A stretch of 64,000 bases of DNA, from positions 938,368 through 1,002,367 of the forward strand of contig JAURFE010000001.1 of NCBI GenBank assembly GCA_030827135.1, written 5' to 3'. Position 1 is the stretch's first letter. Each line of letters starts with the position of its first letter. Below, one piece after another: positions 1 to 64,000 of the stretch. The notes beneath the pieces were generated by a model. It was not told the DNA's origin. It saw only the letters and a program-made list of their open reading frames with translations, and made no database searches. Source of the DNA: Vicinamibacterales bacterium. Its GTDB lineage: Bacteria > Acidobacteriota > Vicinamibacteria > Vicinamibacterales > SCN-69-37. The position numbers and the translations under genes are program-made.

Positions 1-84
1 TGCAGCCTGTCTCGCGGACGTGCCGGACGACACGGCGGTCAACATGACGACGAGCACGAACGCGATACGCCTGATGGATTTCAT
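1..84 (-). CDS. N-terminus of an exported protein (partial)
   Basis: Only the first 28 codons lie in the window; the gene runs off the left edge. It begins MKSIRRIAFVLVV and has a short basic n-region and a hydrophobic stretch, so it is probably a signal peptide. A strong Shine-Dalgarno sequence (GGAGGGG) sits just before the ATG on the minus strand, which supports a real start. It lies directly downstream of the BNR protein gene and may be the next member of the same copper-associated operon. Function cannot be told from this fragment. Confidence 0.6.
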   Translation of the reverse strand, partial: MKSIRRIAFVLVVMLTAVSSGTSARQAA

Positions 85-110
85 GGCCCCTCCAATCGAG
101 ATTCCAGTGC

Positions 111-1355
111 CTACTTTACGACTGCCGTGCGTACCTGGGTCGTGGGCCGCGAACCCGGGGTGACCGCCATCACCTCGGTCCAGGCGAACAGGAGCTGATT
201 GCCGTCGCGGGCGACGCGCGGGTAGCCGCTGGACCGTGACGCCGCGAGGTCGGCGACTTTGATGGCCGCTCCCCTGACGCCGTTCGGTTGAATGCGGCGC
301 ACCTTGAACTCGGCCTTCTTTTCAACCAGTTCAATCCACGTCGCCATCGCCGAACCGTCGGGCATCAGTTCCACATCCACACGCCCGAGCGTCGCCACCT
401 CGTCGACACGAATCGGCGCACTGAAGGTGCGGCCGGCGTCCTTCGAAAATGCCACGTAGGCGCGGCCTGGGTCGTCCACGCCGGTGAACCAGCTGATCAC
501 GACGTCCCGTCCCCGGGCGCTGAGCATGGGGCCGTTGACCGGGCACGCTGCGATCTGCCAGTTGTCGTTGTGCACGGCCCTGGGTTCGGTCCATTTGCCG
601 TTTTCGAATCGCGACACATAGATATCCCGAATCTCGTCTTCCGTGCGATTGCGGAACGCGGCGATAAGACCGTCGCTTGTGACCGCGGCCGTCGTGGGAC
701 AGCACTCACATACGCGTGTGTCGATCGGCATCTCCGACGTCTGCTTCCACGCCCCGTCGAACGTGCCGAACCGCACGGTCATCGCGCCGGTGCCGTGGCC
801 ATCGTGGCCCTCGCCGGCCGCACCCGCCGGCGTCGTCTCACGTCCATCCAACCAGATGAGTCCAAGCCCGGCGCCCGGCACCTGGAACATCGACGCAAAT
901 CCATGCTCCGTCTTGGTGCCATCGTGATGGGGCGTCACTGACGGCGACCACGTCTTGCCGTTGTCTGTCGAACGTGAGAGACGCACGTCATACGCGTAGG
1001 TCGATGCCCCACTCTTCTGCAACCAATGTCCAACGATCGACCCGTCGGCCAGTCGCAACACCGACGGCACGTCGGCCCAATTCACGAACCAGTCGGTGCC
1101 GGAGGCCACGGTCCTGACCTCGGACCAGCCCGTAGCGGTCTTCTCCGCGAACTTGAGCGACGCCAGATTGTTGTCACCGCGTTCGATCCAGCTCATCAAC
1201 ACGCCCTTGTCGGACACGGTGAGCTGCGGCGCTTCCGTGCGGGCACCGGCCGGCGACGTCAGCGGCTCGACCCGCGGCGACTGAGCCTGCGGGCTGACCG
1301 CCGCCACGGTCAACGACGACACAAGAACGGCGAAGGCGAAGAATGGTCGTTTCAT
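111..1355 (-). CDS. exported BNR/sialidase-like beta-propeller protein with CECC motif
   Basis: A 414-residue protein with a signal peptide (about residues 1-24) and Asp-box-like repeats (STDNGKTW near residue 130, FSKDAGRTF near 305), typical of six-bladed sialidase folds. The motif CECCPT at about residues 216-221 and a His/Gly-rich loop (GEGHDGHG) just before it are unusual for a sialidase and look like a metal or redox site. The start has GGAGC six bases before the ATG. It is the last gene of the leader/multicopper oxidase/TolC cluster, so a periplasmic role linked to copper handling is inferred; sialidase activity is not supported. Confidence 0.8.
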   Translation of the reverse strand: MKRPFFAFAVLVSSLTVAAVSPQAQSPRVEPLTSPAGARTEAPQLTVSDKGVLMSWIERGDNNLASLKFAEKTATGWSEVRTVASGTDWFVNWADVPSVLRLADGSIVGHWLQKSGASTYAYDVRLSRSTDNGKTWSPSVTPHHDGTKTEHGFASMFQVPGAGLGLIWLDGRETTPAGAAGEGHDGHGTGAMTVRFGTFDGAWKQTSEMPIDTRVCECCPTTAAVTSDGLIAAFRNRTEDEIRDIYVSRFENGKWTEPRAVHNDNWQIAACPVNGPMLSARGRDVVISWFTGVDDPGRAYVAFSKDAGRTFSAPIRVDEVATLGRVDVELMPDGSAMATWIELVEKKAEFKVRRIQPNGVRGAAIKVADLAASRSSGYPRVARDGNQLLFAWTEVMAVTPGSRPTTQVRTAVVK

Positions 1356-1380
1356 AGGTGCTCCAGTCTAATGCCCAAAT

Positions 1381-1410
1381 GGAGCCCAGGGGCTACAGCC
1401 CCTGAGCTCC
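1381..1410. repeat. GGAGC-type palindromic element overlapping a gene end
   Basis: Inverted repeat of the form GGAGC..AGGGGCT/AGCCCCT..GCTCC. The stop codon of the TolC-like gene lies inside it, so its last codons (AQGL-stop) are encoded by the palindrome. The same architecture recurs at 3954-4036, 12541-12626 and 55860-55912. It may also act as a transcription terminator or RNA-end stabiliser. Confidence 0.6.
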
Positions 1411-2667
1411 GTTCAGGATGCCAATCCAACTTTTCCACGCCAACTCAAGCGCCTCCGCCAGCGCTTCGCGCGTGCGAATCAGCCGTTCGCGAGCCATCAG
1501 GACCTGCGGATACGGAGAGGCCATCTGCTGAAAATTCTCCAGGTAGAGACGATACGCCTCTTCCGCCCTGGGGAGCACGTCATCCTGCAGCGCTTTTGCT
1601 CTGGCGGTGGCACTGGTGTAGTCGGCCCACAGCGTGGCGAACGTGTCCGCCATTGTCGCCTCGGTGCGATCAAGCGCCGCCTCTGCCGCACGCACACTCG
1701 CATTCGCCGCAAGCACCTGTCCGGCATTCCGGTCGAAGATCGGCAGACGCACACCGGCCTCGGCGCCGAAGCCCCAGCCTTTTGCGGATCCCCCACTCGT
1801 GCGCTCGCGGTCGAACCACGTTTCAGCCTTGAGCGCGAGGTCGGGCCACACGCCCTTCTGCGCGGATGTCACCAGCGTGCGCTGACGGGCAATCTCGAGC
1901 CGCGCCCCTGCCAGCATCGGGCTCTCCGCCATGAGGCGCGCGCGCGCGTCATCCCGGGAGAGCGCAGGGACGTCCGGCAACTGCGGCGCCCGTGCGCGAC
2001 TGAGGTCCGGTTGCCCCATGATGTTCGCGAGTTGCTCCCATGCCGCATCGAGAGCCGCCTTTGCTTCATCGCGATGTGCCCGCGCCTCTGCCAATGCCGC
2101 TTCCGAATCGAGCACATCCGCGCGGTCCACCAGCCCCACGTTGAAGAGCTTGCCGGCGATGTCCACGCTCTCGACGGCCAGTGTCGCCAGCGACTCCTGA
2201 TTCTCGAGCTGACGCGCGGCAATCGCGACCGCCAGCCACCGCGATCGTGCGTCCGCGACTACGGACCGCCGCACGGACTCAAGGGCGGCCTCACGCGAGG
2301 CGACCAGCGCGTCGCCCGCGGCTCTGGCAGCTCCAAGTCGTCCCCCCAACGCAATCGGCACTTCGACAAACACGCCGTGTTTGCCCGCAGGAGATCCATT
2401 GCCGGTTCCCAGATCATCAGCGAGGTACCCGGCCACGGGATTGCGTGGCGCACCGGCCTGCCGCGCAAGTCCGCGCGCCTCATCCACCCGCGCCGCCGCC
2501 TCACGAATCGCCGGATGCCGTTCCGTCGCCACCTGCACCGCCGCCTCCATCGTCAGCGGCGCCTGCGCGAACGCACTTCCGGCACCCAGCACCAGAGCAA
2601 ACACCACGGCCACGGCCGGCCTGAAGGCCGGCCCTACGTACAGCCATTGCACCCGGCACCGCCTCAT
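1393..2667 (-). CDS. TolC-family outer-membrane efflux protein
   Basis: A 424-residue outer-membrane channel protein of the TolC/CusC family. It has an N-terminal signal sequence followed by a conserved start of the mature chain (LTMEAAVQVATERHPAIREA) and long coiled-coil stretches rich in Ala, Glu and Arg, the two OEP repeats. The ATG at 2667 overlaps the upstream multicopper oxidase stop (ATGA) and has a strong SD (GGAGGTG). The longer upstream frame has no SD and would overlap the oxidase heavily. The signal-peptide region (YVGPAFRPA) is encoded by a palindromic repeat of the TAGGGC family, an odd in-frame insertion. It probably exports copper with a partner not in this operon, or supports the RND pump further along. 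Confidence 0.88.
   Translation of the reverse strand: MRRCRVQWLYVGPAFRPAVAVVFALVLGAGSAFAQAPLTMEAAVQVATERHPAIREAAARVDEARGLARQAGAPRNPVAGYLADDLGTGNGSPAGKHGVFVEVPIALGGRLGAARAAGDALVASREAALESVRRSVVADARSRWLAVAIAARQLENQESLATLAVESVDIAGKLFNVGLVDRADVLDSEAALAEARAHRDEAKAALDAAWEQLANIMGQPDLSRARAPQLPDVPALSRDDARARLMAESPMLAGARLEIARQRTLVTSAQKGVWPDLALKAETWFDRERTSGGSAKGWGFGAEAGVRLPIFDRNAGQVLAANASVRAAEAALDRTEATMADTFATLWADYTSATARAKALQDDVLPRAEEAYRLYLENFQQMASPYPQVLMARERLIRTREALAEALELAWKSWIGILNGAQGL
2614..2640. repeat. TAGGGC-family palindrome inside the TolC-like gene
   Basis: Eight-base arms GGCCGGCC/GGCCGGCC with loop TGAA, followed by CTACGTA. This is the same design as intergenic elements elsewhere in the window, but here it encodes part of the signal peptide of the TolC-like protein, so it was either inserted in frame or co-opted. 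Confidence 0.65.
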
Positions 2668-3863
2668 CGGCCCACCTCCGCGCGCAGCTGCTGAATGTGA
2701 TCGAACGTCGTCGGCTCGAGGACGCGCACCAGCGTCATCATGCCCATCATCGCGGCCGTCCATGTCGGCGGCAACCCGTACACCTCGGGTTTGCCTGCGA
2801 CCAGATCATCCATCACCATCCACATGTCCTGGGGATACCCCTTCACCTTGTACGCATCCTCGGTGCCACCGTGCTGATGCCCCATGGCCGTATCCGCGGT
2901 GCCGGTGGGGCCAACCATCGACACCATCTGGTTCATCATGTGATGCGGCAGGTGACAGTGCAGCATCCAGTCACCGGGGTTGTTCGCGACAAACTCGATG
3001 TCGCGCGCCTGAGCCACACCCGCGATGATCGTGTTCTCGGGCACCACCACCGGGCCACGCACGCGACCGGCTTCGGTGCCGGTCAGGAAGAAGTGATGTC
3101 CGTGCAGGTGCACCGGGTGGTGATCCATGCTCAGGTTCACAATGCGGATGCGCACGCGTTCGCCCAGCTTCACACACAGCGGCGTCGTGGCCGGCCCGGC
3201 CTTGCCGTTGATTGTCAGCCAGTTGAACTCCATCGCCAGCGTGTTCGGCACGGTGTTGTTCGGCTTGATGTCCCAGCCCTGGAAGATCAACCCGAAGTCG
3301 CGATCCACACGGGGCTCGTGTGCCTTCTTCGGATGCACGATGAAGAACCCGATGCTTCCCAGCATCTCCTGCATCGGCATATGTGAGTGGTAGAAGAACG
3401 TGCCGTTCTGATTCAGCGTGAACTCGTAGGTGTGCGACCCGTGGGGCGGAATCGGCGGCTGCGAGATGCCGGGCACACCGTCCATCCCGATGGGAATCTC
3501 GAGCCCATGCCAGTGCGGCGCAAACAACTCAGGGAGGTGATTCTCGACGATGATGCGGACGCGATCACCTTCAGTCGCTTCGATCGTCGGTCCCGGCATG
3601 CTGCCGTTAAAGCCCCAGACGTCCACCTTGCGACCAGGCAGGAACTCCGTGGCCACCGGCTCCGCCTTGAGGCGGAACACCTTGACCTGGCCGTCCATCG
3701 CAAACGGCAGATGCGGCACGTCCGGCGTCACGACCGGCACGACGCTACCGCCACCCGCGGCGGCCATTGTTGAGGCCGGCACCTGAGCGGCAACGCGGCC
3801 GGCCGTGGCCGCACCGGCCAGCGTGGCGAGTCCGGCAAGAAAACTTCTTCGATTGCGATCCAT
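2664..3863 (-). CDS. multicopper oxidase, Tat-exported
   Basis: A 399-residue laccase-like oxidase, exported by the Tat pathway (N-terminal RRSFLAGL). Copper-ligand motifs are all present in order: HWHG (about 117-120), HSH (159-161), HPVHLHGHH (about 249-257) and HCHLPHHMMNQM (302-313). They fit type 1, 2 and 3 copper centres, with Cys, His and the final Met for type 1. Expected role: periplasmic oxidation of Cu(I), or of organics, to protect against copper. Start: AAAGGA lies six bases before the ATG at 3863, whereas the ATG at 3869 is too close to it. It is coupled by ATGA overlap to the TolC-like gene and follows the His-rich leader gene. Confidence 0.93.
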   Translation of the reverse strand: MDRNRRSFLAGLATLAGAATAGRVAAQVPASTMAAAGGGSVVPVVTPDVPHLPFAMDGQVKVFRLKAEPVATEFLPGRKVDVWGFNGSMPGPTIEATEGDRVRIIVENHLPELFAPHWHGLEIPIGMDGVPGISQPPIPPHGSHTYEFTLNQNGTFFYHSHMPMQEMLGSIGFFIVHPKKAHEPRVDRDFGLIFQGWDIKPNNTVPNTLAMEFNWLTINGKAGPATTPLCVKLGERVRIRIVNLSMDHHPVHLHGHHFFLTGTEAGRVRGPVVVPENTIIAGVAQARDIEFVANNPGDWMLHCHLPHHMMNQMVSMVGPTGTADTAMGHQHGGTEDAYKVKGYPQDMWMVMDDLVAGKPEVYGLPPTWTAAMMGMMTLVRVLEPTTFDHIQQLRAEVGR

Positions 3864-3953
3864 AACCATTCCTTTGCTGTGGCGCGCCCAACGTCAGCGC
3901 GCCCGACTTGTGCGCCATGTGTGTGACGCGAAACCTGACAAACCCTTATGGTC

Positions 3954-4036
3954 GGAGCCCGTGCCGTACGGAGCCCGTGGGCTCAGCCCACGGGACGACA
4001 CAAGGGCTGAAGCCCTTGTGCTCCAGAAGCACGGAG
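3954..4036. repeat. double GGAGC-type palindromic element
   Basis: Two adjacent palindromes, one with the core GTGGGCTCAGCCCAC (3970-3993) and one with CAAGGGCTGAAGCCCTTG (3999-4024), bounded by GGAGC/GCTCC. The element lies between the small leader gene and the multicopper oxidase gene. The matching place in the second copper operon (12541-12626) holds the same type of element. It could be an intercistronic stem that adjusts expression, or a REP-like repeat. Confidence 0.65.
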
Positions 4037-4040
4037 GAAA

Positions 4041-4478
4041 TCAGATGCGAAGAGGAACTGGAGTGTGTCGCGGAGGGTCGGGGGGGCCGGTATCGCGACC
4101 GGCCACGCGCCAATGGGCAGGCACCGCCGGGTCGATCACGGACGCGAGGTGCGCGACGACAGCCGGGTGCGCGTCGGCTCCGGAAAACGGGGACCGGACA
4201 CGGCCGGTAATGCTCAGGACGGGATCACACTCAGGGCCCGGTACGTGCATGCGGCCATCGGCATCGGAGGCCGGCGGCATCACCGGTTCGGCCGCAGGCG
4301 CGTGCTGTGCATGATGGTCGTGGTGTGCGTGCGCGGCCGCGGCGGCGTCCGTCTGCACCGCCACCAGGGCATGCGCGGCGGCGTGGCCTGGTGTGCCGCA
4401 CACGACCTCGCACACGGCAGCCCCGACGGGGCTCACCAGGAGCGCGAGCACGAGTATGAACGGGCGCAGCCGGAGCAT
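4041..4478 (-). CDS. small exported His-rich protein heading the multicopper oxidase operon
   Basis: A 145-residue protein with a clear signal peptide (residues 1-20), an early Cys pair (CEVVC) and a His/Ala-rich stretch (HAHHDHHAQHAP), suggesting metal binding in the periplasm. A -10-like TATACT lies six bases before the ATG and there is no SD, so the mRNA may be leaderless and the operon promoter lies here. Its C-terminus (PPRHTPVPLRI) resembles that of the leader protein at 12638-12991. No named family is recognised. Role in copper sensing or buffering is inferred from composition and position. Confidence 0.7.
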   Translation of the reverse strand: MLRLRPFILVLALLVSPVGAAVCEVVCGTPGHAAAHALVAVQTDAAAAAHAHHDHHAQHAPAAEPVMPPASDADGRMHVPGPECDPVLSITGRVRSPFSGADAHPAVVAHLASVIDPAVPAHWRVAGRDTGPPDPPRHTPVPLRI

Positions 4479-4564
4479 ATCGGCAGTATACAGCCGCCCA
4501 CGACCCAGCTACCCGCCCGGACCGACCGCCGATGATCTGCCGCACGGGTTCCGGCAGCACAGTT

Positions 4565-4705
4565 GGCCCGCTCAAATTCAGCGGGCCCTACATGGCGCGG
4601 TCGTAGCGGGCCCTACATGGCGCGGTCGTAGCGGGCCCTGCATGGCGCGGTGGTAGCGGGCCCTGCATGGCGCGCCGTACGTAGGGCCCGCTGGGTTGGA
4701 GCGGG
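4565..4705. repeat. 25-bp tandem repeat built from TAGGGC-family palindromes
   Basis: Four direct units of about 25 bp (4581-4605, 4606-4630, 4631-4655, 4656-4679), each starting GCGGGCCCT(A/G)CATGGCGCG. They are flanked on both sides by GGCCCGCT/AGCGGGCC inverted repeats. The array fills the gap between the M24 peptidase gene end and the leader gene. The first two units are identical, suggesting recent tandem expansion. No spacers unique to each copy are present, so it is not a CRISPR. Confidence 0.8.
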
Positions 4706-4714
4706 CCACTGGGC

Positions 4715-6136
4715 CTACTTCACGAGAAACAGGCGGTCCTGACGCCCATGCGCCCAGCGCACCTTGCCGTCGGCGCTGATGATCATGTCCTCTTCCTGCG
4801 CCATGCGGACGGGCTGTCCGTCCCACTCGTCCACACGCGTCGTGACCTGATGCTCGACCGAGTACCACATCGATGGCACCACCGGCGCGTCGCCGCGACC
4901 GGCGACGCCTCCCTGCATGTCCCACAGCCCGATGAGCGGACCGGCCCCGTGTCCATGCAGCCCGACCGGATGGGAATACATCGTCCCGTTCAGGCCTGCG
5001 CCTTTCATGCGCTCGAGGATGGTCCTGAGAATGTCGTTGCCCGTGCGGCCGGGCCGGACTTCCTCCATGAAGAAATCCTGCATGATGTTCGCATTGCGCA
5101 AGGCGGCCTGTATCCCCGCGGGCGGCGCCGTCTCCCCTGCCCGCAACACATATGCGTTGTGCTGGGTGTCGGTATTCAACCGCGCGACCGTGATGCCGAC
5201 ATCGCAGTGCAACACGTCCCCGCGTTCGATCACCGGATCGGCCCCCAGTTCCCCGGCCGTCACGCCCTTGCGCTGCACCGTGACCGACGGCTGGAACCAT
5301 GTGCCCAGCCCCTGATCGTTCACGCGCTGGCGGAACCACCAGACGAGATCACTGGTTCGCGTCACACCCGGCACGATCACCTTCTCGGAAAACATCATCT
5401 GCGTCAGCGACCAGACGTGTGCGTTCATTTTTTCGAAGAACGCTTCTTCTTCCGGCAGGCGCATCGCGATGAGTTCCAGCGGCAGGCCCTCGGCGTTCCT
5501 GAATTTCCCGACCCACGGCTGCCCCAGCGCATCGGTCATCCCTTCCAGTTCCCCGCTCGTCAGACCGTCGCTGAACGCAAACACCGTCGATCGATTGATG
5601 CCGATGACCTTCGGATTCCGATCCTCGACGACCTGCTTCAACAACTGCCACTGTTCCGCGCCCCACAGCTCCGCCGCACGCCCCCCGGGCGTTGACGCGA
5701 CGATGGGCCGCGTGGAGGACCGTGTCTCAAACACGCCCCCCTGCGTCGTTCCCCCCAGCGCCAGGCGCTCGACACACGCCGTGGCGACGGGCGTGCCGGC
5801 GGCGGCACATTTGTCGAAGAACACGTAGATGGTCCGGCGCCGCGCGGCAAAGGTCTCCGGAGAGACGATCGCCTTGAAGATGGGGTCTTCCATGTATTCG
5901 CGCATCGGCACGACCCACATGTCGATACCGTGTTTGCGCATAAGCGTCGGGAGGAAGGTGTCGAGCCGTTTCTGGAGCCACTGCTGCTGCAGCGCCGCCT
6001 GTTCCTGCAAGGTGCCGAAGGGCCGCTCGACGCGATCCGGCAGAGCACCCGGGGCCAGCCGCTGCTGACGCGCCTCCGTCACAGACCCGGCCACCGCCAC
6101 CAGACAGACCAACAGCACGATTCGGTGAATAGACAT
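4715..6136 (-). CDS. exported M24-family metallopeptidase (Xaa-Pro aminopeptidase type)
   Basis: A 473-residue protein with a signal peptide (about 1-22). The pita-bread fold metal ligands are visible: Asp in HCDVG (312), Asp in NTDTQH (323), His in GLHGHG (394/396), Glu in YSVEHQ (428) and Glu in QEEDMI (about 449). Family members cleave N-terminal residues before proline or related bonds with two metal ions. TACAAT lies exactly six bases before the ATG without an SD, so the transcript is probably leaderless. It sits between the two copper operons but has no obvious metal-resistance role; it is separated from the adaptor gene by a strong hairpin. Confidence 0.9.
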   Translation of the reverse strand: MSIHRIVLLVCLVAVAGSVTEARQQRLAPGALPDRVERPFGTLQEQAALQQQWLQKRLDTFLPTLMRKHGIDMWVVPMREYMEDPIFKAIVSPETFAARRRTIYVFFDKCAAAGTPVATACVERLALGGTTQGGVFETRSSTRPIVASTPGGRAAELWGAEQWQLLKQVVEDRNPKVIGINRSTVFAFSDGLTSGELEGMTDALGQPWVGKFRNAEGLPLELIAMRLPEEEAFFEKMNAHVWSLTQMMFSEKVIVPGVTRTSDLVWWFRQRVNDQGLGTWFQPSVTVQRKGVTAGELGADPVIERGDVLHCDVGITVARLNTDTQHNAYVLRAGETAPPAGIQAALRNANIMQDFFMEEVRPGRTGNDILRTILERMKGAGLNGTMYSHPVGLHGHGAGPLIGLWDMQGGVAGRGDAPVVPSMWYSVEHQVTTRVDEWDGQPVRMAQEEDMIISADGKVRWAHGRQDRLFLVK

Positions 6137-6147
6137 GGAGGGATTGT

Positions 6148-6207
6148 AAAAGACGTCGGGAGGCTTTTTCGGCCCCGCCGCACCGAAAAAGCCTCCCGAC
6201 GTCTTTT
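6148..6207. terminator. bidirectional terminator-like hairpin (GACGTCGGGAGGC family)
   Basis: Perfect 25-bp arms (6148-6172 and 6183-6207) with a 10-base loop. The stem contains GACGTCGGGAGGC and ends in A/T runs, giving a U-tract on both strands. It begins two bases after the adaptor gene stop and precedes the M24 gene. A second copy is at 55247-55306 and a half copy at 44181-44200, so it is a dispersed repeat as well as a likely terminator. Confidence 0.85.
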
Positions 6208-6208
6208 T

Positions 6209-7705
6209 TCAGCGCACGACGATCACACCCTTGAGCATGTCCATCCCGCAACTGAACGACAGCTCACGCGGAGATTGTGGCGGCAACCGAATCGTTATCC
6301 GCTCGTTGAGTGGTAGATCGCGACGAATCTTCAGGTCGGGAATCTCGACCTCGGTGCCACACGTCTCGGTGACGCGGCGGATGAAGACCAGATCCACGGG
6401 CTGGTTGGCCGGAAGGGTCACCCGCGCCGGCACCAGCCCTGCGGCCGTGATCTCCACCACGCGAACGGCCACCGGGGTGGCCACGGCGGCCGCCGTGGGC
6501 GGCGCGGGTGGCGCGGGTGGCGCGGTGCGACCGGAGCCCTCTGGCGCCGGCCATCCCAGGCGCTCACGCTCGGCGCGCAGGGCGAAACTGCCGGCGGTGA
6601 CCACGCGGTCGCCCGCACGCACCTGATCAACGACACGCTCCTCAAACTCGCCAGGCTCGACTTCGACGTAGACCACATTGACCGCGCCGAGGGACTGCAC
6701 GGCCGCGTCGGGCACCACAACCCCGGGCACCGATCCGGGCGCGTCCAGCGCGAGAGACACAAACATCCCGAAGCGGAGCGCCTCGTCCCTGTTCGCCACT
6801 TCGACACGCACCTTCGCGGTCCGGGTGTCTCCGTCAATCACGGGATCGATGTAGGCCACCGTGCCGTTCCACACGCGGCCGGGAAAGGCCTCACTGGTGA
6901 CCTGTGCGCGCTGCCCTTCCCGCACGTGGGCCAGGTCCGCCTCGAACACGTTGCCGATGACCCACACGGTGGCGCGGTCGGCCAGCGTGACAATGGGCTG
7001 CGCCGCGTCCACGTTCTGACCGGGATTCGCGGAGCGCGTGATGACGATACCGCCCGCCGGAGCCAGCACGTCAAAGGTGTCCGGCAACGTGTCGCCCTGC
7101 GCCAGCGCACCCAGACGGGTCTCGGAAAGGCCGAGGCGTTCGAGCCGTGCGCGCGTCGTGTCGAGCTCCGTGCGCGCGCGGACGAGATTCGACTGATCCT
7201 CTTCAAGATCCTGGCGGCTGGCCGCGCCGATCTTCGCCAGGGCTTCCGTGCGCGCGAGCCGTTGGGCGGCGACGTCGCGCTCCGCGCGCACGGTCAGCCA
7301 TCGGCGCACCTCATCGGTGAGTTCGGGGCTGCGCAGCCGCGCCACCACAGTGCCCTGCCGCACCGACTGGCCCAGTTCCGCGTGCACCTCGATCACGGTG
7401 CCCGCCACCAGCGGGGTGACGTCCACCACGCGGTATCCGTGGGGCTCGACCACCGCGGGAAGACGCCGGGTCGCCGCGCCTCCGCCCGCCTGAACCACCA
7501 CGGTCTGCAAACCCACCCGCGCGCGTGCCTCCTCGTGCAGTGTGAGCCGCCGGGCGCCGGCCGGCAACGCCGATGCAGGCTCCGACATCGGGCCGCCGGC
7601 GGCCACCGGCGCGACAGGTGCCGCGACGAACCACAGCTGGACGAGATACAGGCCGGCGGCCCCCATGGCCATCAGACCCACACCAATCAGAATGCGCTTG
7701 ATCAT
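6209..7705 (-). CDS. CusB-like RND periplasmic adaptor with C-terminal cupredoxin-like domain
   Basis: A 498-residue membrane-fusion protein with an N-terminal membrane anchor, split biotinyl-lipoyl half-motifs around a coiled-coil hairpin (AQRLARTEALAKIGAASRQD), then beta-barrel regions. From about residue 410 an extra domain carries a Cys in ETCGTEVEIP and the motif SFSCGMDM, resembling the cupredoxin-like domains attached to heavy-metal transporters; this would bind Cu/Ag. Adaptors normally end at about residue 400, so this is a fusion. The start at 7705 overlaps the CusC-like stop (ATGA) with SD GGGGAG; the upstream in-frame start at 7720 lacks support. It is last in the pump operon and followed by a hairpin. 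Confidence 0.9.
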   Translation of the reverse strand: MIKRILIGVGLMAMGAAGLYLVQLWFVAAPVAPVAAGGPMSEPASALPAGARRLTLHEEARARVGLQTVVVQAGGGAATRRLPAVVEPHGYRVVDVTPLVAGTVIEVHAELGQSVRQGTVVARLRSPELTDEVRRWLTVRAERDVAAQRLARTEALAKIGAASRQDLEEDQSNLVRARTELDTTRARLERLGLSETRLGALAQGDTLPDTFDVLAPAGGIVITRSANPGQNVDAAQPIVTLADRATVWVIGNVFEADLAHVREGQRAQVTSEAFPGRVWNGTVAYIDPVIDGDTRTAKVRVEVANRDEALRFGMFVSLALDAPGSVPGVVVPDAAVQSLGAVNVVYVEVEPGEFEERVVDQVRAGDRVVTAGSFALRAERERLGWPAPEGSGRTAPPAPPAPPTAAAVATPVAVRVVEITAAGLVPARVTLPANQPVDLVFIRRVTETCGTEVEIPDLKIRRDLPLNERITIRLPPQSPRELSFSCGMDMLKGVIVVR

Positions 7706-8955
7706 GACTGCACTCCCCACGCGCGCAGTACGTCGGCGCGCGCCTCAGACAAGGCCTGCAGGGCGGCCGTATAGGCCGCCTGCAGATCCAGATACCGCCG
7801 TTCTTCCTCAATGACGTCAAACAAGGTGCCGCGACCGAGCGTCCACATCTCGCGCACCACCTCGAGGTTCCTGGCCGCAAGCTCGACGAGCCCGGCGCGG
7901 TACCGCTGCACGACTGCGGTGGCGGCGACGTCCCTGGCCATCGCGGACGCCATGTCCGCCTCGGCCTGCAGGCGCGCATCCGAGACCTCGGCCCGCGCCA
8001 TCAGCCCTTCGGCAATCGCGGAGGCGATGGCGCCCTGCTGGCGATTCCGCCACGGCAGGTCCACCATCACGCCCACCATCACCTCGTGCATGCGGTCGCG
8101 TCCGAGCACCCGCCACATGTAGCCGCCGGTGACACCCAGGTCGAGTCGCCCCTCGCGGCGCGCGAGATGCTGCTGCGCGTCCGCTCGGGCGGCGACGGCT
8201 TCGGCGGCCTGCACATCCGGACGTATCGCCACGGCGCCGGCCGGCGCGGACGTCGGCGGCGCGGGAAGCGCCGCGATCGCCTCCTCAAGCGACGCCGCCA
8301 ACTGCAGGGGCTCCTGGATCGGCCAGCCCACCACCGCCTTGAGTGCGGCCATCGCCGCATCGACCTCCCCCTGCCACCCCATCGTCTCGGTCTCGGTCCG
8401 GCGCCACTCGACATCGGCGAGGTCGCGCTCAAGCGGCATCGCGGCACCGGCCTCCACACGGGCCGTCAACATGTCGAGCCGTGTGCGGGCCGCCTGCGCC
8501 ACCTGACGCACGACATCGAGTTGCCGCGCGGCCGCAAGCACCTGCGTGGCCCGCACCCGTACCGCCGCAGCGCGATTCACACGTTCGAGCGCCGCCAGCG
8601 CATCCGCACGCCGCACATCGTGATCAGCCACGGCCACGCGGGCATCCTTCCTGAACAGGTCCAGCGGCACGGTCAGACTGAACGCGGTCTGCGAGTCGGC
8701 GCCGCCAAACTGTTCGCGGCGATCAGCGGCCACGACGGGGTTGGGACGGAGTGATGCCTGCGCCCGTTGTCCCTCGGCGACTTCAATCCGGCGGCGCGCC
8801 GCTTCGATCATCGGAGCCCGCTCCAACGCCATCGCCACCAGCGCCTCAATCGACATTCCTCCGGGTGCGACGACCGCCTGTTGTGCCTGGGCCCTCCCGG
8901 TGCCGGCCAGCCACACGGTCGTCATCAGCAGCGTGTATCTCGCGAGTGTTCTCAT
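7702..8955 (-). CDS. CusC-like TolC-family outer-membrane factor
   Basis: A 417-residue outer-membrane efflux protein with a signal peptide ending in GRAQAQ (about residue 25). Two repeats of alpha-helical OEP sequence follow ([20 protein letters not shown] at the start of the first). It is the outer channel of a tripartite pump with the RND protein upstream and the adaptor downstream. It overlaps both neighbours by ATGA junctions, so the three subunits are translationally coupled. It is only distantly like the other TolC-family protein at 1393-2667, so the window has two independent outer-membrane channels. Confidence 0.9.
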
Positions 8956-11900
8956 CGCACATCCCCATCAAACGTCACCGACCGCGGGCCTGCCGGCCCG
9001 GTCCACTCCACCGTGAATCGCCACGCGCCCGACATGCTGAACTCGGCCGTCGCGTCCACGCGCCCCCCCGCGACGCCACCCACCGACACCGGCGCCGTCA
9101 TCACCATCCCCGGCATCGTCATCGACGACGACACGCGCACGTTCTGTACATCGACGAGCTCTCCGGCCGCGTTGCGGAATTCGACGACCACGCGATTGCG
9201 CCCCTGCGACAACCCGTCGCCGTCTGCGAGCAGTCGCACCGTCACATCACCCGTCACCTCTTCGTGGACTACCGCGAGGTCCGGACGCGACGGACCATCG
9301 CCCCTGACCATCCACCAGGCAGCGGCGAGGAGCGACAGGAGCAGCGCCCCGAGCATGACGGCCAGAACAGTCGTCGGGTGGCGTTTTCGGCCGACGGGCT
9401 CGATGGAGGGGTCCTCGGGAGGCAACTGTCGCGCACGGAGCCAGTAGAAGATGACCGGCGTCACCACAAGCACGTGGAGGAGCGACGAGACCATGCCGCC
9501 GAGCACGGGCGCGGCCAGTGGGCGCATGACTTCAGCGCCCGCGCTCGTGCTCCACATGATCGGCATCAGTCCAGCCACCACCGTGGAGACGGTCATGACC
9601 TTCGGACGCAGGCGAAGCAGCGCCCCGTCCATCACCGCCCGCCGCAGCGTGGCCCGCGTCAGCCCGCCCGTCGCCGCCGCCCGCGCCACGGCGTCCTCGA
9701 GGTAGATCACCATGATCATGCCGGTCTGCACTGCGGTGCCGAAGAGCGCGATGAACCCGACCCAGACCGCGACCGAGAAGTTGTAGTCGAGCGCCCACAC
9801 CAGATACACGCCGCCGGTCAGGGCAAACGGTACGGCCAGCAGCACGTGCGCCGCTTCCAGTGCGGAGTGATACGTGAAGTACAGCAGTACAAAAATCACC
9901 AGCAGCACGAGCGGCAGCACCACCTGCAGCCGCTCCCGCGCGTGCTGCTGGTTTTCGTACCGGCCACTCCAGCCGACGACGTAGCCTTGCGGCAATGTGA
10001 CGCGCTCGGCAACGGCGGCTTTGGCTTCGTCAACAAACCCCACCACGTCGCGGTCCTGCACGTTCAGGAGCACGGTCGCAAGCATCAGGCCGTTTTCTGC
10101 GGCGATCATCGACGGTCCGCGCACCGATTCGAACGTGGCCACGGAACCGAGCGGCACCTGGCCACCGGCGGCAGTCAGGATGGGCGTCTGCGCGAGCTGG
10201 TCGGGATTGGCGCGGAACCGCTCGGCCAGCCGCACGCGAATGGGATAGCGCTCGCGGCCTTCAATGGTGCGGCCGACCGGCATTTCGCCGATGGCGTATT
10301 CCACGGTCTGCTCCACATCGGCGACGGTCAGGCCGTACCGTGCTGCGGCCTCGCGATCCACGCGCACATTGAGATACTGGCCGCTCGACACCGGCTCTGG
10401 ATAGACGTTGGCGGCGCCGGGCACGGTGCGCAACACGTCAGCGACCTCACGCGCCAGGCGGTCGAGCACCCCGAGATCACCGCCAAACACCTTCACACCC
10501 ACCTCAGACCGGATGCCCGTGGACAACATGTCGATCCGATTGATGATCGGCATCGTCCAGATGCTGGTGACCCCGGGCAGTTGCACGGCGCGACTCATCT
10601 CCGCGCGCAACGACTCGAGCGTCGTGCCCTCGCGCCACTCCGATCGCGGCCGAAGCTGGACGATGGTTTCGGTCATGTTCACCGGAGACGGATCGGTCGA
10701 CGTCTCCGCGCGGCCGACTTTGGCCACGACGCTTTTAACCTCGGGAAACGCGGCGAGTGCGGCATTCTGGACGGCCGCGAGCCGGCTGGCTTCGGCGAGC
10801 GATACGCTCGGATCGGCGATGGGCATGAACATCAGATCGCCTTCATCAAGCGCCGGCATGAACTCGCTCCCGATGCGGGTCGCGACACCAACCGCACCGG
10901 CAAACAGCAGCGCAGCCACGGCCAGCGTCGCCGCGCCGTGGGTCAGCGCTCCACGCAGCGCCGGTTCATAGAGGCGGCGCAGGAAGCGCATCACCGGGTT
11001 GTCCTCCTCCGCATGCACCTTGCCGCCCAGCAGCACCGAACACAACACCGGCACCAGCGTCACCGCCATGAGCGTTGCGGCAACCATCGCGAACGTCTTG
11101 GTGAACGCGAGCGGATGGAACAACTTGCCTTCCTGACCGGTCAACGCAAACACCGGCACAAAGGCCAGGACGATGATCGACATGGAAAAAAAGACCGGTC
11201 GTCCGACCAGCCTCGTGGCCTCGCGTACCGCTCGCCAGACCGCGGGTCGATCCTTCGTGTCAATGCCTTGCTGTTCGATGGTGCGGAAGGCGTTCTCGGT
11301 GACGACGATCCCGGCGTCCACCAGAACGCCGATGGCAATCGCGATGCCGGCGAGGCTCATGATATTGGAGGTCACGCCGAGGTACCGCATCGCCAGAAAT
11401 GACAGGAGTACCGCGAGCGGCAGCGGAATGGTGACGATCAGAATCGAGCGCACGTGCATCAGGAACAACACGTGGGCCAGCGTGACCAGCGCGATTTCCT
11501 CGATCAGCGCGACGCGCAGTGTCCCGATGGCCCGCCCGATGAGGTCAGAGCGGTCGTAGAACGGGACCACACGCACACCGGCCGGCAGCCCGGCGGCAAT
11601 CTCGTCCAGCCGCGTCCTGACGCCATCGATGACCTGCTGGGCATTGGCACCCGCACGCGCGACGATGACACCGCCTACGGCCTCGGAAGTGCCGTTGATC
11701 AGCGCACCGGTCCGGAACGCCGATCCAATCTCGACGTCGGCGACCTGTCGCACATAGACCGGAACTCCGCCGGCGGCTTTGACGACGACCTGCCCGAGAT
11801 CCTCGATGGATTCGATCAGGCCGACACCACGCACGATCGTCCATGCGCCATTGGATTCGAGGACGTTGCCCCCGACGTTGGCGTTGCTGGCCTGTACAGC

Positions 11901-12518
11901 GGCAATCACGTCGCCGACGGATACGCCATATCCCCGCAACCGGTCGGGATCGATGTTGACTTGGTACTGCCGCACCAGACCGCCGACCGACGCCACTTCC
12001 GCCACGCCGGGCACCGCGTTCAGCTGATACCGGACGAACCAGTCCTGCAAACTGCGCAGTTCAGTCAGCGAGTGGCGATCACTTTCGAGTGTGTACCAGA
12101 AGACGTGTCCGACGCCCGTGGCATCCGGCCCCAGCACCGGCACCACCCCCGGCGGCAATTGTGTCGTCACGAGGCTCAGCCGTTCGAGCACCCGCGTCCG
12201 CGCGAAATACAGGTCCACGTTGTCTTCGAAGATCGCGTAGACCATCGAGAACCCGAATGCCGACTGGGACCGGACGACCCGAATGCCCGACAACCCCTGC
12301 AGGTTCGTGACGACCGGATACGTCACTTGATCCTCGACCTCCTGCGCGCTGTGGCCGGGCCAGTCGGTGAACACGATGACCTGGTGGTCGGAGAGATCGG
12401 GAATCGCGTCCACCGGGCCTGTCCGCATGGCCCAGTAGCCCCAAGCGCCCAGGCACACGTAGATGCCGATGACGACCCCGCGATACTGAAGTGATTTGTC
12501 GAGCAGCCAATTGATCAT
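8952..12518 (-). CDS. cusA: CusA-like heavy-metal RND efflux pump with C-terminal YtkA-like domain
   Basis: An 1188-residue inner-membrane pump of the heavy-metal RND class. The TM4 segment ([19 protein letters not shown], about 388-406) matches the Cu(I)/Ag(I) CusA type, not the Zn/Co/Cd CzcA type, which has DFG before the Asp. [19 protein letters not shown] also matches CusA. After the usual last helices there is an extra membrane segment (LLAAAWWMV) and about 100 periplasmic residues with a Met-rich strand pattern ([11 protein letters not shown]), like FixH/YtkA domains. Start: GAGGAA lies before MINWLLDKS; the longer frame from 12551 has no SD. First pump gene of the operon, after the Cys-rich leader. 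Confidence 0.93.
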
Positions 12519-12540
12519 GCAATTCCTCACGCACACATGG

Positions 12541-12626
12541 ATGGAGCCCACGGGGCCGCCATCGGAGCCCAGGGGCTTCAGCCCCGGGGACTACGCAAGG
12601 GCCAAGAGCCCTCGCGCTCCATCGGA
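12541..12626. repeat. GGAGC-type palindromic elements between leader and cusA
   Basis: Two linked palindromes with GGAGC/GCTCC ends: GGGGCTTCAGCCCC in the first and GGGC..GCCC in the second. They lie between the Cys-rich leader gene and cusA, the same position as the element at 3954-4036 in the other copper operon. The short segments abutting both elements and running into the leader gene 3' ends also match (GAGGAAATCAGATG), so the two junctions share ancestry. Confidence 0.65.
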
Positions 12627-12637
12627 GGCAGAGGAAA

Positions 12638-12991
12638 TCAGATGAGGAGGACGGACGTACGGAGCAGCAGTGGGATGGGCGGCAGGGGCGGATCACCGGT
12701 CACGGGCAGGTCAGACGGTACCGGTGGTTGTGCCCAGGTCGCGATCGACGGGACGGGAGCCGCCAGAGGCATCGTGATGCCGGTGACACGCACGGGCTGG
12801 AGTGGTGCGGGCGCATCGGGCGCGACGACGCAGCAGTCCACCGGGTCGGCTGCACGGATGACTTCGGGACAACAGCCGTGGCATTCCTCGGCCATCGTGG
12901 TCCGGGCCCAGACGGCGGTCGGCGCGAGGATGGCGCCCATCAGCAGGCCCACCACCACCGCTCGTACGCCCCGGAGTCCCCGAAGTTTCAT
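12638..12991 (-). CDS. small exported Cys-rich protein heading the RND pump operon
   Basis: A 117-residue protein with a signal peptide (cleavage near residue 30) and the Cys motifs ECHGCCPE and DCCVV in the mature N-terminus, suggesting thiol binding of Cu(I)/Ag(I). Its C-terminus is Pro-rich and ends LLLRTSVLLI, similar to the His-rich leader at 4041-4478. The ATG at 12991 has no SD. A 13-bp palindrome GCACAGGCTGTGC lies 19 bp upstream (13010-13022) and could be an operator. No named family is recognised. Confidence 0.65.
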   Translation of the reverse strand: MKLRGLRGVRAVVVGLLMGAILAPTAVWARTTMAEECHGCCPEVIRAADPVDCCVVAPDAPAPLQPVRVTGITMPLAAPVPSIATWAQPPVPSDLPVTGDPPLPPIPLLLRTSVLLI

Positions 12992-13111
12992 CACAACGGG
13001 TTGACTATTGCACAGGCTGTGCCACTTGGGAACTCCGCAAAGCCGGAGGCAGACGTCCGGCGCTGAGCTGTTTCATCGGGGAATTTCGCACTCATGAGTG
13101 GAGCGCAGGCA

Positions 13112-13891
13112 ATGCACAGACAAACCGCCGTATTGATGATGCTGCTGATACCCGCCGTCGCCGCGGCACAGGAGACGCGACTGCCGCGCCTCGAGTTTGC
13201 GGGCCATGTGTCGGCACAGACAGGCCGGCGGCAGTCCGCCACCTGGTCGCCGCGCATCAGCTGGAATGTGACGCCCCTCACCGCGATTGAAGCCACCGCG
13301 GACGTCAGCCCGACGACAGACAATCCCAACTGGGGCCGCGAGTCGGCCCGGGGTTACAGCCTGCACCTGAGGCAATCGCTGCTCGCCCGTGGACGATGGC
13401 AGGTCTTCGGCGTATTGGGGGTCGGCGGCAGTTCCTCGACCACGACGTTTCCGCGCCACATCCTTACAGTGGGTGACTACACGTGGGACATCCCGGAACA
13501 GACGATCGAAGAGACCGGAGTCGCTGTCCACGTCGGTCCCGCAGCGCAGGTCCAGGCGGCGCCGTGGCTGTCACTGCGGGCGGACGTACGGCTGACGCTG
13601 AGCCATGCCAGCGGCCTTCGAGGCATGATTGGCGCCGTCGTGCCGGTGGGCACGCGGCCGCCAGACCCGAAGTTCCGCGAGCGCGATCGACTCTCCAACG
13701 GGATTCGCAACGGCGCGGTTACCGGTGCCATCAGCGGTGGTGCCCTCTATGCGTGGGGCGCCCTGGCGTTCTGCGACTCCGGCGACTGCGGGAGGTTTGC
13801 GCTGAGCGCCGTCACGTTCGGCACGGTCAGCGGCGCAGTCGTCGGCGGTCTGCTCGGCGCCATGATCGACAGCCTCATTGCGAAACGTTGA
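13112..13891 (+). CDS. exported protein, beta-rich with C-terminal glycine-zipper segment
   Basis: A 259-residue protein with a signal peptide MHRQTAVLMMLLIPAVAAA. The middle has alternating hydrophobic/polar strands as in outer-membrane barrels (RESARGYSLHLRQSLL, WLSLRADVRLTLSH). The end has Gly/Ala-rich hydrophobic segments (GTVSGAVVGGLLGAMIDSL) typical of glycine-zipper membrane regions. Start: GGAG lies eight bases before the ATG at 13112; the ATG at 13094 is also in frame. It is divergent from the copper operon. No family is recognised. Confidence 0.75.
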   Translation: MHRQTAVLMMLLIPAVAAAQETRLPRLEFAGHVSAQTGRRQSATWSPRISWNVTPLTAIEATADVSPTTDNPNWGRESARGYSLHLRQSLLARGRWQVFGVLGVGGSSSTTTFPRHILTVGDYTWDIPEQTIEETGVAVHVGPAAQVQAAPWLSLRADVRLTLSHASGLRGMIGAVVPVGTRPPDPKFRERDRLSNGIRNGAVTGAISGGALYAWGALAFCDSGDCGRFALSAVTFGTVSGAVVGGLLGAMIDSLIAKR

Positions 13892-13970
13892 GTTTCACCG
13901 CGCCCGTACATCGACACGCTTGAAGCGCCGATCCTGACGTTGCGCGGCGGGCCGTCGGTGATCCGGCAGA

Positions 13971-15725
13971 TCAGAGTTCCGCGCGCACACCCTCGGCGCT
14001 GAGGGCCTGCGTGAAACGGGTCACGCCGACCACGACGGCGCCAACGGCCAGGAACAACAACGCCGTCGCCGCCGAGCCGAGCCAGATGTTGCCGCCGGAG
14101 AGATTGTCCTTCGCCAGAATGAACAACGCCGCGCACGTGGTCACGATCATGAACGCCGCAGGCACCACCGCGAACGTCGTCTGCCGGGCGCGCTGAGCCA
14201 GCCACACCGAGACGGTGGTCAGCGCCAGCGCGCCTATCAGCTGGTTCCCTGCGCCGAAAATCGGCCACATCTGCCGGACGGTGCCGCTGATCGAAAACAG
14301 GAACATCAGCGCGACGGCGATGCTGGAGTTGACAAGGATGTTCCGCGTCCAGGCCGGCGCCTGGCCGGCAAAGGCCACGTCCCATGCCTCCTGAATCAGG
14401 TACCGGCAGAGACGGACCGAGCTGTCGAGGGTGGTGACGACGAATCCTTCGAGCATCAGGATGCCGAAGACCACCGCGATGGCCACCGGAATGAACGGCA
14501 GCGCCAGATGAATGAGACGACCGGCCCCCAGCGCAAATCCGAGCACGGGGTTGGTCGACACGCCCGCGGGATAGACCACGGACATGTATTCCGCCTGGCT
14601 CAGCATCGAGCCGACGGCGACAAGCACGAGCACCGCGAAGAACGTTTCGGTGACCATGGCCCCGTAGCCGATGCGCCGGATGTCACTCTCCTTCGGAATC
14701 TGCTTCGAGGTGGTGCCGCTGGCCACGAGACTGTGGAAGCCGCTGATGGCACCGCAGGCCACGGTGATGAACAGAATCGGCCAGAGGGGGGCGCGCAACG
14801 CAGCCTGCCCGGCGGCCAGGTCCACGCCGGGCGCCTGGATGGATGCGCCCCTGAGCCCCGCGATAATCGCGCCGACAAACAGCAGCAGCATGCCCCCGTA
14901 GAGCAGCTGGACGTTGGTGAAGTCGCGCGGCTGCAGCACCAGCCACACCGGCAGCGCGCAGGCGACCAGGATGTAGACCGTCATCAGAATGCGCCAGTTG
15001 TCGCCACTGAGCGTGACCGGAAACAGGAAGCCGAGAATCACACTCGCCACGCACGTGGCGGTGGCCACGAGGTAGGCGTTCCGCGTCGAGATGCGGTCAT
15101 GGCGAATCAGCCACCCCAGCACCGGCGCGAACAAGGTGATCAAGAAGACCGAGGTCGTTGCGATCCCGCCGATCCGCGCATTCGGCACGCCATTGATGTC
15201 GATCGTGCCAAGCATGGTTTGTGTGGCATCGAGCCTCAGCGCGTCAAGCGGATACAACGATGTGAGTGCGGTCACCGACAGGTTCAGGAAGATCGCGTTG
15301 ACGATCGCCAGCACAAAAATGAGCACCGTGAGATTCAGCAGATACCCAAGGGGCCCTAGCGTCGTCCGGGCAATGGCCCCGATCGACTTGCCGCCTTCTC
15401 TGGTGCTCACGAACATCGCGGTCATGTCGTGCATCGCACCAAAAAAAATGCCGCCGATGACCAGCCACAGCCAGACGGGCTGCCACCCGTACGCCAGTGC
15501 CAGCGTCGGACCGACGATGGGCCCGGCACCGGCGATGGTGGCGAAGTGATGGCCAAACACCACATGGGTGCGGCTCTTGACGTAATCCTTGCCGTCGGCG
15601 AGACGCTCGCACGGCGTGACCCGGGTGTCGTCTTCCCTGAACACGCGCCCGATGTAGCGGGGGTACCAGCGATACGCGAGGATGAGACACGCGGCGGCGA
15701 CCGCCACAGGCATCAGGATGTTCAT
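13971..15725 (-). CDS. cstA: carbon starvation protein CstA family transporter
   Basis: A 584-residue polytopic membrane protein. The N-terminal CstA signature is clear: RVFREDDTRVTPCERLADGKDYV, then VVFGHHFATIAGAGPIVGP, followed by many transmembrane helices. CstA-family proteins take up pyruvate or peptides when carbon is scarce. Its length is in the range of short CstA/CstA-like members. It is divergent from ridA with a 66-bp gap. On its strand a TAGGAT hexamer lies ten bases before the ATG. Confidence 0.93.
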   Translation of the reverse strand: MNILMPVAVAAACLILAYRWYPRYIGRVFREDDTRVTPCERLADGKDYVKSRTHVVFGHHFATIAGAGPIVGPTLALAYGWQPVWLWLVIGGIFFGAMHDMTAMFVSTREGGKSIGAIARTTLGPLGYLLNLTVLIFVLAIVNAIFLNLSVTALTSLYPLDALRLDATQTMLGTIDINGVPNARIGGIATTSVFLITLFAPVLGWLIRHDRISTRNAYLVATATCVASVILGFLFPVTLSGDNWRILMTVYILVACALPVWLVLQPRDFTNVQLLYGGMLLLFVGAIIAGLRGASIQAPGVDLAAGQAALRAPLWPILFITVACGAISGFHSLVASGTTSKQIPKESDIRRIGYGAMVTETFFAVLVLVAVGSMLSQAEYMSVVYPAGVSTNPVLGFALGAGRLIHLALPFIPVAIAVVFGILMLEGFVVTTLDSSVRLCRYLIQEAWDVAFAGQAPAWTRNILVNSSIAVALMFLFSISGTVRQMWPIFGAGNQLIGALALTTVSVWLAQRARQTTFAVVPAAFMIVTTCAALFILAKDNLSGGNIWLGSAATALLFLAVGAVVVGVTRFTQALSAEGVRAEL

Positions 15726-15791
15726 AGGTGCGGGAATCCTACAACAGATTCAGACCTCGGTCCGCAGTCCGGATATAGAATGGCGCCCACC

Positions 15792-16184
15792 ATGAGCACC
15801 ATCCATCGTCCCGTTCTCGCGGCGAATCTGCCTGCCCCGGTCGGCCCGTACGTGCCGGGCATGGGTTTTGACCGGCTGATCTTCGTCTCCGGCCAGGGCG
15901 CCACTGACCCCGCGACGGGCAGACTTGCGGGCCCGGACACCGCGACACAGACCGAGCAGTGCCTCCGCAACCTGCAGACGATCCTCAAGGCCGGAGGATC
16001 GGACCTGCCCTATGTGCTGCGTTGCGGCGTGTTTCTGATCGACATGGCGGAATTCACGGAGATGAACGGCGTTTATGCGCGCGTCTTTGGTGCGCACCGC
16101 CCCGCCCGCACCACAATTCAGGCGGCCGGATTGCCCGGCGTCGGCCTGCGCGTGGAAATCGATTGCATCGCGTACGTGCCGTAG
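15792..16184 (+). CDS. RidA family enamine/imine deaminase
   Basis: A 130-residue protein of the RidA/YjgF family. Visible motifs include PVGPYVPG near the start, the strand LIFVSGQGATDPATG, and the C-terminal ligand region GLPGVGLRVEIDCIAYVP. Members hydrolyse reactive 2-aminoacrylate-type intermediates, working as trimers in the cytoplasm. The usual active-site Arg falls in the segment FGAHRPARTTIQA. TAGAAT lies ten bases before the ATG. It is followed after 17 bases by the creatininase-family gene, probably in the same transcript. Confidence 0.9.
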   Translation: MSTIHRPVLAANLPAPVGPYVPGMGFDRLIFVSGQGATDPATGRLAGPDTATQTEQCLRNLQTILKAGGSDLPYVLRCGVFLIDMAEFTEMNGVYARVFGAHRPARTTIQAAGLPGVGLRVEIDCIAYVP

Positions 16185-16201
16185 GAGCCAGGAGTCTTCA
16201 A

Positions 16202-17095
16202 ATGTCCAGACCATTCGTGCTGTGTGTGATCACTGTGACCCTCGGACTCGCGCCGCTGATGGCGCAGCAGGGCGGACGCCAGGGTGGCCCGCCGTCGATG
16301 GGGGGCGGTCAGTGCGCCAACAATCCCCTCAACTGCCCGGACGCGGTTAATCCTCTGCCCGCCGCCACCACGGTATGGCTGGAAGAGATGACGTGGATGG
16401 ACGTGCGGGACGCGATGAAGGCCGGCAAGAAGACCATCATCATCTCCACCGGCGGCGTCGAACCCAACGGTCCATGGCTCGCGCTGGGCAAACACAATTA
16501 CGTGCTGCGCGCCAACTGCGAAGCCACGGCGCGCCTGCTCGGTGATGCGCTCTGCGCGCCGATCGTGCCGTTTGTGCCGGAAGGCCGCCTCGACCCGCCA
16601 TCCGGCCACATGACATCGCCCGGCACCATCAGTGTCACCGAAGAGACGTTCGGCGCGTTGCTGTCGGACATCGTGCTGAGCATGAAGGTGCACGGCTTCG
16701 AGCACATCGTGCTCATCGGCGACTCCGGCGGCAACGTGCGCGGGATGCAGGCCGTGGCCGACAAGTTCACCAAGGAATGGAGCGGCACACCGAAGGTCAT
16801 CCACGTCCGCGAACACTACGACTACAGCACGGTCACTGCAGCGATGGAAGCCAAAGGGCTGATTCCGGCTGGCCGCAAGAGCGACGGGCTGCACGACGAC
16901 CCGACAATCACGATGAACATGATGGTGACCGACCCAGACTCGGTCCGGTGGGAGGCTCGTGTGAAGGCCGGCAAGGCCACCATCGACGGCGTGTCGATCG
17001 CCGACCTGAACAAGGCGCTCGCGATCGGCAAGGAGATCGTGGCCTTCCGGGCGCAGGTCACGGCGGCCGCGATCAGGAAGGCCACAGGCCGCTAG
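16202..17095 (+). CDS. exported creatininase-family protein with altered metal ligands
   Basis: A 297-residue protein with a signal peptide (to about residue 21) and a Gly-rich linker. The creatininase fold is recognised from WLEEMTWMDVRDAMKAGKK, PSGHMTSPGTISVTEETF and IVLIGDSGGN. In canonical members the first site reads E-x-H-G-P and the loop reads N-G-H-G-G-N; here they are VEPNGP and GDSGGN, so two expected His are replaced by Asn and Ser. Another site, HDDPTITM, replaces the usual HAGE-type segment. Either the metal site is rebuilt or the enzyme has a different reaction. It is co-directional with ridA. Confidence 0.8.
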   Translation: MSRPFVLCVITVTLGLAPLMAQQGGRQGGPPSMGGGQCANNPLNCPDAVNPLPAATTVWLEEMTWMDVRDAMKAGKKTIIISTGGVEPNGPWLALGKHNYVLRANCEATARLLGDALCAPIVPFVPEGRLDPPSGHMTSPGTISVTEETFGALLSDIVLSMKVHGFEHIVLIGDSGGNVRGMQAVADKFTKEWSGTPKVIHVREHYDYSTVTAAMEAKGLIPAGRKSDGLHDDPTITMNMMVTDPDSVRWEARVKAGKATIDGVSIADLNKALAIGKEIVAFRAQVTAAAIRKATGR

Positions 17096-17138
17096 CGAAG
17101 TTCCGCGCTTCGGAACCTCGGAACTCCGGAACCTCGCG

Positions 17139-17936
17139 TCAAATCGGTCTCCGATCGAGGCCCATCGTGATCGTGAGGTCTGCTGGGCCTGCGTTTGCCA
17201 GGCCCGTCGCATACGTGCGGTAGGCGGGAAGAAAGCGGCGGACGTAGTCTTCGATCGCCTCACGGCTGAGGCCGGGTTTCCCGGAGGCCTTCATGCGCTC
17301 CTCCGCTTCGACGCGCCATTCGAGCACAAACTCGGGCGCTGCGGCGCGCAGCACGATCCACTGATCCACCAGCGCGTACCACGCGGCGTACTGTGCAAGG
17401 GCCTGGTTGGGTGCCGCCATCATGGGATCGGGCAGAGCCGAGTCCGGCACCGGGGTGAAGCCCAGCATCCAGCCCTCGACCACCACCACGTCGAGCGGCC
17501 CCTCGACCACGCGCCACTCCGATTCCGGCGCCCGATCGCCGCGGCCACCGTGTGCAGACTTGTCGTACACGGGAACACGGATGGACGTGCCGGCCGTGAT
17601 GCCCTTGAGCGACCGCAACGTATGCGTCCCCAGCGCGATGTCGTGCGTGCCGGGATAGCCGCGGTGTTCAAGATACGGATTGCCGGGATGCGCAGCCGCC
17701 AGTTCGAGTTGCTCCGCCCGCGTCAGGTAGAAATCGTCAATCGAGACTCCCGCGCCCCGCACCCCCCGCGCCGTCAGTCGCCGCAGCAGATGCGTCACCA
17801 GCGTCGTCTTCCCCGCGCCCTGGGGCGCCTGGAGACCGATCACCAGCGGGCGCGCCGCCGAGGCGGCCTGCGCGAACACAAAATCGTGCACGGGTTGATG
17901 GAGCGGTGCGAACTGGGGATCAAGACTCATGCGCAT
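17139..17936 (-). CDS. D-glycerate 3-kinase-like P-loop kinase (Tda10/GLYK type)
   Basis: A 265-residue kinase. It has a P-loop GLQAPQGAGKTTL (about 34-46), SIDDFYLT with the catalytic Asp pair, RGYPGTHD, VYDKSAHGGRGDRAP, and VVEGWMLGF in Walker B position. This order is typical of plant/cyanobacterial glycerate kinase and yeast Tda10, and phosphorylation of glycerate is inferred. The ATG at 17936 overlaps the upstream VTT gene stop (TAATG); a second ATG at 17930 is possible. The gap after it (17096-17138) contains a CGGAACCTC/CGGAACTCC short tandem repeat. Confidence 0.85.
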   Translation of the reverse strand: MRMSLDPQFAPLHQPVHDFVFAQAASAARPLVIGLQAPQGAGKTTLVTHLLRRLTARGVRGAGVSIDDFYLTRAEQLELAAAHPGNPYLEHRGYPGTHDIALGTHTLRSLKGITAGTSIRVPVYDKSAHGGRGDRAPESEWRVVEGPLDVVVVEGWMLGFTPVPDSALPDPMMAAPNQALAQYAAWYALVDQWIVLRAAAPEFVLEWRVEAEERMKASGKPGLSREAIEDYVRRFLPAYRTYATGLANAGPADLTITMGLDRRPI

Positions 17937-18499
17937 TACCAGATCGAGACGCCGCGCGCCGTCAGCGCCGCCACGGCCATGTTGAACACAATGTTGCCCG
18001 CGCCAAACGGCAGGATGACACGCCAGTACGGCACACCGGCCGCGCCCAGCGGAATCATGATCACGTCGTTGGGCAGCGGCATCACCGCGCCATAGACAAA
18101 CAGACCGGCATAAAACTTCGCGCTGTGGATATCTGCCACCCGGCGTTGCACAAACGCGATGGCCCCTGAGGCTCCGGCCGGAAGCACCGCACGCCCCGCG
18201 TGCCCCACCATGTACGACGTGGTATCGCCGACAATCACCCCCAGGCCGGCACACAGCCCCACAAGCAGCGGGTGGGCGCCGCCCGCGGCCGCCGTCACCA
18301 CCACCAGATAGTAGGGGAACGGAAACACAATCGAGGTGCCGCCCAGCATCCCGGCGACGAACACCGCCAGGAACGTATTGGTGCCAAGCCTGGCGACAAT
18401 CGCGTCCGGCGACACCCAGTAGAGCGCGACCGACCAGCACAGCACCAGCAACAACACGAGGGCGTATGGGAGTGTGCGTTTCATCGGGGGCTGGACCAT
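17936..18499 (-). CDS. VTT/SNARE-associated (DedA-like) small membrane protein
   Basis: A 187-residue membrane protein with about five hydrophobic segments. The VTT pattern is visible: GGTSIVFPFPYYLVV, GVIVGDTTSYMVGHAG, AVMPLPNDVIMIPLGAAG and FGAGNIVFNMAV. It is likely a lipid scramblase- or transport-like inner-membrane protein. Starts MVQPPMKRT at 18499 and MKRT at 18484 are both possible; neither has a clear SD. Upstream in-frame residues lie in the ctaA gene and are not coding. It follows ctaA by eight bases and overlaps the kinase gene by one base. Confidence 0.8.
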   Translation of the reverse strand: MVQPPMKRTLPYALVLLLVLCWSVALYWVSPDAIVARLGTNTFLAVFVAGMLGGTSIVFPFPYYLVVVTAAAGGAHPLLVGLCAGLGVIVGDTTSYMVGHAGRAVLPAGASGAIAFVQRRVADIHSAKFYAGLFVYGAVMPLPNDVIMIPLGAAGVPYWRVILPFGAGNIVFNMAVAALTARGVSIW

Positions 18500-18507
18500 G
18501 CGCGCAC

Positions 18508-19473
18508 TCAGCGTCCCGGGGCGGCCCGCATCCGGGCGTTCCACCACGCCCAGACGAGGGGAATCCACAGCAGGTTCGACACCAGCAGATGCGCCATCTG
18601 CAGGGCGAGCGGCGCCAGCAGCAGCAGGTTGATCACGCCGAGTGCCGACTGCACGAGCACGGCGACGACCACATAGCGGCGCGGCGCGGCCTGGTCCGGG
18701 CCCTGAAACAGGGGTGACAGCCACGCCAGCCACAGGACGCCGGTCGCCAGAATCACCGCCGCGATCGGATGCCAGATGCGCAGCCGAATGAGAAAGTGGG
18801 AGGTGGGATCAACATCAGCAGCGATACCTTCCGCCAGCGACGCGTGCGGAAACAGCGTGTCCCCCAGGGCCACCACGGCACCGGTCGAGGCCACCACCAG
18901 CATGCCGAGAAGACACAGGGTCAGGCTCACGGCCGGCGGATGGATGGGCGGGTGGGCAGGTGGGCGGGTGGGCGCGTGAGTGGATGCGCGCTGCGCAAAC
19001 CACAACGTCGTCGTGATCGCGCCGACCAGCAGCAACGTGTTGACCAGGTGTCCGCCGACGTACGCCGCCCGCATCGCCGACGCGTTGTCGGCCACCAGTT
19101 CCAGCAGCACAATGCCGGCGCCAATCGCAGCCTCGATGAGCATGAATATCAGCGAGATCCACGCCCAGCGCCGCACGTCGCTGTCGGCCGGAAACACCCT
19201 GCGGGCCAGTACGACCATCCACACGGCCATCAGCATCACGCCGCCGCTGGTGATCCGGTGCACAAACTCGATCGTGGTCGCCACCGTGGGCTGCAGCGGC
19301 ACGACCGCGCCGTTGCACAAAGGCCAGTGACTGCCGCACCCGGCGCCCGATCCCGTCGCGCGCACGACCGCGCCCCAGACAATGACGAGCAACGTCACCA
19401 CAAGGGTGGCCCAGGCAAAGCGGAGAAAGTGCGACGTCTGGGAATCTGCGCGTGTAAAAGTGTCTGACACCAT
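18508..19473 (-). CDS. ctaA: heme A synthase (COX15/CtaA)
   Basis: A 321-residue, eight-helix membrane protein converting heme O to heme A for cytochrome c oxidase. The N-terminal pattern GAVVRATGSGAGCGSHWPLC includes the Cys pair; the four heme-ligand His lie in FVHRITSG, GGHLVNT, RIWHPIA and QMAHLLVSN. The ATG at 19473 is set by the promoter geometry (TACACT 12 bases upstream). Between helices a tract coding THAPTRPPAHPPIHPPA is a run of GGTGGGC-type heptamer repeats at 18930-18980, a low-complexity insertion in a loop. It is divergent from the MutS-like gene. Confidence 0.9.
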   Translation of the reverse strand: MVSDTFTRADSQTSHFLRFAWATLVVTLLVIVWGAVVRATGSGAGCGSHWPLCNGAVVPLQPTVATTIEFVHRITSGGVMLMAVWMVVLARRVFPADSDVRRWAWISLIFMLIEAAIGAGIVLLELVADNASAMRAAYVGGHLVNTLLLVGAITTTLWFAQRASTHAPTRPPAHPPIHPPAVSLTLCLLGMLVVASTGAVVALGDTLFPHASLAEGIAADVDPTSHFLIRLRIWHPIAAVILATGVLWLAWLSPLFQGPDQAAPRRYVVVAVLVQSALGVINLLLLAPLALQMAHLLVSNLLWIPLVWAWWNARMRAAPGR

Positions 19474-19485
19474 GACGCTGGTCGA

Positions 19486-19495
19486 AGTGTACACT
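19486..19495. promoter_or_regulatory. symmetrical divergent promoter palindrome AGTGTACACT
   Basis: The perfect 10-bp palindrome contains the -10-like TACACT on both strands. The ctaA start (19473) and the MutS-like start (19508) are each exactly 12 bases from the hexamer ends. Two start codons 34 bp apart thus share one overlapping promoter core, so the polymerases should exclude each other. Confidence 0.55.
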
Positions 19496-19507
19496 CCAGA
19501 AACCCCC

Positions 19508-21298
19508 ATGGACTATCACGCCCGCCGCACCGCGCGCCTCGCGACCGTCGCGCGGTGGGAGCACTGGCATGCCCGGCTGGGATTTGCCCGGCTGGCACTG
19601 GCCGCAGCGATTGTGGGGATCTTCGGCATCGGCGGCTGGAACGCCTGGCCGGCCGCTGCTGTGCTCGGCGCTGCCTTCGTCGCGCTGCTCGTCGTCCACG
19701 GCCGCGTCCTCAACGCGCGCGATCGCGCCAGACGTGCGGTGGATTTCTACGACCGCGGACTGCGGCGCCTCGCGCACGAATGGCCAGGACACGGGGACGC
19801 GGGAGACCGCTTCGCGGCTCGTGGTCCGGAGGTCCAGGGTCCAGGGTCCAGAGTTCACCTGTACGCAGACGATCTCGACATCTTCGGGCGTGGCAGTGCG
19901 TTCGAGTTGCTCGGCACGTGCCGCACGGAAGTGGGTCAGACGACGCTGGCGGGGTGGCTGCTGGCCCCGGCGGCGCCCGCCGACGTGCGCGCGCGACAGG
20001 AGGCCGTCCGTGAGTTGGCGCCGCTGCTGGACCTTCGCGAGCGGCTGAGCGTCGAAGGGGCGGTCATCGGCGGGCGGCTCCATCCCGATCGGCTGCGTGA
20101 GTGGGCGACGGCCGCGACCGTGATGCCCTCCAGACTGCTTCGAGTGGTCGCCGCGATCCTGCCCCTCCTCCTGGTCGGCGCGGTGGTGTGGCAGCGCTCC
20201 GGAGGCCCGAGCGGCGTGATTGAACTGGCCCTGATCGTCCAGATCCTGATCGCCCTGCTGCTTCGACCGCGTGTCCTCCAGGTGATTCACGAGGTGGACT
20301 CCCCATCGCGCGACCTCGACCTGCTCGAGCGCACGGCGCGGATCATCGAAGATGCGACCTTTGTGGCGCCGAAACTCGTCGCACTGCAGGCGGCGCTGCG
20401 GCCGGGCGCTTCCACGGCGATCCGGCAGCTGTCGCAGCTTGTCGCGCTGCTGTCATCGCGACGCAACGTCATCTTTGCGCCCATCTCGGGGCTTCTGATG
20501 TGGGCCACGAACCTGGCCTTCATCGTGGAGGCCTGGCGTGGGCGGCACGGGCGCGCGGTGCCGGCGTGGCTCGACGCCATCGGTGAATTCGAAGCCCTCG
20601 CCGCCATCGCCGGATTCGCGGCGGAACATCCGGACTTCGTTTTCCCAAGGCTGACCGAGCCCGCGGCGCCGCACTTTGCGGCCACCGCACTGGCACATCC
20701 GCTGCTGCCGGACTCGGCCGTGGCCAACGACGTGGCGTTCGGCGACCCGGCGCCGGTGCTGCTGCTTGTCAGCGGCTCGAACATGTCCGGCAAGAGCACG
20801 TTCCTCCGCGCGATCGGCCTGACGACGGTTCTTGCGCAGATGGGTGCGCCGGTGCGAGCGACGATGTGCACATTGTCGCCGATGACGATCGGGGCCTCCA
20901 TTCGTGTGCTGGATTCGCTGCAGGAGGGCCACTCGCGCTTTTATGCCGAGATTCTCCGCCTCAAACACATCGTCGACCTCGCGCGCGAGTCACGGGGCCG
21001 CATGGTGTTCCTGCTTGATGAAATGCTCAGCGGCACCAATTCCCACGACCGGCGCCAGGGCGCCGAAGGCGTCCTGCGGGGCCTCACGGAGATCGGCGCG
21101 ATCGGCCTGGCCACGACGCATGACCTGGCGCTTGGCGACATCGTGCAGACCATGGGGCCGCGAGCCGCGCAAATGCACTTTTCGGATGTGTTCGATGCGG
21201 GCACGTTGCAGTTTGACTATCAGCTGCGGCAGGGGCCCGTGCGCAGCAGCAATGCCCTGGCGTTGATGCGTTCGATTGGGCTGGACGTTGACCGGTGA
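19508..21298 (+). CDS. membrane-anchored MutS-family ATPase
   Basis: A 596-residue protein. The C-terminal third is the MutS ATPase domain: P-loop GSNMSGKSTFLRAIG (about 420-434), Walker B FLLDEMLSGTNSHDR, and signature IRVLDSLQEGHSRFYAEI. The N-terminal half has four hydrophobic segments (two at about residues 25-60, two at about 215-260), so it is membrane-bound and lacks the mismatch-recognition domain I of MutS. A stretch GPEVQGPGSRV (19829-19856) is encoded by GGTCCAG repeats. It is not a canonical repair MutS; role unknown. The next gene starts by GTGA overlap. Confidence 0.85.
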   Translation: MDYHARRTARLATVARWEHWHARLGFARLALAAAIVGIFGIGGWNAWPAAAVLGAAFVALLVVHGRVLNARDRARRAVDFYDRGLRRLAHEWPGHGDAGDRFAARGPEVQGPGSRVHLYADDLDIFGRGSAFELLGTCRTEVGQTTLAGWLLAPAAPADVRARQEAVRELAPLLDLRERLSVEGAVIGGRLHPDRLREWATAATVMPSRLLRVVAAILPLLLVGAVVWQRSGGPSGVIELALIVQILIALLLRPRVLQVIHEVDSPSRDLDLLERTARIIEDATFVAPKLVALQAALRPGASTAIRQLSQLVALLSSRRNVIFAPISGLLMWATNLAFIVEAWRGRHGRAVPAWLDAIGEFEALAAIAGFAAEHPDFVFPRLTEPAAPHFAATALAHPLLPDSAVANDVAFGDPAPVLLLVSGSNMSGKSTFLRAIGLTTVLAQMGAPVRATMCTLSPMTIGASIRVLDSLQEGHSRFYAEILRLKHIVDLARESRGRMVFLLDEMLSGTNSHDRRQGAEGVLRGLTEIGAIGLATTHDLALGDIVQTMGPRAAQMHFSDVFDAGTLQFDYQLRQGPVRSSNALALMRSIGLDVDR

Positions 21299-22089
21299 TC
21301 CTGCCGATTCTGTTCGTGTATGTCGCGACCCGCGCGTTCTGGTGGGCGACGTCCGAGCCGTGGTTCTGGGACACGCTGGTGTGGATGGACATCGTCAAGG
21401 TGGCGATGTGGGTGCCGGCGTCCATCCTGATGGTCAAGGCGATCCGGGGCGGAACGTGGCGCGACACGCTGGGGGACCTGGGTCTGACCAGCCCGCAGTG
21501 GCGCGGCACACGGCTCGCGCTCGCGGCCACTGTGCCGATGGCGGCGATGATGCTCACGTCAGAGCGGGTGCAGTTTCATCCCGAATCGTTGCTGGGTGCG
21601 GCGCTGCTCGGGCCGATGGCGGAGGAAGTGTTGTACCGCGGGTTCCTGTTTCAGCAGTTGTGGCATCGCGCGCGGTGGCCGGTCTGGGCGGCGGCTCTCG
21701 TCAGTGCGCTCATGTTCGCGCTCGCCCATCATCCGAATCTCTTTGAAACACTGGCCGTCGGGCTGCGATTTGGCGACCTCGGCGACCGGCTGGCCGTGCT
21801 GGGCCCCCGGACGGGGGTCACCGTCGCGGGCGGGTGCCTGTTTGCGTGGGTCACGTGGCGCTGGCGCAGCCTGTGGCCGGCCATCGCGCTGCACGGGGCG
21901 ATCAACTTCTGGTGGGACCTCGCGCCCAACAGTTCCGGCTCCCTGGTCGCCGGCACCACGCAGGGCATTGCGCTCGGCCTCATCGTGGTGCTGACGTGGC
22001 GCCTCACGTCGGCGCGCAGCGTCAGGCTGTCGGATCAAACTTTGGATCGCGATGCCTCCAGTCCTCCGGCGTCGCCACCTGCTCGTTGA
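21295..22089 (+). CDS. CPBP-family intramembrane (CAAX-type) metalloprotease
   Basis: A 264-residue polytopic membrane protein. The three CPBP motifs are present: EEVLYRG (EExxxR), FALAHH (FxxxH) and HGAINFWW (HxxxN). Such proteins cleave membrane-embedded substrates or process exported peptides. It starts with GTG overlapping the MutS-like stop (GTGA). The last 23 codons overlap the convergent GNAT gene by 68 bp, and this tail (SVRLSDQTLDRDASSPP) looks non-conserved; the stop may have been extended by mutation. Confidence 0.85.
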   Translation: MILPILFVYVATRAFWWATSEPWFWDTLVWMDIVKVAMWVPASILMVKAIRGGTWRDTLGDLGLTSPQWRGTRLALAATVPMAAMMLTSERVQFHPESLLGAALLGPMAEEVLYRGFLFQQLWHRARWPVWAAALVSALMFALAHHPNLFETLAVGLRFGDLGDRLAVLGPRTGVTVAGGCLFAWVTWRWRSLWPAIALHGAINFWWDLAPNSSGSLVAGTTQGIALGLIVVLTWRLTSARSVRLSDQTLDRDASSPPASPPAR

Positions 22090-22708
22090 TCCACTCGATC
22101 ACGGCGGCCCAGCCGAGGCTCTCGGGATCGTGGCGGAGGTAGCCTTCCACCACCGCGAGAATGTGGAATCCCTGTGAGATCTGGAACGACACCGTCGGAT
22201 CGTTGAGCCTGCCCTTGGCCACCTGGATCGCGTACTGCTCGGCCGACATGTCTGTCGCATGGGTGTGATAGCCACGCAGCCGCGCACCGGCGCGAATGCG
22301 CAGCAGTCCCCGCTGCTCCACCAGCGCACGACGGGCCGTGTACAGGAGCTTGCCGACGCCCAGTCCCCGGCGCTGCGGATGCGTCATCACCTCGGCGCCA
22401 TACAGGGTGCGCCCCTTCTCCGGATCGTGGTTGGTGAACATCCCCGCATCCGTGAAACTCGTCCAATTCTCGGTGAACCTGTAGTCGTCCCACCAGACGA
22501 TGAGACTGGCCGCCATCCCGATGACCACCTGTGTGTCATCGTCGACGACCACAAACTGGCCTTCAGGGAAGATGTCGAGATGCGACTGCAGCTGGGCCAC
22601 CGACCAGGGCGGCGAGCCCGGATACACGAGTTGCGTCAGCGCCTGAATGCCCTCGAAGTGCTCGGGGCGGGTGTTGACGACGTGGTACGGGCCTTTGAGT
22701 GGACTCAC
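22022..22708 (-). CDS. GNAT-family N-acetyltransferase
   Basis: A 228-residue acetyltransferase. The acetyl-CoA binding loop is in MTHPQRRGLGVGKLLYTARR (Q/RxxGxG/A). It starts with GTG overlapping the stop of the carbon-nitrogen hydrolase gene (GTGA). In several bacteria a single protein contains both a GNAT and a nitrilase-like domain, so the two genes probably act together as a split version. It probably acylates a small amine or amide; the substrate cannot be read from the sequence. It converges on the CPBP protease gene. Confidence 0.85.
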   Translation of the reverse strand: MSPLKGPYHVVNTRPEHFEGIQALTQLVYPGSPPWSVAQLQSHLDIFPEGQFVVVDDDTQVVIGMAASLIVWWDDYRFTENWTSFTDAGMFTNHDPEKGRTLYGAEVMTHPQRRGLGVGKLLYTARRALVEQRGLLRIRAGARLRGYHTHATDMSAEQYAIQVAKGRLNDPTVSFQISQGFHILAVVEGYLRHDPESLGWAAVIEWINEQVATPEDWRHRDPKFDPTA

Positions 22709-23592
22709 AAATTCACCATCTCCAGATTGGCGGCGACCTCCGAGCTCGACTGGCTGTCGCGCAGGGGCAGCACGGTGCCACTGAGCCGGCTCTCGAGGAG
22801 CGCGGCGATGTCAAGATCACCGACGACCATACTTTCCTGATTCGGCACCCCCTCCGCGAGGAAGCCGTCGCGCGCGAACGCGAAGTCACTCGGCGTGATG
22901 ATGGCCGCCTGCCCCCAGTTCAGCGAAACGGCGGGCACCATGGGCAACGACCCCACCGTGCAGGCCTGCACGACGTAGATCTGATTCTCAATGGCGCGGG
23001 CTTGGGCACAGTATCTCACACGCAGGTAGCTGATCCGATCATCGGTGCAGGTGGGCACCACCAGCACGGTAGCGCCCGCCCTGGCGGCGGCCCGCGCCAA
23101 TTCCGGAAACTCCACGTCGTAGCAGATGTTGACCGCGATGCGGCCGATGGCCGTGTCAAACACCCGCAGCCGGGTGCCCGACGAAATCATCCACTCTTCC
23201 GATTCAAACCGCGTCATGTGCAACTTGCGCTGCCGTCCGGCGTCGCCACCGGGCCCGAACACGGAGCACTGGTTGTACACCCGTCCCCGGTCGTCATCCA
23301 CGACCGGCGCGGTCCCGCCGATGATGTACATGCCGCTGCGAGTGGCAAGGTCCGTGAGCAACGCGTCGATGGCCGGGGCCTGGTCCGCGAGGTCCTGTAT
23401 CTGTTCCTGGATGGGGCGCCGGGTGTTGCCCAGCGTCAGCAACTGCGTGCTGAAATATTCCGGGAACACGAGCAAATCGGCCTTGTAGTCCTTGGCCGTC
23501 CAGACCAGGGCCTCCACCTGATCGGCGAATTGTTCAAAACGCTCGACGGGACGGATGTAATACTGCAGCGCGGCGACGCGGATTCGGGCCAT
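22705..23592 (-). CDS. carbon-nitrogen hydrolase (nitrilase/amidase family)
   Basis: A 295-residue hydrolase with the Glu-Lys-Cys triad: Glu in LVFPEYFST (about 45), Lys in RQRKLHMT, and Cys in NICYDVEFP. It hydrolyses amide or nitrile C-N bonds. It is translationally coupled to the GNAT gene downstream by a GTGA overlap and divergent from the desaturase gene. No SD is seen before the ATG; TAGCCT lies five bases upstream. Confidence 0.88.
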   Translation of the reverse strand: MARIRVAALQYYIRPVERFEQFADQVEALVWTAKDYKADLLVFPEYFSTQLLTLGNTRRPIQEQIQDLADQAPAIDALLTDLATRSGMYIIGGTAPVVDDDRGRVYNQCSVFGPGGDAGRQRKLHMTRFESEEWMISSGTRLRVFDTAIGRIAVNICYDVEFPELARAAARAGATVLVVPTCTDDRISYLRVRYCAQARAIENQIYVVQACTVGSLPMVPAVSLNWGQAAIITPSDFAFARDGFLAEGVPNQESMVVGDLDIAALLESRLSGTVLPLRDSQSSSEVAANLEMVNL

Positions 23593-23663
23593 ACGGAAGG
23601 CTACCCGAATCGCTTACAGAAGTCTTACATTCGCCGGGCGCTGGCGCTGGTATCGTCACAGGC

Positions 23664-24572
23664 ATGACAGTCAAGACAGTCTCTGTGAATCAGCGGGTGG
23701 GGTTGCGGTCTGGGGGCACGGGTACGATGGCCGGCGCCAAGGAGAACCGCTACAGCAAGGTCTCCTGGACCACCGCGATTTTCATGACGCTTTTCCACAT
23801 CGGTGCCGTCTGGGCCCTGTTCGACTTCACCTGGTCGGGCGTGGTCGTGCTGCTGGTCACCTACTACATCTCGCTCGCGTGGGGCATCGGCATGTCCTAC
23901 CACCGGCTGCTCACGCACCGGTCGTACAAGACGCCGAAGTTCGTGGAGTACTTCCTCACGATCTGCGCGACGCTTGCGCTTGAGGGGGGACCACTCTTCT
24001 GGGTCGCCACGCACCGGCGTCATCACCAGCATTCGGATTCGGACCATGACCCCCACACGCCCCGCCACGGCGGCTTCTGGGCGCACATGGGCTGGATCAT
24101 GTTCGGCGACGCGCAGCACAACAACGTGACGATGCCCGCAAAGTATGCGCCGGACCTCGCGAAGGACAAGTTCCATGTGTGGCTCAGCGCGTATCACTGG
24201 GTGCCGCTGACCGTGCTCGGCCTCGTGTTGTGGGCCCTCGGTGGCTGGAACTGGGTCCTGTGGGGCGTGTTCCTGCGCACGACGCTCGGTCTGCACTCCA
24301 CGTGGCTGGTCAACTCGGCCACGCATCTGTGGGGCGGCCGCCGCTTCCAGACCCGCGACGACTCCCGCAACAACTGGTGGGTCGCCCTGCTGACGTTCGG
24401 CGAAGGCTGGCACAACAACCACCACGCCCACCCGACCTCGGCCGCCCACGGCCTGGCCTGGTACGAAGTCGACCTCACCTACCTGCACATCCGCGCCCTG
24501 CAGCTGCTGGGCCTGGCCACCGACGTCAAGCGCGTCCGCGTGGACGAGGAGATGCAGGAAGAAGCGGCGTGA
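23664..24572 (+). CDS. acyl-CoA/fatty-acid delta-9-type desaturase
   Basis: A 302-residue membrane di-iron desaturase with the three histidine boxes: HRLLTH (80-85), HRRHHQHSD (117-125) and HNNHH (about 251). Two pairs of transmembrane helices flank them. It introduces a double bond in fatty acyl chains, adjusting membrane fluidity. TATCGT lies seven bases before the ATG and no SD is present, so translation is probably leaderless. It is followed by a 184-bp low-complexity repeat tract. Confidence 0.92.
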   Translation: MTVKTVSVNQRVGLRSGGTGTMAGAKENRYSKVSWTTAIFMTLFHIGAVWALFDFTWSGVVVLLVTYYISLAWGIGMSYHRLLTHRSYKTPKFVEYFLTICATLALEGGPLFWVATHRRHHQHSDSDHDPHTPRHGGFWAHMGWIMFGDAQHNNVTMPAKYAPDLAKDKFHVWLSAYHWVPLTVLGLVLWALGGWNWVLWGVFLRTTLGLHSTWLVNSATHLWGGRRFQTRDDSRNNWWVALLTFGEGWHNNHHAHPTSAAHGLAWYEVDLTYLHIRALQLLGLATDVKRVRVDEEMQEEAA

Positions 24573-24606
24573 CGGCTCGCGCGCGCCTACCGCGCGCGTT
24601 GCCGTC

Positions 24607-24790
24607 ATTGAGGATTGAGGATTTGGGATTGAGGATTTGATTGGGGGGATTGCGGGATTGAGGCAATCCCGCAATCCCGCAATCCCACAGTTTCTCAATC
24701 CGACAATCCCCCAATCAATCCCACAATCCGCAATTGAGCGCGCAGCGCCCCAATTGCCAATCCTCAATCCTTCCTCCTCAATCCTCAATC
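24607..24790. repeat. AATCCC(G/C)-type degenerate short tandem repeats
   Basis: The intergenic tract holds runs of GATTGAG, then CAATCCCG/CAATCCCA and CAATCCTC words in 7-9 bp steps, many being inverse complements of each other. A related tract lies at 57080-57285. It has no coding potential and no unique spacers. Confidence 0.8.
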
Positions 24791-24792
24791 CT

Positions 24793-24871
24793 CCTTGCCG
24801 GCCTGAACACAACGGACATTGCGCCGATTCGATAGAATCGGCGCAATGTCCGTTGCTCCAGGCCGGCAAGG
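24793..24871. repeat. long inverted duplication over the histidine kinase start
   Basis: Inner arms of 20 bp (24811-24830 and 24835-24854) are perfect, with loop GATA. Outer arms (24793-24805 and 24859-24871, core CCTTGCCGGCCTG) extend the pairing after a short mismatch of five and four bases. The kinase start codon lies in the 3' arm, and the -10-like TAGAAT overlaps the loop. The 5' arm is an inverted copy of the first codons of the gene. Confidence 0.85.
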
Positions 24872-25766
24872 CGCTATCGCGTTCTTCGTGACGTTCTGCG
24901 TCCTGCTGGTCGTCCTCGCGCTCGCGCTCAACGTCCAATGGGTGGTCCAGAACTGGCGGCAGGTCGTGCCGCTGGTGCTGGGCATTCCCATTTTTGCGGC
25001 GATTATCACCGGCCTCATCCTGAACACGATCTTTCTCGTGCGCGAAATCCGGCGGAACGAACAGAAGGATGCGTTCATCAACGCCGTCACGCACGAACTC
25101 AAGACCCCGGTCACGTCCATCCGTCTGCACCTTGAAACGCTCAAGACTCGCGATGGCTCGATCCCCGAGGACACGCGGCGACAGTTCTACAACGTCATGC
25201 TCGATGACACCGACCGGCTGATGCAGACGATCGACCAGGTGCTGCGCGCGGGACAGTCGGGCAAGACGACGCTGCACAAGGAACGGGTCAATCTAGTCAC
25301 GCTCACCGACGAGTGCATCGAACTCACCCGCACACGCCGGCACCTCGTGGAGGCGCAGCTGCGACGGGTGCCGTTTGCCGGCGACGACCGTCCAGCCGAG
25401 ATTCTTGGTGACCCGTCGGCATTACGCGCCGCGATCGTCAACCTGCTCGACAACGCCGTGAAATATTCGGGCGAGACCATTGATGTGTCGGTTGAAGCCG
25501 GCGTGGTCGGCGACTGGGGCGTCGTACGCGTGACCGATCTGGGCGCCGGCTTCACACCTGCCGAAGGCGCGCGCCTCTTCAAGCGCTTCTACCGCGTGCC
25601 CGGCGCACTCACACAACGGATCAAAGGCACGGGCCTCGGCCTGTTCATCGTCCACAATACGGCCACCCAGCACGGCGGGCGTGCGTCGGCCACCAGCCCA
25701 GGTCCAGGCAAGGGGGCGACGTTTGTGTTTGAAATCCCGGCGGCACCCGTCCAGCCATCGGCGTAG
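24846..25766 (+). CDS. sensor histidine kinase
   Basis: A 306-residue two-component kinase. Two membrane helices (about 12-31 and 42-62) enclose a very short periplasmic loop, so it may sense within the membrane. There follow the HisKA box VTHELKTPVTS with His83, the N-box NLLDNAVKYSG, the G1 region DLGAGFTP and the G2 region GTGLGLFIVHN. TAGAAT lies seven bases before the ATG; no SD is present. The start lies within the long inverted duplication. The response regulator gene follows after five bases. No HAMP domain is visible. Confidence 0.93.
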   Translation: MSVAPGRQGAIAFFVTFCVLLVVLALALNVQWVVQNWRQVVPLVLGIPIFAAIITGLILNTIFLVREIRRNEQKDAFINAVTHELKTPVTSIRLHLETLKTRDGSIPEDTRRQFYNVMLDDTDRLMQTIDQVLRAGQSGKTTLHKERVNLVTLTDECIELTRTRRHLVEAQLRRVPFAGDDRPAEILGDPSALRAAIVNLLDNAVKYSGETIDVSVEAGVVGDWGVVRVTDLGAGFTPAEGARLFKRFYRVPGALTQRIKGTGLGLFIVHNTATQHGGRASATSPGPGKGATFVFEIPAAPVQPSA

Positions 25767-25771
25767 ATCCC

Positions 25772-26470
25772 ATGGCCTACATCCTCATCTGTGAAGACGA
25801 GCCGCACATTGCCTCCGGGGTGAAGTTCAATCTCGAAGCGGAAGGACACCAGGTGACGGTGGCTGGGACCGGCGAGGATACGTTGGCGCGCATCGCCGCC
25901 GCGCCGGACGCGGTCGACGCGCTGATTCTCGACGTGATGTTGCCAGGCATCGACGGCTTCGAGGTCGCGCAGACCCTCCGGTCGCGCGGCTGGCTGCGTC
26001 CCATTCTGATGTTGACGGCCCGCGGGCGCGCGGAGGACGTGCTGCGCGGGTTCGAAGCCGGCACCGACGACTACCTGCCGAAACCGTTTGATTTGGCGAT
26101 TCTCGTGGCGCGGTTGAACGCATTGCTGCGGCGTCAGCAATGGAAGGTCACGCCTCCGCCGCCGGATGTGTTTGTGTTTGCCGGCCGGACCGTGGACTTC
26201 GCGGCGCAGGAACTGCGCGTCGACGACACGGTGCATCCGTTGACGCTGATGGAAGTGAACCTGCTGCGGTATCTTGTCCAGCGCGACGGGCAGACCGTGT
26301 CACGCAAGCAACTGCTGGCCGAGGTCTGGAACGTGCACGAAGACACCGACACCCGCGCGATCGATCACTTCATGTCGCGCCTGCGCAAGTACATCGGCGA
26401 ATCACCGACGCACCCGAAACACCTGCTCACGGTGCGAGGGGTGGGGTACAGGTTCGATTCGGGCACGTAA
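25772..26470 (+). CDS. OmpR/PhoB-family response regulator
   Basis: A 232-residue regulator. The receiver domain has acidic residues CEDEP, phospho-acceptor Asp54 in LILDVMLPG, and Lys104 in LPKPF. The C-terminal winged helix (about 130-232) ends LLTVRGVGYRFDSGT, as usual in the family. It lies five bases after the histidine kinase gene and is presumably its partner. The stop codon is immediately followed by palindromic repeats that separate it from the convergent PQQ-propeller gene. Confidence 0.95.
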   Translation: MAYILICEDEPHIASGVKFNLEAEGHQVTVAGTGEDTLARIAAAPDAVDALILDVMLPGIDGFEVAQTLRSRGWLRPILMLTARGRAEDVLRGFEAGTDDYLPKPFDLAILVARLNALLRRQQWKVTPPPPDVFVFAGRTVDFAAQELRVDDTVHPLTLMEVNLLRYLVQRDGQTVSRKQLLAEVWNVHEDTDTRAIDHFMSRLRKYIGESPTHPKHLLTVRGVGYRFDSGT

Positions 26471-26524
26471 GGCCCGCTGAACTGCAGCGGGCCAAGCCGG
26501 CGCCCTCCAACCCAGGGCGCCCTA
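26471..26524. repeat. two TAGGGC-family palindromes between convergent genes
   Basis: GGCCCGCTGA..AGCGGGCC (26471-26493) and GGCGCCCT..AGGGCGCC (26499-26520), then CTAC. They occupy the entire gap between the response regulator stop and the PQQ-propeller stop. Each can form a GC-rich hairpin and may end both transcripts, though no T-tract follows. Confidence 0.7.
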
Positions 26525-27940
26525 CTTGTTCGTGACCCTGTACAGCTTGGTCGCCGTGCGCACGTAGAGGCTGTTGGCATCCGCAGCGGGCGTGGCGAGG
26601 CTCATTTCGCCGAAGCTGTTTTTCGCCAGCTCCTTGTATTCGTCGGCGGCCTCGAAGACCACGACATCGCCGTCTTCGCTGGTCGCGTAGATGCGGCCCT
26701 GACTGGCGAGTGGCGACGCCGAGAACGTGAGGCCACCACCGCCGACGCGCGCCTTGTAGAGTTCCTTGCCCGTTTCGGCATCAGCGACCTGCAGGATGCC
26801 GTTGTCGTTGATCGAGTACACGCGCCCGCGGTAGACCAGCGGCGAGCCGGTATAGGCCGCAAACCGCGGCTGAAACCACGACACAAACTCACTCGTCGTC
26901 TGTCCCTGGGCCAGGGAGATATCCCCGGAGGCGCCGGGCTTGACGGCAAAGAGCGGGCGATTGGTTTCGCCCTGCGATCCGGAGCCGACGAACAACATCC
27001 CCCCGGCGGCGACCGGACTGGGTGTGGCCTGCGTCATGCCGCGCATCCGCCACAGTTCCTTCCCATCCAGACCGTACGAGACCACAAGGCCTTTCCCGAT
27101 GGTGACGATTTCGGTACGGCCACTGTGGGTCCAGATGAACGGCGTCGCCCAGCCGGACTTCGCACGGCCTTCAAAGGCGGATCGATTGACCGACCACACC
27201 TCTTTGCCGGTCGTCGCATCAAGCGCCGTGAGAAACGACTCCCCTTCGTTGTCGTGCAGTTGATACACGCGCCCGCCATGCACGATGGGCGACGATGCGG
27301 TGCCGAAGTCGAGATAGATCGGCTGCGGTGGCCAGGTCTTCTTCCAGACGAGTTCACCGGTCATCGAGTACGCAAACACGCCGACGTTGCCGCCAAACGA
27401 GGCGTAGACCCGCTCCCCATCGGTGGCCGGGGTTTCGGATGCGTAGGTATTCTTGCGGTGGCGTCCGCCCACCGGTTTGCCCTTGTGGGCCTCGTGCTGC
27501 CACGCGATCGTCCCGGTGTGTGCATCAAGGGCGTACACCATGTAGCGCACTTCGGTGGCTTCCTCGGCGAGCTCGATGTCCCGCGCCGTCACCAGCCGGT
27601 TGACTTCTTCGGGTGGCAGCCCCTTGGCCGTGAGCTCGGCCACGTAGTCGTTCCCGTAGATGCCCGTCGAAGGCGCCTTGAATTTGCCGGCGTTGATGGC
27701 GGCCGTCACAAACACCCGATCACCCCAGACGATTGGCGATGACCAGCCTCGTCCGGGAATCTCGGTCACCCACGACACGTTCTCCGTGGGCGAAAACTTC
27801 ACGGGCAACGTCGCGGCATCGGCGACCCCCGCCGCGCCGGCACCCCGGAACTGCGGCCACCCAACCACCGGGGCCTGGCCTGCCATCGTCGCCACGCCCG
27901 CACACACCACGGCCAACCCACCGATCAGGATCTGTCGCAT
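26522..27940 (-). CDS. exported PQQ-like beta-propeller protein
   Basis: A 472-residue protein with a signal peptide (to about residue 22). Repeated Trp-containing strand motifs (VSWVTEIPGRGWSSPIVWGDRVFVT, GELVWKKTWPP, GKELWRMRG, GKELYKARV) make an eight-bladed PQQ-type propeller. Members often act in the periplasm without PQQ as scaffold or binding proteins. A full promoter is visible on its strand: -35 TTGTCA, 17-bp spacer, CACGAT, then six bases to the ATG at 27940, so it is probably leaderless. The longer upstream frame to 28168 is not coding. It is divergent from a small DUF7662-like gene. Confidence 0.9.
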   Translation of the reverse strand: MRQILIGGLAVVCAGVATMAGQAPVVGWPQFRGAGAAGVADAATLPVKFSPTENVSWVTEIPGRGWSSPIVWGDRVFVTAAINAGKFKAPSTGIYGNDYVAELTAKGLPPEEVNRLVTARDIELAEEATEVRYMVYALDAHTGTIAWQHEAHKGKPVGGRHRKNTYASETPATDGERVYASFGGNVGVFAYSMTGELVWKKTWPPQPIYLDFGTASSPIVHGGRVYQLHDNEGESFLTALDATTGKEVWSVNRSAFEGRAKSGWATPFIWTHSGRTEIVTIGKGLVVSYGLDGKELWRMRGMTQATPSPVAAGGMLFVGSGSQGETNRPLFAVKPGASGDISLAQGQTTSEFVSWFQPRFAAYTGSPLVYRGRVYSINDNGILQVADAETGKELYKARVGGGGLTFSASPLASQGRIYATSEDGDVVVFEAADEYKELAKNSFGEMSLATPAADANSLYVRTATKLYRVTNK

Positions 27941-28132
27941 CTGCGGATCGTGTCTGGAAACGCTCCGATTGACAAGCCGGTGTACACGAACGGACGGTCC
28001 GAGGGGATGGCCGACAGTCCGCAGGCCGCAGGCCGCAGGCGCGTCGTGGCACCGGGCCGTGGCCTCCGGGGATCGGTGCGACGAATGCCTCCCCGCGCGC
28101 CCGGGACCAGAAAGAGCGTATGGTGGACAGAG

Positions 28133-28372
28133 ATGCCCAGCTACAAACCCCTCCACTCCTTCCTGCAAGGGCGCTACGCCGACCGGCTCGTGCTGACCTT
28201 CGGCCAGTTGGAGGATTTGCTGGGCTTTCCGCTGCCGCCTGAAGCGCGCAGCGATCCGAACTGGTGGGTGGCAGGCGCCGCGCAGACCGAGCAGAGTTCC
28301 GCCTGGACCACCGCCAATCGCAGCGCGGCTGCAAATCTGTCGGCAGCGATCGTCCTGTTCGAACGCACGTGA
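28133..28372 (+). CDS. small DUF7662-like protein
   Basis: A 79-residue soluble protein: MPSYKPLHSFL, then VLTFGQLEDLLGFPLPPEAR, and NWWVAG..SSAWTTANRSA. This pattern resembles DUF7662-type proteins, which share an LTFxxLExxLGxxLPxxA motif, a Trp pair and a terminal ERT/ER strand. TATGGT lies eight bases before the ATG. The frame continues upstream to 27950, but residues there are low quality. It is adjacent to, but transcribed separately from, the SPFH gene, which has its own TACACT hexamer. Function unknown; some relatives lie near restriction genes, which is not the case here. Confidence 0.7.
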   Translation: MPSYKPLHSFLQGRYADRLVLTFGQLEDLLGFPLPPEARSDPNWWVAGAAQTEQSSAWTTANRSAAANLSAAIVLFERT

Positions 28373-28426
28373 CGCCGCACTGCGGACTGCGAACTGGAAT
28401 ACACTCTAACGCGTGAGGTGTGCCGT

Positions 28427-29476
28427 ATGGGTTTGATGGATCTGATCAAGGGCGAGTTCATTGACGTCATCGAGTGGAACGATGACTCCCGCGACACGTT
28501 GACATGGCGGTTTCCTGACGAAGACAAGGCCATCAAAAACGGCGCCCAGCTCATCGTCCGTGAGTCGCAGGCCGCGCAGTTCATGTACCTGGGCGAGTTT
28601 GGCGACCTGTTCGGCCCGGGCAAACACACACTCGTCACCGACAACATTCCTGTTCTCACCAAACTGAAGTCGTGGAAGTACGCCTTCAACGTCCCGTTCA
28701 AGGCCGACGTCTTTTTTGTCACCACGCGCCTGTTCACCGGCAACAAGTGGGGCACTGCCAACCCCGTCATGATGCGCGACGACGACTTCGGCATCGTGCG
28801 ACTGCGGTCGTACGGCACGTTCGACTTCCGGATCACACAACCCGCGCTCTTCATCAAGGAAGTGGCAGGCTCCGACCATCACTTCCGCCTCGACGAGTTT
28901 GCCGACACGATGCGGTCGCGCATGGTCTCGGTCTTCAGCGAAGCGCTGGCCGAATCGAAGATCCCCGCGCTTGATATCGCGACGCGGTATTCCGAACTCG
29001 GCGAAGCACTGCTGCCGCTCATCAACGGCGCCCTCTCGTCCAAGTACGGCCTCGAGCTCACGAGCTTCATCGTCGAGAACGTCTCGGTGCCACCGGACGT
29101 GGAGGCCGCCATCGACAAGCGGTCGAGCATGGCCGCGGTGGGCAACCTCAACGACTACGTGAAGTTCCAGATGGCGCAGGGCATGGCCAGCGGCAACGGC
29201 GGCGCGGGCGGCACGGCCGCCGAACTCGCCGTCGGCTTCGGCATCGCGCAGCAGATGATGAAGGAGGGCTTCGCCTCACCGACACCACCTGCACCACCCA
29301 CGCCACCTACGCCACCCACACCGTCGCTCCTTTCCCCCGCCGACGTCGCCGCGCGCCTCGGCGTGCCCGAGGCTGACGTCATGGCGATTCTCGAAAGCGG
29401 CGAACTGAAGGCCAAGAAGATCGGCGCCAGCTACCGCGTCACGCAGGCCGCACTCGACGCCTATCTCGCGCAATGA
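28427..29476 (+). CDS. SPFH/band-7 (YdjI-type) protein with C-terminal HTH domain
   Basis: A 349-residue cytoplasmic or membrane-associated SPFH protein: an SPFH core from about residue 20 (AAQFMYLGEFGDLFGPGKHTL) to 225, a Gly/Ala-rich hinge, a Pro/Thr linker (TPPAPPTPPTPPTP, 29282-29320), then about 50 residues (LLSPADVAARLGVPEADVM) like an excisionase/MerR-type helix-turn-helix. SPFH proteins form rings on membranes; an attached HTH is uncommon. Start: SD GAGGTG seven bases before the ATG at 28427, with TACACT further upstream. The zinc-ribbon protein gene follows, and such pairs are common in bacteria. Confidence 0.87.
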   Translation: MGLMDLIKGEFIDVIEWNDDSRDTLTWRFPDEDKAIKNGAQLIVRESQAAQFMYLGEFGDLFGPGKHTLVTDNIPVLTKLKSWKYAFNVPFKADVFFVTTRLFTGNKWGTANPVMMRDDDFGIVRLRSYGTFDFRITQPALFIKEVAGSDHHFRLDEFADTMRSRMVSVFSEALAESKIPALDIATRYSELGEALLPLINGALSSKYGLELTSFIVENVSVPPDVEAAIDKRSSMAAVGNLNDYVKFQMAQGMASGNGGAGGTAAELAVGFGIAQQMMKEGFASPTPPAPPTPPTPPTPSLLSPADVAARLGVPEADVMAILESGELKAKKIGASYRVTQAALDAYLAQ

Positions 29477-29508
29477 GGCTGCCCCCCCTGAAGGGCGGCC
29501 CTACGTTC
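29475..29508. repeat. TAGGGC-family palindrome between SPFH and zinc-ribbon genes
   Basis: GCCCCCCCTGAAGGGCGGC followed by CCTACGT, an imperfect member of the dispersed family. It fills most of the 48-bp gap within the presumed operon. Confidence 0.5.
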
Positions 29509-29524
29509 TGCCACGGTCTCGCGA

Positions 29525-30619
29525 ATGACTGACCAAATCACTGCCCGCGAAAAACACGCGTGTCCGGCCTGCGGCGCGCAGGCGGAATGGAATCCGGCCA
29601 AGCAACTGCTCATCTGCCCGTTCTGCGGCATCGAGTCGCCCTACGAGGAACACAAGGCCGCCGGCGTCGTCGAGGAACTCGACCTGATCGCGATGCTCCG
29701 GTCGTTGCCGGAGTCCGCCAAGGGGTGGGATACCGCGCGGCGCAGCGTGCAATGCCAGAGCTGCAAAGCCGTGATGGTGTTCGACCCGGCGAAGGTCGGC
29801 AAGAACTGCGAATTCTGCGGCTCCCCCGCGTTGGTGGATTACGACGATGTGCAGGCGCCGGTGCGGCCGCAGAGTCTGCTGCCGTTTGTGGTGTCGCAAC
29901 ACGACGTGCGCGACCAGATGAAGCGCTGGTATGCGAGCAAGTGGTTTGCGCCGAACGCCTTCAAGAACAAATCGCTCATTGACCAGTTGCACGGGCTGTA
30001 CATCCCCTACTGGACGTTTGACGCGAGCGTCCACTGCCCGTGGACGGCGGAGGCCGGGCACTACTACTACACGACCGAGACCTATCGCGACAGCCAGGGC
30101 CGCACGCAGACGCGGCAGAAGCGCCACACCCGGTGGGTGCCGGCCGCCGGCGAAATCGACCATGTGTTTGACGACGAGCCGGTGCCGGGAACAAAGGGTG
30201 TTGAACATCGTCTGCTCCGTGCCGTGGAACCCTTTCCCACGCAGCAGGTCGTGCCCTACGACACCGCATTCCTCTCCGGCTTCGTGGTTGAGCGCTATCA
30301 AATCGATCTCGAAGAGGCCGCGAATGCTTCGGTGCAGCAGATGCATGCACACCTGCAGGGGTTGTGTGGAGCGGAGGTCCCCGGCGACACCTATCGCAAC
30401 CTGCAGATTCACCCGGATTTCTCGAAGCAGACTTTCAAGCATCTGCTTGTGCCGATCTGGGTGCTCACCTACAAGTACGGCTCACGGTCGTTCCAGGTCG
30501 TGGCCAACGGCTCCACCGGCACCATTGCCGGCGACTACCCCAAGAGCTTCTGGAAGATCGCCGGGGTCGTCCTGCTGGCGCTCATCGTGCTCCTGATTTT
30601 CCTCGCAGTGCAGGGCTGA
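29525..30619 (+). CDS. zinc-ribbon membrane protein paired with SPFH protein
   Basis: A 364-residue protein. Two zinc ribbons are visible at the N-terminus: CPACGAQ..CPFCG (about 13-35) and CQSCKAV..CEFCG (about 77-97). A central beta-rich segment (YIPYWTFDASVHCPWTAEAG) follows, then one C-terminal transmembrane helix (AGVVLLALIVLLIFLAV). Such proteins are often labelled as helicase-like zinc-ribbon proteins and occur beside YdjI/SPFH genes, perhaps recruiting the ring to membranes. It is a tail-anchored topology, inferred. No clear SD is seen before the ATG. Confidence 0.85.
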   Translation: MTDQITAREKHACPACGAQAEWNPAKQLLICPFCGIESPYEEHKAAGVVEELDLIAMLRSLPESAKGWDTARRSVQCQSCKAVMVFDPAKVGKNCEFCGSPALVDYDDVQAPVRPQSLLPFVVSQHDVRDQMKRWYASKWFAPNAFKNKSLIDQLHGLYIPYWTFDASVHCPWTAEAGHYYYTTETYRDSQGRTQTRQKRHTRWVPAAGEIDHVFDDEPVPGTKGVEHRLLRAVEPFPTQQVVPYDTAFLSGFVVERYQIDLEEAANASVQQMHAHLQGLCGAEVPGDTYRNLQIHPDFSKQTFKHLLVPIWVLTYKYGSRSFQVVANGSTGTIAGDYPKSFWKIAGVVLLALIVLLIFLAVQG

Positions 30620-30623
30620 TCCG

Positions 30624-30690
30624 GCACGTGGGGCGCACTGGGGTGCAGTGCGCCGTGATGGCGCGCTGAACCCCAGCGCGCCCTACGTAC
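30624..30690. repeat. TAGGGC-family palindromes
   Basis: GGGCGCACTGGGGTGCAGTGCGCC (30633-30655 region) and TGGCGCGCTGAACCCCAGCGCGCC (30659-30683), followed by CTACGTA and a repeated TACTCCCAGCTACG. The promoter of the Gfo/Idh/MocA gene begins just after. Confidence 0.65.
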
Positions 30691-30729
30691 TCCCAGCTAC
30701 GTACTCCCAGCTCACATAGAATGTCTGTT

Positions 30730-31707
30730 GTGGCACAACCAGTTCGCCTGGCCTTCCTTGGGTGCGGGTTCATCACGAAGGTACACAGCCGGAATTTGCG
30801 CTCATTGAGTGCGGATATCCAATGCGCGTACGCGAGCCGGGACCTGAGCAAGGCCGAGGAATTCAAGCGCCGCTACCAGGGTGCCGCCGCGTATGGCAGC
30901 TACGAGGCGGCCATCAAGAGCGACCAGGTGGACGCGGTCGTGATCGCCGTGCCGCCGAAATACCATCTGGACCTCACGCTACAGGCCCTGGCGGCCGGCA
31001 AGCACGTCGTGCTCGAAAAGCCCGCGCTGCTCACCATGGCGGACTATGAAACGGCGCTGGCCGCTCGCAACGCCGCCGGCAAGGTCATCATCGTCGGCGA
31101 AAACGATCACTACAAACCGCTGGCTGTGCGCCTCAGGAAGTTGCTGGCGGATGACGTGATTGGCGACATGCTGTTCGGCCACTTCACAACCCTGGCGAAG
31201 ATGCCCAAGAAGGCGGACGACTGGCGCAACGATGAATCGATGGCCGGCGGTGATGCGTTTTTCGAGGAAGGGATCCACTGGCTGCACATCGCCGGGAGCC
31301 TGGGACCGAAGATCGTGACGATTCACGGGTATCGGCCACCGCCGCGCCTGGATGGTCCGGACAAGCGCATCAAGAGCATGCTTGTGGCGTTCAAGTACGA
31401 CAACGGCGCGGCGGGTGCGCTGTATTACTCCCGTGAGGTTCCGTCACTGCTGCGCGGGCTGCGGTGGTCGAAGTTGTTTGGACGCGACGGCATCATCACG
31501 TTTGAATCCAACGGCGTGTTCGTGCTTGTCAGGGGCAAGCACTGGATCCCGAAAGTCCTGTTCCCCGGCTTCAAGGACATCCGCGGCTACCAGGCGATGT
31601 ATCGCGACTTTGCGCATGCCATCCGTACTGGCGGCCAGCCCGAAATGAGCCTCGAACGCGCGATCGAAGATCAGGCGCTGATGGATCAGGTGTACGCGAG
31701 CCTCTGA
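30730..31707 (+). CDS. Gfo/Idh/MocA-family NAD(P)-dependent oxidoreductase
   Basis: A 325-residue dehydrogenase of sugars or related polyols. An N-terminal Rossmann motif (LAFLGCGFI) is followed by the family EKP motif (VVLEKPALL), then a C-terminal domain with EEGIHWLHIAGSLG, which includes the catalytic-region His. TAGAAT (30717-30722) overlaps the in-frame ATG at 30721, so the start is better placed at the GTG at 30730, seven bases after the hexamer, implying a leaderless mRNA. The substrate is unknown. Confidence 0.88.
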   Translation: MAQPVRLAFLGCGFITKVHSRNLRSLSADIQCAYASRDLSKAEEFKRRYQGAAAYGSYEAAIKSDQVDAVVIAVPPKYHLDLTLQALAAGKHVVLEKPALLTMADYETALAARNAAGKVIIVGENDHYKPLAVRLRKLLADDVIGDMLFGHFTTLAKMPKKADDWRNDESMAGGDAFFEEGIHWLHIAGSLGPKIVTIHGYRPPPRLDGPDKRIKSMLVAFKYDNGAAGALYYSREVPSLLRGLRWSKLFGRDGIITFESNGVFVLVRGKHWIPKVLFPGFKDIRGYQAMYRDFAHAIRTGGQPEMSLERAIEDQALMDQVYASL

Positions 31708-31719
31708 CGCTCTCTCGCG

Positions 31720-31850
31720 GGTTCATGGCTCATCGGTTCGTGGTTCATGGTGCCGTTACTGGTGCACGGTGCTGGGTTCAAGGTTCAGGGTTGCTTCTGG
31801 GTTCCGCACCGATGAACCTATGAACCGATGAACCATGAACCCTCGCGCAG
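31720..31850. repeat. ATGAACC/GGTTCAT degenerate short repeats
   Basis: Words GTTCATGG, GGTTCAAGG, GGTTCAGGG on one side and ATGAACCT, ATGAACCG, ATGAACCC on the other form a loose inverted arrangement between two convergent genes. The last codons of pabBC (EGSWFIGS) come from this tract, so the repeat has replaced or extended the original 3' end. Confidence 0.7.
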
Positions 31851-33566
31851 CGGCACCCACTCGCGAAGACTGTTCACGAACCACAGCCCTGTCGCCTTCG
31901 GAAGGTCGTCCACGCTGACAATGGCTTCCCCCACCTGGCCTGAGTCGAGCAGATGTTGTCTGAAGACTCCGGCCAGCAGGCCGGACGTGCGCGCAGGCGT
32001 CACCAATCGACCGTCCAGTTCGAGCACCACGTTGCCGCGGGTGAACTCCGTGAGTTCGCGGCGCTCGTTCCACAGCAACACATCCCACACGTCCGGATGC
32101 TCTGCCTTGTGCCGCTCATACACCTCACGCCTCGTGGTCTTGTGACAGAGCCAGCGATTGGAGGAGCCCACGGGCGTGGAGGCGAGTGCATAGGTCGGAT
32201 GCCCGGGCGTTGGGTCGAGTGGCTCGGAGGTCACGGTCAGGTGGCCGGCGCGCGACAAGGACAGACGAACTCGATGAGGAGATGGGGAGATGGGGAGATG
32301 AGGAGATGGGGGAATGGGGAAGCCGAAGTACTCGGCTGACGCCTGAAGGCGGGCGAGGTGGCCTTCGAGGCGCACATAGGCGCCGTTCTCGTAGCGCAGG
32401 GTTTCGATCAGTGAAAACGGCGACCTGACTTCGAGGCAGGCGGCTTTCTGCATGGCCTCGGCGTGTTCGTCGGCTGCGGTGGAGTCCCACGTGATGCCTC
32501 CGCCGACACCGTACTCGGCGCGGCCGGACGGACGATGCACACCAATGGTGCGGATGCCCACGTTGAATGTCGCGCGGCCGTCGGGTGAGGCGTAACCAAT
32601 CGCGCCGCAATACACGCCCCGAGGCGCGTGCTCGAGATCAGCGATTAAACGCATGCTGCTCGACTTCGGCGCTCCAGTGATCGACCCAGCTGGAAACAAG
32701 GCGCGAAAGATGTCGGTCAGCGTCGCATCCGGTCGAAGCGTCCCTTCCACGGTGGAGACCATCTGCCAGACCGTGGGGTAGCGATGCACATCAAACATCG
32801 ACGTGGCCTGCACCGACCCCACCCGACAGACGCGCGTCAGGTCGTTCCTGCACAAGTCAACGATCATCACGTTTTCAGCGCGATTCTTCGCGGACGTACG
32901 CAGCGACTCCCCCATCGCACGGTCCTCTTCGTCCCATCGGCCCCTCGGCGCTGTGCCCTTCATCGGCTTCGTCACGAGGCGGTCGCCGTCGCGATGAAAG
33001 AACAACTCCGGCGACAACGAGAGCACGGCCCAATCGTCGGTCTCGATGAAGGCGGCGTACGGGACCTGTTCGGCGGACGACAGCTGCGCGTAATAGCGGT
33101 CCAGGCGTCCAGGGGTCCAGGGGTCCAGGGGTCCGGCCGCCGGCCGGAGATTGGCGCTCAGACGGAAGGTGTAGTTGATTTGATATGTCTCGCCGTCGGC
33201 GATGGCTTCGCGGATGGTGGCCACGCCGTCGCTGTGGGCTTCGCGTGAGAGCTGCGGTGTCCACTCGACCACAGGCGCCCCCGCCTCGTCCGGCGCCACC
33301 AGTGGATCGGCCTGGCGCAACTCGCGGAAGACACCGAAGCAGACCAGCGGCATCGCACCGGCCGACTGCGTGACGAGCGCGGGGTCGAAGGCCGCGGCGG
33401 CCTCGTAGCCCACCCAGCCTGCGATGTGGAATCCGTCGCGCAGGGCCTGTTCTGCGGCAGCCATGACCGGGCCCACCTCGGCAACAGTCCGCGCCTCAAG
33501 CACCGCGACCAGCGCGTCACATCGCACCGGCTGGCCGTCAGCCAGAAAATCAAATCGCGCGCGCAC
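31818..33566 (-). CDS. pabB: aminodeoxychorismate synthase component I fused to aminodeoxychorismate lyase (PabBC)
   Basis: A 582-residue bifunctional enzyme of folate synthesis. The chorismate-binding domain (about 1-390) has IVDLCRNDLTRV, ITGAPKSSSMRLI and YCGAIGYASPDG. The aminotransferase class IV lyase domain (about 400-582) has the PLP-binding Lys in LCHKTTRR. It makes 4-aminobenzoate from chorismate with an amidotransferase encoded elsewhere. A GTG start lies five bases after TACACT, with no SD. Two in-frame low-complexity inserts occur: LDPWTPG near residue 145 (33100-33135, GTCCAGG repeats) and PIPPSPHLPISPSPH near 420 (32270-32325, GATGGGGA repeats). Confidence 0.92.
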   Translation of the reverse strand: MRARFDFLADGQPVRCDALVAVLEARTVAEVGPVMAAAEQALRDGFHIAGWVGYEAAAAFDPALVTQSAGAMPLVCFGVFRELRQADPLVAPDEAGAPVVEWTPQLSREAHSDGVATIREAIADGETYQINYTFRLSANLRPAAGPLDPWTPGRLDRYYAQLSSAEQVPYAAFIETDDWAVLSLSPELFFHRDGDRLVTKPMKGTAPRGRWDEEDRAMGESLRTSAKNRAENVMIVDLCRNDLTRVCRVGSVQATSMFDVHRYPTVWQMVSTVEGTLRPDATLTDIFRALFPAGSITGAPKSSSMRLIADLEHAPRGVYCGAIGYASPDGRATFNVGIRTIGVHRPSGRAEYGVGGGITWDSTAADEHAEAMQKAACLEVRSPFSLIETLRYENGAYVRLEGHLARLQASAEYFGFPIPPSPHLPISPSPHRVRLSLSRAGHLTVTSEPLDPTPGHPTYALASTPVGSSNRWLCHKTTRREVYERHKAEHPDVWDVLLWNERRELTEFTRGNVVLELDGRLVTPARTSGLLAGVFRQHLLDSGQVGEAIVSVDDLPKATGLWFVNSLREWVPLREGSWFIGS

Positions 33567-33643
33567 GCCCCAGTGTAGCCCTGCCCGGGTTACCGCGGTC
33601 CTCGCAGATATCGCAGCAGGTCGCTATCGGTGCCAAGCACGAC

Positions 33644-34015
33644 TCAGCGTGACGACCACCGCAGCACGAAGGTCGTCTCTTCGCCGGTCTTCTTTCCGTG
33701 ATCTTCCAGCAGATCGGCGACGGGACACGTGGCGATCCGCCGGTCCTCAGACAGATTCCCGCGCGTGGACGACACGAACCGGGCCTCAGCCAGCGCGACC
33801 CGGATAGTCGAGGCTTCAAACAACGCGGTCAGATCGTCGTCAATCAGATCTTCATCGACCTTTGTGTCTGCCTCGATCGACCACGTCCACTCAAAGCACA
33901 CGACGCGACGGTCCTCCTCGACATACCAGGTGGAGACGACGTCCTTCTTCAGACATCCACCTGCCACCAGTGCGGCGCCGATGACGAGGGCCAACATTCC
34001 CAGGCGAAAGGGCAT
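33644..34015 (-). CDS. small lipoprotein of unknown function
   Basis: A 123-residue protein with a lipobox (LVAGGC, Cys at about residue 20), then KKDVVSTWYVEEDRRVVCFEW and an acidic middle. It is probably anchored to the outer or inner membrane. No family is recognised. The frame upstream of 34015 runs through repeat DNA (SPGVQKSRSPGVRGS), so the ATG at 34015 is preferred. It lies between pabBC and ahcY, both on the same strand, but is separated from ahcY by repeats. Confidence 0.7.
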   Translation of the reverse strand: MPFRLGMLALVIGAALVAGGCLKKDVVSTWYVEEDRRVVCFEWTWSIEADTKVDEDLIDDDLTALFEASTIRVALAEARFVSSTRGNLSEDRRIATCPVADLLEDHGKKTGEETTFVLRWSSR

Positions 34016-34072
34016 GAACGTGACTGCACAGAAAAACGGGCGACGGGGAACGTTCCCCGCCGCCCGCGATTG

Positions 34073-34163
34073 GCGCGCTGCACACCAGCGCGCCCTACTG
34101 CCTCCCGGACCCCTGGACCCCCGGACTCCTGGACTCCTGGACTTCTGGACTCCTGGACTCCCG
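34073..34163. repeat. TAGGGC palindrome followed by GGACTCCT repeats
   Basis: A palindrome TGGCGCGCTGCACACCAGCGCGCC then CTAC at 34073-34100, followed immediately by seven to eight copies of a degenerate 8-9 bp unit (GGACCCCT, GGACTCCT, GGACTTCT). Two different repeat families are therefore joined directly, downstream of the ahcY gene. Confidence 0.75.
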
Positions 34164-34174
34164 GCCGACAAACG

Positions 34175-35662
<1,488 letters not shown>

Positions 35663-35683
35663 TACTGTCTCCTTGAGTGCGAA

Positions 35684-36622
35684 CTAAGATTTTCTGCCGA
35701 CTGCCACGAACAAGCCGGGCCCGTTGGCGCTGGGGTCTTCGGGCAGGTGTGTCACGGCCGACTTGCCAAAACCGGCCTGCGTCAGGAACTTGCGCATCTG
35801 ATCGTCGCCAAACCCGAGCCAGACGTGGCCCATCTGCTGCCGATATTCCTCATGATGGTGCGTCGTCATGTCCACGATGAGCAGGCGCCCGCCGGGTTTC
35901 AGGACGCGGCCGGCTTCGATCAGTGCCGCCACCGGGGACGGGACGTGATGCAGGACCAGCATCATCACAGCGGCGTCCAGCGTCGCGTCCTTCAGCGGCA
36001 ACGCTTCGAGCGTGCCGACGCGCCACTCGATATTGCGATGCGCCGATGCGCGTGTTTTCGCGGACGCGAGCATTTCTTCCGACGCATCGACGCCGATGAC
36101 ACGCCCGACGTGCGGTGCGAGCGCGGCCGTTGCGACGCCGGTGCCGCATCCCAGGTCGCCGACCACCCAGGTGTCATCGAGCAGACTCAGCAACGCGGTG
36201 GACAGGAAGTCACGCCCGAACAGGTCGTCACGCACGAGATCCCACTGCCCTGCCGACGTCGCGAAGAAACGCTGCGACGTGGCCGTGCGCAGTTTCAGCA
36301 CACGTTCAAGGCGGCGGACATCCTGCGCGGCTGACGGCCGGTCAGCCAGCTGGTCGCGCGTGATGCGCCACAACTGCCCGCGTGAGTCGTCCTGAAACGC
36401 CAGCGTGTAATACCGGCTGGTGCCGTCGCGTCGGGCCGCCAACCAGCCGGCGTCCGAGAGCACCTTCAACTGACGGCTGACCGTGGACTGCGGCAGTTGC
36501 AGCACCGTGCACAGTTCCGACACCGTCAGCTCGTAATCCTCCACCACGGCCAGCATGCGGCAGCGGGTGGCGTCGGCCAGGGCCGAGAGGGAATCGAGGA
36601 GGAGCGGGGCAGCAGCAGGCAT
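35684..36622 (-). CDS. ArsR-family regulator fused to SAM-dependent methyltransferase domain (SahR-like)
   Basis: A 312-residue protein. Residues 1-95 form a winged helix of ArsR type (LADATRCRMLAVV, VSELCTVLQLPQSTVSRQLKVL). Residues 140-300 are a class I methyltransferase fold with SAM motif VVGDLGCGTGVAT and a post-motif VMMLVLHHVPSP. ArsR-methyltransferase fusions next to ahcY are known as regulators of the methionine/SAH cycle (SahR type), using SAM or SAH as the effector. The ATG at 36622 follows an AT-rich promoter with a 24-bp palindrome. The upstream in-frame start at 36664 would translate the operator and is unlikely. Confidence 0.87.
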   Translation of the reverse strand: MPAAAPLLLDSLSALADATRCRMLAVVEDYELTVSELCTVLQLPQSTVSRQLKVLSDAGWLAARRDGTSRYYTLAFQDDSRGQLWRITRDQLADRPSAAQDVRRLERVLKLRTATSQRFFATSAGQWDLVRDDLFGRDFLSTALLSLLDDTWVVGDLGCGTGVATAALAPHVGRVIGVDASEEMLASAKTRASAHRNIEWRVGTLEALPLKDATLDAAVMMLVLHHVPSPVAALIEAGRVLKPGGRLLIVDMTTHHHEEYRQQMGHVWLGFGDDQMRKFLTQAGFGKSAVTHLPEDPSANGPGLFVAVGRKS

Positions 36623-36633
36623 CAATCTTATAA

Positions 36634-36657
36634 ATCCGTAAATCCGGATGTAAGGAT
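36634..36657. promoter_or_regulatory. 24-bp palindromic operator candidate upstream of ArsR-methyltransferase/ahcY
   Basis: ATCCGTAAATCC followed by GGATGTAAGGAT; the halves are reverse complements at 10 of 12 positions. The site starts 11 bases upstream of the regulator start codon and lies next to TATAAG on the minus strand. Autoregulation by the adjacent ArsR-type protein is the natural reading, in a region much more AT-rich than the surrounding DNA. Confidence 0.55.
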
Positions 36658-36677
36658 ATGACACCAGCCTCGCCTTG

Positions 36678-36938
36678 TCAAACTGTGTGATTCACCGTGT
36701 CACCAGCGCGCCGAGACACCCCCCGCAGGGTCGTCACGGTGCCGACGGCAGGCAGCCACCGATACGCGGTGGCCACAGCGCCGGCCACACAGCCCGCGGC
36801 GTTAGCACCGGTGAGCCAGCCCAGACGACGACCAATACCAGCGTGATCTGTCTGGATCAGTTGCTGCGACAGGCTGAACCCAAGCCCCATCAGTGCGGCT
36901 GGCAGAGTCAGCAGGAGCCCCGGACGCAAACACGGCAA
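36678..36938 (-). pseudogene. fragment of a spermidine-synthase-like/polytopic membrane protein
   Basis: An 86-codon remnant. The segment LLTLPAALMGLGFSLSQQL, followed by GRRLGWLTGANAAGCVAGAV and LPAVGTVTTLRG, resembles part of the membrane domain of fused spermidine-synthase-like proteins (PALLMGATFP..LGRxYAxNTxGAxxG). No start of such a gene or catalytic domain is found on either side; the rest is missing. An alternative is a small MFS-like remnant. Confidence in decay is moderate because the frame itself is open. Confidence 0.4.
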
Positions 36939-36970
36939 GAAGCCAAAATTTGTCGCTATTTAACTTATTC

Positions 36971-37014
36971 AGCATAACTTTTATGCTTAATAGAAACCTG
37001 TTTATGCTAATTTA
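36971..37014 (+). promoter_or_regulatory. glnA promoter with three TTATGCT operator half-sites
   Basis: A perfect inverted repeat AGCATAA-CTT-TTATGCT (36971-36987) and a third half-site TTATGCT at 37002-37008, 21 bp (two helical turns) from the second. The last half-site overlaps the -10-like TATGCT six bases before the glnA ATG. The region is very AT-rich against the local background and has no SD, which suggests a leaderless transcript and a dimeric regulator blocking the promoter. Confidence 0.6.
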
Positions 37015-38463
37015 ATGCGCATGCCAACCACCACTCCCCTTCGCGACTTTCTTGAAATCCCGTACGACAAGCTGGAAGAGATGAATCTGGCCACGAAGGA
37101 GGCGCGGGTCAAGCGTACTCCGCCGCACAAGGCGCGCGAGCGGCAGATGAAGTACCTGACCGACGAAAAGCGCATCAAGGCCGTGACGGTGGTCTTTTCC
37201 GATCTTGAAGGGCGCATGCACGCCCTCGACTACGACAAGAAGTTCCTGCTCAAGTCGGCCGACAACCTGACGTTTGACGGATCCTCGATTCGGGGGTTCT
37301 CGCAGCAGGCGGAGTCGGATCTGCGGCTCGCGATCGACTGGCCGGCGTTTTACATGCTGCCGTCGGACGTGTTCGGCCCCGGCAAGGCGCTGGTGTTTGC
37401 CGACGTGCTCGAAAAGGACGGCACGCCGTACATCGCCGACCTGCGCTCGCGGCTCAAGGCGTTCACCGAGGCCCGGTTCAAGAAGGACAACTCGGTGTTC
37501 AACGCGGCCATGGAAATTGAGGGGTTCCTCTTCAAGGGTCGCGATGCCGAGCGCCACTTCCATGAGACGGGCGCGTTCGACCTCATCAGCACTGGCGGCT
37601 ACTACCACTCGCTGCCTGGTGATGCGCTCCGCCTCTTCATCGACAGCGCGGCGGAAGTGCAGCGCGCGATGGGCTTTGAGAACGAGAAGGACCATCCCGA
37701 AGTCGCGCCGTCGCAGTTCGAGATGAATTACTCGTACAGCGAAGTGAACGTCGCGGCCGACCAGGTGCTGCTCTACAAGTTGCTCTGCCGACAGGTGGCC
37801 GCGCGCATGGACCTCACCGCGAGCTTTCTGCCGAAGCCGATGACCGGCGTCAACGGCAACGGCATGCACACCAATATTTCGATTTCAAAGAACGGCAAGA
37901 ACACGTTCTTTGACGCGAAGGGACAGGACCAGCTCTCCAAGGCCGGGTGGAGCTTCATCGACCGCATCCTCGCGAGTGGCCAGGAGATCTGCCTGACGCT
38001 CAATCCGAGCGTCAACGCCTATCGCCGGCTCGACCCGCACTACGAGGCGCCGAACCAGATCAAGGCGTCGGCGGTGAACCGCGGCGCGATGGTGCGCATC
38101 CCGCTGGGCAACGAGAAGTCGGCGCGTGTCGAGGTGCGGTCGATTGCACCGGACGCCAACCCGTACCTGGCGCTCTACACGTTGCTCCGCACGGGACTGG
38201 AAGGGCCGCTGGGAGACGAGGACGCCGAAACGCGGCGCACGCGCACCAAGTTCCTGCCCGACAACATCTATGACGGCATCCGTCTCTTCAAAGGCAGCAA
38301 GTTCATGGCGGAACTGCTCGGTGCCGAAGTGCACCAGCGCTACGTGGACGTCAAACAGGCGCAGGCGGACCGCTGCCCGAAGGCCCTCGGCACACGCATC
38401 AAGACCGCGGAGGTGCAGTTCCACCACGAAGTCACGAATCAGTACCTCTGGAGTCAGTTCTAG
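37015..38463 (+). CDS. glnA: glutamine synthetase (type I fold)
   Basis: A 482-residue enzyme making glutamine from glutamate, ammonia and ATP. Motifs: TFDGSSIRGF and ESDLRL near the N-terminus, FEMNYSYSEVNVAADQ, KPMTGVNGNGMHTNISI (ammonia/metal site), ASAVNRGAMVRIPLG, and ARVEVRSIAPDANPYL. Several differ from classical GlnA (NGNGMHTNIS instead of GNGSGMHTHQS), so it belongs to a divergent branch. Whether Tyr in LPDNIYDGI is an adenylylation site cannot be told. ATG codons at 37015 and 37021 are both possible. A short-repeat tract and the YciH-like gene follow. Confidence 0.93.
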   Translation: MRMPTTTPLRDFLEIPYDKLEEMNLATKEARVKRTPPHKARERQMKYLTDEKRIKAVTVVFSDLEGRMHALDYDKKFLLKSADNLTFDGSSIRGFSQQAESDLRLAIDWPAFYMLPSDVFGPGKALVFADVLEKDGTPYIADLRSRLKAFTEARFKKDNSVFNAAMEIEGFLFKGRDAERHFHETGAFDLISTGGYYHSLPGDALRLFIDSAAEVQRAMGFENEKDHPEVAPSQFEMNYSYSEVNVAADQVLLYKLLCRQVAARMDLTASFLPKPMTGVNGNGMHTNISISKNGKNTFFDAKGQDQLSKAGWSFIDRILASGQEICLTLNPSVNAYRRLDPHYEAPNQIKASAVNRGAMVRIPLGNEKSARVEVRSIAPDANPYLALYTLLRTGLEGPLGDEDAETRRTRTKFLPDNIYDGIRLFKGSKFMAELLGAEVHQRYVDVKQAQADRCPKALGTRIKTAEVQFHHEVTNQYLWSQF

Positions 38464-38534
38464 AGGTCCAGGAGTCCAGGGGTCCAGAAGTCCAGGGGTC
38501 CAGGGGTCCAGGGGTCCAGAAGTCCAGGGGTCCG
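38464..38534. repeat. GGTCCAG-type degenerate short tandem repeats
   Basis: About eight copies of an 8-9 bp unit (AGGTCCAGG, AGTCCAGGG, GGTCCAGAA) from the glnA stop to the YciH-like start. Inverse-complement versions (CCTGGACTT, CCTGGACTC) occur at 34104-34163. The AGGGG in the last unit is the only SD-like sequence before the next gene. Confidence 0.8.
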
Positions 38535-38948
38535 GTGAAGAACAACCCGTTCGGAGATTTGCGCAAGCAACTTGGCTTCCCGGACCCCGGAACCTCGGAA
38601 CCCCGGGACTCCGGCACTCCGGAACCCCGGAACCTCGGAACTCCGGAACTTCGGGACCTCGCGGCGCCGGGACTCCGGAACTTCGATCCGAAGGATTTTG
38701 ATCGATCAGGCCCCGCCAGAGCGGTCGTCAGGTACGAACGGAACGGTCGCGGCGGCAAAGAAGTCACGGTGATCGAACAACTGGGTTTGAGCCAGACGGA
38801 GTTACTCGCCTGGCTCAAACAACTCAAGAGCGCGTTGGGATGCGGAGGGTCGGTTGAGACCGACACCATCATGCTGCAGGGCGATCACCGGAAGCGCCTC
38901 CCCGCGATCCTCAAGGACCGCAGGGTCCGCAAAATCATCGTCAGCTAG
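38535..38948 (+). CDS. yciH: YciH/SUI1-type (eIF1-like) translation factor with repeat-derived linker
   Basis: A 137-residue protein. The C-terminal 75 residues are a SUI1 domain (KEVTVIEQLGLSQTELLAW, LKSALGCGGSVETDTI, LQGDHRKRLPAILKDR), the bacterial homologue of eIF1, which may improve start-codon selection. The N-terminal third (PDPGTSEPRDSGTPEPRNLG onward, 38580-38690) is encoded by CCGGAACTCC-type tandem repeats and has no conserved look. The start is GTG, preceded by the GTCCAGG repeat tract. In a genome with apparent leaderless genes this factor is noteworthy. Confidence 0.85.
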   Translation: MKNNPFGDLRKQLGFPDPGTSEPRDSGTPEPRNLGTPELRDLAAPGLRNFDPKDFDRSGPARAVVRYERNGRGGKEVTVIEQLGLSQTELLAWLKQLKSALGCGGSVETDTIMLQGDHRKRLPAILKDRRVRKIIVS

Positions 38949-39106
38949 ATCGGCCTTCGTAGGGCGCCGGCTGTAGCCGCGCCAAAACGACACCAGGAAG
39001 TTGCCCTGCTTCACCCACGAGGACTTGCCCTTGGACCACGTCACCTCCGACAAATTCGCTTTGTTGGCCTGCACCAGGGTGCCGTCCGCCAATCGGTCTT
39101 GACCCG

Positions 39107-39421
39107 ATGGCGACAACCGCCACTGGGAACACGCGCCATAAGCGTCGTGGACGACACATTGTGGTGGTGCAGGGTTGGACGCCCGGTGGTGACGTCCTGT
39201 TCACACGGTACAAGTTTGGAGAGATTGCGACCGTGATTCCGCAGCAGATGTGGCGAGTATCGATGGCCGGCGACGATGCCGTGGATACGACGCTTCGCAT
39301 TCCAGGATTCACACAAGCGTATTTCACCGCTCCGAGCCCGGACGGCCGTCGTCTCGCTTACACCCTCGGACAAACACCGGCCGAGCGGTGGGTAATGAAG
39401 GGGTTCCTCCCGCGATTTTAA
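39107..39421 (+). pseudogene. C-terminal remnant of a TolB/PD40 beta-propeller protein
   Basis: The last 75 codons look like the end of a PD40/TolB-like protein (WTPGGDVLFTRY, QMWRVSMAGDD, TAPSPDGRRLAYTLGQ, AERWVMKGFLP). The preceding blades and any kinase or winged-helix domain are missing. Upstream (38959-38983) lies a partly symmetrical TAGGGC-type repeat, and 38984-39106 carries no recognisable gene. It is probably a truncated gene left after deletion. Confidence 0.55.
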
Positions 39422-39427
39422 CGGGAC

Positions 39428-40189
39428 TCAGCGTGGCAGCGGCATCAATCGCCGTGTGCGCGCGACGTACGCCTGATAGTCGGGATTGCTGCCCCACTTC
39501 TTGTTGGCGCTTTTCTCGAGCGTGGGAATGCCCGTCACCTTCAGCAGGATGTAGGTAATCGACACAGGTCCGAGGATGCCCAGTGCGTTCCAGGCGCCCA
39601 GACCCGGTGCGACGAAGGCGTAGACGCCCCACCAGCACAACATCTCGCCGAAGTAGTTGGGATAGCGGCTGTACTTCCACAGCCCTTCATCCACCCAAGC
39701 GTCGTTGCCGCCGGGCCGAATCTTGGCCGCGAACTTCTGGGCATCGGCGACGGTTTCAATGGTCAGACCGACCGCCCAGATCGTGCCGCCGACCGACATC
39801 CAGAACGAGTACGGCGCCGGCGCCGCGAACCACAATGTGACGGGCAGCATGATCACCCACACGGCAATGCCCTGCCCGAACCAGAACTTGAAGAACGGCC
39901 AGAAGTGTTCGCGAATGCCGTCAAACCGCGCATCGCGCCCGATGGTGAGGATGCGGTAGAAGAGGTACCCCGCCAGTCGCACACCCCACAGCACGACCAT
40001 TGCCGCCAGCGCCACCTGGGCCGGCACGGAGGCGTCGCCGCGACTGAGCAGCCAGCCGGCCAGCAGCACAAACGTCAGGCCGTACGACAGGTCGGTGACC
40101 TTGTCGGTCTTGAGCGTGGCCGCAAACGCAAACAGCACCGCCTGAATACCCAGGCTCACCCCAAACGTCACGAGGAGGAGTTCAGTCAT
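39428..40189 (-). CDS. DUF1295/steroid 5-alpha-reductase-like membrane protein
   Basis: A 253-residue membrane protein with about six helices. The C-terminal family motif is clear: WVDEGLWKYSRYPNYFGEMLCWWGVY (split here as DEGLWKYSRYPNYFGE and CWWGVY), followed by LLKVTGIPTLEK and the ending PDYQAYVARTRRLMPLP. Members reduce double bonds in lipid-like substrates with NADPH; the substrate is unknown. The ATG at 40189 overlaps the stop of the small upstream gene by ATGA. Confidence 0.9.
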   Translation of the reverse strand: MTELLLVTFGVSLGIQAVLFAFAATLKTDKVTDLSYGLTFVLLAGWLLSRGDASVPAQVALAAMVVLWGVRLAGYLFYRILTIGRDARFDGIREHFWPFFKFWFGQGIAVWVIMLPVTLWFAAPAPYSFWMSVGGTIWAVGLTIETVADAQKFAAKIRPGGNDAWVDEGLWKYSRYPNYFGEMLCWWGVYAFVAPGLGAWNALGILGPVSITYILLKVTGIPTLEKSANKKWGSNPDYQAYVARTRRLMPLPR

Positions 40190-40452
40190 GTCCACGGCCA
40201 CCATACGACAATCACGGCGAGAATCACATACCCCGCCATGTACAGCCTGAACCGCCGCGCCATGCGACGTTCGTCATCCGTCCGGAAGTAACGGTTTGTG
40301 AACAGGGCCGCCAGGTCATGCCCAAACCATGGCAGGACGTTGATCTTCCAGTCATCCCGGCGATACACCGTGGATCGCCACTGGTACCGCAGCTTCCAGA
40401 GCGGGATCCCGTACAGCAGGAAGGCGACGATGGCGGCGGTGCGGAGGGACAA
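40186..40452 (-). CDS. small membrane protein upstream of the DUF1295 gene
   Basis: An 88-residue protein with two helices (AAIVAFLLYGIPLWKL and LYMAGYVILAVIVVWW) and a basic middle with NRYFRTDDERRMARRFR. It starts with TTG and has TAGGA seven bases upstream. It is translationally coupled by ATGA to the DUF1295 gene, which strongly supports it being real. No family is recognised; it may be an accessory subunit. Confidence 0.7.
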   Translation of the reverse strand: MSLRTAAIVAFLLYGIPLWKLRYQWRSTVYRRDDWKINVLPWFGHDLAALFTNRYFRTDDERRMARRFRLYMAGYVILAVIVVWWPWT

Positions 40453-40461
40453 ACAGCTTTC

Positions 40462-42639
40462 CTACGCCCCTTTCAGCCGTTCGGGGCGCATGACGAGGTT
40501 CTCGATGAAGAACTCCATCATGCGGGCGTTGTTGACGCCGGCGTGGCCGATGTCGGGGCCGACCTGCACTTCGAAACTCTTGCCGGCGGCCTGCAGCGCC
40601 TTGATCAGCTGCATCGAATTGTTCGGGTGCACGTTGTTGTCAGCCGTGCCGTAGAAGATCAGGAGTCGGCCCTGCAGGTTCTTCGCGAAGTTCATCGCAT
40701 TGCCGGCCTCGTAGCCCTCCTTGTTCTCCTGCGGAATCCACATGTAGCGCTCGGTGTAGATCGAATCGTAATGATGCCAGGACGTCACGGACGACGAAGC
40801 CGAGGCGGCCGCATAGACGTCAGGGAACCTGAGGATGGACAACGCCGCGCTGTAGCCGCCGTACGACGTGCCGTAGATGCCGACGCGATCCTTGTCGAAG
40901 TACGGCCGCGACCAGAGGGCCTTGACGCCGAGCGCCATGTCGTCCATTTCGGTGATGCCCAGTTTCATGTACGCCTCGTCGAGCACCCGTTTGCCTTGCC
41001 CCGGTGCCGACCGTGAGCTCAGCTGCAACAGGAGGAACCCGTAATGCGCGGTGGCATTGGGCGCCGCGAAGTTTTCGTTGGTCACCGCCGACCCCGGCCC
41101 GCCATAGACCGACGCGAGCGCCGGATACTTCTTCAACGGATCAAAGTTCGCCGGAAAACTGATCATCCCGTACAACGTCGTCCTGCCATCCGCCGCCAGG
41201 TACGTGAACTGCTCACTCCTGCGGAGTCCGAGTTGCTCGAACTTCGTCATGTCGCTCGCCGCAATCGCCTTGAGCACCTTGCCGTTGCCGTCGAGCAGCT
41301 GGGTGGCCGGCGGATCCTTGTGCGTCTGATAGGTGTCCACGATGAACGCGTTGTCGGGCGAGATCGACACGGTGTGCGTGAACCGGGGATCGGTCAGGCG
41401 CACGTCGCCGGTGCCGTCGATCCGCACGCGGTGCAGCTGCACCTTCATCCAGTTGTCGCCCGACCGCGCGGTGTAATACACCACACCGGCCTTTTCATCG
41501 ATCTTCGTGATACCCACGACTTCAAACGTCGTGTGTTGCGTCAGCGGCGCAATGAGTTTGCCGGCCTTGCTGTAGAGGTAGATGTTCCGCCAGCCGTTGC
41601 GTTCCGAAATCCACGTGAACCGGGTGTTGTCACTGAGCCACTGAATGGGCGGCGAGTTGACCACCCAGCCGGTCGGCCATTCCTCGGAGAGCATCACGCG
41701 GCACTCCCCCGACGTCGCCGAGCAGCCGGCCATTTCGAGTTTGTTCTGACGACGATTGGTGCGATTGACGTAGAGCTCCGTGTTGTCGTGTGACCAGTTC
41801 ACGCGGTACACATAGTGGCCGACGTTGTCGTTGGCGAACACCGAGCCGTCCTCGGGAATGTCCGTGAACGGCCGGCCATCACGCACATCCACCTTCGTCG
41901 TCACACCCGACTTCACGTCGTGGATGAAGATGTCGGCGACCGGATTCGGCGCTCCGGCTTTGGGATACGCCTCGATGTCGAGCGCGCTCTGGATGCCGGT
42001 CTGCGACATCTGGAGATAGAAGTCCTTCACCTGGCTCTCGTCGAACCGGTAGAACGCCACCTTTGTGGAATCCGGCGACCACCAGATGGCCGACGTCTGG
42101 CCGAGTTCCTCGCCGTACACCCAACTTGCGGTGCCGTACTTGATCCGCTTCTCCACGCTGCCATCGGTGGTCAGGGCCTTTTCGCCGGTTCCGTCCGCGC
42201 GGGCGATCCAGATGTTGCTGTCCTTGTAGAACGCGCGCATCGAGCCGTTGGGCGCACCGACACAACTCGCCTGCCGTCCGCGCTCGACCTGTTCGGGAGG
42301 ACAGCCACCAAGTCCGGGCGCATTGCCCCCGCGGCCCGCGCGACCGCCACGCCCCGCACCGGCACCGGCCGGCACCGCGCCCTCATTCACGGCCGTCATC
42401 GTCGCGGTGTCAAAACGGTAGCGCGAGCCGTCGAACGTGTAGGTGAAGGACCTGGCGTCTTCCGCCCACGAGGCCGTCACAGCGCCGGACACAAAGGCCC
42501 CGCCCGCCAGCGCCTTCTGCATGGTCTGGAACTCGGCCACGCCCGGCATCTTGCTGAGGCGATCCTGCGCACTGAACTGCACCCCACACGCCACCACCCC
42601 GACGACGACCACCACCACACTTCGAACCACTCGCGTCAT
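40462..42639 (-). CDS. exported S9-family peptidase (dipeptidyl peptidase IV-like)
   Basis: A 725-residue exported prolyl-oligopeptidase-type enzyme with a signal peptide, an N-terminal beta-propeller (DPPIV_N: WSPDSTKVAFYRFDE, YVYRVNWSHDNTELYVNR) and a C-terminal alpha/beta hydrolase. The catalytic triad is Ser in GIYGTSYGGYS, Asp in GTADNNVHP and His in IGHAGVN. A Gly-rich loop (GAGAGRGGRAGRGG) is inserted near residue 90. The ATG at 42639 starts MTRVVRS; the frame upstream is repeat DNA shared with the photolyase promoter. It trims peptides in the periplasm. Confidence 0.92.
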   Translation of the reverse strand: MTRVVRSVVVVVVGVVACGVQFSAQDRLSKMPGVAEFQTMQKALAGGAFVSGAVTASWAEDARSFTYTFDGSRYRFDTATMTAVNEGAVPAGAGAGRGGRAGRGGNAPGLGGCPPEQVERGRQASCVGAPNGSMRAFYKDSNIWIARADGTGEKALTTDGSVEKRIKYGTASWVYGEELGQTSAIWWSPDSTKVAFYRFDESQVKDFYLQMSQTGIQSALDIEAYPKAGAPNPVADIFIHDVKSGVTTKVDVRDGRPFTDIPEDGSVFANDNVGHYVYRVNWSHDNTELYVNRTNRRQNKLEMAGCSATSGECRVMLSEEWPTGWVVNSPPIQWLSDNTRFTWISERNGWRNIYLYSKAGKLIAPLTQHTTFEVVGITKIDEKAGVVYYTARSGDNWMKVQLHRVRIDGTGDVRLTDPRFTHTVSISPDNAFIVDTYQTHKDPPATQLLDGNGKVLKAIAASDMTKFEQLGLRRSEQFTYLAADGRTTLYGMISFPANFDPLKKYPALASVYGGPGSAVTNENFAAPNATAHYGFLLLQLSSRSAPGQGKRVLDEAYMKLGITEMDDMALGVKALWSRPYFDKDRVGIYGTSYGGYSAALSILRFPDVYAAASASSSVTSWHHYDSIYTERYMWIPQENKEGYEAGNAMNFAKNLQGRLLIFYGTADNNVHPNNSMQLIKALQAAGKSFEVQVGPDIGHAGVNNARMMEFFIENLVMRPERLKGA

Positions 42640-42711
42640 AGAAGAGACTCCCTCGCGAGGGCATCTTACTTCAGTGCTCCCTGGACCCTGGACTCCGAGT
42701 AGACTTCGTCC

Positions 42712-44166
42712 ATGCCAGTACCACCCGTGCGCGTCCGGGCGCTGAACGCCCACCCCGCACGTCCGAACGGCGCGTATGTCCTGTACTGGATGGTGGGTTC
42801 CCGACGCCTGCGCTCAAACTTCGCGTTGCAACACGCGGTGGAACAGGCGCGCGCGTGGCACAAGCCGCTCGTGATTCTCGAAGCCCTGCGGTGCGACTAC
42901 CCGTGGGCCAGCGATCGGCTGCACCGCTTCGTGATCGACGGCATGGCCGACCACGCCGCAGCGCTCGCCGGATCACCGGTGACCTATCTGCCGTACGTGG
43001 AGCCTTCGCGCGGTGCCGGCAAGGGACTCCTCGCCACTCTCGCGGCGGACGCCTGCCTGGTGGTGACGGATGACTTCCCGTCGTTCTTCATCCCGCACAT
43101 GATCGCGGCAGCGGGCCGATCGATCGACGCGCGGCTTGAGGCCGTGGACGCCAACGGCATCCTGCCGATGCGCGGCACCGACAAGGTCTTCCTCACCGCG
43201 TTTTCCTTCAGGTCGTACCTGCAGGGGACCTTTCGCGACAGCCTCGCCGCGTGGCCTGAAACGATCAGTTTTGCCGGCCTCCCATCAACCACTCTGCCGT
43301 CGGCGTTGGCGAAACGTTGGCCGGCCACCCCCCTCGAGACACTCCGGGCGCCGGAATCCCTGCTGGCGACGCTGCCGATTGACCACTCGGTATCGCCGGC
43401 GGACACCCGCGGCGGCACCGTCGCCGCCGACGCGGCCCTCGCGCGATTCGTGCGCGATCGATTACCACGATACGTGGATGACCACTCCCACCCCGATACC
43501 GAGGTGACCAGCGGACTGTCGCCGTATCTGCACTTCGGGCACATCGGTCCTCACGAGGTGTTCGCCGCGGTCATGACCGCCGAAGGCTGGACCAGCCGCA
43601 AGCTCGGTGCGGGCAAACGCGGACAACGCGAAGGCTGGTGGGGCGCGTCGAACAATGCCGAAGCCTTCCTCGATCAACTGATCACGTGGCGCGAGCTCGG
43701 CTACAACATGTGCGCCTGGCGGCCCGACGACTACGCCCAGTTCGACTCGCTGCCGGCGTGGGCACGCGCGACACTCGACCGCCACGCCGTGGACGAACGT
43801 CCCTACATCTACACGCGCGAGCAGTTCATGAGCGCCGACACACACGACCCGGTCTGGAACGCCGCGCAGCGCCAGCTCGCGGCCACCGGCACCTGCCACA
43901 ACTACATGCGCATGGTCTGGGGCAAGAAGATCCTCGAGTGGAGCCCGTCAGCCGACGAAGCACTCGACACGATGATTGATGTGATGAACCGCTTTGCGCT
44001 CGACGGCCGCAACCCGAATTCCTACACGGGCTACTGCTGGACGCTCGGCCGCTACGACCGCCCCTGGGCCCCGGAACGCGAAATCTTCGGCACCATCCGC
44101 TACATGAGTTCCGCGAACACCGTGCGCAAGTTGCGCATGAAGCAGTACCTGGCGCGCTGGAAATAG
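42712..44166 (+). CDS. class II CPD photolyase
   Basis: A 484-residue DNA-repair flavoprotein that splits cyclobutane pyrimidine dimers with light. The class II C-terminal block is clear: YMRMVWGKKILEWSPS, FALDGRNPNSYTGYCWTLGRYDRPW, and RYMSSANTVRKLRMKQYL. The N-terminal antenna-binding fold begins at GAYVLYWMVGSRRLRSNFAL. TAGACT lies six bases before the ATG without an SD, so it is probably leaderless. It is divergent from the S9 peptidase. Confidence 0.95.
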   Translation: MPVPPVRVRALNAHPARPNGAYVLYWMVGSRRLRSNFALQHAVEQARAWHKPLVILEALRCDYPWASDRLHRFVIDGMADHAAALAGSPVTYLPYVEPSRGAGKGLLATLAADACLVVTDDFPSFFIPHMIAAAGRSIDARLEAVDANGILPMRGTDKVFLTAFSFRSYLQGTFRDSLAAWPETISFAGLPSTTLPSALAKRWPATPLETLRAPESLLATLPIDHSVSPADTRGGTVAADAALARFVRDRLPRYVDDHSHPDTEVTSGLSPYLHFGHIGPHEVFAAVMTAEGWTSRKLGAGKRGQREGWWGASNNAEAFLDQLITWRELGYNMCAWRPDDYAQFDSLPAWARATLDRHAVDERPYIYTREQFMSADTHDPVWNAAQRQLAATGTCHNYMRMVWGKKILEWSPSADEALDTMIDVMNRFALDGRNPNSYTGYCWTLGRYDRPWAPEREIFGTIRYMSSANTVRKLRMKQYLARWK

Positions 44167-44180
44167 AAAAAAACCCGACA

Positions 44181-44200
44181 AAGCCTCCCGACGTCATTTC
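44181..44200. repeat. half copy of the GACGTCGGGAGGC element
   Basis: AAGCCTCCCGACGTC is one arm of the hairpin found complete at 6148-6207 and 55247-55306. The stop codon of the D-aminoacylase-type gene (44194-44196) lies inside it, so the element seems to have been inserted or recombined at the gene end. Confidence 0.6.
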
Positions 44201-45759
44201 TTGAGGACACGGCCGGCGAGTACGCCGGTCGCGATGCCATCGTCGATGGCGATGCGGCCGTTGACCAGCACCCACCGCATCCCCGTCGCGTGCTGGTGTG
44301 GATCCGCATACGTCGCCAGGTCTTTGACGGCAGCCGGGTCGAAGACAACCACATCGGCGAACGCGCCCTCGCGGAGTTCACCGCGATCCGCAAATCCAAA
44401 CACCCGCGCCGGCAGGGACGTCGCCGCGCGCACCGCGTCGCCAAGCGTGACGACACTGCGCTCGCGCACATACACGGCGAGCTTCCGCGCAAAGGCGCCG
44501 TGACCGCGCGGATGCGGACGGCTCGGCCCCGGCACCGACAGGTCGCCGTCCGACGACGTCATCGTCCAGGGCTGCTGCATGAAGGCCACGATGTCCGCCT
44601 CGGACATGTTGAAGGACACGATCGACGCGCCCCCGTTCATCAGGATGTCGATCGCCGCTTCTGCCGGTGTGACCTTGCGGGCGTCTGCAATCTGCTGCAG
44701 ATGCTGACCGGCCAGCGCCGGCGCGCCGCGGCCGGAGGCGATCACAATGGATGCCGGTCCTCCGCGTCGACGAATGTTTTCCGTGACTTCCTTCAGCAGT
44801 TGGTCCTTCGAATACGGCTCGGCCAGTCGCGCCTTCAGCGCCTCCGGGCCCGACGGCCCCGGCAACACCGCCGCACCCAGGCTGGTGGACGACGCGTCGT
44901 AGGGGTACTGGTCGGCCCACATCTCGACACCACGCGCGCGCGCGGCGGCGATGTCGGCGATCACGGTCTTCGACAGTCCCCACGAATCCGGTCCGAGGGC
45001 CTTGATATGCGTGACAACCCCGCGCACGCCGGCCTCTTCCGCGACACGAATGACTTCCCGCACCGAGGCCACCACCCCGATGTCGTAGTTCCCTTCGTCG
45101 CGAATGTGACTCGTGTAGACGCCGCCGGCCACACGCGCCAATGCGATGACTTCGTCAAGCGCAGCGTTGCGGCCGGGTTCGTAGAACAGACCACTCGACA
45201 ACCCGAACGCCCCGTCGGCGACGGCGGTGCGCACGAGCGCGGTCATCTGTTCGAGCTCCTCGGGGGTCGGCGCGCGTCGGGCGGAGCCCATCACGGCGCC
45301 GCGCACGCTGCCGTGTCCGACAAGGAGGGCCGTGTTGACGCCGACACCGCCGGTCTCGAGCGTCGTGCGCTGGGCGCCGATATCGACCGGGCCGCCGCCG
45401 TCGGGGTTGAGCACCACCGTCGTGATGCCCTGGGCGAGCAGGCCCTCGCCGTCACGCAGGGCCTCGCGGGCCAGCGACCCGCTCGCATGGGAGTGCACAT
45501 CAATGAAACCCGGTGCGACGGCCAATCCCTGCGCGTCGATCGTCCGTGTAGCTGAGGCGCCGGCCAGGCGGCCGCGCGCCACAATCCGGTCACCGCGAAT
45601 TCCCAGGTCTTCGCGCAGCCATGGGTTTCCGCTGCCATCCAGCACGCGGCCGTTCAGGATGAGCAGGTCGAACGGCGCCGGCTGACGAAGGACACGAGCC
45701 GCCAGACTGCCCACCACCGCCAGACAGAGCATCAGGACGAGCGCGGCGCGCATTCGCAT
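44194..45759 (-). CDS. exported D-aminoacylase/N-acyl-D-amino-acid deacylase-type amidohydrolase
   Basis: A 521-residue amidohydrolase with an N-terminal hydrophobic segment (about 5-20). The metal-site HxH is in FIDVHSHASGS; further ligand regions are YTSHIRDEGNYD and VVTHIKALG, and TSSDGDLSVPGPSRPHPRGHG is typical of the D-aminoacylase/N-acyl-D-glutamate deacylase group. It hydrolyses N-acyl-D-amino acids or dipeptides outside the cytoplasm. SD GGAG lies upstream; starts at 45759 and 45753 are possible. Its stop lies in a half palindromic repeat. Confidence 0.9.
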   Translation of the reverse strand: MRMRAALVLMLCLAVVGSLAARVLRQPAPFDLLILNGRVLDGSGNPWLREDLGIRGDRIVARGRLAGASATRTIDAQGLAVAPGFIDVHSHASGSLAREALRDGEGLLAQGITTVVLNPDGGGPVDIGAQRTTLETGGVGVNTALLVGHGSVRGAVMGSARRAPTPEELEQMTALVRTAVADGAFGLSSGLFYEPGRNAALDEVIALARVAGGVYTSHIRDEGNYDIGVVASVREVIRVAEEAGVRGVVTHIKALGPDSWGLSKTVIADIAAARARGVEMWADQYPYDASSTSLGAAVLPGPSGPEALKARLAEPYSKDQLLKEVTENIRRRGGPASIVIASGRGAPALAGQHLQQIADARKVTPAEAAIDILMNGGASIVSFNMSEADIVAFMQQPWTMTSSDGDLSVPGPSRPHPRGHGAFARKLAVYVRERSVVTLGDAVRAATSLPARVFGFADRGELREGAFADVVVFDPAAVKDLATYADPHQHATGMRWVLVNGRIAIDDGIATGVLAGRVLKK

Positions 45760-45834
45760 GGGCGTTACTCTCCTGCTCCGGTCGAGACACTGTCAAGGGC
45801 GACGTGCGCATACTCCCCCCCACCTTGAACGGGT

Positions 45835-45864
45835 TTGACTGCGTCTGATTCCGTCTCCTACAGT
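45835..45864 (+). promoter_or_regulatory. sigma70-like promoter of the TonB-dependent receptor gene
   Basis: TTGACT (45835-45840), an 18-bp spacer and TACAGT (45859-45864). The predicted transcript start is near 45871, giving a leader of about 77 bases. In it AATGTTCG (45868-45875) and CGAACATT (45922-45929) are perfect complements and lie just before the SD GGAGGA (45931), so the leader may fold and affect translation. Confidence 0.6.
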
Positions 45865-45947
45865 GAGAATGTTCGGAACCTTAACAAAGGTGTCGCATGC
45901 TCGACACACGCGTGAAGGCTACGAACATTTGGAGGATAACGTTACCA

Positions 45948-48900
45948 ATGACTGCAAGACTCGTTCGTGTACTACTGTCTGCCCTGCTGCTGTTCGGTGT
46001 GAGTGCAAATGCACTGGCGCAGAGCAGTGCGGCCTCGTCCCTCTCGGGCGTGGTCACCGATACCGACGGCGGCACCATTCCCGGTGCCACCGTTATCGTC
46101 AAGAACAACGCCACCGGCGTCTCGATTGAAGCTGTCAGCAACTCGACCGGACGCTTTGCGTTCCCGAGCCTGGATGCCGGCACCTACACCGTGACCGTGT
46201 CGCTCACCGGCTTCAAGACCTACGTCGCCAGCGACGTCCGCCTGCTCGCCGGCCGCCCGGGTGAATTGACCGCCAAGCTCGAAATCGGCGCGCTCACCGA
46301 GACCGTCGAAGTGAAGGCCAGCGCCGAACTGGTGCAGACGCAGTCGACCGCCGTCACCTCGACGCTGTCGACCGAACAGCTGACCGAACTCCCGCTCGTC
46401 TCGCGTAACGCGCTCTACGCCGTCGCGATGCTGCCGGGTGTGTCGACCACAGGCGGCCCGCGCGCCGCCCTGATCAACGGCCTGCCGAACAACACCGTCA
46501 ACATCACGATCGACGGCGTCGGCACGGGCAACGCCCTGCAGTCGGGTGACGGCTTCTTCTCGATGGTCACGCCGCGTATGGACGCCGTCGAGGAAATCAC
46601 CGTGACGGGCGCCGTGCCCGGCGTCGGCGCGGGTGCCGGCTCGGTCCAGATCGCGTTTGTGACGCGCTCGGGTTCGAACCAGTTCGACTCGTCGATCTAT
46701 CACTACTGGCGTCAGCCGGACTTCAACACCAACGCGTACTTCAACAAGATCAACAACCTGCCGAAGAATCAGGTCACCGTGCACCAGTACGGCGGCCGCC
46801 TCGGCGGTCCGATCGTCCTGCCGGGTTTCGACGGTCGCGGCAAGGCATTTTTCTTCTTGAACTTCGAACACCAGTATCAGCCGTCATCGGCCACACGCAC
46901 GCGCACGATTCTGCGTGATTCGGCCCTCAATGGCATCTTCACCTACGACCGCGTGGTTGGTGGCGTGACGACGCAGCAGACGGTGAACCTGTACACGCTC
47001 GCGGCGGCCAACGGCCAGACCGCGGTCGCCGACCCGACGATCGCCGCCGTGCTGGCGATGATCCAGGCGTCCACGGCGACGACGGGCCGTATCAACGAAA
47101 CGACAAGCCGCAACACCCAGTCGTTTGTGTTCCAGGCTGAAGGCAAGGGCAACCAGTACGCGCCCACCGGCCGCCTCGACTACAACATCACCGATCGCCA
47201 TCGCCTGAGCGGCACCTACTACTGGCAGCGCTTCAAGAACAGCCCGGACCTGCTGAACAACGTGGACCCGGCGTTCCCCGGCTTCAAGAACCTGGGCAGC
47301 CAGAACTCCTACCGCACCACGGGCTCGCTCGGCCTGCGCTCGACGCTCAGCCAGAACATGGTGAACGAGTTCAAGGGTGGCTGGCAGTGGTCGCCGAACG
47401 ACTTCTTCAGCAACGTGACGAAGGACATGTTCGATGAGATCGGTGGCTACGGCCTCTCGTTCCCGATCGGCACGTCGCCGTTCGTGGTGCGCACGCCGCA
47501 GCCGCGCAACACGACGACCTGGAGCGTGAACAACGACGTCAACTGGCTCAAGGGTGCGCACAGCCTGACGTTCGGCGGATCGTTCTCCGGCGTGCACAAC
47601 CGCACGAACGCCTACGACGTGGTGCCCGGCATCTCGCTCGGCTTCAACACCACGTTTGACCCGGCCTCGGCGATGTTCAACACGACGAACTTCCCCGGCG
47701 CATCGGCGGGCAACCTGACGGATGCGCGTGCGCTGTACGCCCTCCTGACCGGTCGCGTCAGTGCCGTCACCGGCACCGCGCGTCTGGATGCCGCCACCGG
47801 CAAGTACGTGTACCTCGGCGACCTGACGCAGAAGGCGCGTCAGTTCTCCTACGCGCTGTACGCGTCCGACTCGTGGCGCGTGACCCCGACGCTGACGATC
47901 AACGCCGGCCTGCGCTGGGACGTCCAGATGCCGTTCACCCCGGTAACCAACACGTTCTCGACGATCAAGCTCGAGGACCTGTGCGGCATCTCCGGCATCG
48001 GCTCCGGTCCGGATGGCCGCGCCTGTAACCTGTTCCAGGCGGGCAACGTCTCGGGCAAGGCGCAGCCGCAGTACTACCCGTTCACGAAGGGCACGAAGGC
48101 GTACAACATCAACTACGCGAACATCGGCTACAACATCGGCCTCGCGTGGCGCCCGAACGTGCAGGACGGCATCCTGCGGACGATCCTCGGCAGCCCCGAG
48201 CAGGCGACCCTGCGCGCGGGGTACTCGATGACGTTCAACCAGGAACGCTTCGACCGCTTCACGGTCAACGCCGGCTCCAACCCCGGCGGCACGACGGCCG
48301 CGACCCGGAACGCCACCACGGGCTACTGCCTCGTGTGCCCCGGTGAATCCTGGCCGTTGCTCTTCAGCCAGAAGAACCGCCTCGGCGCCCCGGCCTTCCC
48401 GGAGGCTCCGGTGTACCCGATCACCGCGACGACGGCGAACAGCCTGAACATGTTCCAGGCCGACCTCAAGCAGCCGCGCGTCCACTCGTGGTCGGTCGGC
48501 ATGCAGCGTTCCATCGGCGAAGACATGGCCGTGGAAGTCCGCTACGTCGGCAACAAGAACATGTATGCCTGGGCCGAAGAGAACTGGAACGAACGGAACT
48601 ACTTCGAGAACGGCTTCATGGATGAGTTCAAGCTCGCGCAGGCGAACTTGAAGGCCAACCTCGCGGCCGGCCGCGGCGCCACGTTCGCCTACACGGGCGC
48701 GCCGGGCACCTCGCCGCTGCCGATCACGCAGGCGTACTTCAGCGGCCGTTCGGGCGCTGGGGTCACCACGCCGGCACAGTACACGCACGCCAACTACACG
48801 AACTCGGCGTGGCACGCGCTCCTGGGCGACCTCGAGCCGGCACCGTTCACCTACGCGAACAGCCTGGACACGACGGCGCTCCGTCCGAACGCCATCGCGG

Positions 48901-49790
48901 CGGGCTACCCGGTGAACTTCTTCGTGATGAACCCCTCGACCAGCGGCGCCTGGATTGTCCAGGACCGCGAGGGCACACGCTACAACAGCCTGCAGGTCGA
49001 CCTGCGCCGCCGCCTCTCGAAGGGCCTGCTCGTCACCGCGAACTACACCTACGGCATCCGTAAGTCGCTGATCAACAACTCCATCCGGTTCGACCGCATG
49101 GAAGTGGACAGCACCGGCGTGCCGCACGAGTGGAAGGCGCAGTGGACGTACGAAGTGCCCGTCGGCCGCGGCCGCCGTTTCGGCACCGACATGAACCCGA
49201 TCCTGAACGGTATCCTCGGCAACTGGGAATTCTCGGGCAACGCCCGTGTCCAGACGCAGCGGTACCGCATCACCAACTCCAAGTTGGTCGGGATGACGCG
49301 TGATGAACTCAACAAGGAGTTCAAGATCCGCATCTACAAGGACGCCGCCACGGGCACGACGAGCGTGTTCAGCATGCCGCAGGACATCATCGACAACACC
49401 CGCCGCGCGTTCAGCACGGATCCGACCACGGCGACCGGCTACTCGGCGGCACTCGGTGTGCCCTCGGGCCGCTACATCGCACCGGCGTCGTCGGCCAGCT
49501 GCATGCAGCTTTACCGTGGTGATTGCGGCGCCGAGGACATCAACCTCAACGGACCGCTGTTCACGCGTGTTGACCTGCGCATCAAGAAGGCCTTCCCGTT
49601 CCTCAGCCGGGGCAACGTGGAACTGACCGTCGAAATGCTCAACGCGTTCAACAACATCAACTTCAACCACGCGATGAACCCGGGCGAAGGCTCGACCATT
49701 TTCCAGGTCACGTCGGCGTACACGGACATCAACACGACGTTCGATCCCGGTGGCCGTATCGGCCAGGTCGTCTGGCGTATCAACTGGTAA
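45948..49790 (+). CDS. Oar-like TonB-dependent outer-membrane receptor
   Basis: A 1280-residue outer-membrane receptor with a signal peptide (to about residue 25), a carboxypeptidase-regulatory-like domain (SGVVTDTDGGTIPGATVIV, about 30-110), a plug with LPNNTVNITIDGVGTGN, and a long barrel ending QVVWRINW with a terminal aromatic. It is typical of Acidobacteriota large-substrate (peptide or glycan) uptake. Translation from the ATG at 45948 is supported by SD GGAGGA; an in-frame ATG at 45897 would add 17 non-signal residues. It is highly biased for GC-rich optimal codons, suggesting strong expression, and ends with a strong terminator. Confidence 0.93.
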   Translation: MTARLVRVLLSALLLFGVSANALAQSSAASSLSGVVTDTDGGTIPGATVIVKNNATGVSIEAVSNSTGRFAFPSLDAGTYTVTVSLTGFKTYVASDVRLLAGRPGELTAKLEIGALTETVEVKASAELVQTQSTAVTSTLSTEQLTELPLVSRNALYAVAMLPGVSTTGGPRAALINGLPNNTVNITIDGVGTGNALQSGDGFFSMVTPRMDAVEEITVTGAVPGVGAGAGSVQIAFVTRSGSNQFDSSIYHYWRQPDFNTNAYFNKINNLPKNQVTVHQYGGRLGGPIVLPGFDGRGKAFFFLNFEHQYQPSSATRTRTILRDSALNGIFTYDRVVGGVTTQQTVNLYTLAAANGQTAVADPTIAAVLAMIQASTATTGRINETTSRNTQSFVFQAEGKGNQYAPTGRLDYNITDRHRLSGTYYWQRFKNSPDLLNNVDPAFPGFKNLGSQNSYRTTGSLGLRSTLSQNMVNEFKGGWQWSPNDFFSNVTKDMFDEIGGYGLSFPIGTSPFVVRTPQPRNTTTWSVNNDVNWLKGAHSLTFGGSFSGVHNRTNAYDVVPGISLGFNTTFDPASAMFNTTNFPGASAGNLTDARALYALLTGRVSAVTGTARLDAATGKYVYLGDLTQKARQFSYALYASDSWRVTPTLTINAGLRWDVQMPFTPVTNTFSTIKLEDLCGISGIGSGPDGRACNLFQAGNVSGKAQPQYYPFTKGTKAYNINYANIGYNIGLAWRPNVQDGILRTILGSPEQATLRAGYSMTFNQERFDRFTVNAGSNPGGTTAATRNATTGYCLVCPGESWPLLFSQKNRLGAPAFPEAPVYPITATTANSLNMFQADLKQPRVHSWSVGMQRSIGEDMAVEVRYVGNKNMYAWAEENWNERNYFENGFMDEFKLAQANLKANLAAGRGATFAYTGAPGTSPLPITQAYFSGRSGAGVTTPAQYTHANYTNSAWHALLGDLEPAPFTYANSLDTTALRPNAIAAGYPVNFFVMNPSTSGAWIVQDREGTRYNSLQVDLRRRLSKGLLVTANYTYGIRKSLINNSIRFDRMEVDSTGVPHEWKAQWTYEVPVGRGRRFGTDMNPILNGILGNWEFSGNARVQTQRYRITNSKLVGMTRDELNKEFKIRIYKDAATGTTSVFSMPQDIIDNTRRAFSTDPTTATGYSAALGVPSGRYIAPASSASCMQLYRGDCGAEDINLNGPLFTRVDLRIKKAFPFLSRGNVELTVEMLNAFNNINFNHAMNPGEGSTIFQVTSAYTDINTTFDPGGRIGQVVWRINW

Positions 49791-49825
49791 GCTCCCTCAC
49801 GGGACCTGACCGGTTTTACACACAC

Positions 49826-49861
49826 AACCGCGTGGGAGCTTCGGCTCCCACGCGGTTTTTT
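49826..49861 (+). terminator. intrinsic terminator after the TonB receptor
   Basis: A perfect 14-bp stem (AACCGCGTGGGAGC paired with GCTCCCACGCGGTT) closed by a TTCG tetraloop and followed by a T run. It is a textbook rho-independent terminator and lies 27 bp before the promoter of the first VWFA-type gene. Confidence 0.95.
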
Positions 49862-49887
49862 ATTGGGGGTTCGGGTATCCTCAGTGG

Positions 49888-51678
49888 ATGTTCTCGACCA
49901 CTTCACGACGCCGGATGGCCGTTGCTGTCGCCGGTGTGGCTCTGCTCACCGCGGCCGTCGCGGCGCAGCAGCAATTCGTGCTTTCTTCACAGGATCGCGC
50001 ACGACTGGTGGCCGTCGACTTCACGGCGTTTGGCCCGGATGGCCTGCCCGTCACCGACCTCCGGCCTGAGGATCTGACGCTCCGGATTGACGGGCGTACC
50101 CGCCCGATTCGCGCACTCGACTTCGTGCCCGTCTCCGCAGGCACCTCGATGCGGGTGCCGCCCCCCTACGGCAGCAATGTCATATCGGGCGACGCCCGCA
50201 CCATCCTGCTCGTAATCGACGACGAGACGCTGCGTCCTGGTGCGGAAGGGATCCTCAAGGACGAGATCAGAACGTTCCTCTCGCAACTGGGTCCCGCCGA
50301 TCGGGTGGCCCTGGTCACCGTGCCCTTCGGCGGCATGAAATCGGATTTCACAGGTGATCACGCCCGCCTGCTCAAAGCGCTCGATCCCATCGTCGGCCGT
50401 GCGCCGCAGGGTGGTCCCGGCACCAATGCCGGCTGCAACACGCGGAGCACCCTGGTGGCGCTGGCGGGCACCCTCGACAGCATCAACAGCGCCGAAGCGC
50501 CGCTCACGGTGGTCCTGTTTACCGGAAGCCTCGTCGCGCCGAAAGGTGTGGAGAGCCTGAGCCGGTCGACCGTGGGGGGCGTGGACTATTTCAATCCGAT
50601 GGGCACCTGCGAAGTGCTCGTCGAGCACTACAACAACGTCAACGCCGCTGTGGCCCGCTCCCGGGCGCAACTCTATGTGGTGCTGCCTGAGCTCAGCGCA
50701 GACAATTCCGGCCGCGCCGGCCTCGAACACCTGACGGGCCAGACCGGCGCACCACTCTGGAACCTGCGCAGCGGGACGGAGACCGCGCTGGGCCGCATCC
50801 TCGTGCAGTCGGCCGGGTATTACCTCGCCCGGATTGAACCGGAGCCGAACGAAGCGCCCGACACCGTGCGCGGGTACAGCGTGTCCTCGAATCGGCCGGG
50901 CATCACCATTCGCCATCGGCCCCAGATGCAGGTGCGGCGACCTGCGGGCGCCATCGGAACGGCGGCCACGAAGATCACGGCGCCGCTCGACATGATGCGT
51001 GAGGCGCGCCTGTTCACCGACCTGCCGCTGCGCGTGAGTGGCGCCACGTCGCGCAACGCGGACGGCAGCCTCAAAGTGCTGGCGATGTTCGATGCGCCGG
51101 GTATGGCCACGATCGCGACCGCCATGCTCGGTCTGTTCGACGGGACCGGACGGATGGTGGCGAGTTCGACCGCCACGTCCGCTGAACTGGCCACGAACCC
51201 GAAGGTGGCCGCGCTCTCGGCGCCTCCGGGCGACTATCGCCTCCGGGTCGCGGCCATTGACTCGCAGGGCCGTGCGGGCGCCGCGGATGTCGACGTCACC
51301 GTGGCCCTGACGCCCGCCGGAGCGCTGCGTCTGAGCAGCCTGCTTGTGGGCCAGAATCGGCCCGAGGGCTTCCAGCCGCGCATGGAATTCACAAGCGAAG
51401 TCACGGCCCTCGCCATGCTCGAAATCTACGGCGGACAACCCGGCACCCCCGTGGGGGTGGCCTTCGAAATCGCATCGTCACTCAACGGGCCGGCGCTGGC
51501 CACCATGCCCGGAGCCTTTGTCGGAACGAACGAACCCGACAGGTTCATCGTGACCGCCGTTATTCCCGTCGGCGCGCTGCAACCGGGCGACTACGCCATA
51601 CGCGCAATTGTGGCCGCGCAGGGCCAGGCGGGTGGCCGGGTCGTCAGGACCATCAGAAAACTGCCGACGGTCCGGTAG
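49888..51678 (+). CDS. exported VWFA-related (acidobacterial type) protein, paralogue 1
   Basis: A 596-residue protein with a signal peptide (to about 31). The mature start QQFVLSSQDRARLVAVDFTA opens a beta-sandwich with DLRPEDLTLRIDGR, the pattern of the acidobacterial VWFA-related domain. The VWA strand reads ILLVIDDETLRPG where a MIDAS would have DxSxS, so the metal site looks degenerate. TATCCT lies six bases before the ATG, without an SD. It is the first of three adjacent paralogues after the TonB receptor, probably cell-surface or periplasmic, but with no known partner. Confidence 0.85.
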   Translation: MFSTTSRRRMAVAVAGVALLTAAVAAQQQFVLSSQDRARLVAVDFTAFGPDGLPVTDLRPEDLTLRIDGRTRPIRALDFVPVSAGTSMRVPPPYGSNVISGDARTILLVIDDETLRPGAEGILKDEIRTFLSQLGPADRVALVTVPFGGMKSDFTGDHARLLKALDPIVGRAPQGGPGTNAGCNTRSTLVALAGTLDSINSAEAPLTVVLFTGSLVAPKGVESLSRSTVGGVDYFNPMGTCEVLVEHYNNVNAAVARSRAQLYVVLPELSADNSGRAGLEHLTGQTGAPLWNLRSGTETALGRILVQSAGYYLARIEPEPNEAPDTVRGYSVSSNRPGITIRHRPQMQVRRPAGAIGTAATKITAPLDMMREARLFTDLPLRVSGATSRNADGSLKVLAMFDAPGMATIATAMLGLFDGTGRMVASSTATSAELATNPKVAALSAPPGDYRLRVAAIDSQGRAGAADVDVTVALTPAGALRLSSLLVGQNRPEGFQPRMEFTSEVTALAMLEIYGGQPGTPVGVAFEIASSLNGPALATMPGAFVGTNEPDRFIVTAVIPVGALQPGDYAIRAIVAAQGQAGGRVVRTIRKLPTVR

Positions 51679-51718
51679 GAACGTAAGCAGGTCCACGGTC
51701 ACGAGGGTATTGATCGGG

Positions 51719-53464
51719 ATGCGTGTGCGTTCTCTCGCGGCTGTTTGTGTGCCTGCCTGCCTCGCGGCCGCGTCGGCCATGTCCGCGGACGCGCAGCAGT
51801 TTGTGCTGTCCTCCCAGGATCGCGCCAGGCTGATCGCGGTGGACTTTGCCGCGATTGGTGCCGATGGCCGACCGGTCACCGACCTTCGCCTCGACGAAAT
51901 CACGCTCCGCATCGACGGGCGGACGCGGGCGATCCAGTCGCTCGAGTACGTGCCTGTCCAGGGCATCGGCGGTACCGATGCCGCGCTGCCCTACGGCAGC
52001 AACGTGACGACCGCCACCGGGCGGTCAATCGTGATCGCGGTCGACTTTGAGACCATTCGCCCCGGACGTGAAGCGGCGCTGAAGGAACACATCAGTTACT
52101 TCGTCAAGGCGCTCGAGCCCTCCGACCGTCTCGCGCTGGTGACGGTGCCGTACGGCGGCGTCAAGGTCGACCTGACGACCGACCACGCCAGGGTGGCACA
52201 GTCGATTTCAATGCTGAGCGGCCAGGCCTCGTCCGGCGGCGAAGCCGGATGCCTGGCGCGCGACACGCTCGTCTCGCTGCGCGGGATGCTGGATGACCTG
52301 CGCGGCGGCGAAGGTCCGGTCACCGTGGTGTTTGTCTCGGGCGGCATGGTCGGACCGCAGGGCGTCATCTCGATGCAGACCGGCGTGTCCATCGGCCGCT
52401 GTCAGTTGACACGAGAGCATTTTCAGCAGGTCGGCGCAGCCGCCGCCGGTGCCAGAGCGCAGCTGTACATCGTGCAGCCGGATCTGTCGCCGGCCGGGAG
52501 CAGCATCGCCGGCCTGGAGCACCTCACAGGCGTGACCGGCGCCCCCCTGTGGCACCTGAGCGGCGTCGGTGACGGCGCCCTGTCGCGGGTGATTCGTGAA
52601 AGCGGCGGCTACTATCTGGCGCGTTTTTTCCCAGAACCTGAGGAGACGCAGGGGTCGGTGCGTGGTCTTGGCCTGAGTGTCTCTCGTGCGGACATCGTGC
52701 TTCGGACGCGCCCGCAGATGACGGTGGAGCGTCAGCAGCCGAAATCCCCGGCGGCCGCGCCGGCGACGACGATTGCGATGATGAAGGAGTCGCGCACCTA
52801 TCGCGACCTGCCGCTCCGCGTCACGGGCTTTACGTCGCGCGAGGCTGGTCGCGGCGATGTCCGTGTGGTCGTGTTGTTTGACTCCCCCGATCCGGCCGCG
52901 GTCCTCAATGACGCGCTGGTGGGCCTGTTTGCGGAGGGCGGCAGGATGGTCGCCAGCCGTGTGCTGAAGTCCGACGAGCTGCAGGGCGACCCCGTCGTAA
53001 CGGCATTGAGCGTGCCGGCCGGCACGTACCGGGTTCGAGTGGCAGCCGCCGAGGCTTCAGGTCGCGGGGGCACCGCCGATTTCACGCTCGATGCGGGTCT
53101 GGCCGCGGCCGGGTCGCTGCAGTTGAGCGATCTTGTGCTGGGGCTGTCCCGCAATGGACAATTTCAGCCACGGCTGGAGTTCGGCTCGGAAGCCTCGGCG
53201 ATGGCGCATCTGGAAATCTACGGCGGCCGCGAAGGCACCCAGGTGGGCGTCATGTTCGAGGTGGCTCGCACGGCGAACGGTCCGGCCCTGGTGACGATGC
53301 CGGGCGCGTTTGCCGCGACGACGGAAGCCGATCGCTTTCTGGTGACGGCGGCGATTCCGATCGGTGCGCTTCCGGCCGGCGACTACGTGGTACGCGCCAC
53401 GGTCGCCGCCGAAAATCAGACGGGCGGACGCGTGGTGCGTCCGCTCCGAAAAGTGACTCGTTAA
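51719..53464 (+). CDS. exported VWFA-related protein, paralogue 2
   Basis: A 581-residue protein with a signal peptide (to about 26). It is close to paralogue 1 at the mature N-terminus (QQFVLSSQDRARLIAVDFAA) and in layout: DLRLDEITLRIDGR, then VIAVDFETIRPGREAAL in place of a MIDAS, LEHLTGVTGAPLWHLSG, and a C-terminal beta domain (GDYVVRATVAAENQTGG). It begins 40 bases after paralogue 1 and is probably co-transcribed. Tandem duplication is inferred from the shared architecture. Confidence 0.85.
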   Translation: MRVRSLAAVCVPACLAAASAMSADAQQFVLSSQDRARLIAVDFAAIGADGRPVTDLRLDEITLRIDGRTRAIQSLEYVPVQGIGGTDAALPYGSNVTTATGRSIVIAVDFETIRPGREAALKEHISYFVKALEPSDRLALVTVPYGGVKVDLTTDHARVAQSISMLSGQASSGGEAGCLARDTLVSLRGMLDDLRGGEGPVTVVFVSGGMVGPQGVISMQTGVSIGRCQLTREHFQQVGAAAAGARAQLYIVQPDLSPAGSSIAGLEHLTGVTGAPLWHLSGVGDGALSRVIRESGGYYLARFFPEPEETQGSVRGLGLSVSRADIVLRTRPQMTVERQQPKSPAAAPATTIAMMKESRTYRDLPLRVTGFTSREAGRGDVRVVVLFDSPDPAAVLNDALVGLFAEGGRMVASRVLKSDELQGDPVVTALSVPAGTYRVRVAAAEASGRGGTADFTLDAGLAAAGSLQLSDLVLGLSRNGQFQPRLEFGSEASAMAHLEIYGGREGTQVGVMFEVARTANGPALVTMPGAFAATTEADRFLVTAAIPIGALPAGDYVVRATVAAENQTGGRVVRPLRKVTR

Positions 53465-53490
53465 CCTTGCCACACGAAGGTCCGGACTTT

Positions 53491-55236
53491 ATGACTCGAC
53501 GCCCCCTGCAGTCCCTGTTCTCTCTGAAGAGCCTCCTCGCCGCCGCACTGACGATGACCGCGGTGACCTCGGGTCCCGTGCTGCGCGCGGCTGACGCGCC
53601 GCAGGCCGGGGCCGCGGGTCCGGCCACGGTGGAGTTCATCGCCCTGACGGCTGACGGCCAGCCGGTGACGGACCTGACCGCCGCGCAGATCACGCTGCGG
53701 GTCGCCAACAAGGACCGCGCCATCTCCTCTCTTGCGTTGGTGCGATTCGGTGCGGCGACGCCGGCGTCGGAGCTGCCGATGCCGTTCGGCACGAACCACA
53801 TCGCGGATGCCGGTCGTTCGTTTGTGGTGGTGATCGACGAAGAGACGCTGCGCCCGGGCCTTGAGATCGGGGTGCGCCAAGCGCTGACGGACTTCGCGAA
53901 AACCCTGTCGGCAAATGACCGCCTGGCGCTGTTTACGATTCCCCGCGGCACGATCTCGCTGACGCCCACCACCGACCGCGCGGCGTTTCGGTCGGCGCTG
54001 GACCGCGTCCAGGGTCGCGGCAAAGCGTCGATGTCGGCCTCCGAACGCCGCTGCCATACCCGTGACACCGTGACCGCCCTGGACTCATTGCTTGGAGCGA
54101 CCGGCAACACCGCTGGCGGGCTCACCCCGGTGTTGTTCTTCACGACGTCCCTGACCGGCGCGGCCGCCAGCACTGCGGCGATGGACAGCCCTGATGACTG
54201 CGTGGTGCAACCGAGTGTGTTCCAGCGCGTGGGGGCGTCCGCCGATATCGCCAACGCGCAGTTCTACGTGATTCGTCCTGAGCAGAGCCCGGACCGCACG
54301 GCCGGCGAGGGCCTTGAGAACCTCGTGGGCGTGACCGGAGGCCAGATGCTGTTCCTCGAAGGCGACGGCGGCGCCATGCCGCGTATTGCCCGTGAAACGA
54401 TGGCCTATTACACCGCGTCGTTCGCCCCCGAGGGCAATGAGCGCAACGGCACCAGTGCCCGTCTTGAACTGCGCACGTCGCGTCCGGACGTGACGATTCG
54501 CGCGCGGGCGAGCGTGAATATTCCGCGCGCGGCCGCGGCGCCGACACCGACGTCGATGCTGCGCGAGTTGACGGTGCATCGGGGTTTTGGCCTTCGGGTG
54601 GTCGGCATTGCCTCTCGGAACGAGGATCCCAAGGCCGACATGAAAGTCTTCGCGCTCGCGGAGACCACCGACCCATCGGTCAAGCTCAAGGCTGCGGCCG
54701 CGGCATTGTACGACCCGCTCGGCAAACTCGTCGCGCAGTGGACCGCGCGTCCGGAAGAACTGCAGCGCTCCGTGCTGGCGGCGGCGATTCCCGCACCGGC
54801 CGGCACCTATCGGTTGCGTGTCGCGGCGGTCTCGACCGACAACCGCGCCGCGACGGCCGACTATGAGATGAAAGTGATGACGACCGAAGCAGGTCCCGCA
54901 AAACTCGGCGGCCTGATGATGGGCACGGCGGGTGCCGGCGGTTTCGCACCGCTTGTGACCATCAGCACCGAAACGGAAATCATCGCGGTGTTTGAGCTCT
55001 ATGGACGGCCGGCCGGTCCCTTCGGAGCACTCGTTGAAATCCTCCCGGACCTGGCGGGCAAGGCGCTCGTCACCGCGCCACCCCAGCCGTCGGCGACGCC
55101 GATTCAGGACAAGTTCCTGTTCATGGCGAAGCTGCCGGTGGCCGACCTGAAGCCGGGCGACTACATCCTGCGCGCGCAACTGGCGTTTGAAGGCCAGCCG
55201 ACAGGCACGTTGACCCAGACCATCCGCAAACGGTAG
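53491..55236 (+). CDS. exported VWFA-related protein, paralogue 3
   Basis: A 581-residue protein with a signal peptide (to about 34). It is the most divergent of the trio: DLTAAQITLRVANKD, VVVIDEETLRPGLEIGV in the MIDAS position, LENLVGVTGGQMLFLEGDG and the C-terminal GDYILRAQLAFEGQPTG. The Cys pairs of paralogues 1 and 2 (CNTR/CLAR region) are kept as RRCHTRDTV with a second Cys in DDCVVQP. It starts 27 bases after paralogue 2 and ends before a strong hairpin, which closes the operon. Confidence 0.85.
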   Translation: MTRRPLQSLFSLKSLLAAALTMTAVTSGPVLRAADAPQAGAAGPATVEFIALTADGQPVTDLTAAQITLRVANKDRAISSLALVRFGAATPASELPMPFGTNHIADAGRSFVVVIDEETLRPGLEIGVRQALTDFAKTLSANDRLALFTIPRGTISLTPTTDRAAFRSALDRVQGRGKASMSASERRCHTRDTVTALDSLLGATGNTAGGLTPVLFFTTSLTGAAASTAAMDSPDDCVVQPSVFQRVGASADIANAQFYVIRPEQSPDRTAGEGLENLVGVTGGQMLFLEGDGGAMPRIARETMAYYTASFAPEGNERNGTSARLELRTSRPDVTIRARASVNIPRAAAAPTPTSMLRELTVHRGFGLRVVGIASRNEDPKADMKVFALAETTDPSVKLKAAAAALYDPLGKLVAQWTARPEELQRSVLAAAIPAPAGTYRLRVAAVSTDNRAATADYEMKVMTTEAGPAKLGGLMMGTAGAGGFAPLVTISTETEIIAVFELYGRPAGPFGALVEILPDLAGKALVTAPPQPSATPIQDKFLFMAKLPVADLKPGDYILRAQLAFEGQPTGTLTQTIRKR

Positions 55237-55246
55237 ATGAAACGGT

Positions 55247-55306
55247 AAAAGACGTCGGGAGGCTTTTTCGCTCTCAGAGGCGAGAGCAAGCCTCCCGACG
55301 TCTTTT
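55247..55306. terminator. terminator-like cruciform, GACGTCGGGAGGC family
   Basis: Arms of 17 bp (55247-55263 and 55290-55306) flank an inner GCTCTC/GAGAGC hairpin, with A and T runs outside. It is the second complete copy of the element at 6148-6207. It lies between convergent genes (the VWFA trio and DUF922), where a bidirectional terminator is useful. Confidence 0.85.
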
Positions 55307-55307
55307 T

Positions 55308-55928
55308 TTATTCTGGCAGGCGCTTGAGCCACGACTGAATGCGCGATTCCCAGATCTGCTGCAGGCGCGCATCCGTGCCGTACCCGGTTTCTCGATCGTA
55401 CCGGCGCTGTGTGTCCGCGTCGTCCTTCTGATATTTCACGTACACGGCCCTGCGGACCTCGTCGTTCTCGCCGCACGGTGACCGCAACTTACGCAACTCG
55501 GCCCGCAGACGCCTGGCCACGACCTCGCTCAAATCGAAGTGTCCCTGCTCATGCCGCAACGTCGTCTCGGCCCGGCGATTCACGATGTAGGCCGACTTCA
55601 CCCATGAGGACTGTGGCAGAAACGTTGACGTGACGCGGGAGACAAGGATGCCATCCGCACACTCCGTGCTGAGCGAGATGGCATAGGCCGTCATGGCCAC
55701 AGCCCTACTGCCCAAGTCCGGCGGTCCCTGAAAATCGGGCCACGTCAGGCGGCGCTCGGGCGACCACGTAAAAGGTTCCATGGTCGCAGGATTCGACGCG
55801 GGCGCCTGAGGGAGAGAGGCAGGCGTCAATAGTGCACAGGCACAGACGACCTGAAGGCCAAGGGCTCTAGCCCTTGGCACGACGCGAGGGCTGAAGCCCT
55901 CGCGCTCCGTTCGGACGCGCCACCACAT
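55308..55928 (-). CDS. DUF922-type exported protein with HExxH motif
   Basis: A 206-residue protein. The core (LTWPDFQGPPDLGSRAVAMT, TLRHEQGHFDLSEVVARRL) matches DUF922, a putative zinc-peptidase-like domain (HEQGH). The ATG at 55928 lies two bases after the stop of the upstream decayed gene. The first 20 residues (WRVRTEREGFSPRVVPRA) come from a GGAGC-type palindrome (55860-55912). A GTG at 55880 would give a cleaner signal peptide (PRARALGLQVVCACALL). The exact start is uncertain. Confidence 0.75.
   Translation of the reverse strand: MWWRVRTEREGFSPRVVPRARALGLQVVCACALLTPASLPQAPASNPATMEPFTWSPERRLTWPDFQGPPDLGSRAVAMTAYAISLSTECADGILVSRVTSTFLPQSSWVKSAYIVNRRAETTLRHEQGHFDLSEVVARRLRAELRKLRSPCGENDEVRRAVYVKYQKDDADTQRRYDRETGYGTDARLQQIWESRIQSWLKRLPE
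55860..55912. repeat. GGAGC-type palindromes at the start of the DUF922 gene
   Basis: CCAAGGGCTCTAGCCCTTGG (55858-55877) and GCGAGGGCTGAAGCCCTCGC (55883-55902), closing with GCTCC. The design is the same as at 1381, 3954 and 12541. It lies inside the N-terminal coding region if the ATG at 55928 is used. Confidence 0.65.
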
Positions 55929-55930
55929 CG

Positions 55931-56229
55931 CTACATGAACCCCCTGAGTGTCTCCAGGACCATCGTGCGGGCGCGGATCACACCCGCCAGATCGCCCCTG
56001 TCCGTGGAGAATACCGCAAACAGCGACACGAGCAGATCCCGTCGATTCTGGCCGGCCGCCAGCGTCGCCAGCGTCGACGCCGCCGTCGAACGTCGAAGCC
56101 GCGCACATCCTCGGGCGCCTTGAACTCGTCCTTGATGACGCCTTGCCAGTAGGCCTTGTCACGGACGACGCCCTGGGCAGACGCGGGCGCGGTCGTGAGC
56201 AGAACGCCCAGTGCGAACCACGCGGGCAT
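55931..56229 (-). pseudogene. small exported protein with apparent frame switch or deletion
   Basis: The reading starts MPAWFALGVLLTTAPASAQG (signal peptide), then DKAYWQGVIKDEFKAPEDV. After about residue 45 this frame degenerates to Arg/Trp-rich text. A different frame then gives plausible protein (STLATLAAGQNRRDLLVSLF, then TDRGDLAGVIRARTMVLETL) ending at a stop two bases before the DUF922 start. A frameshift or internal deletion near 56080-56100, in a GCCAGCGTC tandem duplication, explains it. An alternative in-frame start is near 56268. Confidence 0.5.
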
Positions 56230-56289
56230 GACGGGGGCGAATGAGCATGGTAGCCTTCGCAGCAACATGACAATCAGTATGTGGTGTGC

Positions 56290-57075
56290 ATGATGGCAGA
56301 ACGCCCATCCTCGCCAAAAGGCCTCAGGCGCAATGTCTGTCTGATGATGATCGTCGTCTTTCTGCTCACTCCGGTGTCGGCGCAGACGGACGTGACCGCC
56401 CCGGTGTGGGCCAAATCCGGACACTTCTGGTTCCGAAAAGCCGTGACCGGGGGCCATCTGTATTTCACGGTGGACGCACAGCACGGCGTCAAAGAACCGC
56501 TGTTCGACCACCAGCGTCTGGCCATCGAGCTCAATCTGCGCACCGGCTACGAGTTTACGCCGCTGACGCTGCCCTTCGCCGACCCGGCGGCCCATTTCGC
56601 GGTGAAATACGACGGCAGAAACGCCTACATCCAGGAGGGCGCGATGGCCGTCGAGTTCACGCTCGACGCCATGCACTGGCGCTGCGAACTGCAGATCAAG
56701 TGGGACTGGAACAAGGTGCCGCCGACCGACTACGAGTGCCTGCCCCGGCGGCCCGCCGACGTACGGCCGCCTTTCAACCCAGGCGGCCCTACATCGCCAG
56801 GCGGCCCTACATCGCCAGACGGCCGATATGCCGTCGAGATTCGCGACCACAACGTGTGGCTGCGGCCACTCGTCACGCGCGAGGCACCGCGTGCACTGAC
56901 GACCGATGGCACCGCCGAGTTCGCGTACGACGCCGGGTCACTAATGTGGTCGGCTGACTCGCAGACCGTCAGCGGCTACCGTATTCATGGGAACGTGTGG
57001 CGGTCGGCGAGTATTACGGCGTCGGTGAAGGGAATGGTGGAAAAGAGAGAGATGAAGATAAGAGCGAGTTATTAA
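56290..57075 (+). pseudogene. truncated S9/DPPIV-type peptidase, N-terminal propeller only
   Basis: About 260 codons. A signal-like segment (CLMMIVVFLLTPVSAQ) is followed by the typical N-terminus of secreted S9 peptidases (SGHFWFRKAV, LFDHQRLAIELN, SPDGRYAVEIRDHNVWLRPL, LMWSADSQTVSGYRIHG). The propeller is incomplete and the alpha/beta-hydrolase with the catalytic Ser is missing. At 56757-56830 a TAGGGC-family repeat is inserted in frame (FNPGGPTSPGGPTSP). The frame ends where a short-repeat tract begins. Confidence 0.65.
56757..56830. repeat. TAGGGC-family repeat inside the S9 remnant
   Basis: GTACGGCCGCC..GGCGGCCCTACAT, then two 16-base direct units (CGCCAGGCGGCCCTACAT type). The insert adds about 20 Gly/Pro-rich codons without breaking the frame. 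Confidence 0.7.
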
Positions 57076-57079
57076 GGAT

Positions 57080-57285
57080 GAAGGATTGGCAATTGGCTCG
57101 ATTGTGAATTGAGGGATTGAATGCGCCAATTCCACAATCCCACAATCCCACAATTCCACAATTCCACAATCCCTCAATCCGCCAATCCGCCAATCCGCCA
57201 ATCAATCCCACAATCAGCAATTGAGTGGCGCAAGCCACCCAAATTGCCAATCCTCAATCCTCCATCCTCAATCCTCAATTCCCAT
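57080..57285. repeat. CAATCCC/CAATTCC degenerate short tandem repeats
   Basis: More than fifteen 8-9 bp words (CACAATCCC, CACAATTCC, CCGCCAATC) flanked by ATTGAGG/CCTCAAT complements. It is the same repeat type as 24607-24790, more than 32 kb away. It ends exactly at the stop of the sortilin-like gene. Confidence 0.8.
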
Positions 57286-60200
57286 CAGCGTCCCTGAAGT
57301 CGATCGCTGACCGGGCTCACGCGCCCCGCGTGAGCCCGATTAAACGCCTCGACCTCTTTCATCAGCGCGTCGAACGCTGCCCGAGCGGCGACCATTTCGC
57401 GCAGACGATCTTCATAGACGCTCTTGGCCGCATCGGTCGGCGCGTAACCCTGGCCGCCGGCCACGTCGCCGCCACTTCCGCCGATTTCCGACAGCAGCCA
57501 GACCAGGTTCAGGTAGAGCTTGTACTTCTCGACGTACCACTTGTCGTCGGAGTGCATCTCGGTACGTGAAAGGAAGTGGAGTTCCGTCTCATACATCTTC
57601 GCGGAGAGCGCTTCGAGGGCGTTGTCCACCTGGCGGTTGGATGCGTGGGTCTTCCGGAGGTCCTCCACCTGGGCGCGCATGATTTCGATGCGGTTGATCT
57701 TGTCGACCACCTCATTGATGGTCTTCACCATGTCGACCTGCATCGTCGCACTCTCAATCAGATCGTCGTCATCCGACGGCAACGTGACATCGCGCCACAC
57801 TTCGAACGGCTGGGTTTGTGACTGGCCGTTGTAGCTGAGCCGCACCTGGTACTTCCCGGGTGCCGCGCGCGGCTGCCAGCGCTGGGCACCGAGGCCCCAG
57901 TGCGTCACCGGGCGTTCACGACGCTCCCACCGGCCCGCCTCCCAGATGTAGGGATTGTCGGGCGGAATCGATCGCAACACCGGCTGATCCGGCATCGGAT
58001 AGAGGAGGTTCCACGTCGCGACGTTGGTCCCCTGCTGAGCGGTCACCTGGCTGGTCGAGACCACCGTCCCGCTCGAGTCAACAATCTCCATCGTCAGTGG
58101 CCCGGTCGGCGCGGTCTTCATCACGAACGGGAATGTGGCTGTGCCGCCGGTCGCGGTGACCGTGGCAGGACGAGGCTTGTACATCTCGAACGCCGCCTGT
58201 CCGCGCCCCACCTCGGGCTGCTCGAGCTGCCACACGTCGCGAAGAATCCAGAGGCCGCGTCCGTAGGTCGCGATGGCGACTTCAGCCGCGTTCTTCGGAA
58301 CCTCAATCCAGTTGACGGGGGTCGCGGGCAGCTTGTCCTTGAACTGCGTCCACGTCCGGCCGTCGTCCAGCGAGTAGAAGAACGCGTGGCCCGTGCCCGC
58401 GAAGATCATGCCCTTGCGGTTCGGATTCTCGGCGATCGACAACGCGTAATCGAGCGGGTGGCCCTTCGGAAGCCCCGCATCGATGCGACGCCATGTCTGC
58501 CCGAAGTCTTCGGTCTTGAAGAAATAGGGGTCGCGGTGGTCCACGAGGTGATAGTCCACGGCCATGTACGCCGTGCCCGGATCAAAGTGGGAGGCGTCGA
58601 TACGGCGGATGAGCCCCCACGGCGGCATCTGGATGTTCTTCGTCAGGTCGGTCCAGTCTTTCCCTTCGTTGCGGGAAATCCAGACCTTGCCGTCGTTTGT
58701 ACCGACCCACAACACGCCCTTCTGCGTGCGCGACGGCGCAATGGCGGCGATCGTCGCGCCATAAAACTGGCCGAGATTGTCACCTACCACACCACCCGAG
58801 AAACGGATGCGGCTGGGATCACCAGTCGAGAGGTCCGGACTGATGACCTCCCACGACTGGCCGCGGTTGCGTGTGCGGAAGACAACCTGACAGCCGAAGT
58901 AGACCGAGTTGTCGAACCAGTCGATCGCCAGCGGCGGCGACCACTGACAGCGGTATTTCAGGCCGACCGGATCGTGATCGAGCGTATGCATCCAGGGGCT
59001 GATTGAGCGCCGCAGGCCCGTCACTTCGTCGAACGTCGCGACGTGCGCGGCGTAACACGTGCCGAACACGAACCGGTGGTTGTTCGGCTCCGGATACGTG
59101 TACCCGGATTCACACGAGGGCATCGACTCCTGTGGCTGCGCCGGCGCTGCGGCGGCACCGCCGCCGCGACCACCGCCGCCACCACCGCGGCCACCGCCCG
59201 CCCCGCGACCGGCTGCTGCTACGGGAGGAGGTGGCGGCGCATACGATGGCACATTCTCCGGCACAATCGGCCGACTACTCGCAATACGCATGCTGCCGTT
59301 GTCCTGGCGGCTGCCATACACCCAGTAGGGGCTGCGTTGGTCGATCGTCACGCGATACATCTGCCCAATCGGCAACGACACACTGGTATTCCCGGTGGGG
59401 TTCAACGGCGAGCCATAGATGCCCATCCCGCCATCGCCGGTGACGATGTAGTGGCCGGCCATGTCGCGGGTGGTATCCCACCAGATGTCATGACAGTCAC
59501 CGCAGCCACCGCCGCCGCTCACCCAGACTTTTCCGCCGTCACGTGATCGCCACAATGTGCTGTTCGCAATCATGAGGTGGTCCGGATCATCAGGCGAGAC
59601 ACGAATGCGGATGTAGTACCCGGCCCGCCCGATCAGCCGCCGATCCCAGCTCACGTTCTGCCACACCCGCCCGCCATCGTCTGATCGCCACAACGAACCC
59701 TGCGCTTCCGACTTGAGGCCTTTGACGCCGTCGGCGCCGGTCTGAATCAGCGCATACATGCGATTGCCGTTGGACGGCGCGATGGCGACGTCTGTTTTGC
59801 CGTAGGGCGATGTCGGCAATCCGGGATGCGTGACCTTCGCGAACGTCTTGCCGTTGTCGCGCGAGATGTAGATCCCGCTGCCCATGCCGCCGCTTTCGAG
59901 GATGTGGGTCTGGAGGTAGATCTCCCACGTGCTCGCGATGACGACATTCGGGTCCTGCACCGACATCTGCAGTCCGGAGCAGCCGGTGTCCTCATTCACA
60001 AACAACACGTGCTGCCAGGTGCGGCCGCCATCTTCCGTGCGGAAGACACCGCGCTCCTTCTGCGGCCCGGTTGCGCGGCCAAGCGCGCACACGAGCACAA
60101 TATTCTCGTTCGTGGGGTGCACGACGATCGTGCCGATGCGACCGGTCTCCTGAAGCCCCATGCGCGTCCATGTTTCACCCGCGTCGGTGGACTTGTAGAT

Positions 60201-60593
60201 GCCGTCGCCCATCATGTCCATGTCGCGAACGGCCCAGGCTTCGCCGGTGCCTGCCCACACCACGTTCGGATTGGACTGGGCAATCGCGAGGGCGCCGATC
60301 GCTTGTGACGTTTCGTTGTCGAACGTCGGCTTCCAGGTGCCGCCGCCGTCGGTGGTTTTCCACACACCGCCGGAAGCCGCGCCGGCAAAGTACACGCCGG
60401 GTTTGCCGACGACGCCCGCGGCCGCGGCGATGCGGCCGGCATTGGTCGGGCCGACGTATTCAAAACGGGGTGGTCCCGGAGGAGGTGTGGGGGCGGCTCC
60501 TCCACCGCCGCCACGGCCCTGGGCCAAGGCGGATGAGGGCACCAAGAGGCTCAGCGCGATCGCGCTGACGACCAGGGAACGACGCGGGGACAT
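57285..60593 (-). CDS. exported sortilin/VPS10-like BNR multi-propeller protein
   Basis: An 1102-residue protein with a signal peptide (to about 25), then a Gly-rich linker and repeated Asp-box motifs (TTDGGGTWKP, STDAGETWTR, TEDGGRTWQH, SRDNGKTFAK, SRNEGKDWTD, SLDDGRTWTQ) that build two propellers. The C-terminal about 230 residues are a beta domain plus helices (ATMQVDMVKTINEVVDKINR). It is abundant in Acidobacteriota and Bacteroidota; role unknown, often called glycosyl hydrolase without proof. Start: SD GGAGGTT eight bases before 60593. The open frame upstream to 61370 is antisense to ilvE and not coding. Confidence 0.9.
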   Translation of the reverse strand: MSPRRSLVVSAIALSLLVPSSALAQGRGGGGGAAPTPPPGPPRFEYVGPTNAGRIAAAAGVVGKPGVYFAGAASGGVWKTTDGGGTWKPTFDNETSQAIGALAIAQSNPNVVWAGTGEAWAVRDMDMMGDGIYKSTDAGETWTRMGLQETGRIGTIVVHPTNENIVLVCALGRATGPQKERGVFRTEDGGRTWQHVLFVNEDTGCSGLQMSVQDPNVVIASTWEIYLQTHILESGGMGSGIYISRDNGKTFAKVTHPGLPTSPYGKTDVAIAPSNGNRMYALIQTGADGVKGLKSEAQGSLWRSDDGGRVWQNVSWDRRLIGRAGYYIRIRVSPDDPDHLMIANSTLWRSRDGGKVWVSGGGGCGDCHDIWWDTTRDMAGHYIVTGDGGMGIYGSPLNPTGNTSVSLPIGQMYRVTIDQRSPYWVYGSRQDNGSMRIASSRPIVPENVPSYAPPPPPVAAAGRGAGGGRGGGGGGRGGGAAAAPAQPQESMPSCESGYTYPEPNNHRFVFGTCYAAHVATFDEVTGLRRSISPWMHTLDHDPVGLKYRCQWSPPLAIDWFDNSVYFGCQVVFRTRNRGQSWEVISPDLSTGDPSRIRFSGGVVGDNLGQFYGATIAAIAPSRTQKGVLWVGTNDGKVWISRNEGKDWTDLTKNIQMPPWGLIRRIDASHFDPGTAYMAVDYHLVDHRDPYFFKTEDFGQTWRRIDAGLPKGHPLDYALSIAENPNRKGMIFAGTGHAFFYSLDDGRTWTQFKDKLPATPVNWIEVPKNAAEVAIATYGRGLWILRDVWQLEQPEVGRGQAAFEMYKPRPATVTATGGTATFPFVMKTAPTGPLTMEIVDSSGTVVSTSQVTAQQGTNVATWNLLYPMPDQPVLRSIPPDNPYIWEAGRWERRERPVTHWGLGAQRWQPRAAPGKYQVRLSYNGQSQTQPFEVWRDVTLPSDDDDLIESATMQVDMVKTINEVVDKINRIEIMRAQVEDLRKTHASNRQVDNALEALSAKMYETELHFLSRTEMHSDDKWYVEKYKLYLNLVWLLSEIGGSGGDVAGGQGYAPTDAAKSVYEDRLREMVAARAAFDALMKEVEAFNRAHAGRVSPVSDRLQGR

Positions 60594-60644
60594 AGCGAAC
60601 CTCCGCGGCAAGGATACCTCAGCTTGGCAGTACACTAGCGCCCC

Positions 60645-61556
60645 ATGGATAGCCGATTTACGTGGATGAACGGGCGCATGGTGCCGACCGAGCAGGCGAC
60701 CATTCCGTTCCTGACCGCCGGGTTTCACTACGGCATCGCCGTGTTCGAAGGGATTCGTGCCTACAAGGCAGACAAGGGGCTCGCCGTGTTCCGGCTGCGC
60801 GAACACCTCCTGCGGTTCGAGCACTCGTGCAAGATCCTCGGATTCCTGAGTCTCCCCTATTCCCTGGATGAACTGACCGAGGCTGTGTCGGCCACAGTCC
60901 GTGAGAACGGGTACGGCGACTGCTACATCCGGCCGCTGGTGTGGCTGGCCGACGGCGGATGGAATCTCACGCTCGACACGGGCAAGCCACACGTGGCGGT
61001 CGCGGTCTGGCAGGAATCGGTGTACCTCGGACAACGTTCGCCGAATGAGGGCCTGCGCGCGTGTGTGTCGAGTTATCCGCGCCATCATCCCGGCGCGATG
61101 ATGACCAAGGCGAAGATCAGCGGCAATTACGTGAACTCCTATCTGGCCAAGACCGACGCCCATCGGCAGGGTGTGGACGAAGCGATTCTGCTCGACGCCG
61201 AGGGGTACGTCACCGAATGCACCGGCGCGAATCTGTATCTGGTGCGAGGCAACACACTGGTCACCCCACCGGTGGATGCGATCCTCGAAGGCATCACCCG
61301 GGCGACGGTGGCCGACCTGGCCGCCGATCTCGGGTTCACGGTGCAGGAAGCGCGGCTCACGCGCGACCATCTCTACGTTGCCGACGAAGCGTTCGTCTGC
61401 GGCACGGCGGCGGAGATCGTCGGGATCCGCGAAATCGACCGCCGGCCGATCGGCTCCGGCCAGACGGGCCCGATCACGATGGCCCTTCGCGAGGCGTATC
61501 AGTCAGCCGTGCGCGGGCGCCACACGCGGTCCGATGGCTGGCTGCACTACGTGTAG
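60645..61556 (+). CDS. ilvE: branched-chain amino-acid aminotransferase
   Basis: A 303-residue PLP class IV aminotransferase. N-terminal MNGRMVPTEQATIPFLTAGFHYG is followed by VFEGIRAY, the PLP-Lys in TKAKISGNYVNS, and GYVTECTGANLYLV; these fit IlvE. It interconverts Leu/Ile/Val and their keto acids. TACACT lies eight bases before the ATG without an SD, so it is probably leaderless. It is divergent from the sortilin-like gene. Confidence 0.94.
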   Translation: MDSRFTWMNGRMVPTEQATIPFLTAGFHYGIAVFEGIRAYKADKGLAVFRLREHLLRFEHSCKILGFLSLPYSLDELTEAVSATVRENGYGDCYIRPLVWLADGGWNLTLDTGKPHVAVAVWQESVYLGQRSPNEGLRACVSSYPRHHPGAMMTKAKISGNYVNSYLAKTDAHRQGVDEAILLDAEGYVTECTGANLYLVRGNTLVTPPVDAILEGITRATVADLAADLGFTVQEARLTRDHLYVADEAFVCGTAAEIVGIREIDRRPIGSGQTGPITMALREAYQSAVRGRHTRSDGWLHYV

Positions 61557-61559
61557 CCC

Positions 61560-61705
61560 CTCCTCGCAGGGCGCGCTCCACTGGAGCGCGCCACCCGCGT
61601 ACGTAGGGCCCGCTGAACTTGAGCGGGCCGTCCTGGCACCGCGTACGTAGGGCCCGCTGAACTTGAGCGGGCCGTCCTGGCACGCTGCACACCAGCGTGC
61701 CCTGC
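61560..61705. repeat. cluster of four TAGGGC-family palindromes
   Basis: GGGCGCGCTCCACTGGAGCGCGCC, then two nearly identical direct copies of CGTAGGGCCCGCTGAACTTG..AGCGGGCC (about 61604-61680), then GGCACGCTGCACACCAGCGTGCC. It occupies the whole gap between ilvE and the convergent amidohydrolase gene. No T-run follows. Confidence 0.8.
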
Positions 61706-61708
61706 GTG

Positions 61709-62995
61709 CTAACGGGCCGGCACGCGGTTGCCGGCCACCCACACACCGTGAATCGACGATGTGTTGCGGATGTTCTTGAGTGGATCGCGATCGAACACCA
61801 CCAGGTCGGCCCAGGCGCCGGCCGTGATCACACCAACGTCCTTCAGTCCGGCCGCCTGTGCGGCGTGCACAGTGGCTGATCGAAGCACCTGGGCCGGTGT
61901 CAGCCCGGCCTCGGCCATCATCGCCATCTCCATGTGCTCGAAGTAACCCTGGAACCGTTCCGGGAACGGGCCCGCATCGGTGCCCATCGCGATGAGCACT
62001 CCGGCGTCGGCAGCGCGCTTCAGATTCCTGAGCGCCACGGGCAACTGCGCCTTGTAGGTTTGCGCTGCCTTTGACTGCTCCATCGCGCGCTGGCGAGCCG
62101 GCTCCTTGAGGCGCTCCACCACCGCCGGGTCGGCTTCCCGCAGAAAGAACGGATCGGAGAAAAACGCGGGCGTTGACTCGTAGACAAACGTCGAGACTTC
62201 ACGCGTGAGCGTCGGGCAATACGGCACCGACCGCGCCTTCATCAAGGCGATGAACTCCTCGTCGATCTCGCGGTCCCGCACCGAGTGGGCAATCATGTCC
62301 ACTCCCGCCCGCAACAGCGCCTTCGCATCGTCGAGGTAAAAGATGTGCGCGGCCACCTTCAGACCACGCGCGTGGGCCTCGGTGATGACCGCCTGAAACA
62401 CGTCGGGCGCCATCTTCGCGCTGGTGCCGAGGTTGTCGTCCACGCGGATCTTGATCCAGTCGGGACCGAGTGCGGCGACTCGCGCCACCTCCGTACGCGC
62501 CTCTGCCGGCGTCCTGGGATTCAGCACATCACCCGACACGAAGATGCGGGCGCGATTGAGTGGCATGGCTTTCGACTGGGCGTCTCGCGCGGCAAACGCG
62601 GGCGGAAGTTCTCCGCCGAGACTCAGGACTGAGGTGATTCCGTATCGCGCGAACACCGCGAGCTGGCGATGCGTATTTTCGTCGGTGTAGGCGCGCGGCC
62701 CAAGGCCATTCACGTCCGACACGTGCACATGCGCCGATATCAGTCCCTGCATCAGGAACTTGCCGGTCAGGTCGGTGCGGGTTGCGCCTGCAGGCACGCG
62801 GACGACGTCTGTTGAACCGAAGGCCTCGATTCGTCCGTCGCGGATGACGATGGTCGCTGGAGGAAGGACCATGCCGAGTGACGTGTCGATCATCGACGCG
62901 CCGACGAGTGCATGAACGTTCGATGGCTGCGCTGCAGCAGATGCCGTCACGGCAATGGCGACGGCAAGAACAAGGGTGGCAAGTCTTCGCGTCAT
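61709..62995 (-). CDS. exported amidohydrolase-family protein
   Basis: A 428-residue metal-dependent hydrolase with a signal peptide (to about 22). Motifs: GKFLMQGLISAHVHVSDVNG (HxH), WIKIRVDDNLG (position of the carbamylated Lys), VAAHIFYLDDAKA, IAHSVRDREID and AMGTDAGPFPERFQGYFEHMEM. These fit the imidazolonepropionase/prolidase-like amidohydrolases common in Acidobacteriota. The substrate is unknown. SD GGAGG lies 12 bases before the ATG at 62995. Confidence 0.9.
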   Translation of the reverse strand: MTRRLATLVLAVAIAVTASAAAQPSNVHALVGASMIDTSLGMVLPPATIVIRDGRIEAFGSTDVVRVPAGATRTDLTGKFLMQGLISAHVHVSDVNGLGPRAYTDENTHRQLAVFARYGITSVLSLGGELPPAFAARDAQSKAMPLNRARIFVSGDVLNPRTPAEARTEVARVAALGPDWIKIRVDDNLGTSAKMAPDVFQAVITEAHARGLKVAAHIFYLDDAKALLRAGVDMIAHSVRDREIDEEFIALMKARSVPYCPTLTREVSTFVYESTPAFFSDPFFLREADPAVVERLKEPARQRAMEQSKAAQTYKAQLPVALRNLKRAADAGVLIAMGTDAGPFPERFQGYFEHMEMAMMAEAGLTPAQVLRSATVHAAQAAGLKDVGVITAGAWADLVVFDRDPLKNIRNTSSIHGVWVAGNRVPAR

Positions 62996-63033
62996 CGAAT
63001 TCGTGGCCTCCGGAGGCTGCAAGCGTACAATCA

Positions 63034-63558
63034 AACCCATCCCATGAGCATCCGGAACCCGCGTCCTGGCTCCTCGACGGCGAAATCGCCCATGACGACA
63101 GCCTGCAGTCGCAGGCGGTGCTTCGGCCGGGTGGCGTGAATGTCACGAACGCCTCGTGACCACACCGGGAAACTCAACGGCGTACAGTCGTGGGCGGCGC
63201 TGCCGGAACCACGACGGCACGGCGCGCCGGCGTTTCAACACATCGCGGAAGCGCCCATGACCAAATCCCCGGCGGGACTCGTGCATGTGTTTGCCTGGTC
63301 GATTGATGCGCGACGGCGGAGCTCTGAGTGCACCCGGGCCATGACCTGGCGCTGCCGCTCGACCCGGCGTTTGAACACGCGCTGCTCGTGCCTGACGGCG
63401 ACGTGACGCTTGAGGGCCAGCCGCTCGAACAGCGCCTGCTCATCGGCGGTGCGCCGTTCGGCGAATCGATCCTCATGTGGTGGAACTTCGTCGCGCGCAC
63501 ACCCGACGAAATCCGCACGGCTCGTGAAGCTCCGTACGTAGGGCGCGCTGGGTTGTAG
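63034..63558 (+). pseudogene. decayed pirin-family gene
   Basis: Pieces of a pirin can be read in order but in changing frames: SHEHPEPASWLLDGEIAHDD and SQAVLRPGGVNV (about 63040-63145), then RTPRDHTGKLNGVQSWAALPE (about 63148-63215), then DLALPLDPAFEHALLVPDG and LLIGGAPFGESILMWWNFVA (about 63340-63510). Internal deletions and frameshifts separate them. The end (APYVGRAGL) is made by a TAGGGC-type repeat. Pirins are cupin quercetinase-like proteins; this copy cannot be functional. Confidence 0.7.
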
Positions 63559-63634
63559 CGTGCCATCTGCATAGGGCGCGCTGGTCTTGAGCGCGCCATT
63601 GCTCGGCCCGCTACAGTTCAGCGGGCCCTACGTT
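63534..63634. repeat. three TAGGGC-family palindromes between two pseudogenes
   Basis: ACGTAGGGCGCGCTGGGTTG.., CATAGGGCGCGCTGGTCTTG..GCGCGCC, and GGCCCGCTACAGTTCAGCGGGCCCTACG. They sit at the truncated 3' ends of both the pirin and the SGNH-like remnants. Confidence 0.75.
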
Positions 63635-63794
63635 CAAACGAGTAAAGGGCGAGGTCGGGCTCGCGGCGCCACGCAGCACGCCAGGCTTCGCGCACGTCGT
63701 CGAAGTCACCGGCTCGCGCTTCTGCCGGCCACACCATGTAGAGCGCGGGCCTGGCGCCGACGCGCCGAATCTCGGTCGCGAACCGCTTCGCCAC
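63618..63794 (-). pseudogene. remnant of an SGNH/GDSL-like hydrolase
   Basis: The reading VAKRFATEIRRVGARPALYM, then VWPAEARAGDFDD, then REAWRAAWRREPDLALY resembles the middle and end of SGNH hydrolase-like proteins. The segment between GDFDD and REAWRAAWR, where a family member has about 20 more residues, is missing, and the catalytic Ser and final Asp-His region are absent. It ends within a palindromic repeat. Confidence 0.5.
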
Positions 63795-63852
63795 ATGGAC
63801 ACATCACGACGGCGACAAGGGGGTACATGGGGAGTCGCCAGAATACCGCGTT

Positions 63853-64000
63853 CAGTCCCGGCTCTGCTGTTTGAGCAGGCGCGCGAATTCGTCGAAGGCG
63901 TCGGAGAAGCCTTCCGCGGCACTCCATCGGCGCACGGCTGGAAGGGAGATGCGGTTCCGCCCGGCAATCGCCAGTGCCACATGGAGGCTCTGGCGATCCG
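63853..64000 (-). CDS. C-terminus of an unidentified protein (partial)
   Basis: The last 48 codons of a gene that enters from the right edge: SLHVALAIAGRNRISLPAVR, then RWSAAEGFSDAFDEFARLLK, then a stop. The helical, charged pattern is like the C-terminal part of small nucleotidyltransferase-type proteins (a helix, then RRW..EG..), but this is weak. The frame is open to the window end. Confidence 0.5.

Follow-up and report, generated by a model that had tools for sequence, protein, structure and literature searches.

A hairpin over a histidine kinase gene start as a probable scar of template switching at a quasipalindrome

Template switching at quasipalindromes is known from E. coli, where it lengthens and perfects short quasipalindromes (PMC7202029), and template switching has also been described in RNA genes, where it leaves reverse-complement copies with paired changes (PMC8794818). 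Work on bacterial leaderless genes has placed a TANNNT hexamer about 12 bp before the start, with three of three Acidobacteria genomes positive for this signal (PMC3160421). Both topics bear on an inverted repeat at positions 24793-24871 of a stretch from a Vicinamibacterales genome (GCA_030827135.1, contig JAURFE010000001.1; the window, i.e. the whole stretch analysed, is 64,000 nucleotides long, and all coordinates without a prefix refer to it), which covers the promoter and the first codons of a sensor histidine kinase gene. We regard this hairpin, with a probability of roughly 0.77, as a lineage-specific mutational scar from template switching at a quasipalindrome.

The kinase gene (HisKA and HATPase_c domains; 24846-25766, with its ATG at 24846) lies between a fatty acid desaturase gene upstream (23664-24572) and a response regulator gene (Response_reg and Trans_reg_C; 25772-26470), the probable partner of the kinase, and all three genes are on the forward strand. 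The spacer between desaturase and kinase is 273 bp long. It begins beside an imperfect hairpin (TGACGGC...GCCGTCA; 24570-24607, forward strand) over the desaturase stop codon, continues with a repeat tract (24607-24792), and its end forms part of the inverted repeat, whose 3′ arm reaches 26 nt into the kinase ORF. An in-frame upstream TTG (24819) was considered as the kinase start and rejected; relatives align from the ATG or GTG.

The inverted repeat comprises 34 pairs in 79 nt. Its 5′ arm (24793-24830) is an inverted copy of the -10 flank and kinase codons 1-9, the loop is GATA (24831-24834), and the 3′ arm (24835-24871) carries the rest of the -10 box, the start codon and codons 1-9. More specifically, an outer stem of 13 bp (24793-24805 paired with 24859-24871) and a perfect inner stem of 21 bp (24810-24830 paired with 24835-24855) are separated by a bulge of 4/3 nt, in which AACA (24806-24809) faces CTC (24856-24858). 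The sequence-only reading of this DNA had described an inverted copy running from the -10 region through about nine kinase codons, with only GATA as loop and with the -10-like TAGAAT (24833-24838) straddling loop and arm, and the pairing bears out each of these points; its single mismatch block is also present, while its count of 33 paired positions has to be raised by one.

As RNA, the segment 24780-24900 has a predicted minimum free energy (MFE) of -75.8 kcal/mol (z -11.2), and none of 200 shuffled sequences folded as well. In 1.2 Mb of the same contig, surveyed as stretches with ~72 kb masked as N, no hairpin whose loop is at most 30 nt exceeds this one in length, the runner-up having 28 pairs, and no second hairpin was found there over a predicted gene start (starts being called by a simple codon-usage caller). 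In one Markov-3 simulation of 800 kb, no hairpin stem reached a length of 14. Chance comes nowhere near explaining the structure. When loops of up to 300 nt are allowed, longer inverted repeats do exist in the 1.2 Mb, mostly in dispersed repeat elements. The hairpin itself does not behave as a dispersed palindromic repeat, its core GATTCGATAGAATC occurring once in the 1.2 Mb, and an Rfam search returned nothing above the gathering threshold, only sub-threshold matches, mostly to microRNA models. A dispersed operator was also tried as a description of the palindrome and rejected: GATTCN4GAATC occurs five times in the 1.2 Mb, and the other four sites are not near a predicted gene start.

Which of the two arms is the copy can be read from related genomes. 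The kinase gene was found in five other members of the genus (G001, G003, G004, G005 and G006; one genome per species). The closest of these, G004 (VFZF01000004.1, assembled from a metagenome and labelled Acidimicrobiia), agrees in gene order, its kinase protein is 89% identical, and its spacer is 31 bp long (GTGCCCGCGCTGATTCGATAGAATCAGCCCG-ATG). It shares the promoter core and start (GATTCGATAGAATC..ATGTCCGTTGCACCAGGCCGGCAAGG) and the GATA loop; in promoter core and codons 1-9 it agrees with the 3′ arm, which is therefore the original and the source of the copy. Neither the 5′ arm nor the repeat tract is present in G004, G001, G003 or G006, and in G005 the same spacer holds another tract, whose own inverted repeat, of 28 bp, stops 2 nt short of the kinase ATG. 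Conservation of the arms, which had been proposed as a check, thus fails for the long arm in all five congeners with the gene. At the three promoter positions where the source genome and G004 differ, the 5′ arm, once reverse-complemented, reads GGCGCA as the 3′ arm does and not AGCCCG as in G004, and it was therefore copied, or homogenised, after the split from G004. As is expected of a template switch, one arm is homologous to the relatives and the other is a derived reverse-complement copy. By parsimony, the 5′ arm would have been gained on the branch leading to the source genome; alternatively, it could be older and have been lost again in G004. The G005 inverted repeat (L005), an independent one, spans positions -131 to -2 as counted from the kinase ATG, with one arm at the desaturase gene end and the other over the kinase -10 box region.

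The same comparison reveals a seed. An 11-bp quasipalindrome around the -10 box (24820-24845, forward strand), which appears to be ancestral, is paired at 11 of 11 positions in the source genome and, around the same GATA loop, at 10 of 11 in G004, where the chance of such pairing at a fixed spot is ~2e-5. Between the two genomes, two inner-stem positions have changed on both sides (T-A vs C-G, and C-G vs T-A), and the C.C mismatch of the G004 seed is a C-G pair in the source genome. A shorter, imperfect inverted repeat therefore occupies the same place in G004, which here stands in for a reconstructed ancestor. Quasipalindrome template switching leaves just this signature, an imperfect inverted repeat that has been lengthened and improved in its pairing in a single lineage. 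The earlier suggestion of a recent template-switch scar accordingly gains support from G004, which tells source from copy and still carries a seed, and from the extension being specific to one lineage. Three points can be taken as shown by genome comparison: the identity of the copied arm, the lack of that arm in relatives, and a seed in one of them.

In the course of events that we propose, the ancestor would have carried a short quasipalindrome around the leaderless -10 box of the kinase. There, during replication, the nascent strand would have folded back or changed template, and the promoter together with the first 26 nt of coding sequence would have been copied as the reverse complement; next to the repeat tract the polymerase would then have resumed on the normal template, by a route that is itself a reconstruction, and an imperfect 11-bp hairpin would have become one of 34 bp. 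Two itineraries fit equally well: in one the nascent strand folds back at the seed hairpin, in the other it jumps to the opposite strand and returns at GATTC. The AACA block facing CTC, one nucleotide longer, counts against a single clean copy; a mutation after the event, an error in copying or a further event would have to be added. We infer that the gain of the 5′ arm was nearly neutral, since it left coding sequence, -10 box and start codon intact and since the predicted mRNA does not include this arm.

A structure of this kind could arguably also be produced in the laboratory. Strand-displacement amplification yields chimeric fold-back products, and the genome assembly consists of 80 contigs, both of which would suit a fold-back chimera arising from short reads or amplified DNA. 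Such an amplification or assembly artefact is nevertheless very unlikely: the 79-nt structure fits within a single read, its arms differ in one block, and further long inverted repeats are found elsewhere in this genome, as well as in G005 at this very locus.

What the hairpin can do to expression depends on where the kinase transcript begins. The -10 element TAGAAT begins 13 nt before the kinase ATG and ends 7 nt before it, a position shared with the relatives, and in most relatives, near and far, the kinase ATG or GTG is preceded at 5-8 nt by a TANNNT-like hexamer. For the 582 genes of the source genome whose upstream region is free, TANNNT is most frequent 6-7 nt ahead of the predicted starts (15% of genes, vs 3.6% in a control interval). 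The distances, TAGAAT beginning 13 nt before the ATG and the genome-wide signal peaking 6-7 nt before starts, resemble those of the leaderless genes described in bacteria (PMC3160421), with the difference that the start here is predicted from sequence alone. The kinase promoter is thus probably leaderless and, with the -10 box 7 nt before the ATG, the kinase mRNA should start at or next to the ATG, without the 5′ arm. A transcript predicted from the ATG contains only the outer part of the 3′ arm, and its first 15 nt are predicted to be unpaired.

It had been suggested that the hairpin, as RNA, buries the start codon and may act as a thermometer-like switch. The first half of this holds on an extended transcript, in which the ATG does lie inside the stem, and fails on the predicted mRNA of the kinase itself, whose start is open. 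An RNA thermometer or similar leader switch hiding the kinase start codon is consequently extremely unlikely: in a gene that looks leaderless, the start region is not paired within a 5′ leader of its own, and a stem of ~-70 kcal/mol (MFE of the segment -75.8 kcal/mol) is far from marginal stability near growth temperature and would not melt there. The lack of conservation also speaks against the switch.

Extended transcripts would matter if polymerases read through from the desaturase gene, which lies upstream in the same orientation, since the hairpins could then insulate the kinase by sequestering its start codon or by stopping RNA polymerase. The whole spacer indeed folds into three abutting hairpins (MFE -205.8, z -18.4). 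We consider an RNA insulator of this type unlikely, given that relatives manage without the hairpin and that the read-through is itself only supposed; moreover, no intrinsic terminator (a GC-rich stem followed by a T run) was found in 24500-25000, and a terminator and sigma-70 scan at the locus gave no match.

At the DNA level, supercoiling-driven extrusion of a cruciform could take the -10 box and the start region out of duplex and so repress the kinase. The 34 bp with a 4-nt loop offer a good extrusion geometry, the hairpin folded as single-stranded DNA scores -49.6 (z -11.8), the inner stem covaries between two species, and precedents have been described, e.g. the E. coli hupA promoter (PMC3969353). 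A cruciform switch is still distinctly unlikely, as none of the five other genus members that have the gene carries the long arm and stems near leaderless -10 boxes are not generally enriched in the source genome: no trend was seen for stems with centres within ~2 nt of the -10 centre, in a scan that leaves out the present hairpin, itself centred ~3 nt away. Covariation in the inner stem, a point against the scar reading, might also result from selection on the palindrome. That the -10 palindrome is a selected DNA structure, extended in one lineage into a cruciform switch that would hide the -10 box and the start region, seems to us quite improbable.

The beginning of the kinase gene also shows few synonymous changes, which counts against the scar reading as well. 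In codons 2-22 (24849-24911), 1 of 15 four-fold sites differs from G004, vs 78 of 148 over the remaining codons, a deficit of synonymous change with a binomial p of 2e-4. Gene starts show a mild reduction on average (0.27 vs ~0.42 at four-fold sites), and the value for the kinase is therefore not fully explained by the general trend; constraint or recombination may account for it.

The hairpin had also been noted to follow directly a repeat tract that is partly self-complementary, which is correct, and the tract can now be assigned. The GATTGAGG/CAATCC tract at 24607-24792, which G004 lacks at the corresponding site, represents, in degenerate form, a dispersed family of intergenic long inverted repeats, with elements of ~110-200 bp and arms of up to 42 bp that are built from 7-9-nt iterations (GTTATTGAGGATTGAGGA...TCCTCAATCCTCAATAAC). 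Its right end adjoins the gene-start hairpin and its left end the hairpin over the desaturase stop; insertion of the element and the inverted copying may have been one event or two. Further members, with iterated GGATTGA arms and inner GGCAATTG, are found elsewhere in the source genome at C11:488968-489146, 633074-633238 and 160318-160488, and their modular build recalls BOX elements. A second family has CAATGGGG units (C11:672604-672714 and 182579-182719), a third GGTTCATGG units (C11:574941-575068 and 708220-708409). Within the window, a similar element of the GGTTCAT type at ~31708-31817 has no counterpart at the site in G004, while a GGATTGA-type element between convergent genes (57076-57284) is retained there with other inner repeats, at a length of 141 bp vs 209 bp in the source genome. 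Repeat elements of this kind vary in presence or length between the two genomes at several sites. The window also contains two copies of a dispersed hairpin family (AAAAGACGTCGGGAGGCTTTTT...; 6148-6207 and 55247-55306), the second with a T run following it after a gene end, and GACGTCGGG sites number 54 in the 1.2 Mb.

Compared with known systems, the hairpin, read as a mutational scar, is ordinary in kind and unusually clear in detail. Cruciform promoters such as that of E. coli hupA, together with the 77-bp repeat before the P. gingivalis capsule operon (PMC3969353), likewise have a long inverted repeat at a gene or operon start, and the hupA repeat overlaps promoter signals as this one does; those repeats come with expression or protein-binding data, whereas the present one is known as sequence and is not conserved. 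A striking hairpin over a start codon can, in other words, arise without being a switch, and it is the predicted leaderless start that decides whether an RNA hairpin can matter. With the hairpins made by template switching in RNA genes (PMC8794818) it shares a near-perfect stem attributable to one event, a small bulge and paired inner-stem changes, although those cases concern RNA genes and microRNAs and this one a bacterial promoter known from DNA alone. In quasipalindrome switching in E. coli (the Ripley model; PMC7202029), an inverted repeat is likewise lengthened and perfected by nascent-strand copying, as would be the case here from a seed found in a relative; the differences are that the change is here seen only by comparing species, and that the extension is larger (~27 nt beyond the seed) and runs over a promoter and start codon. 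The locus would thus offer a clean natural case in which template switching rewrote everything upstream of the -10 box and spared the gene, and for which a sister species still shows the seed.
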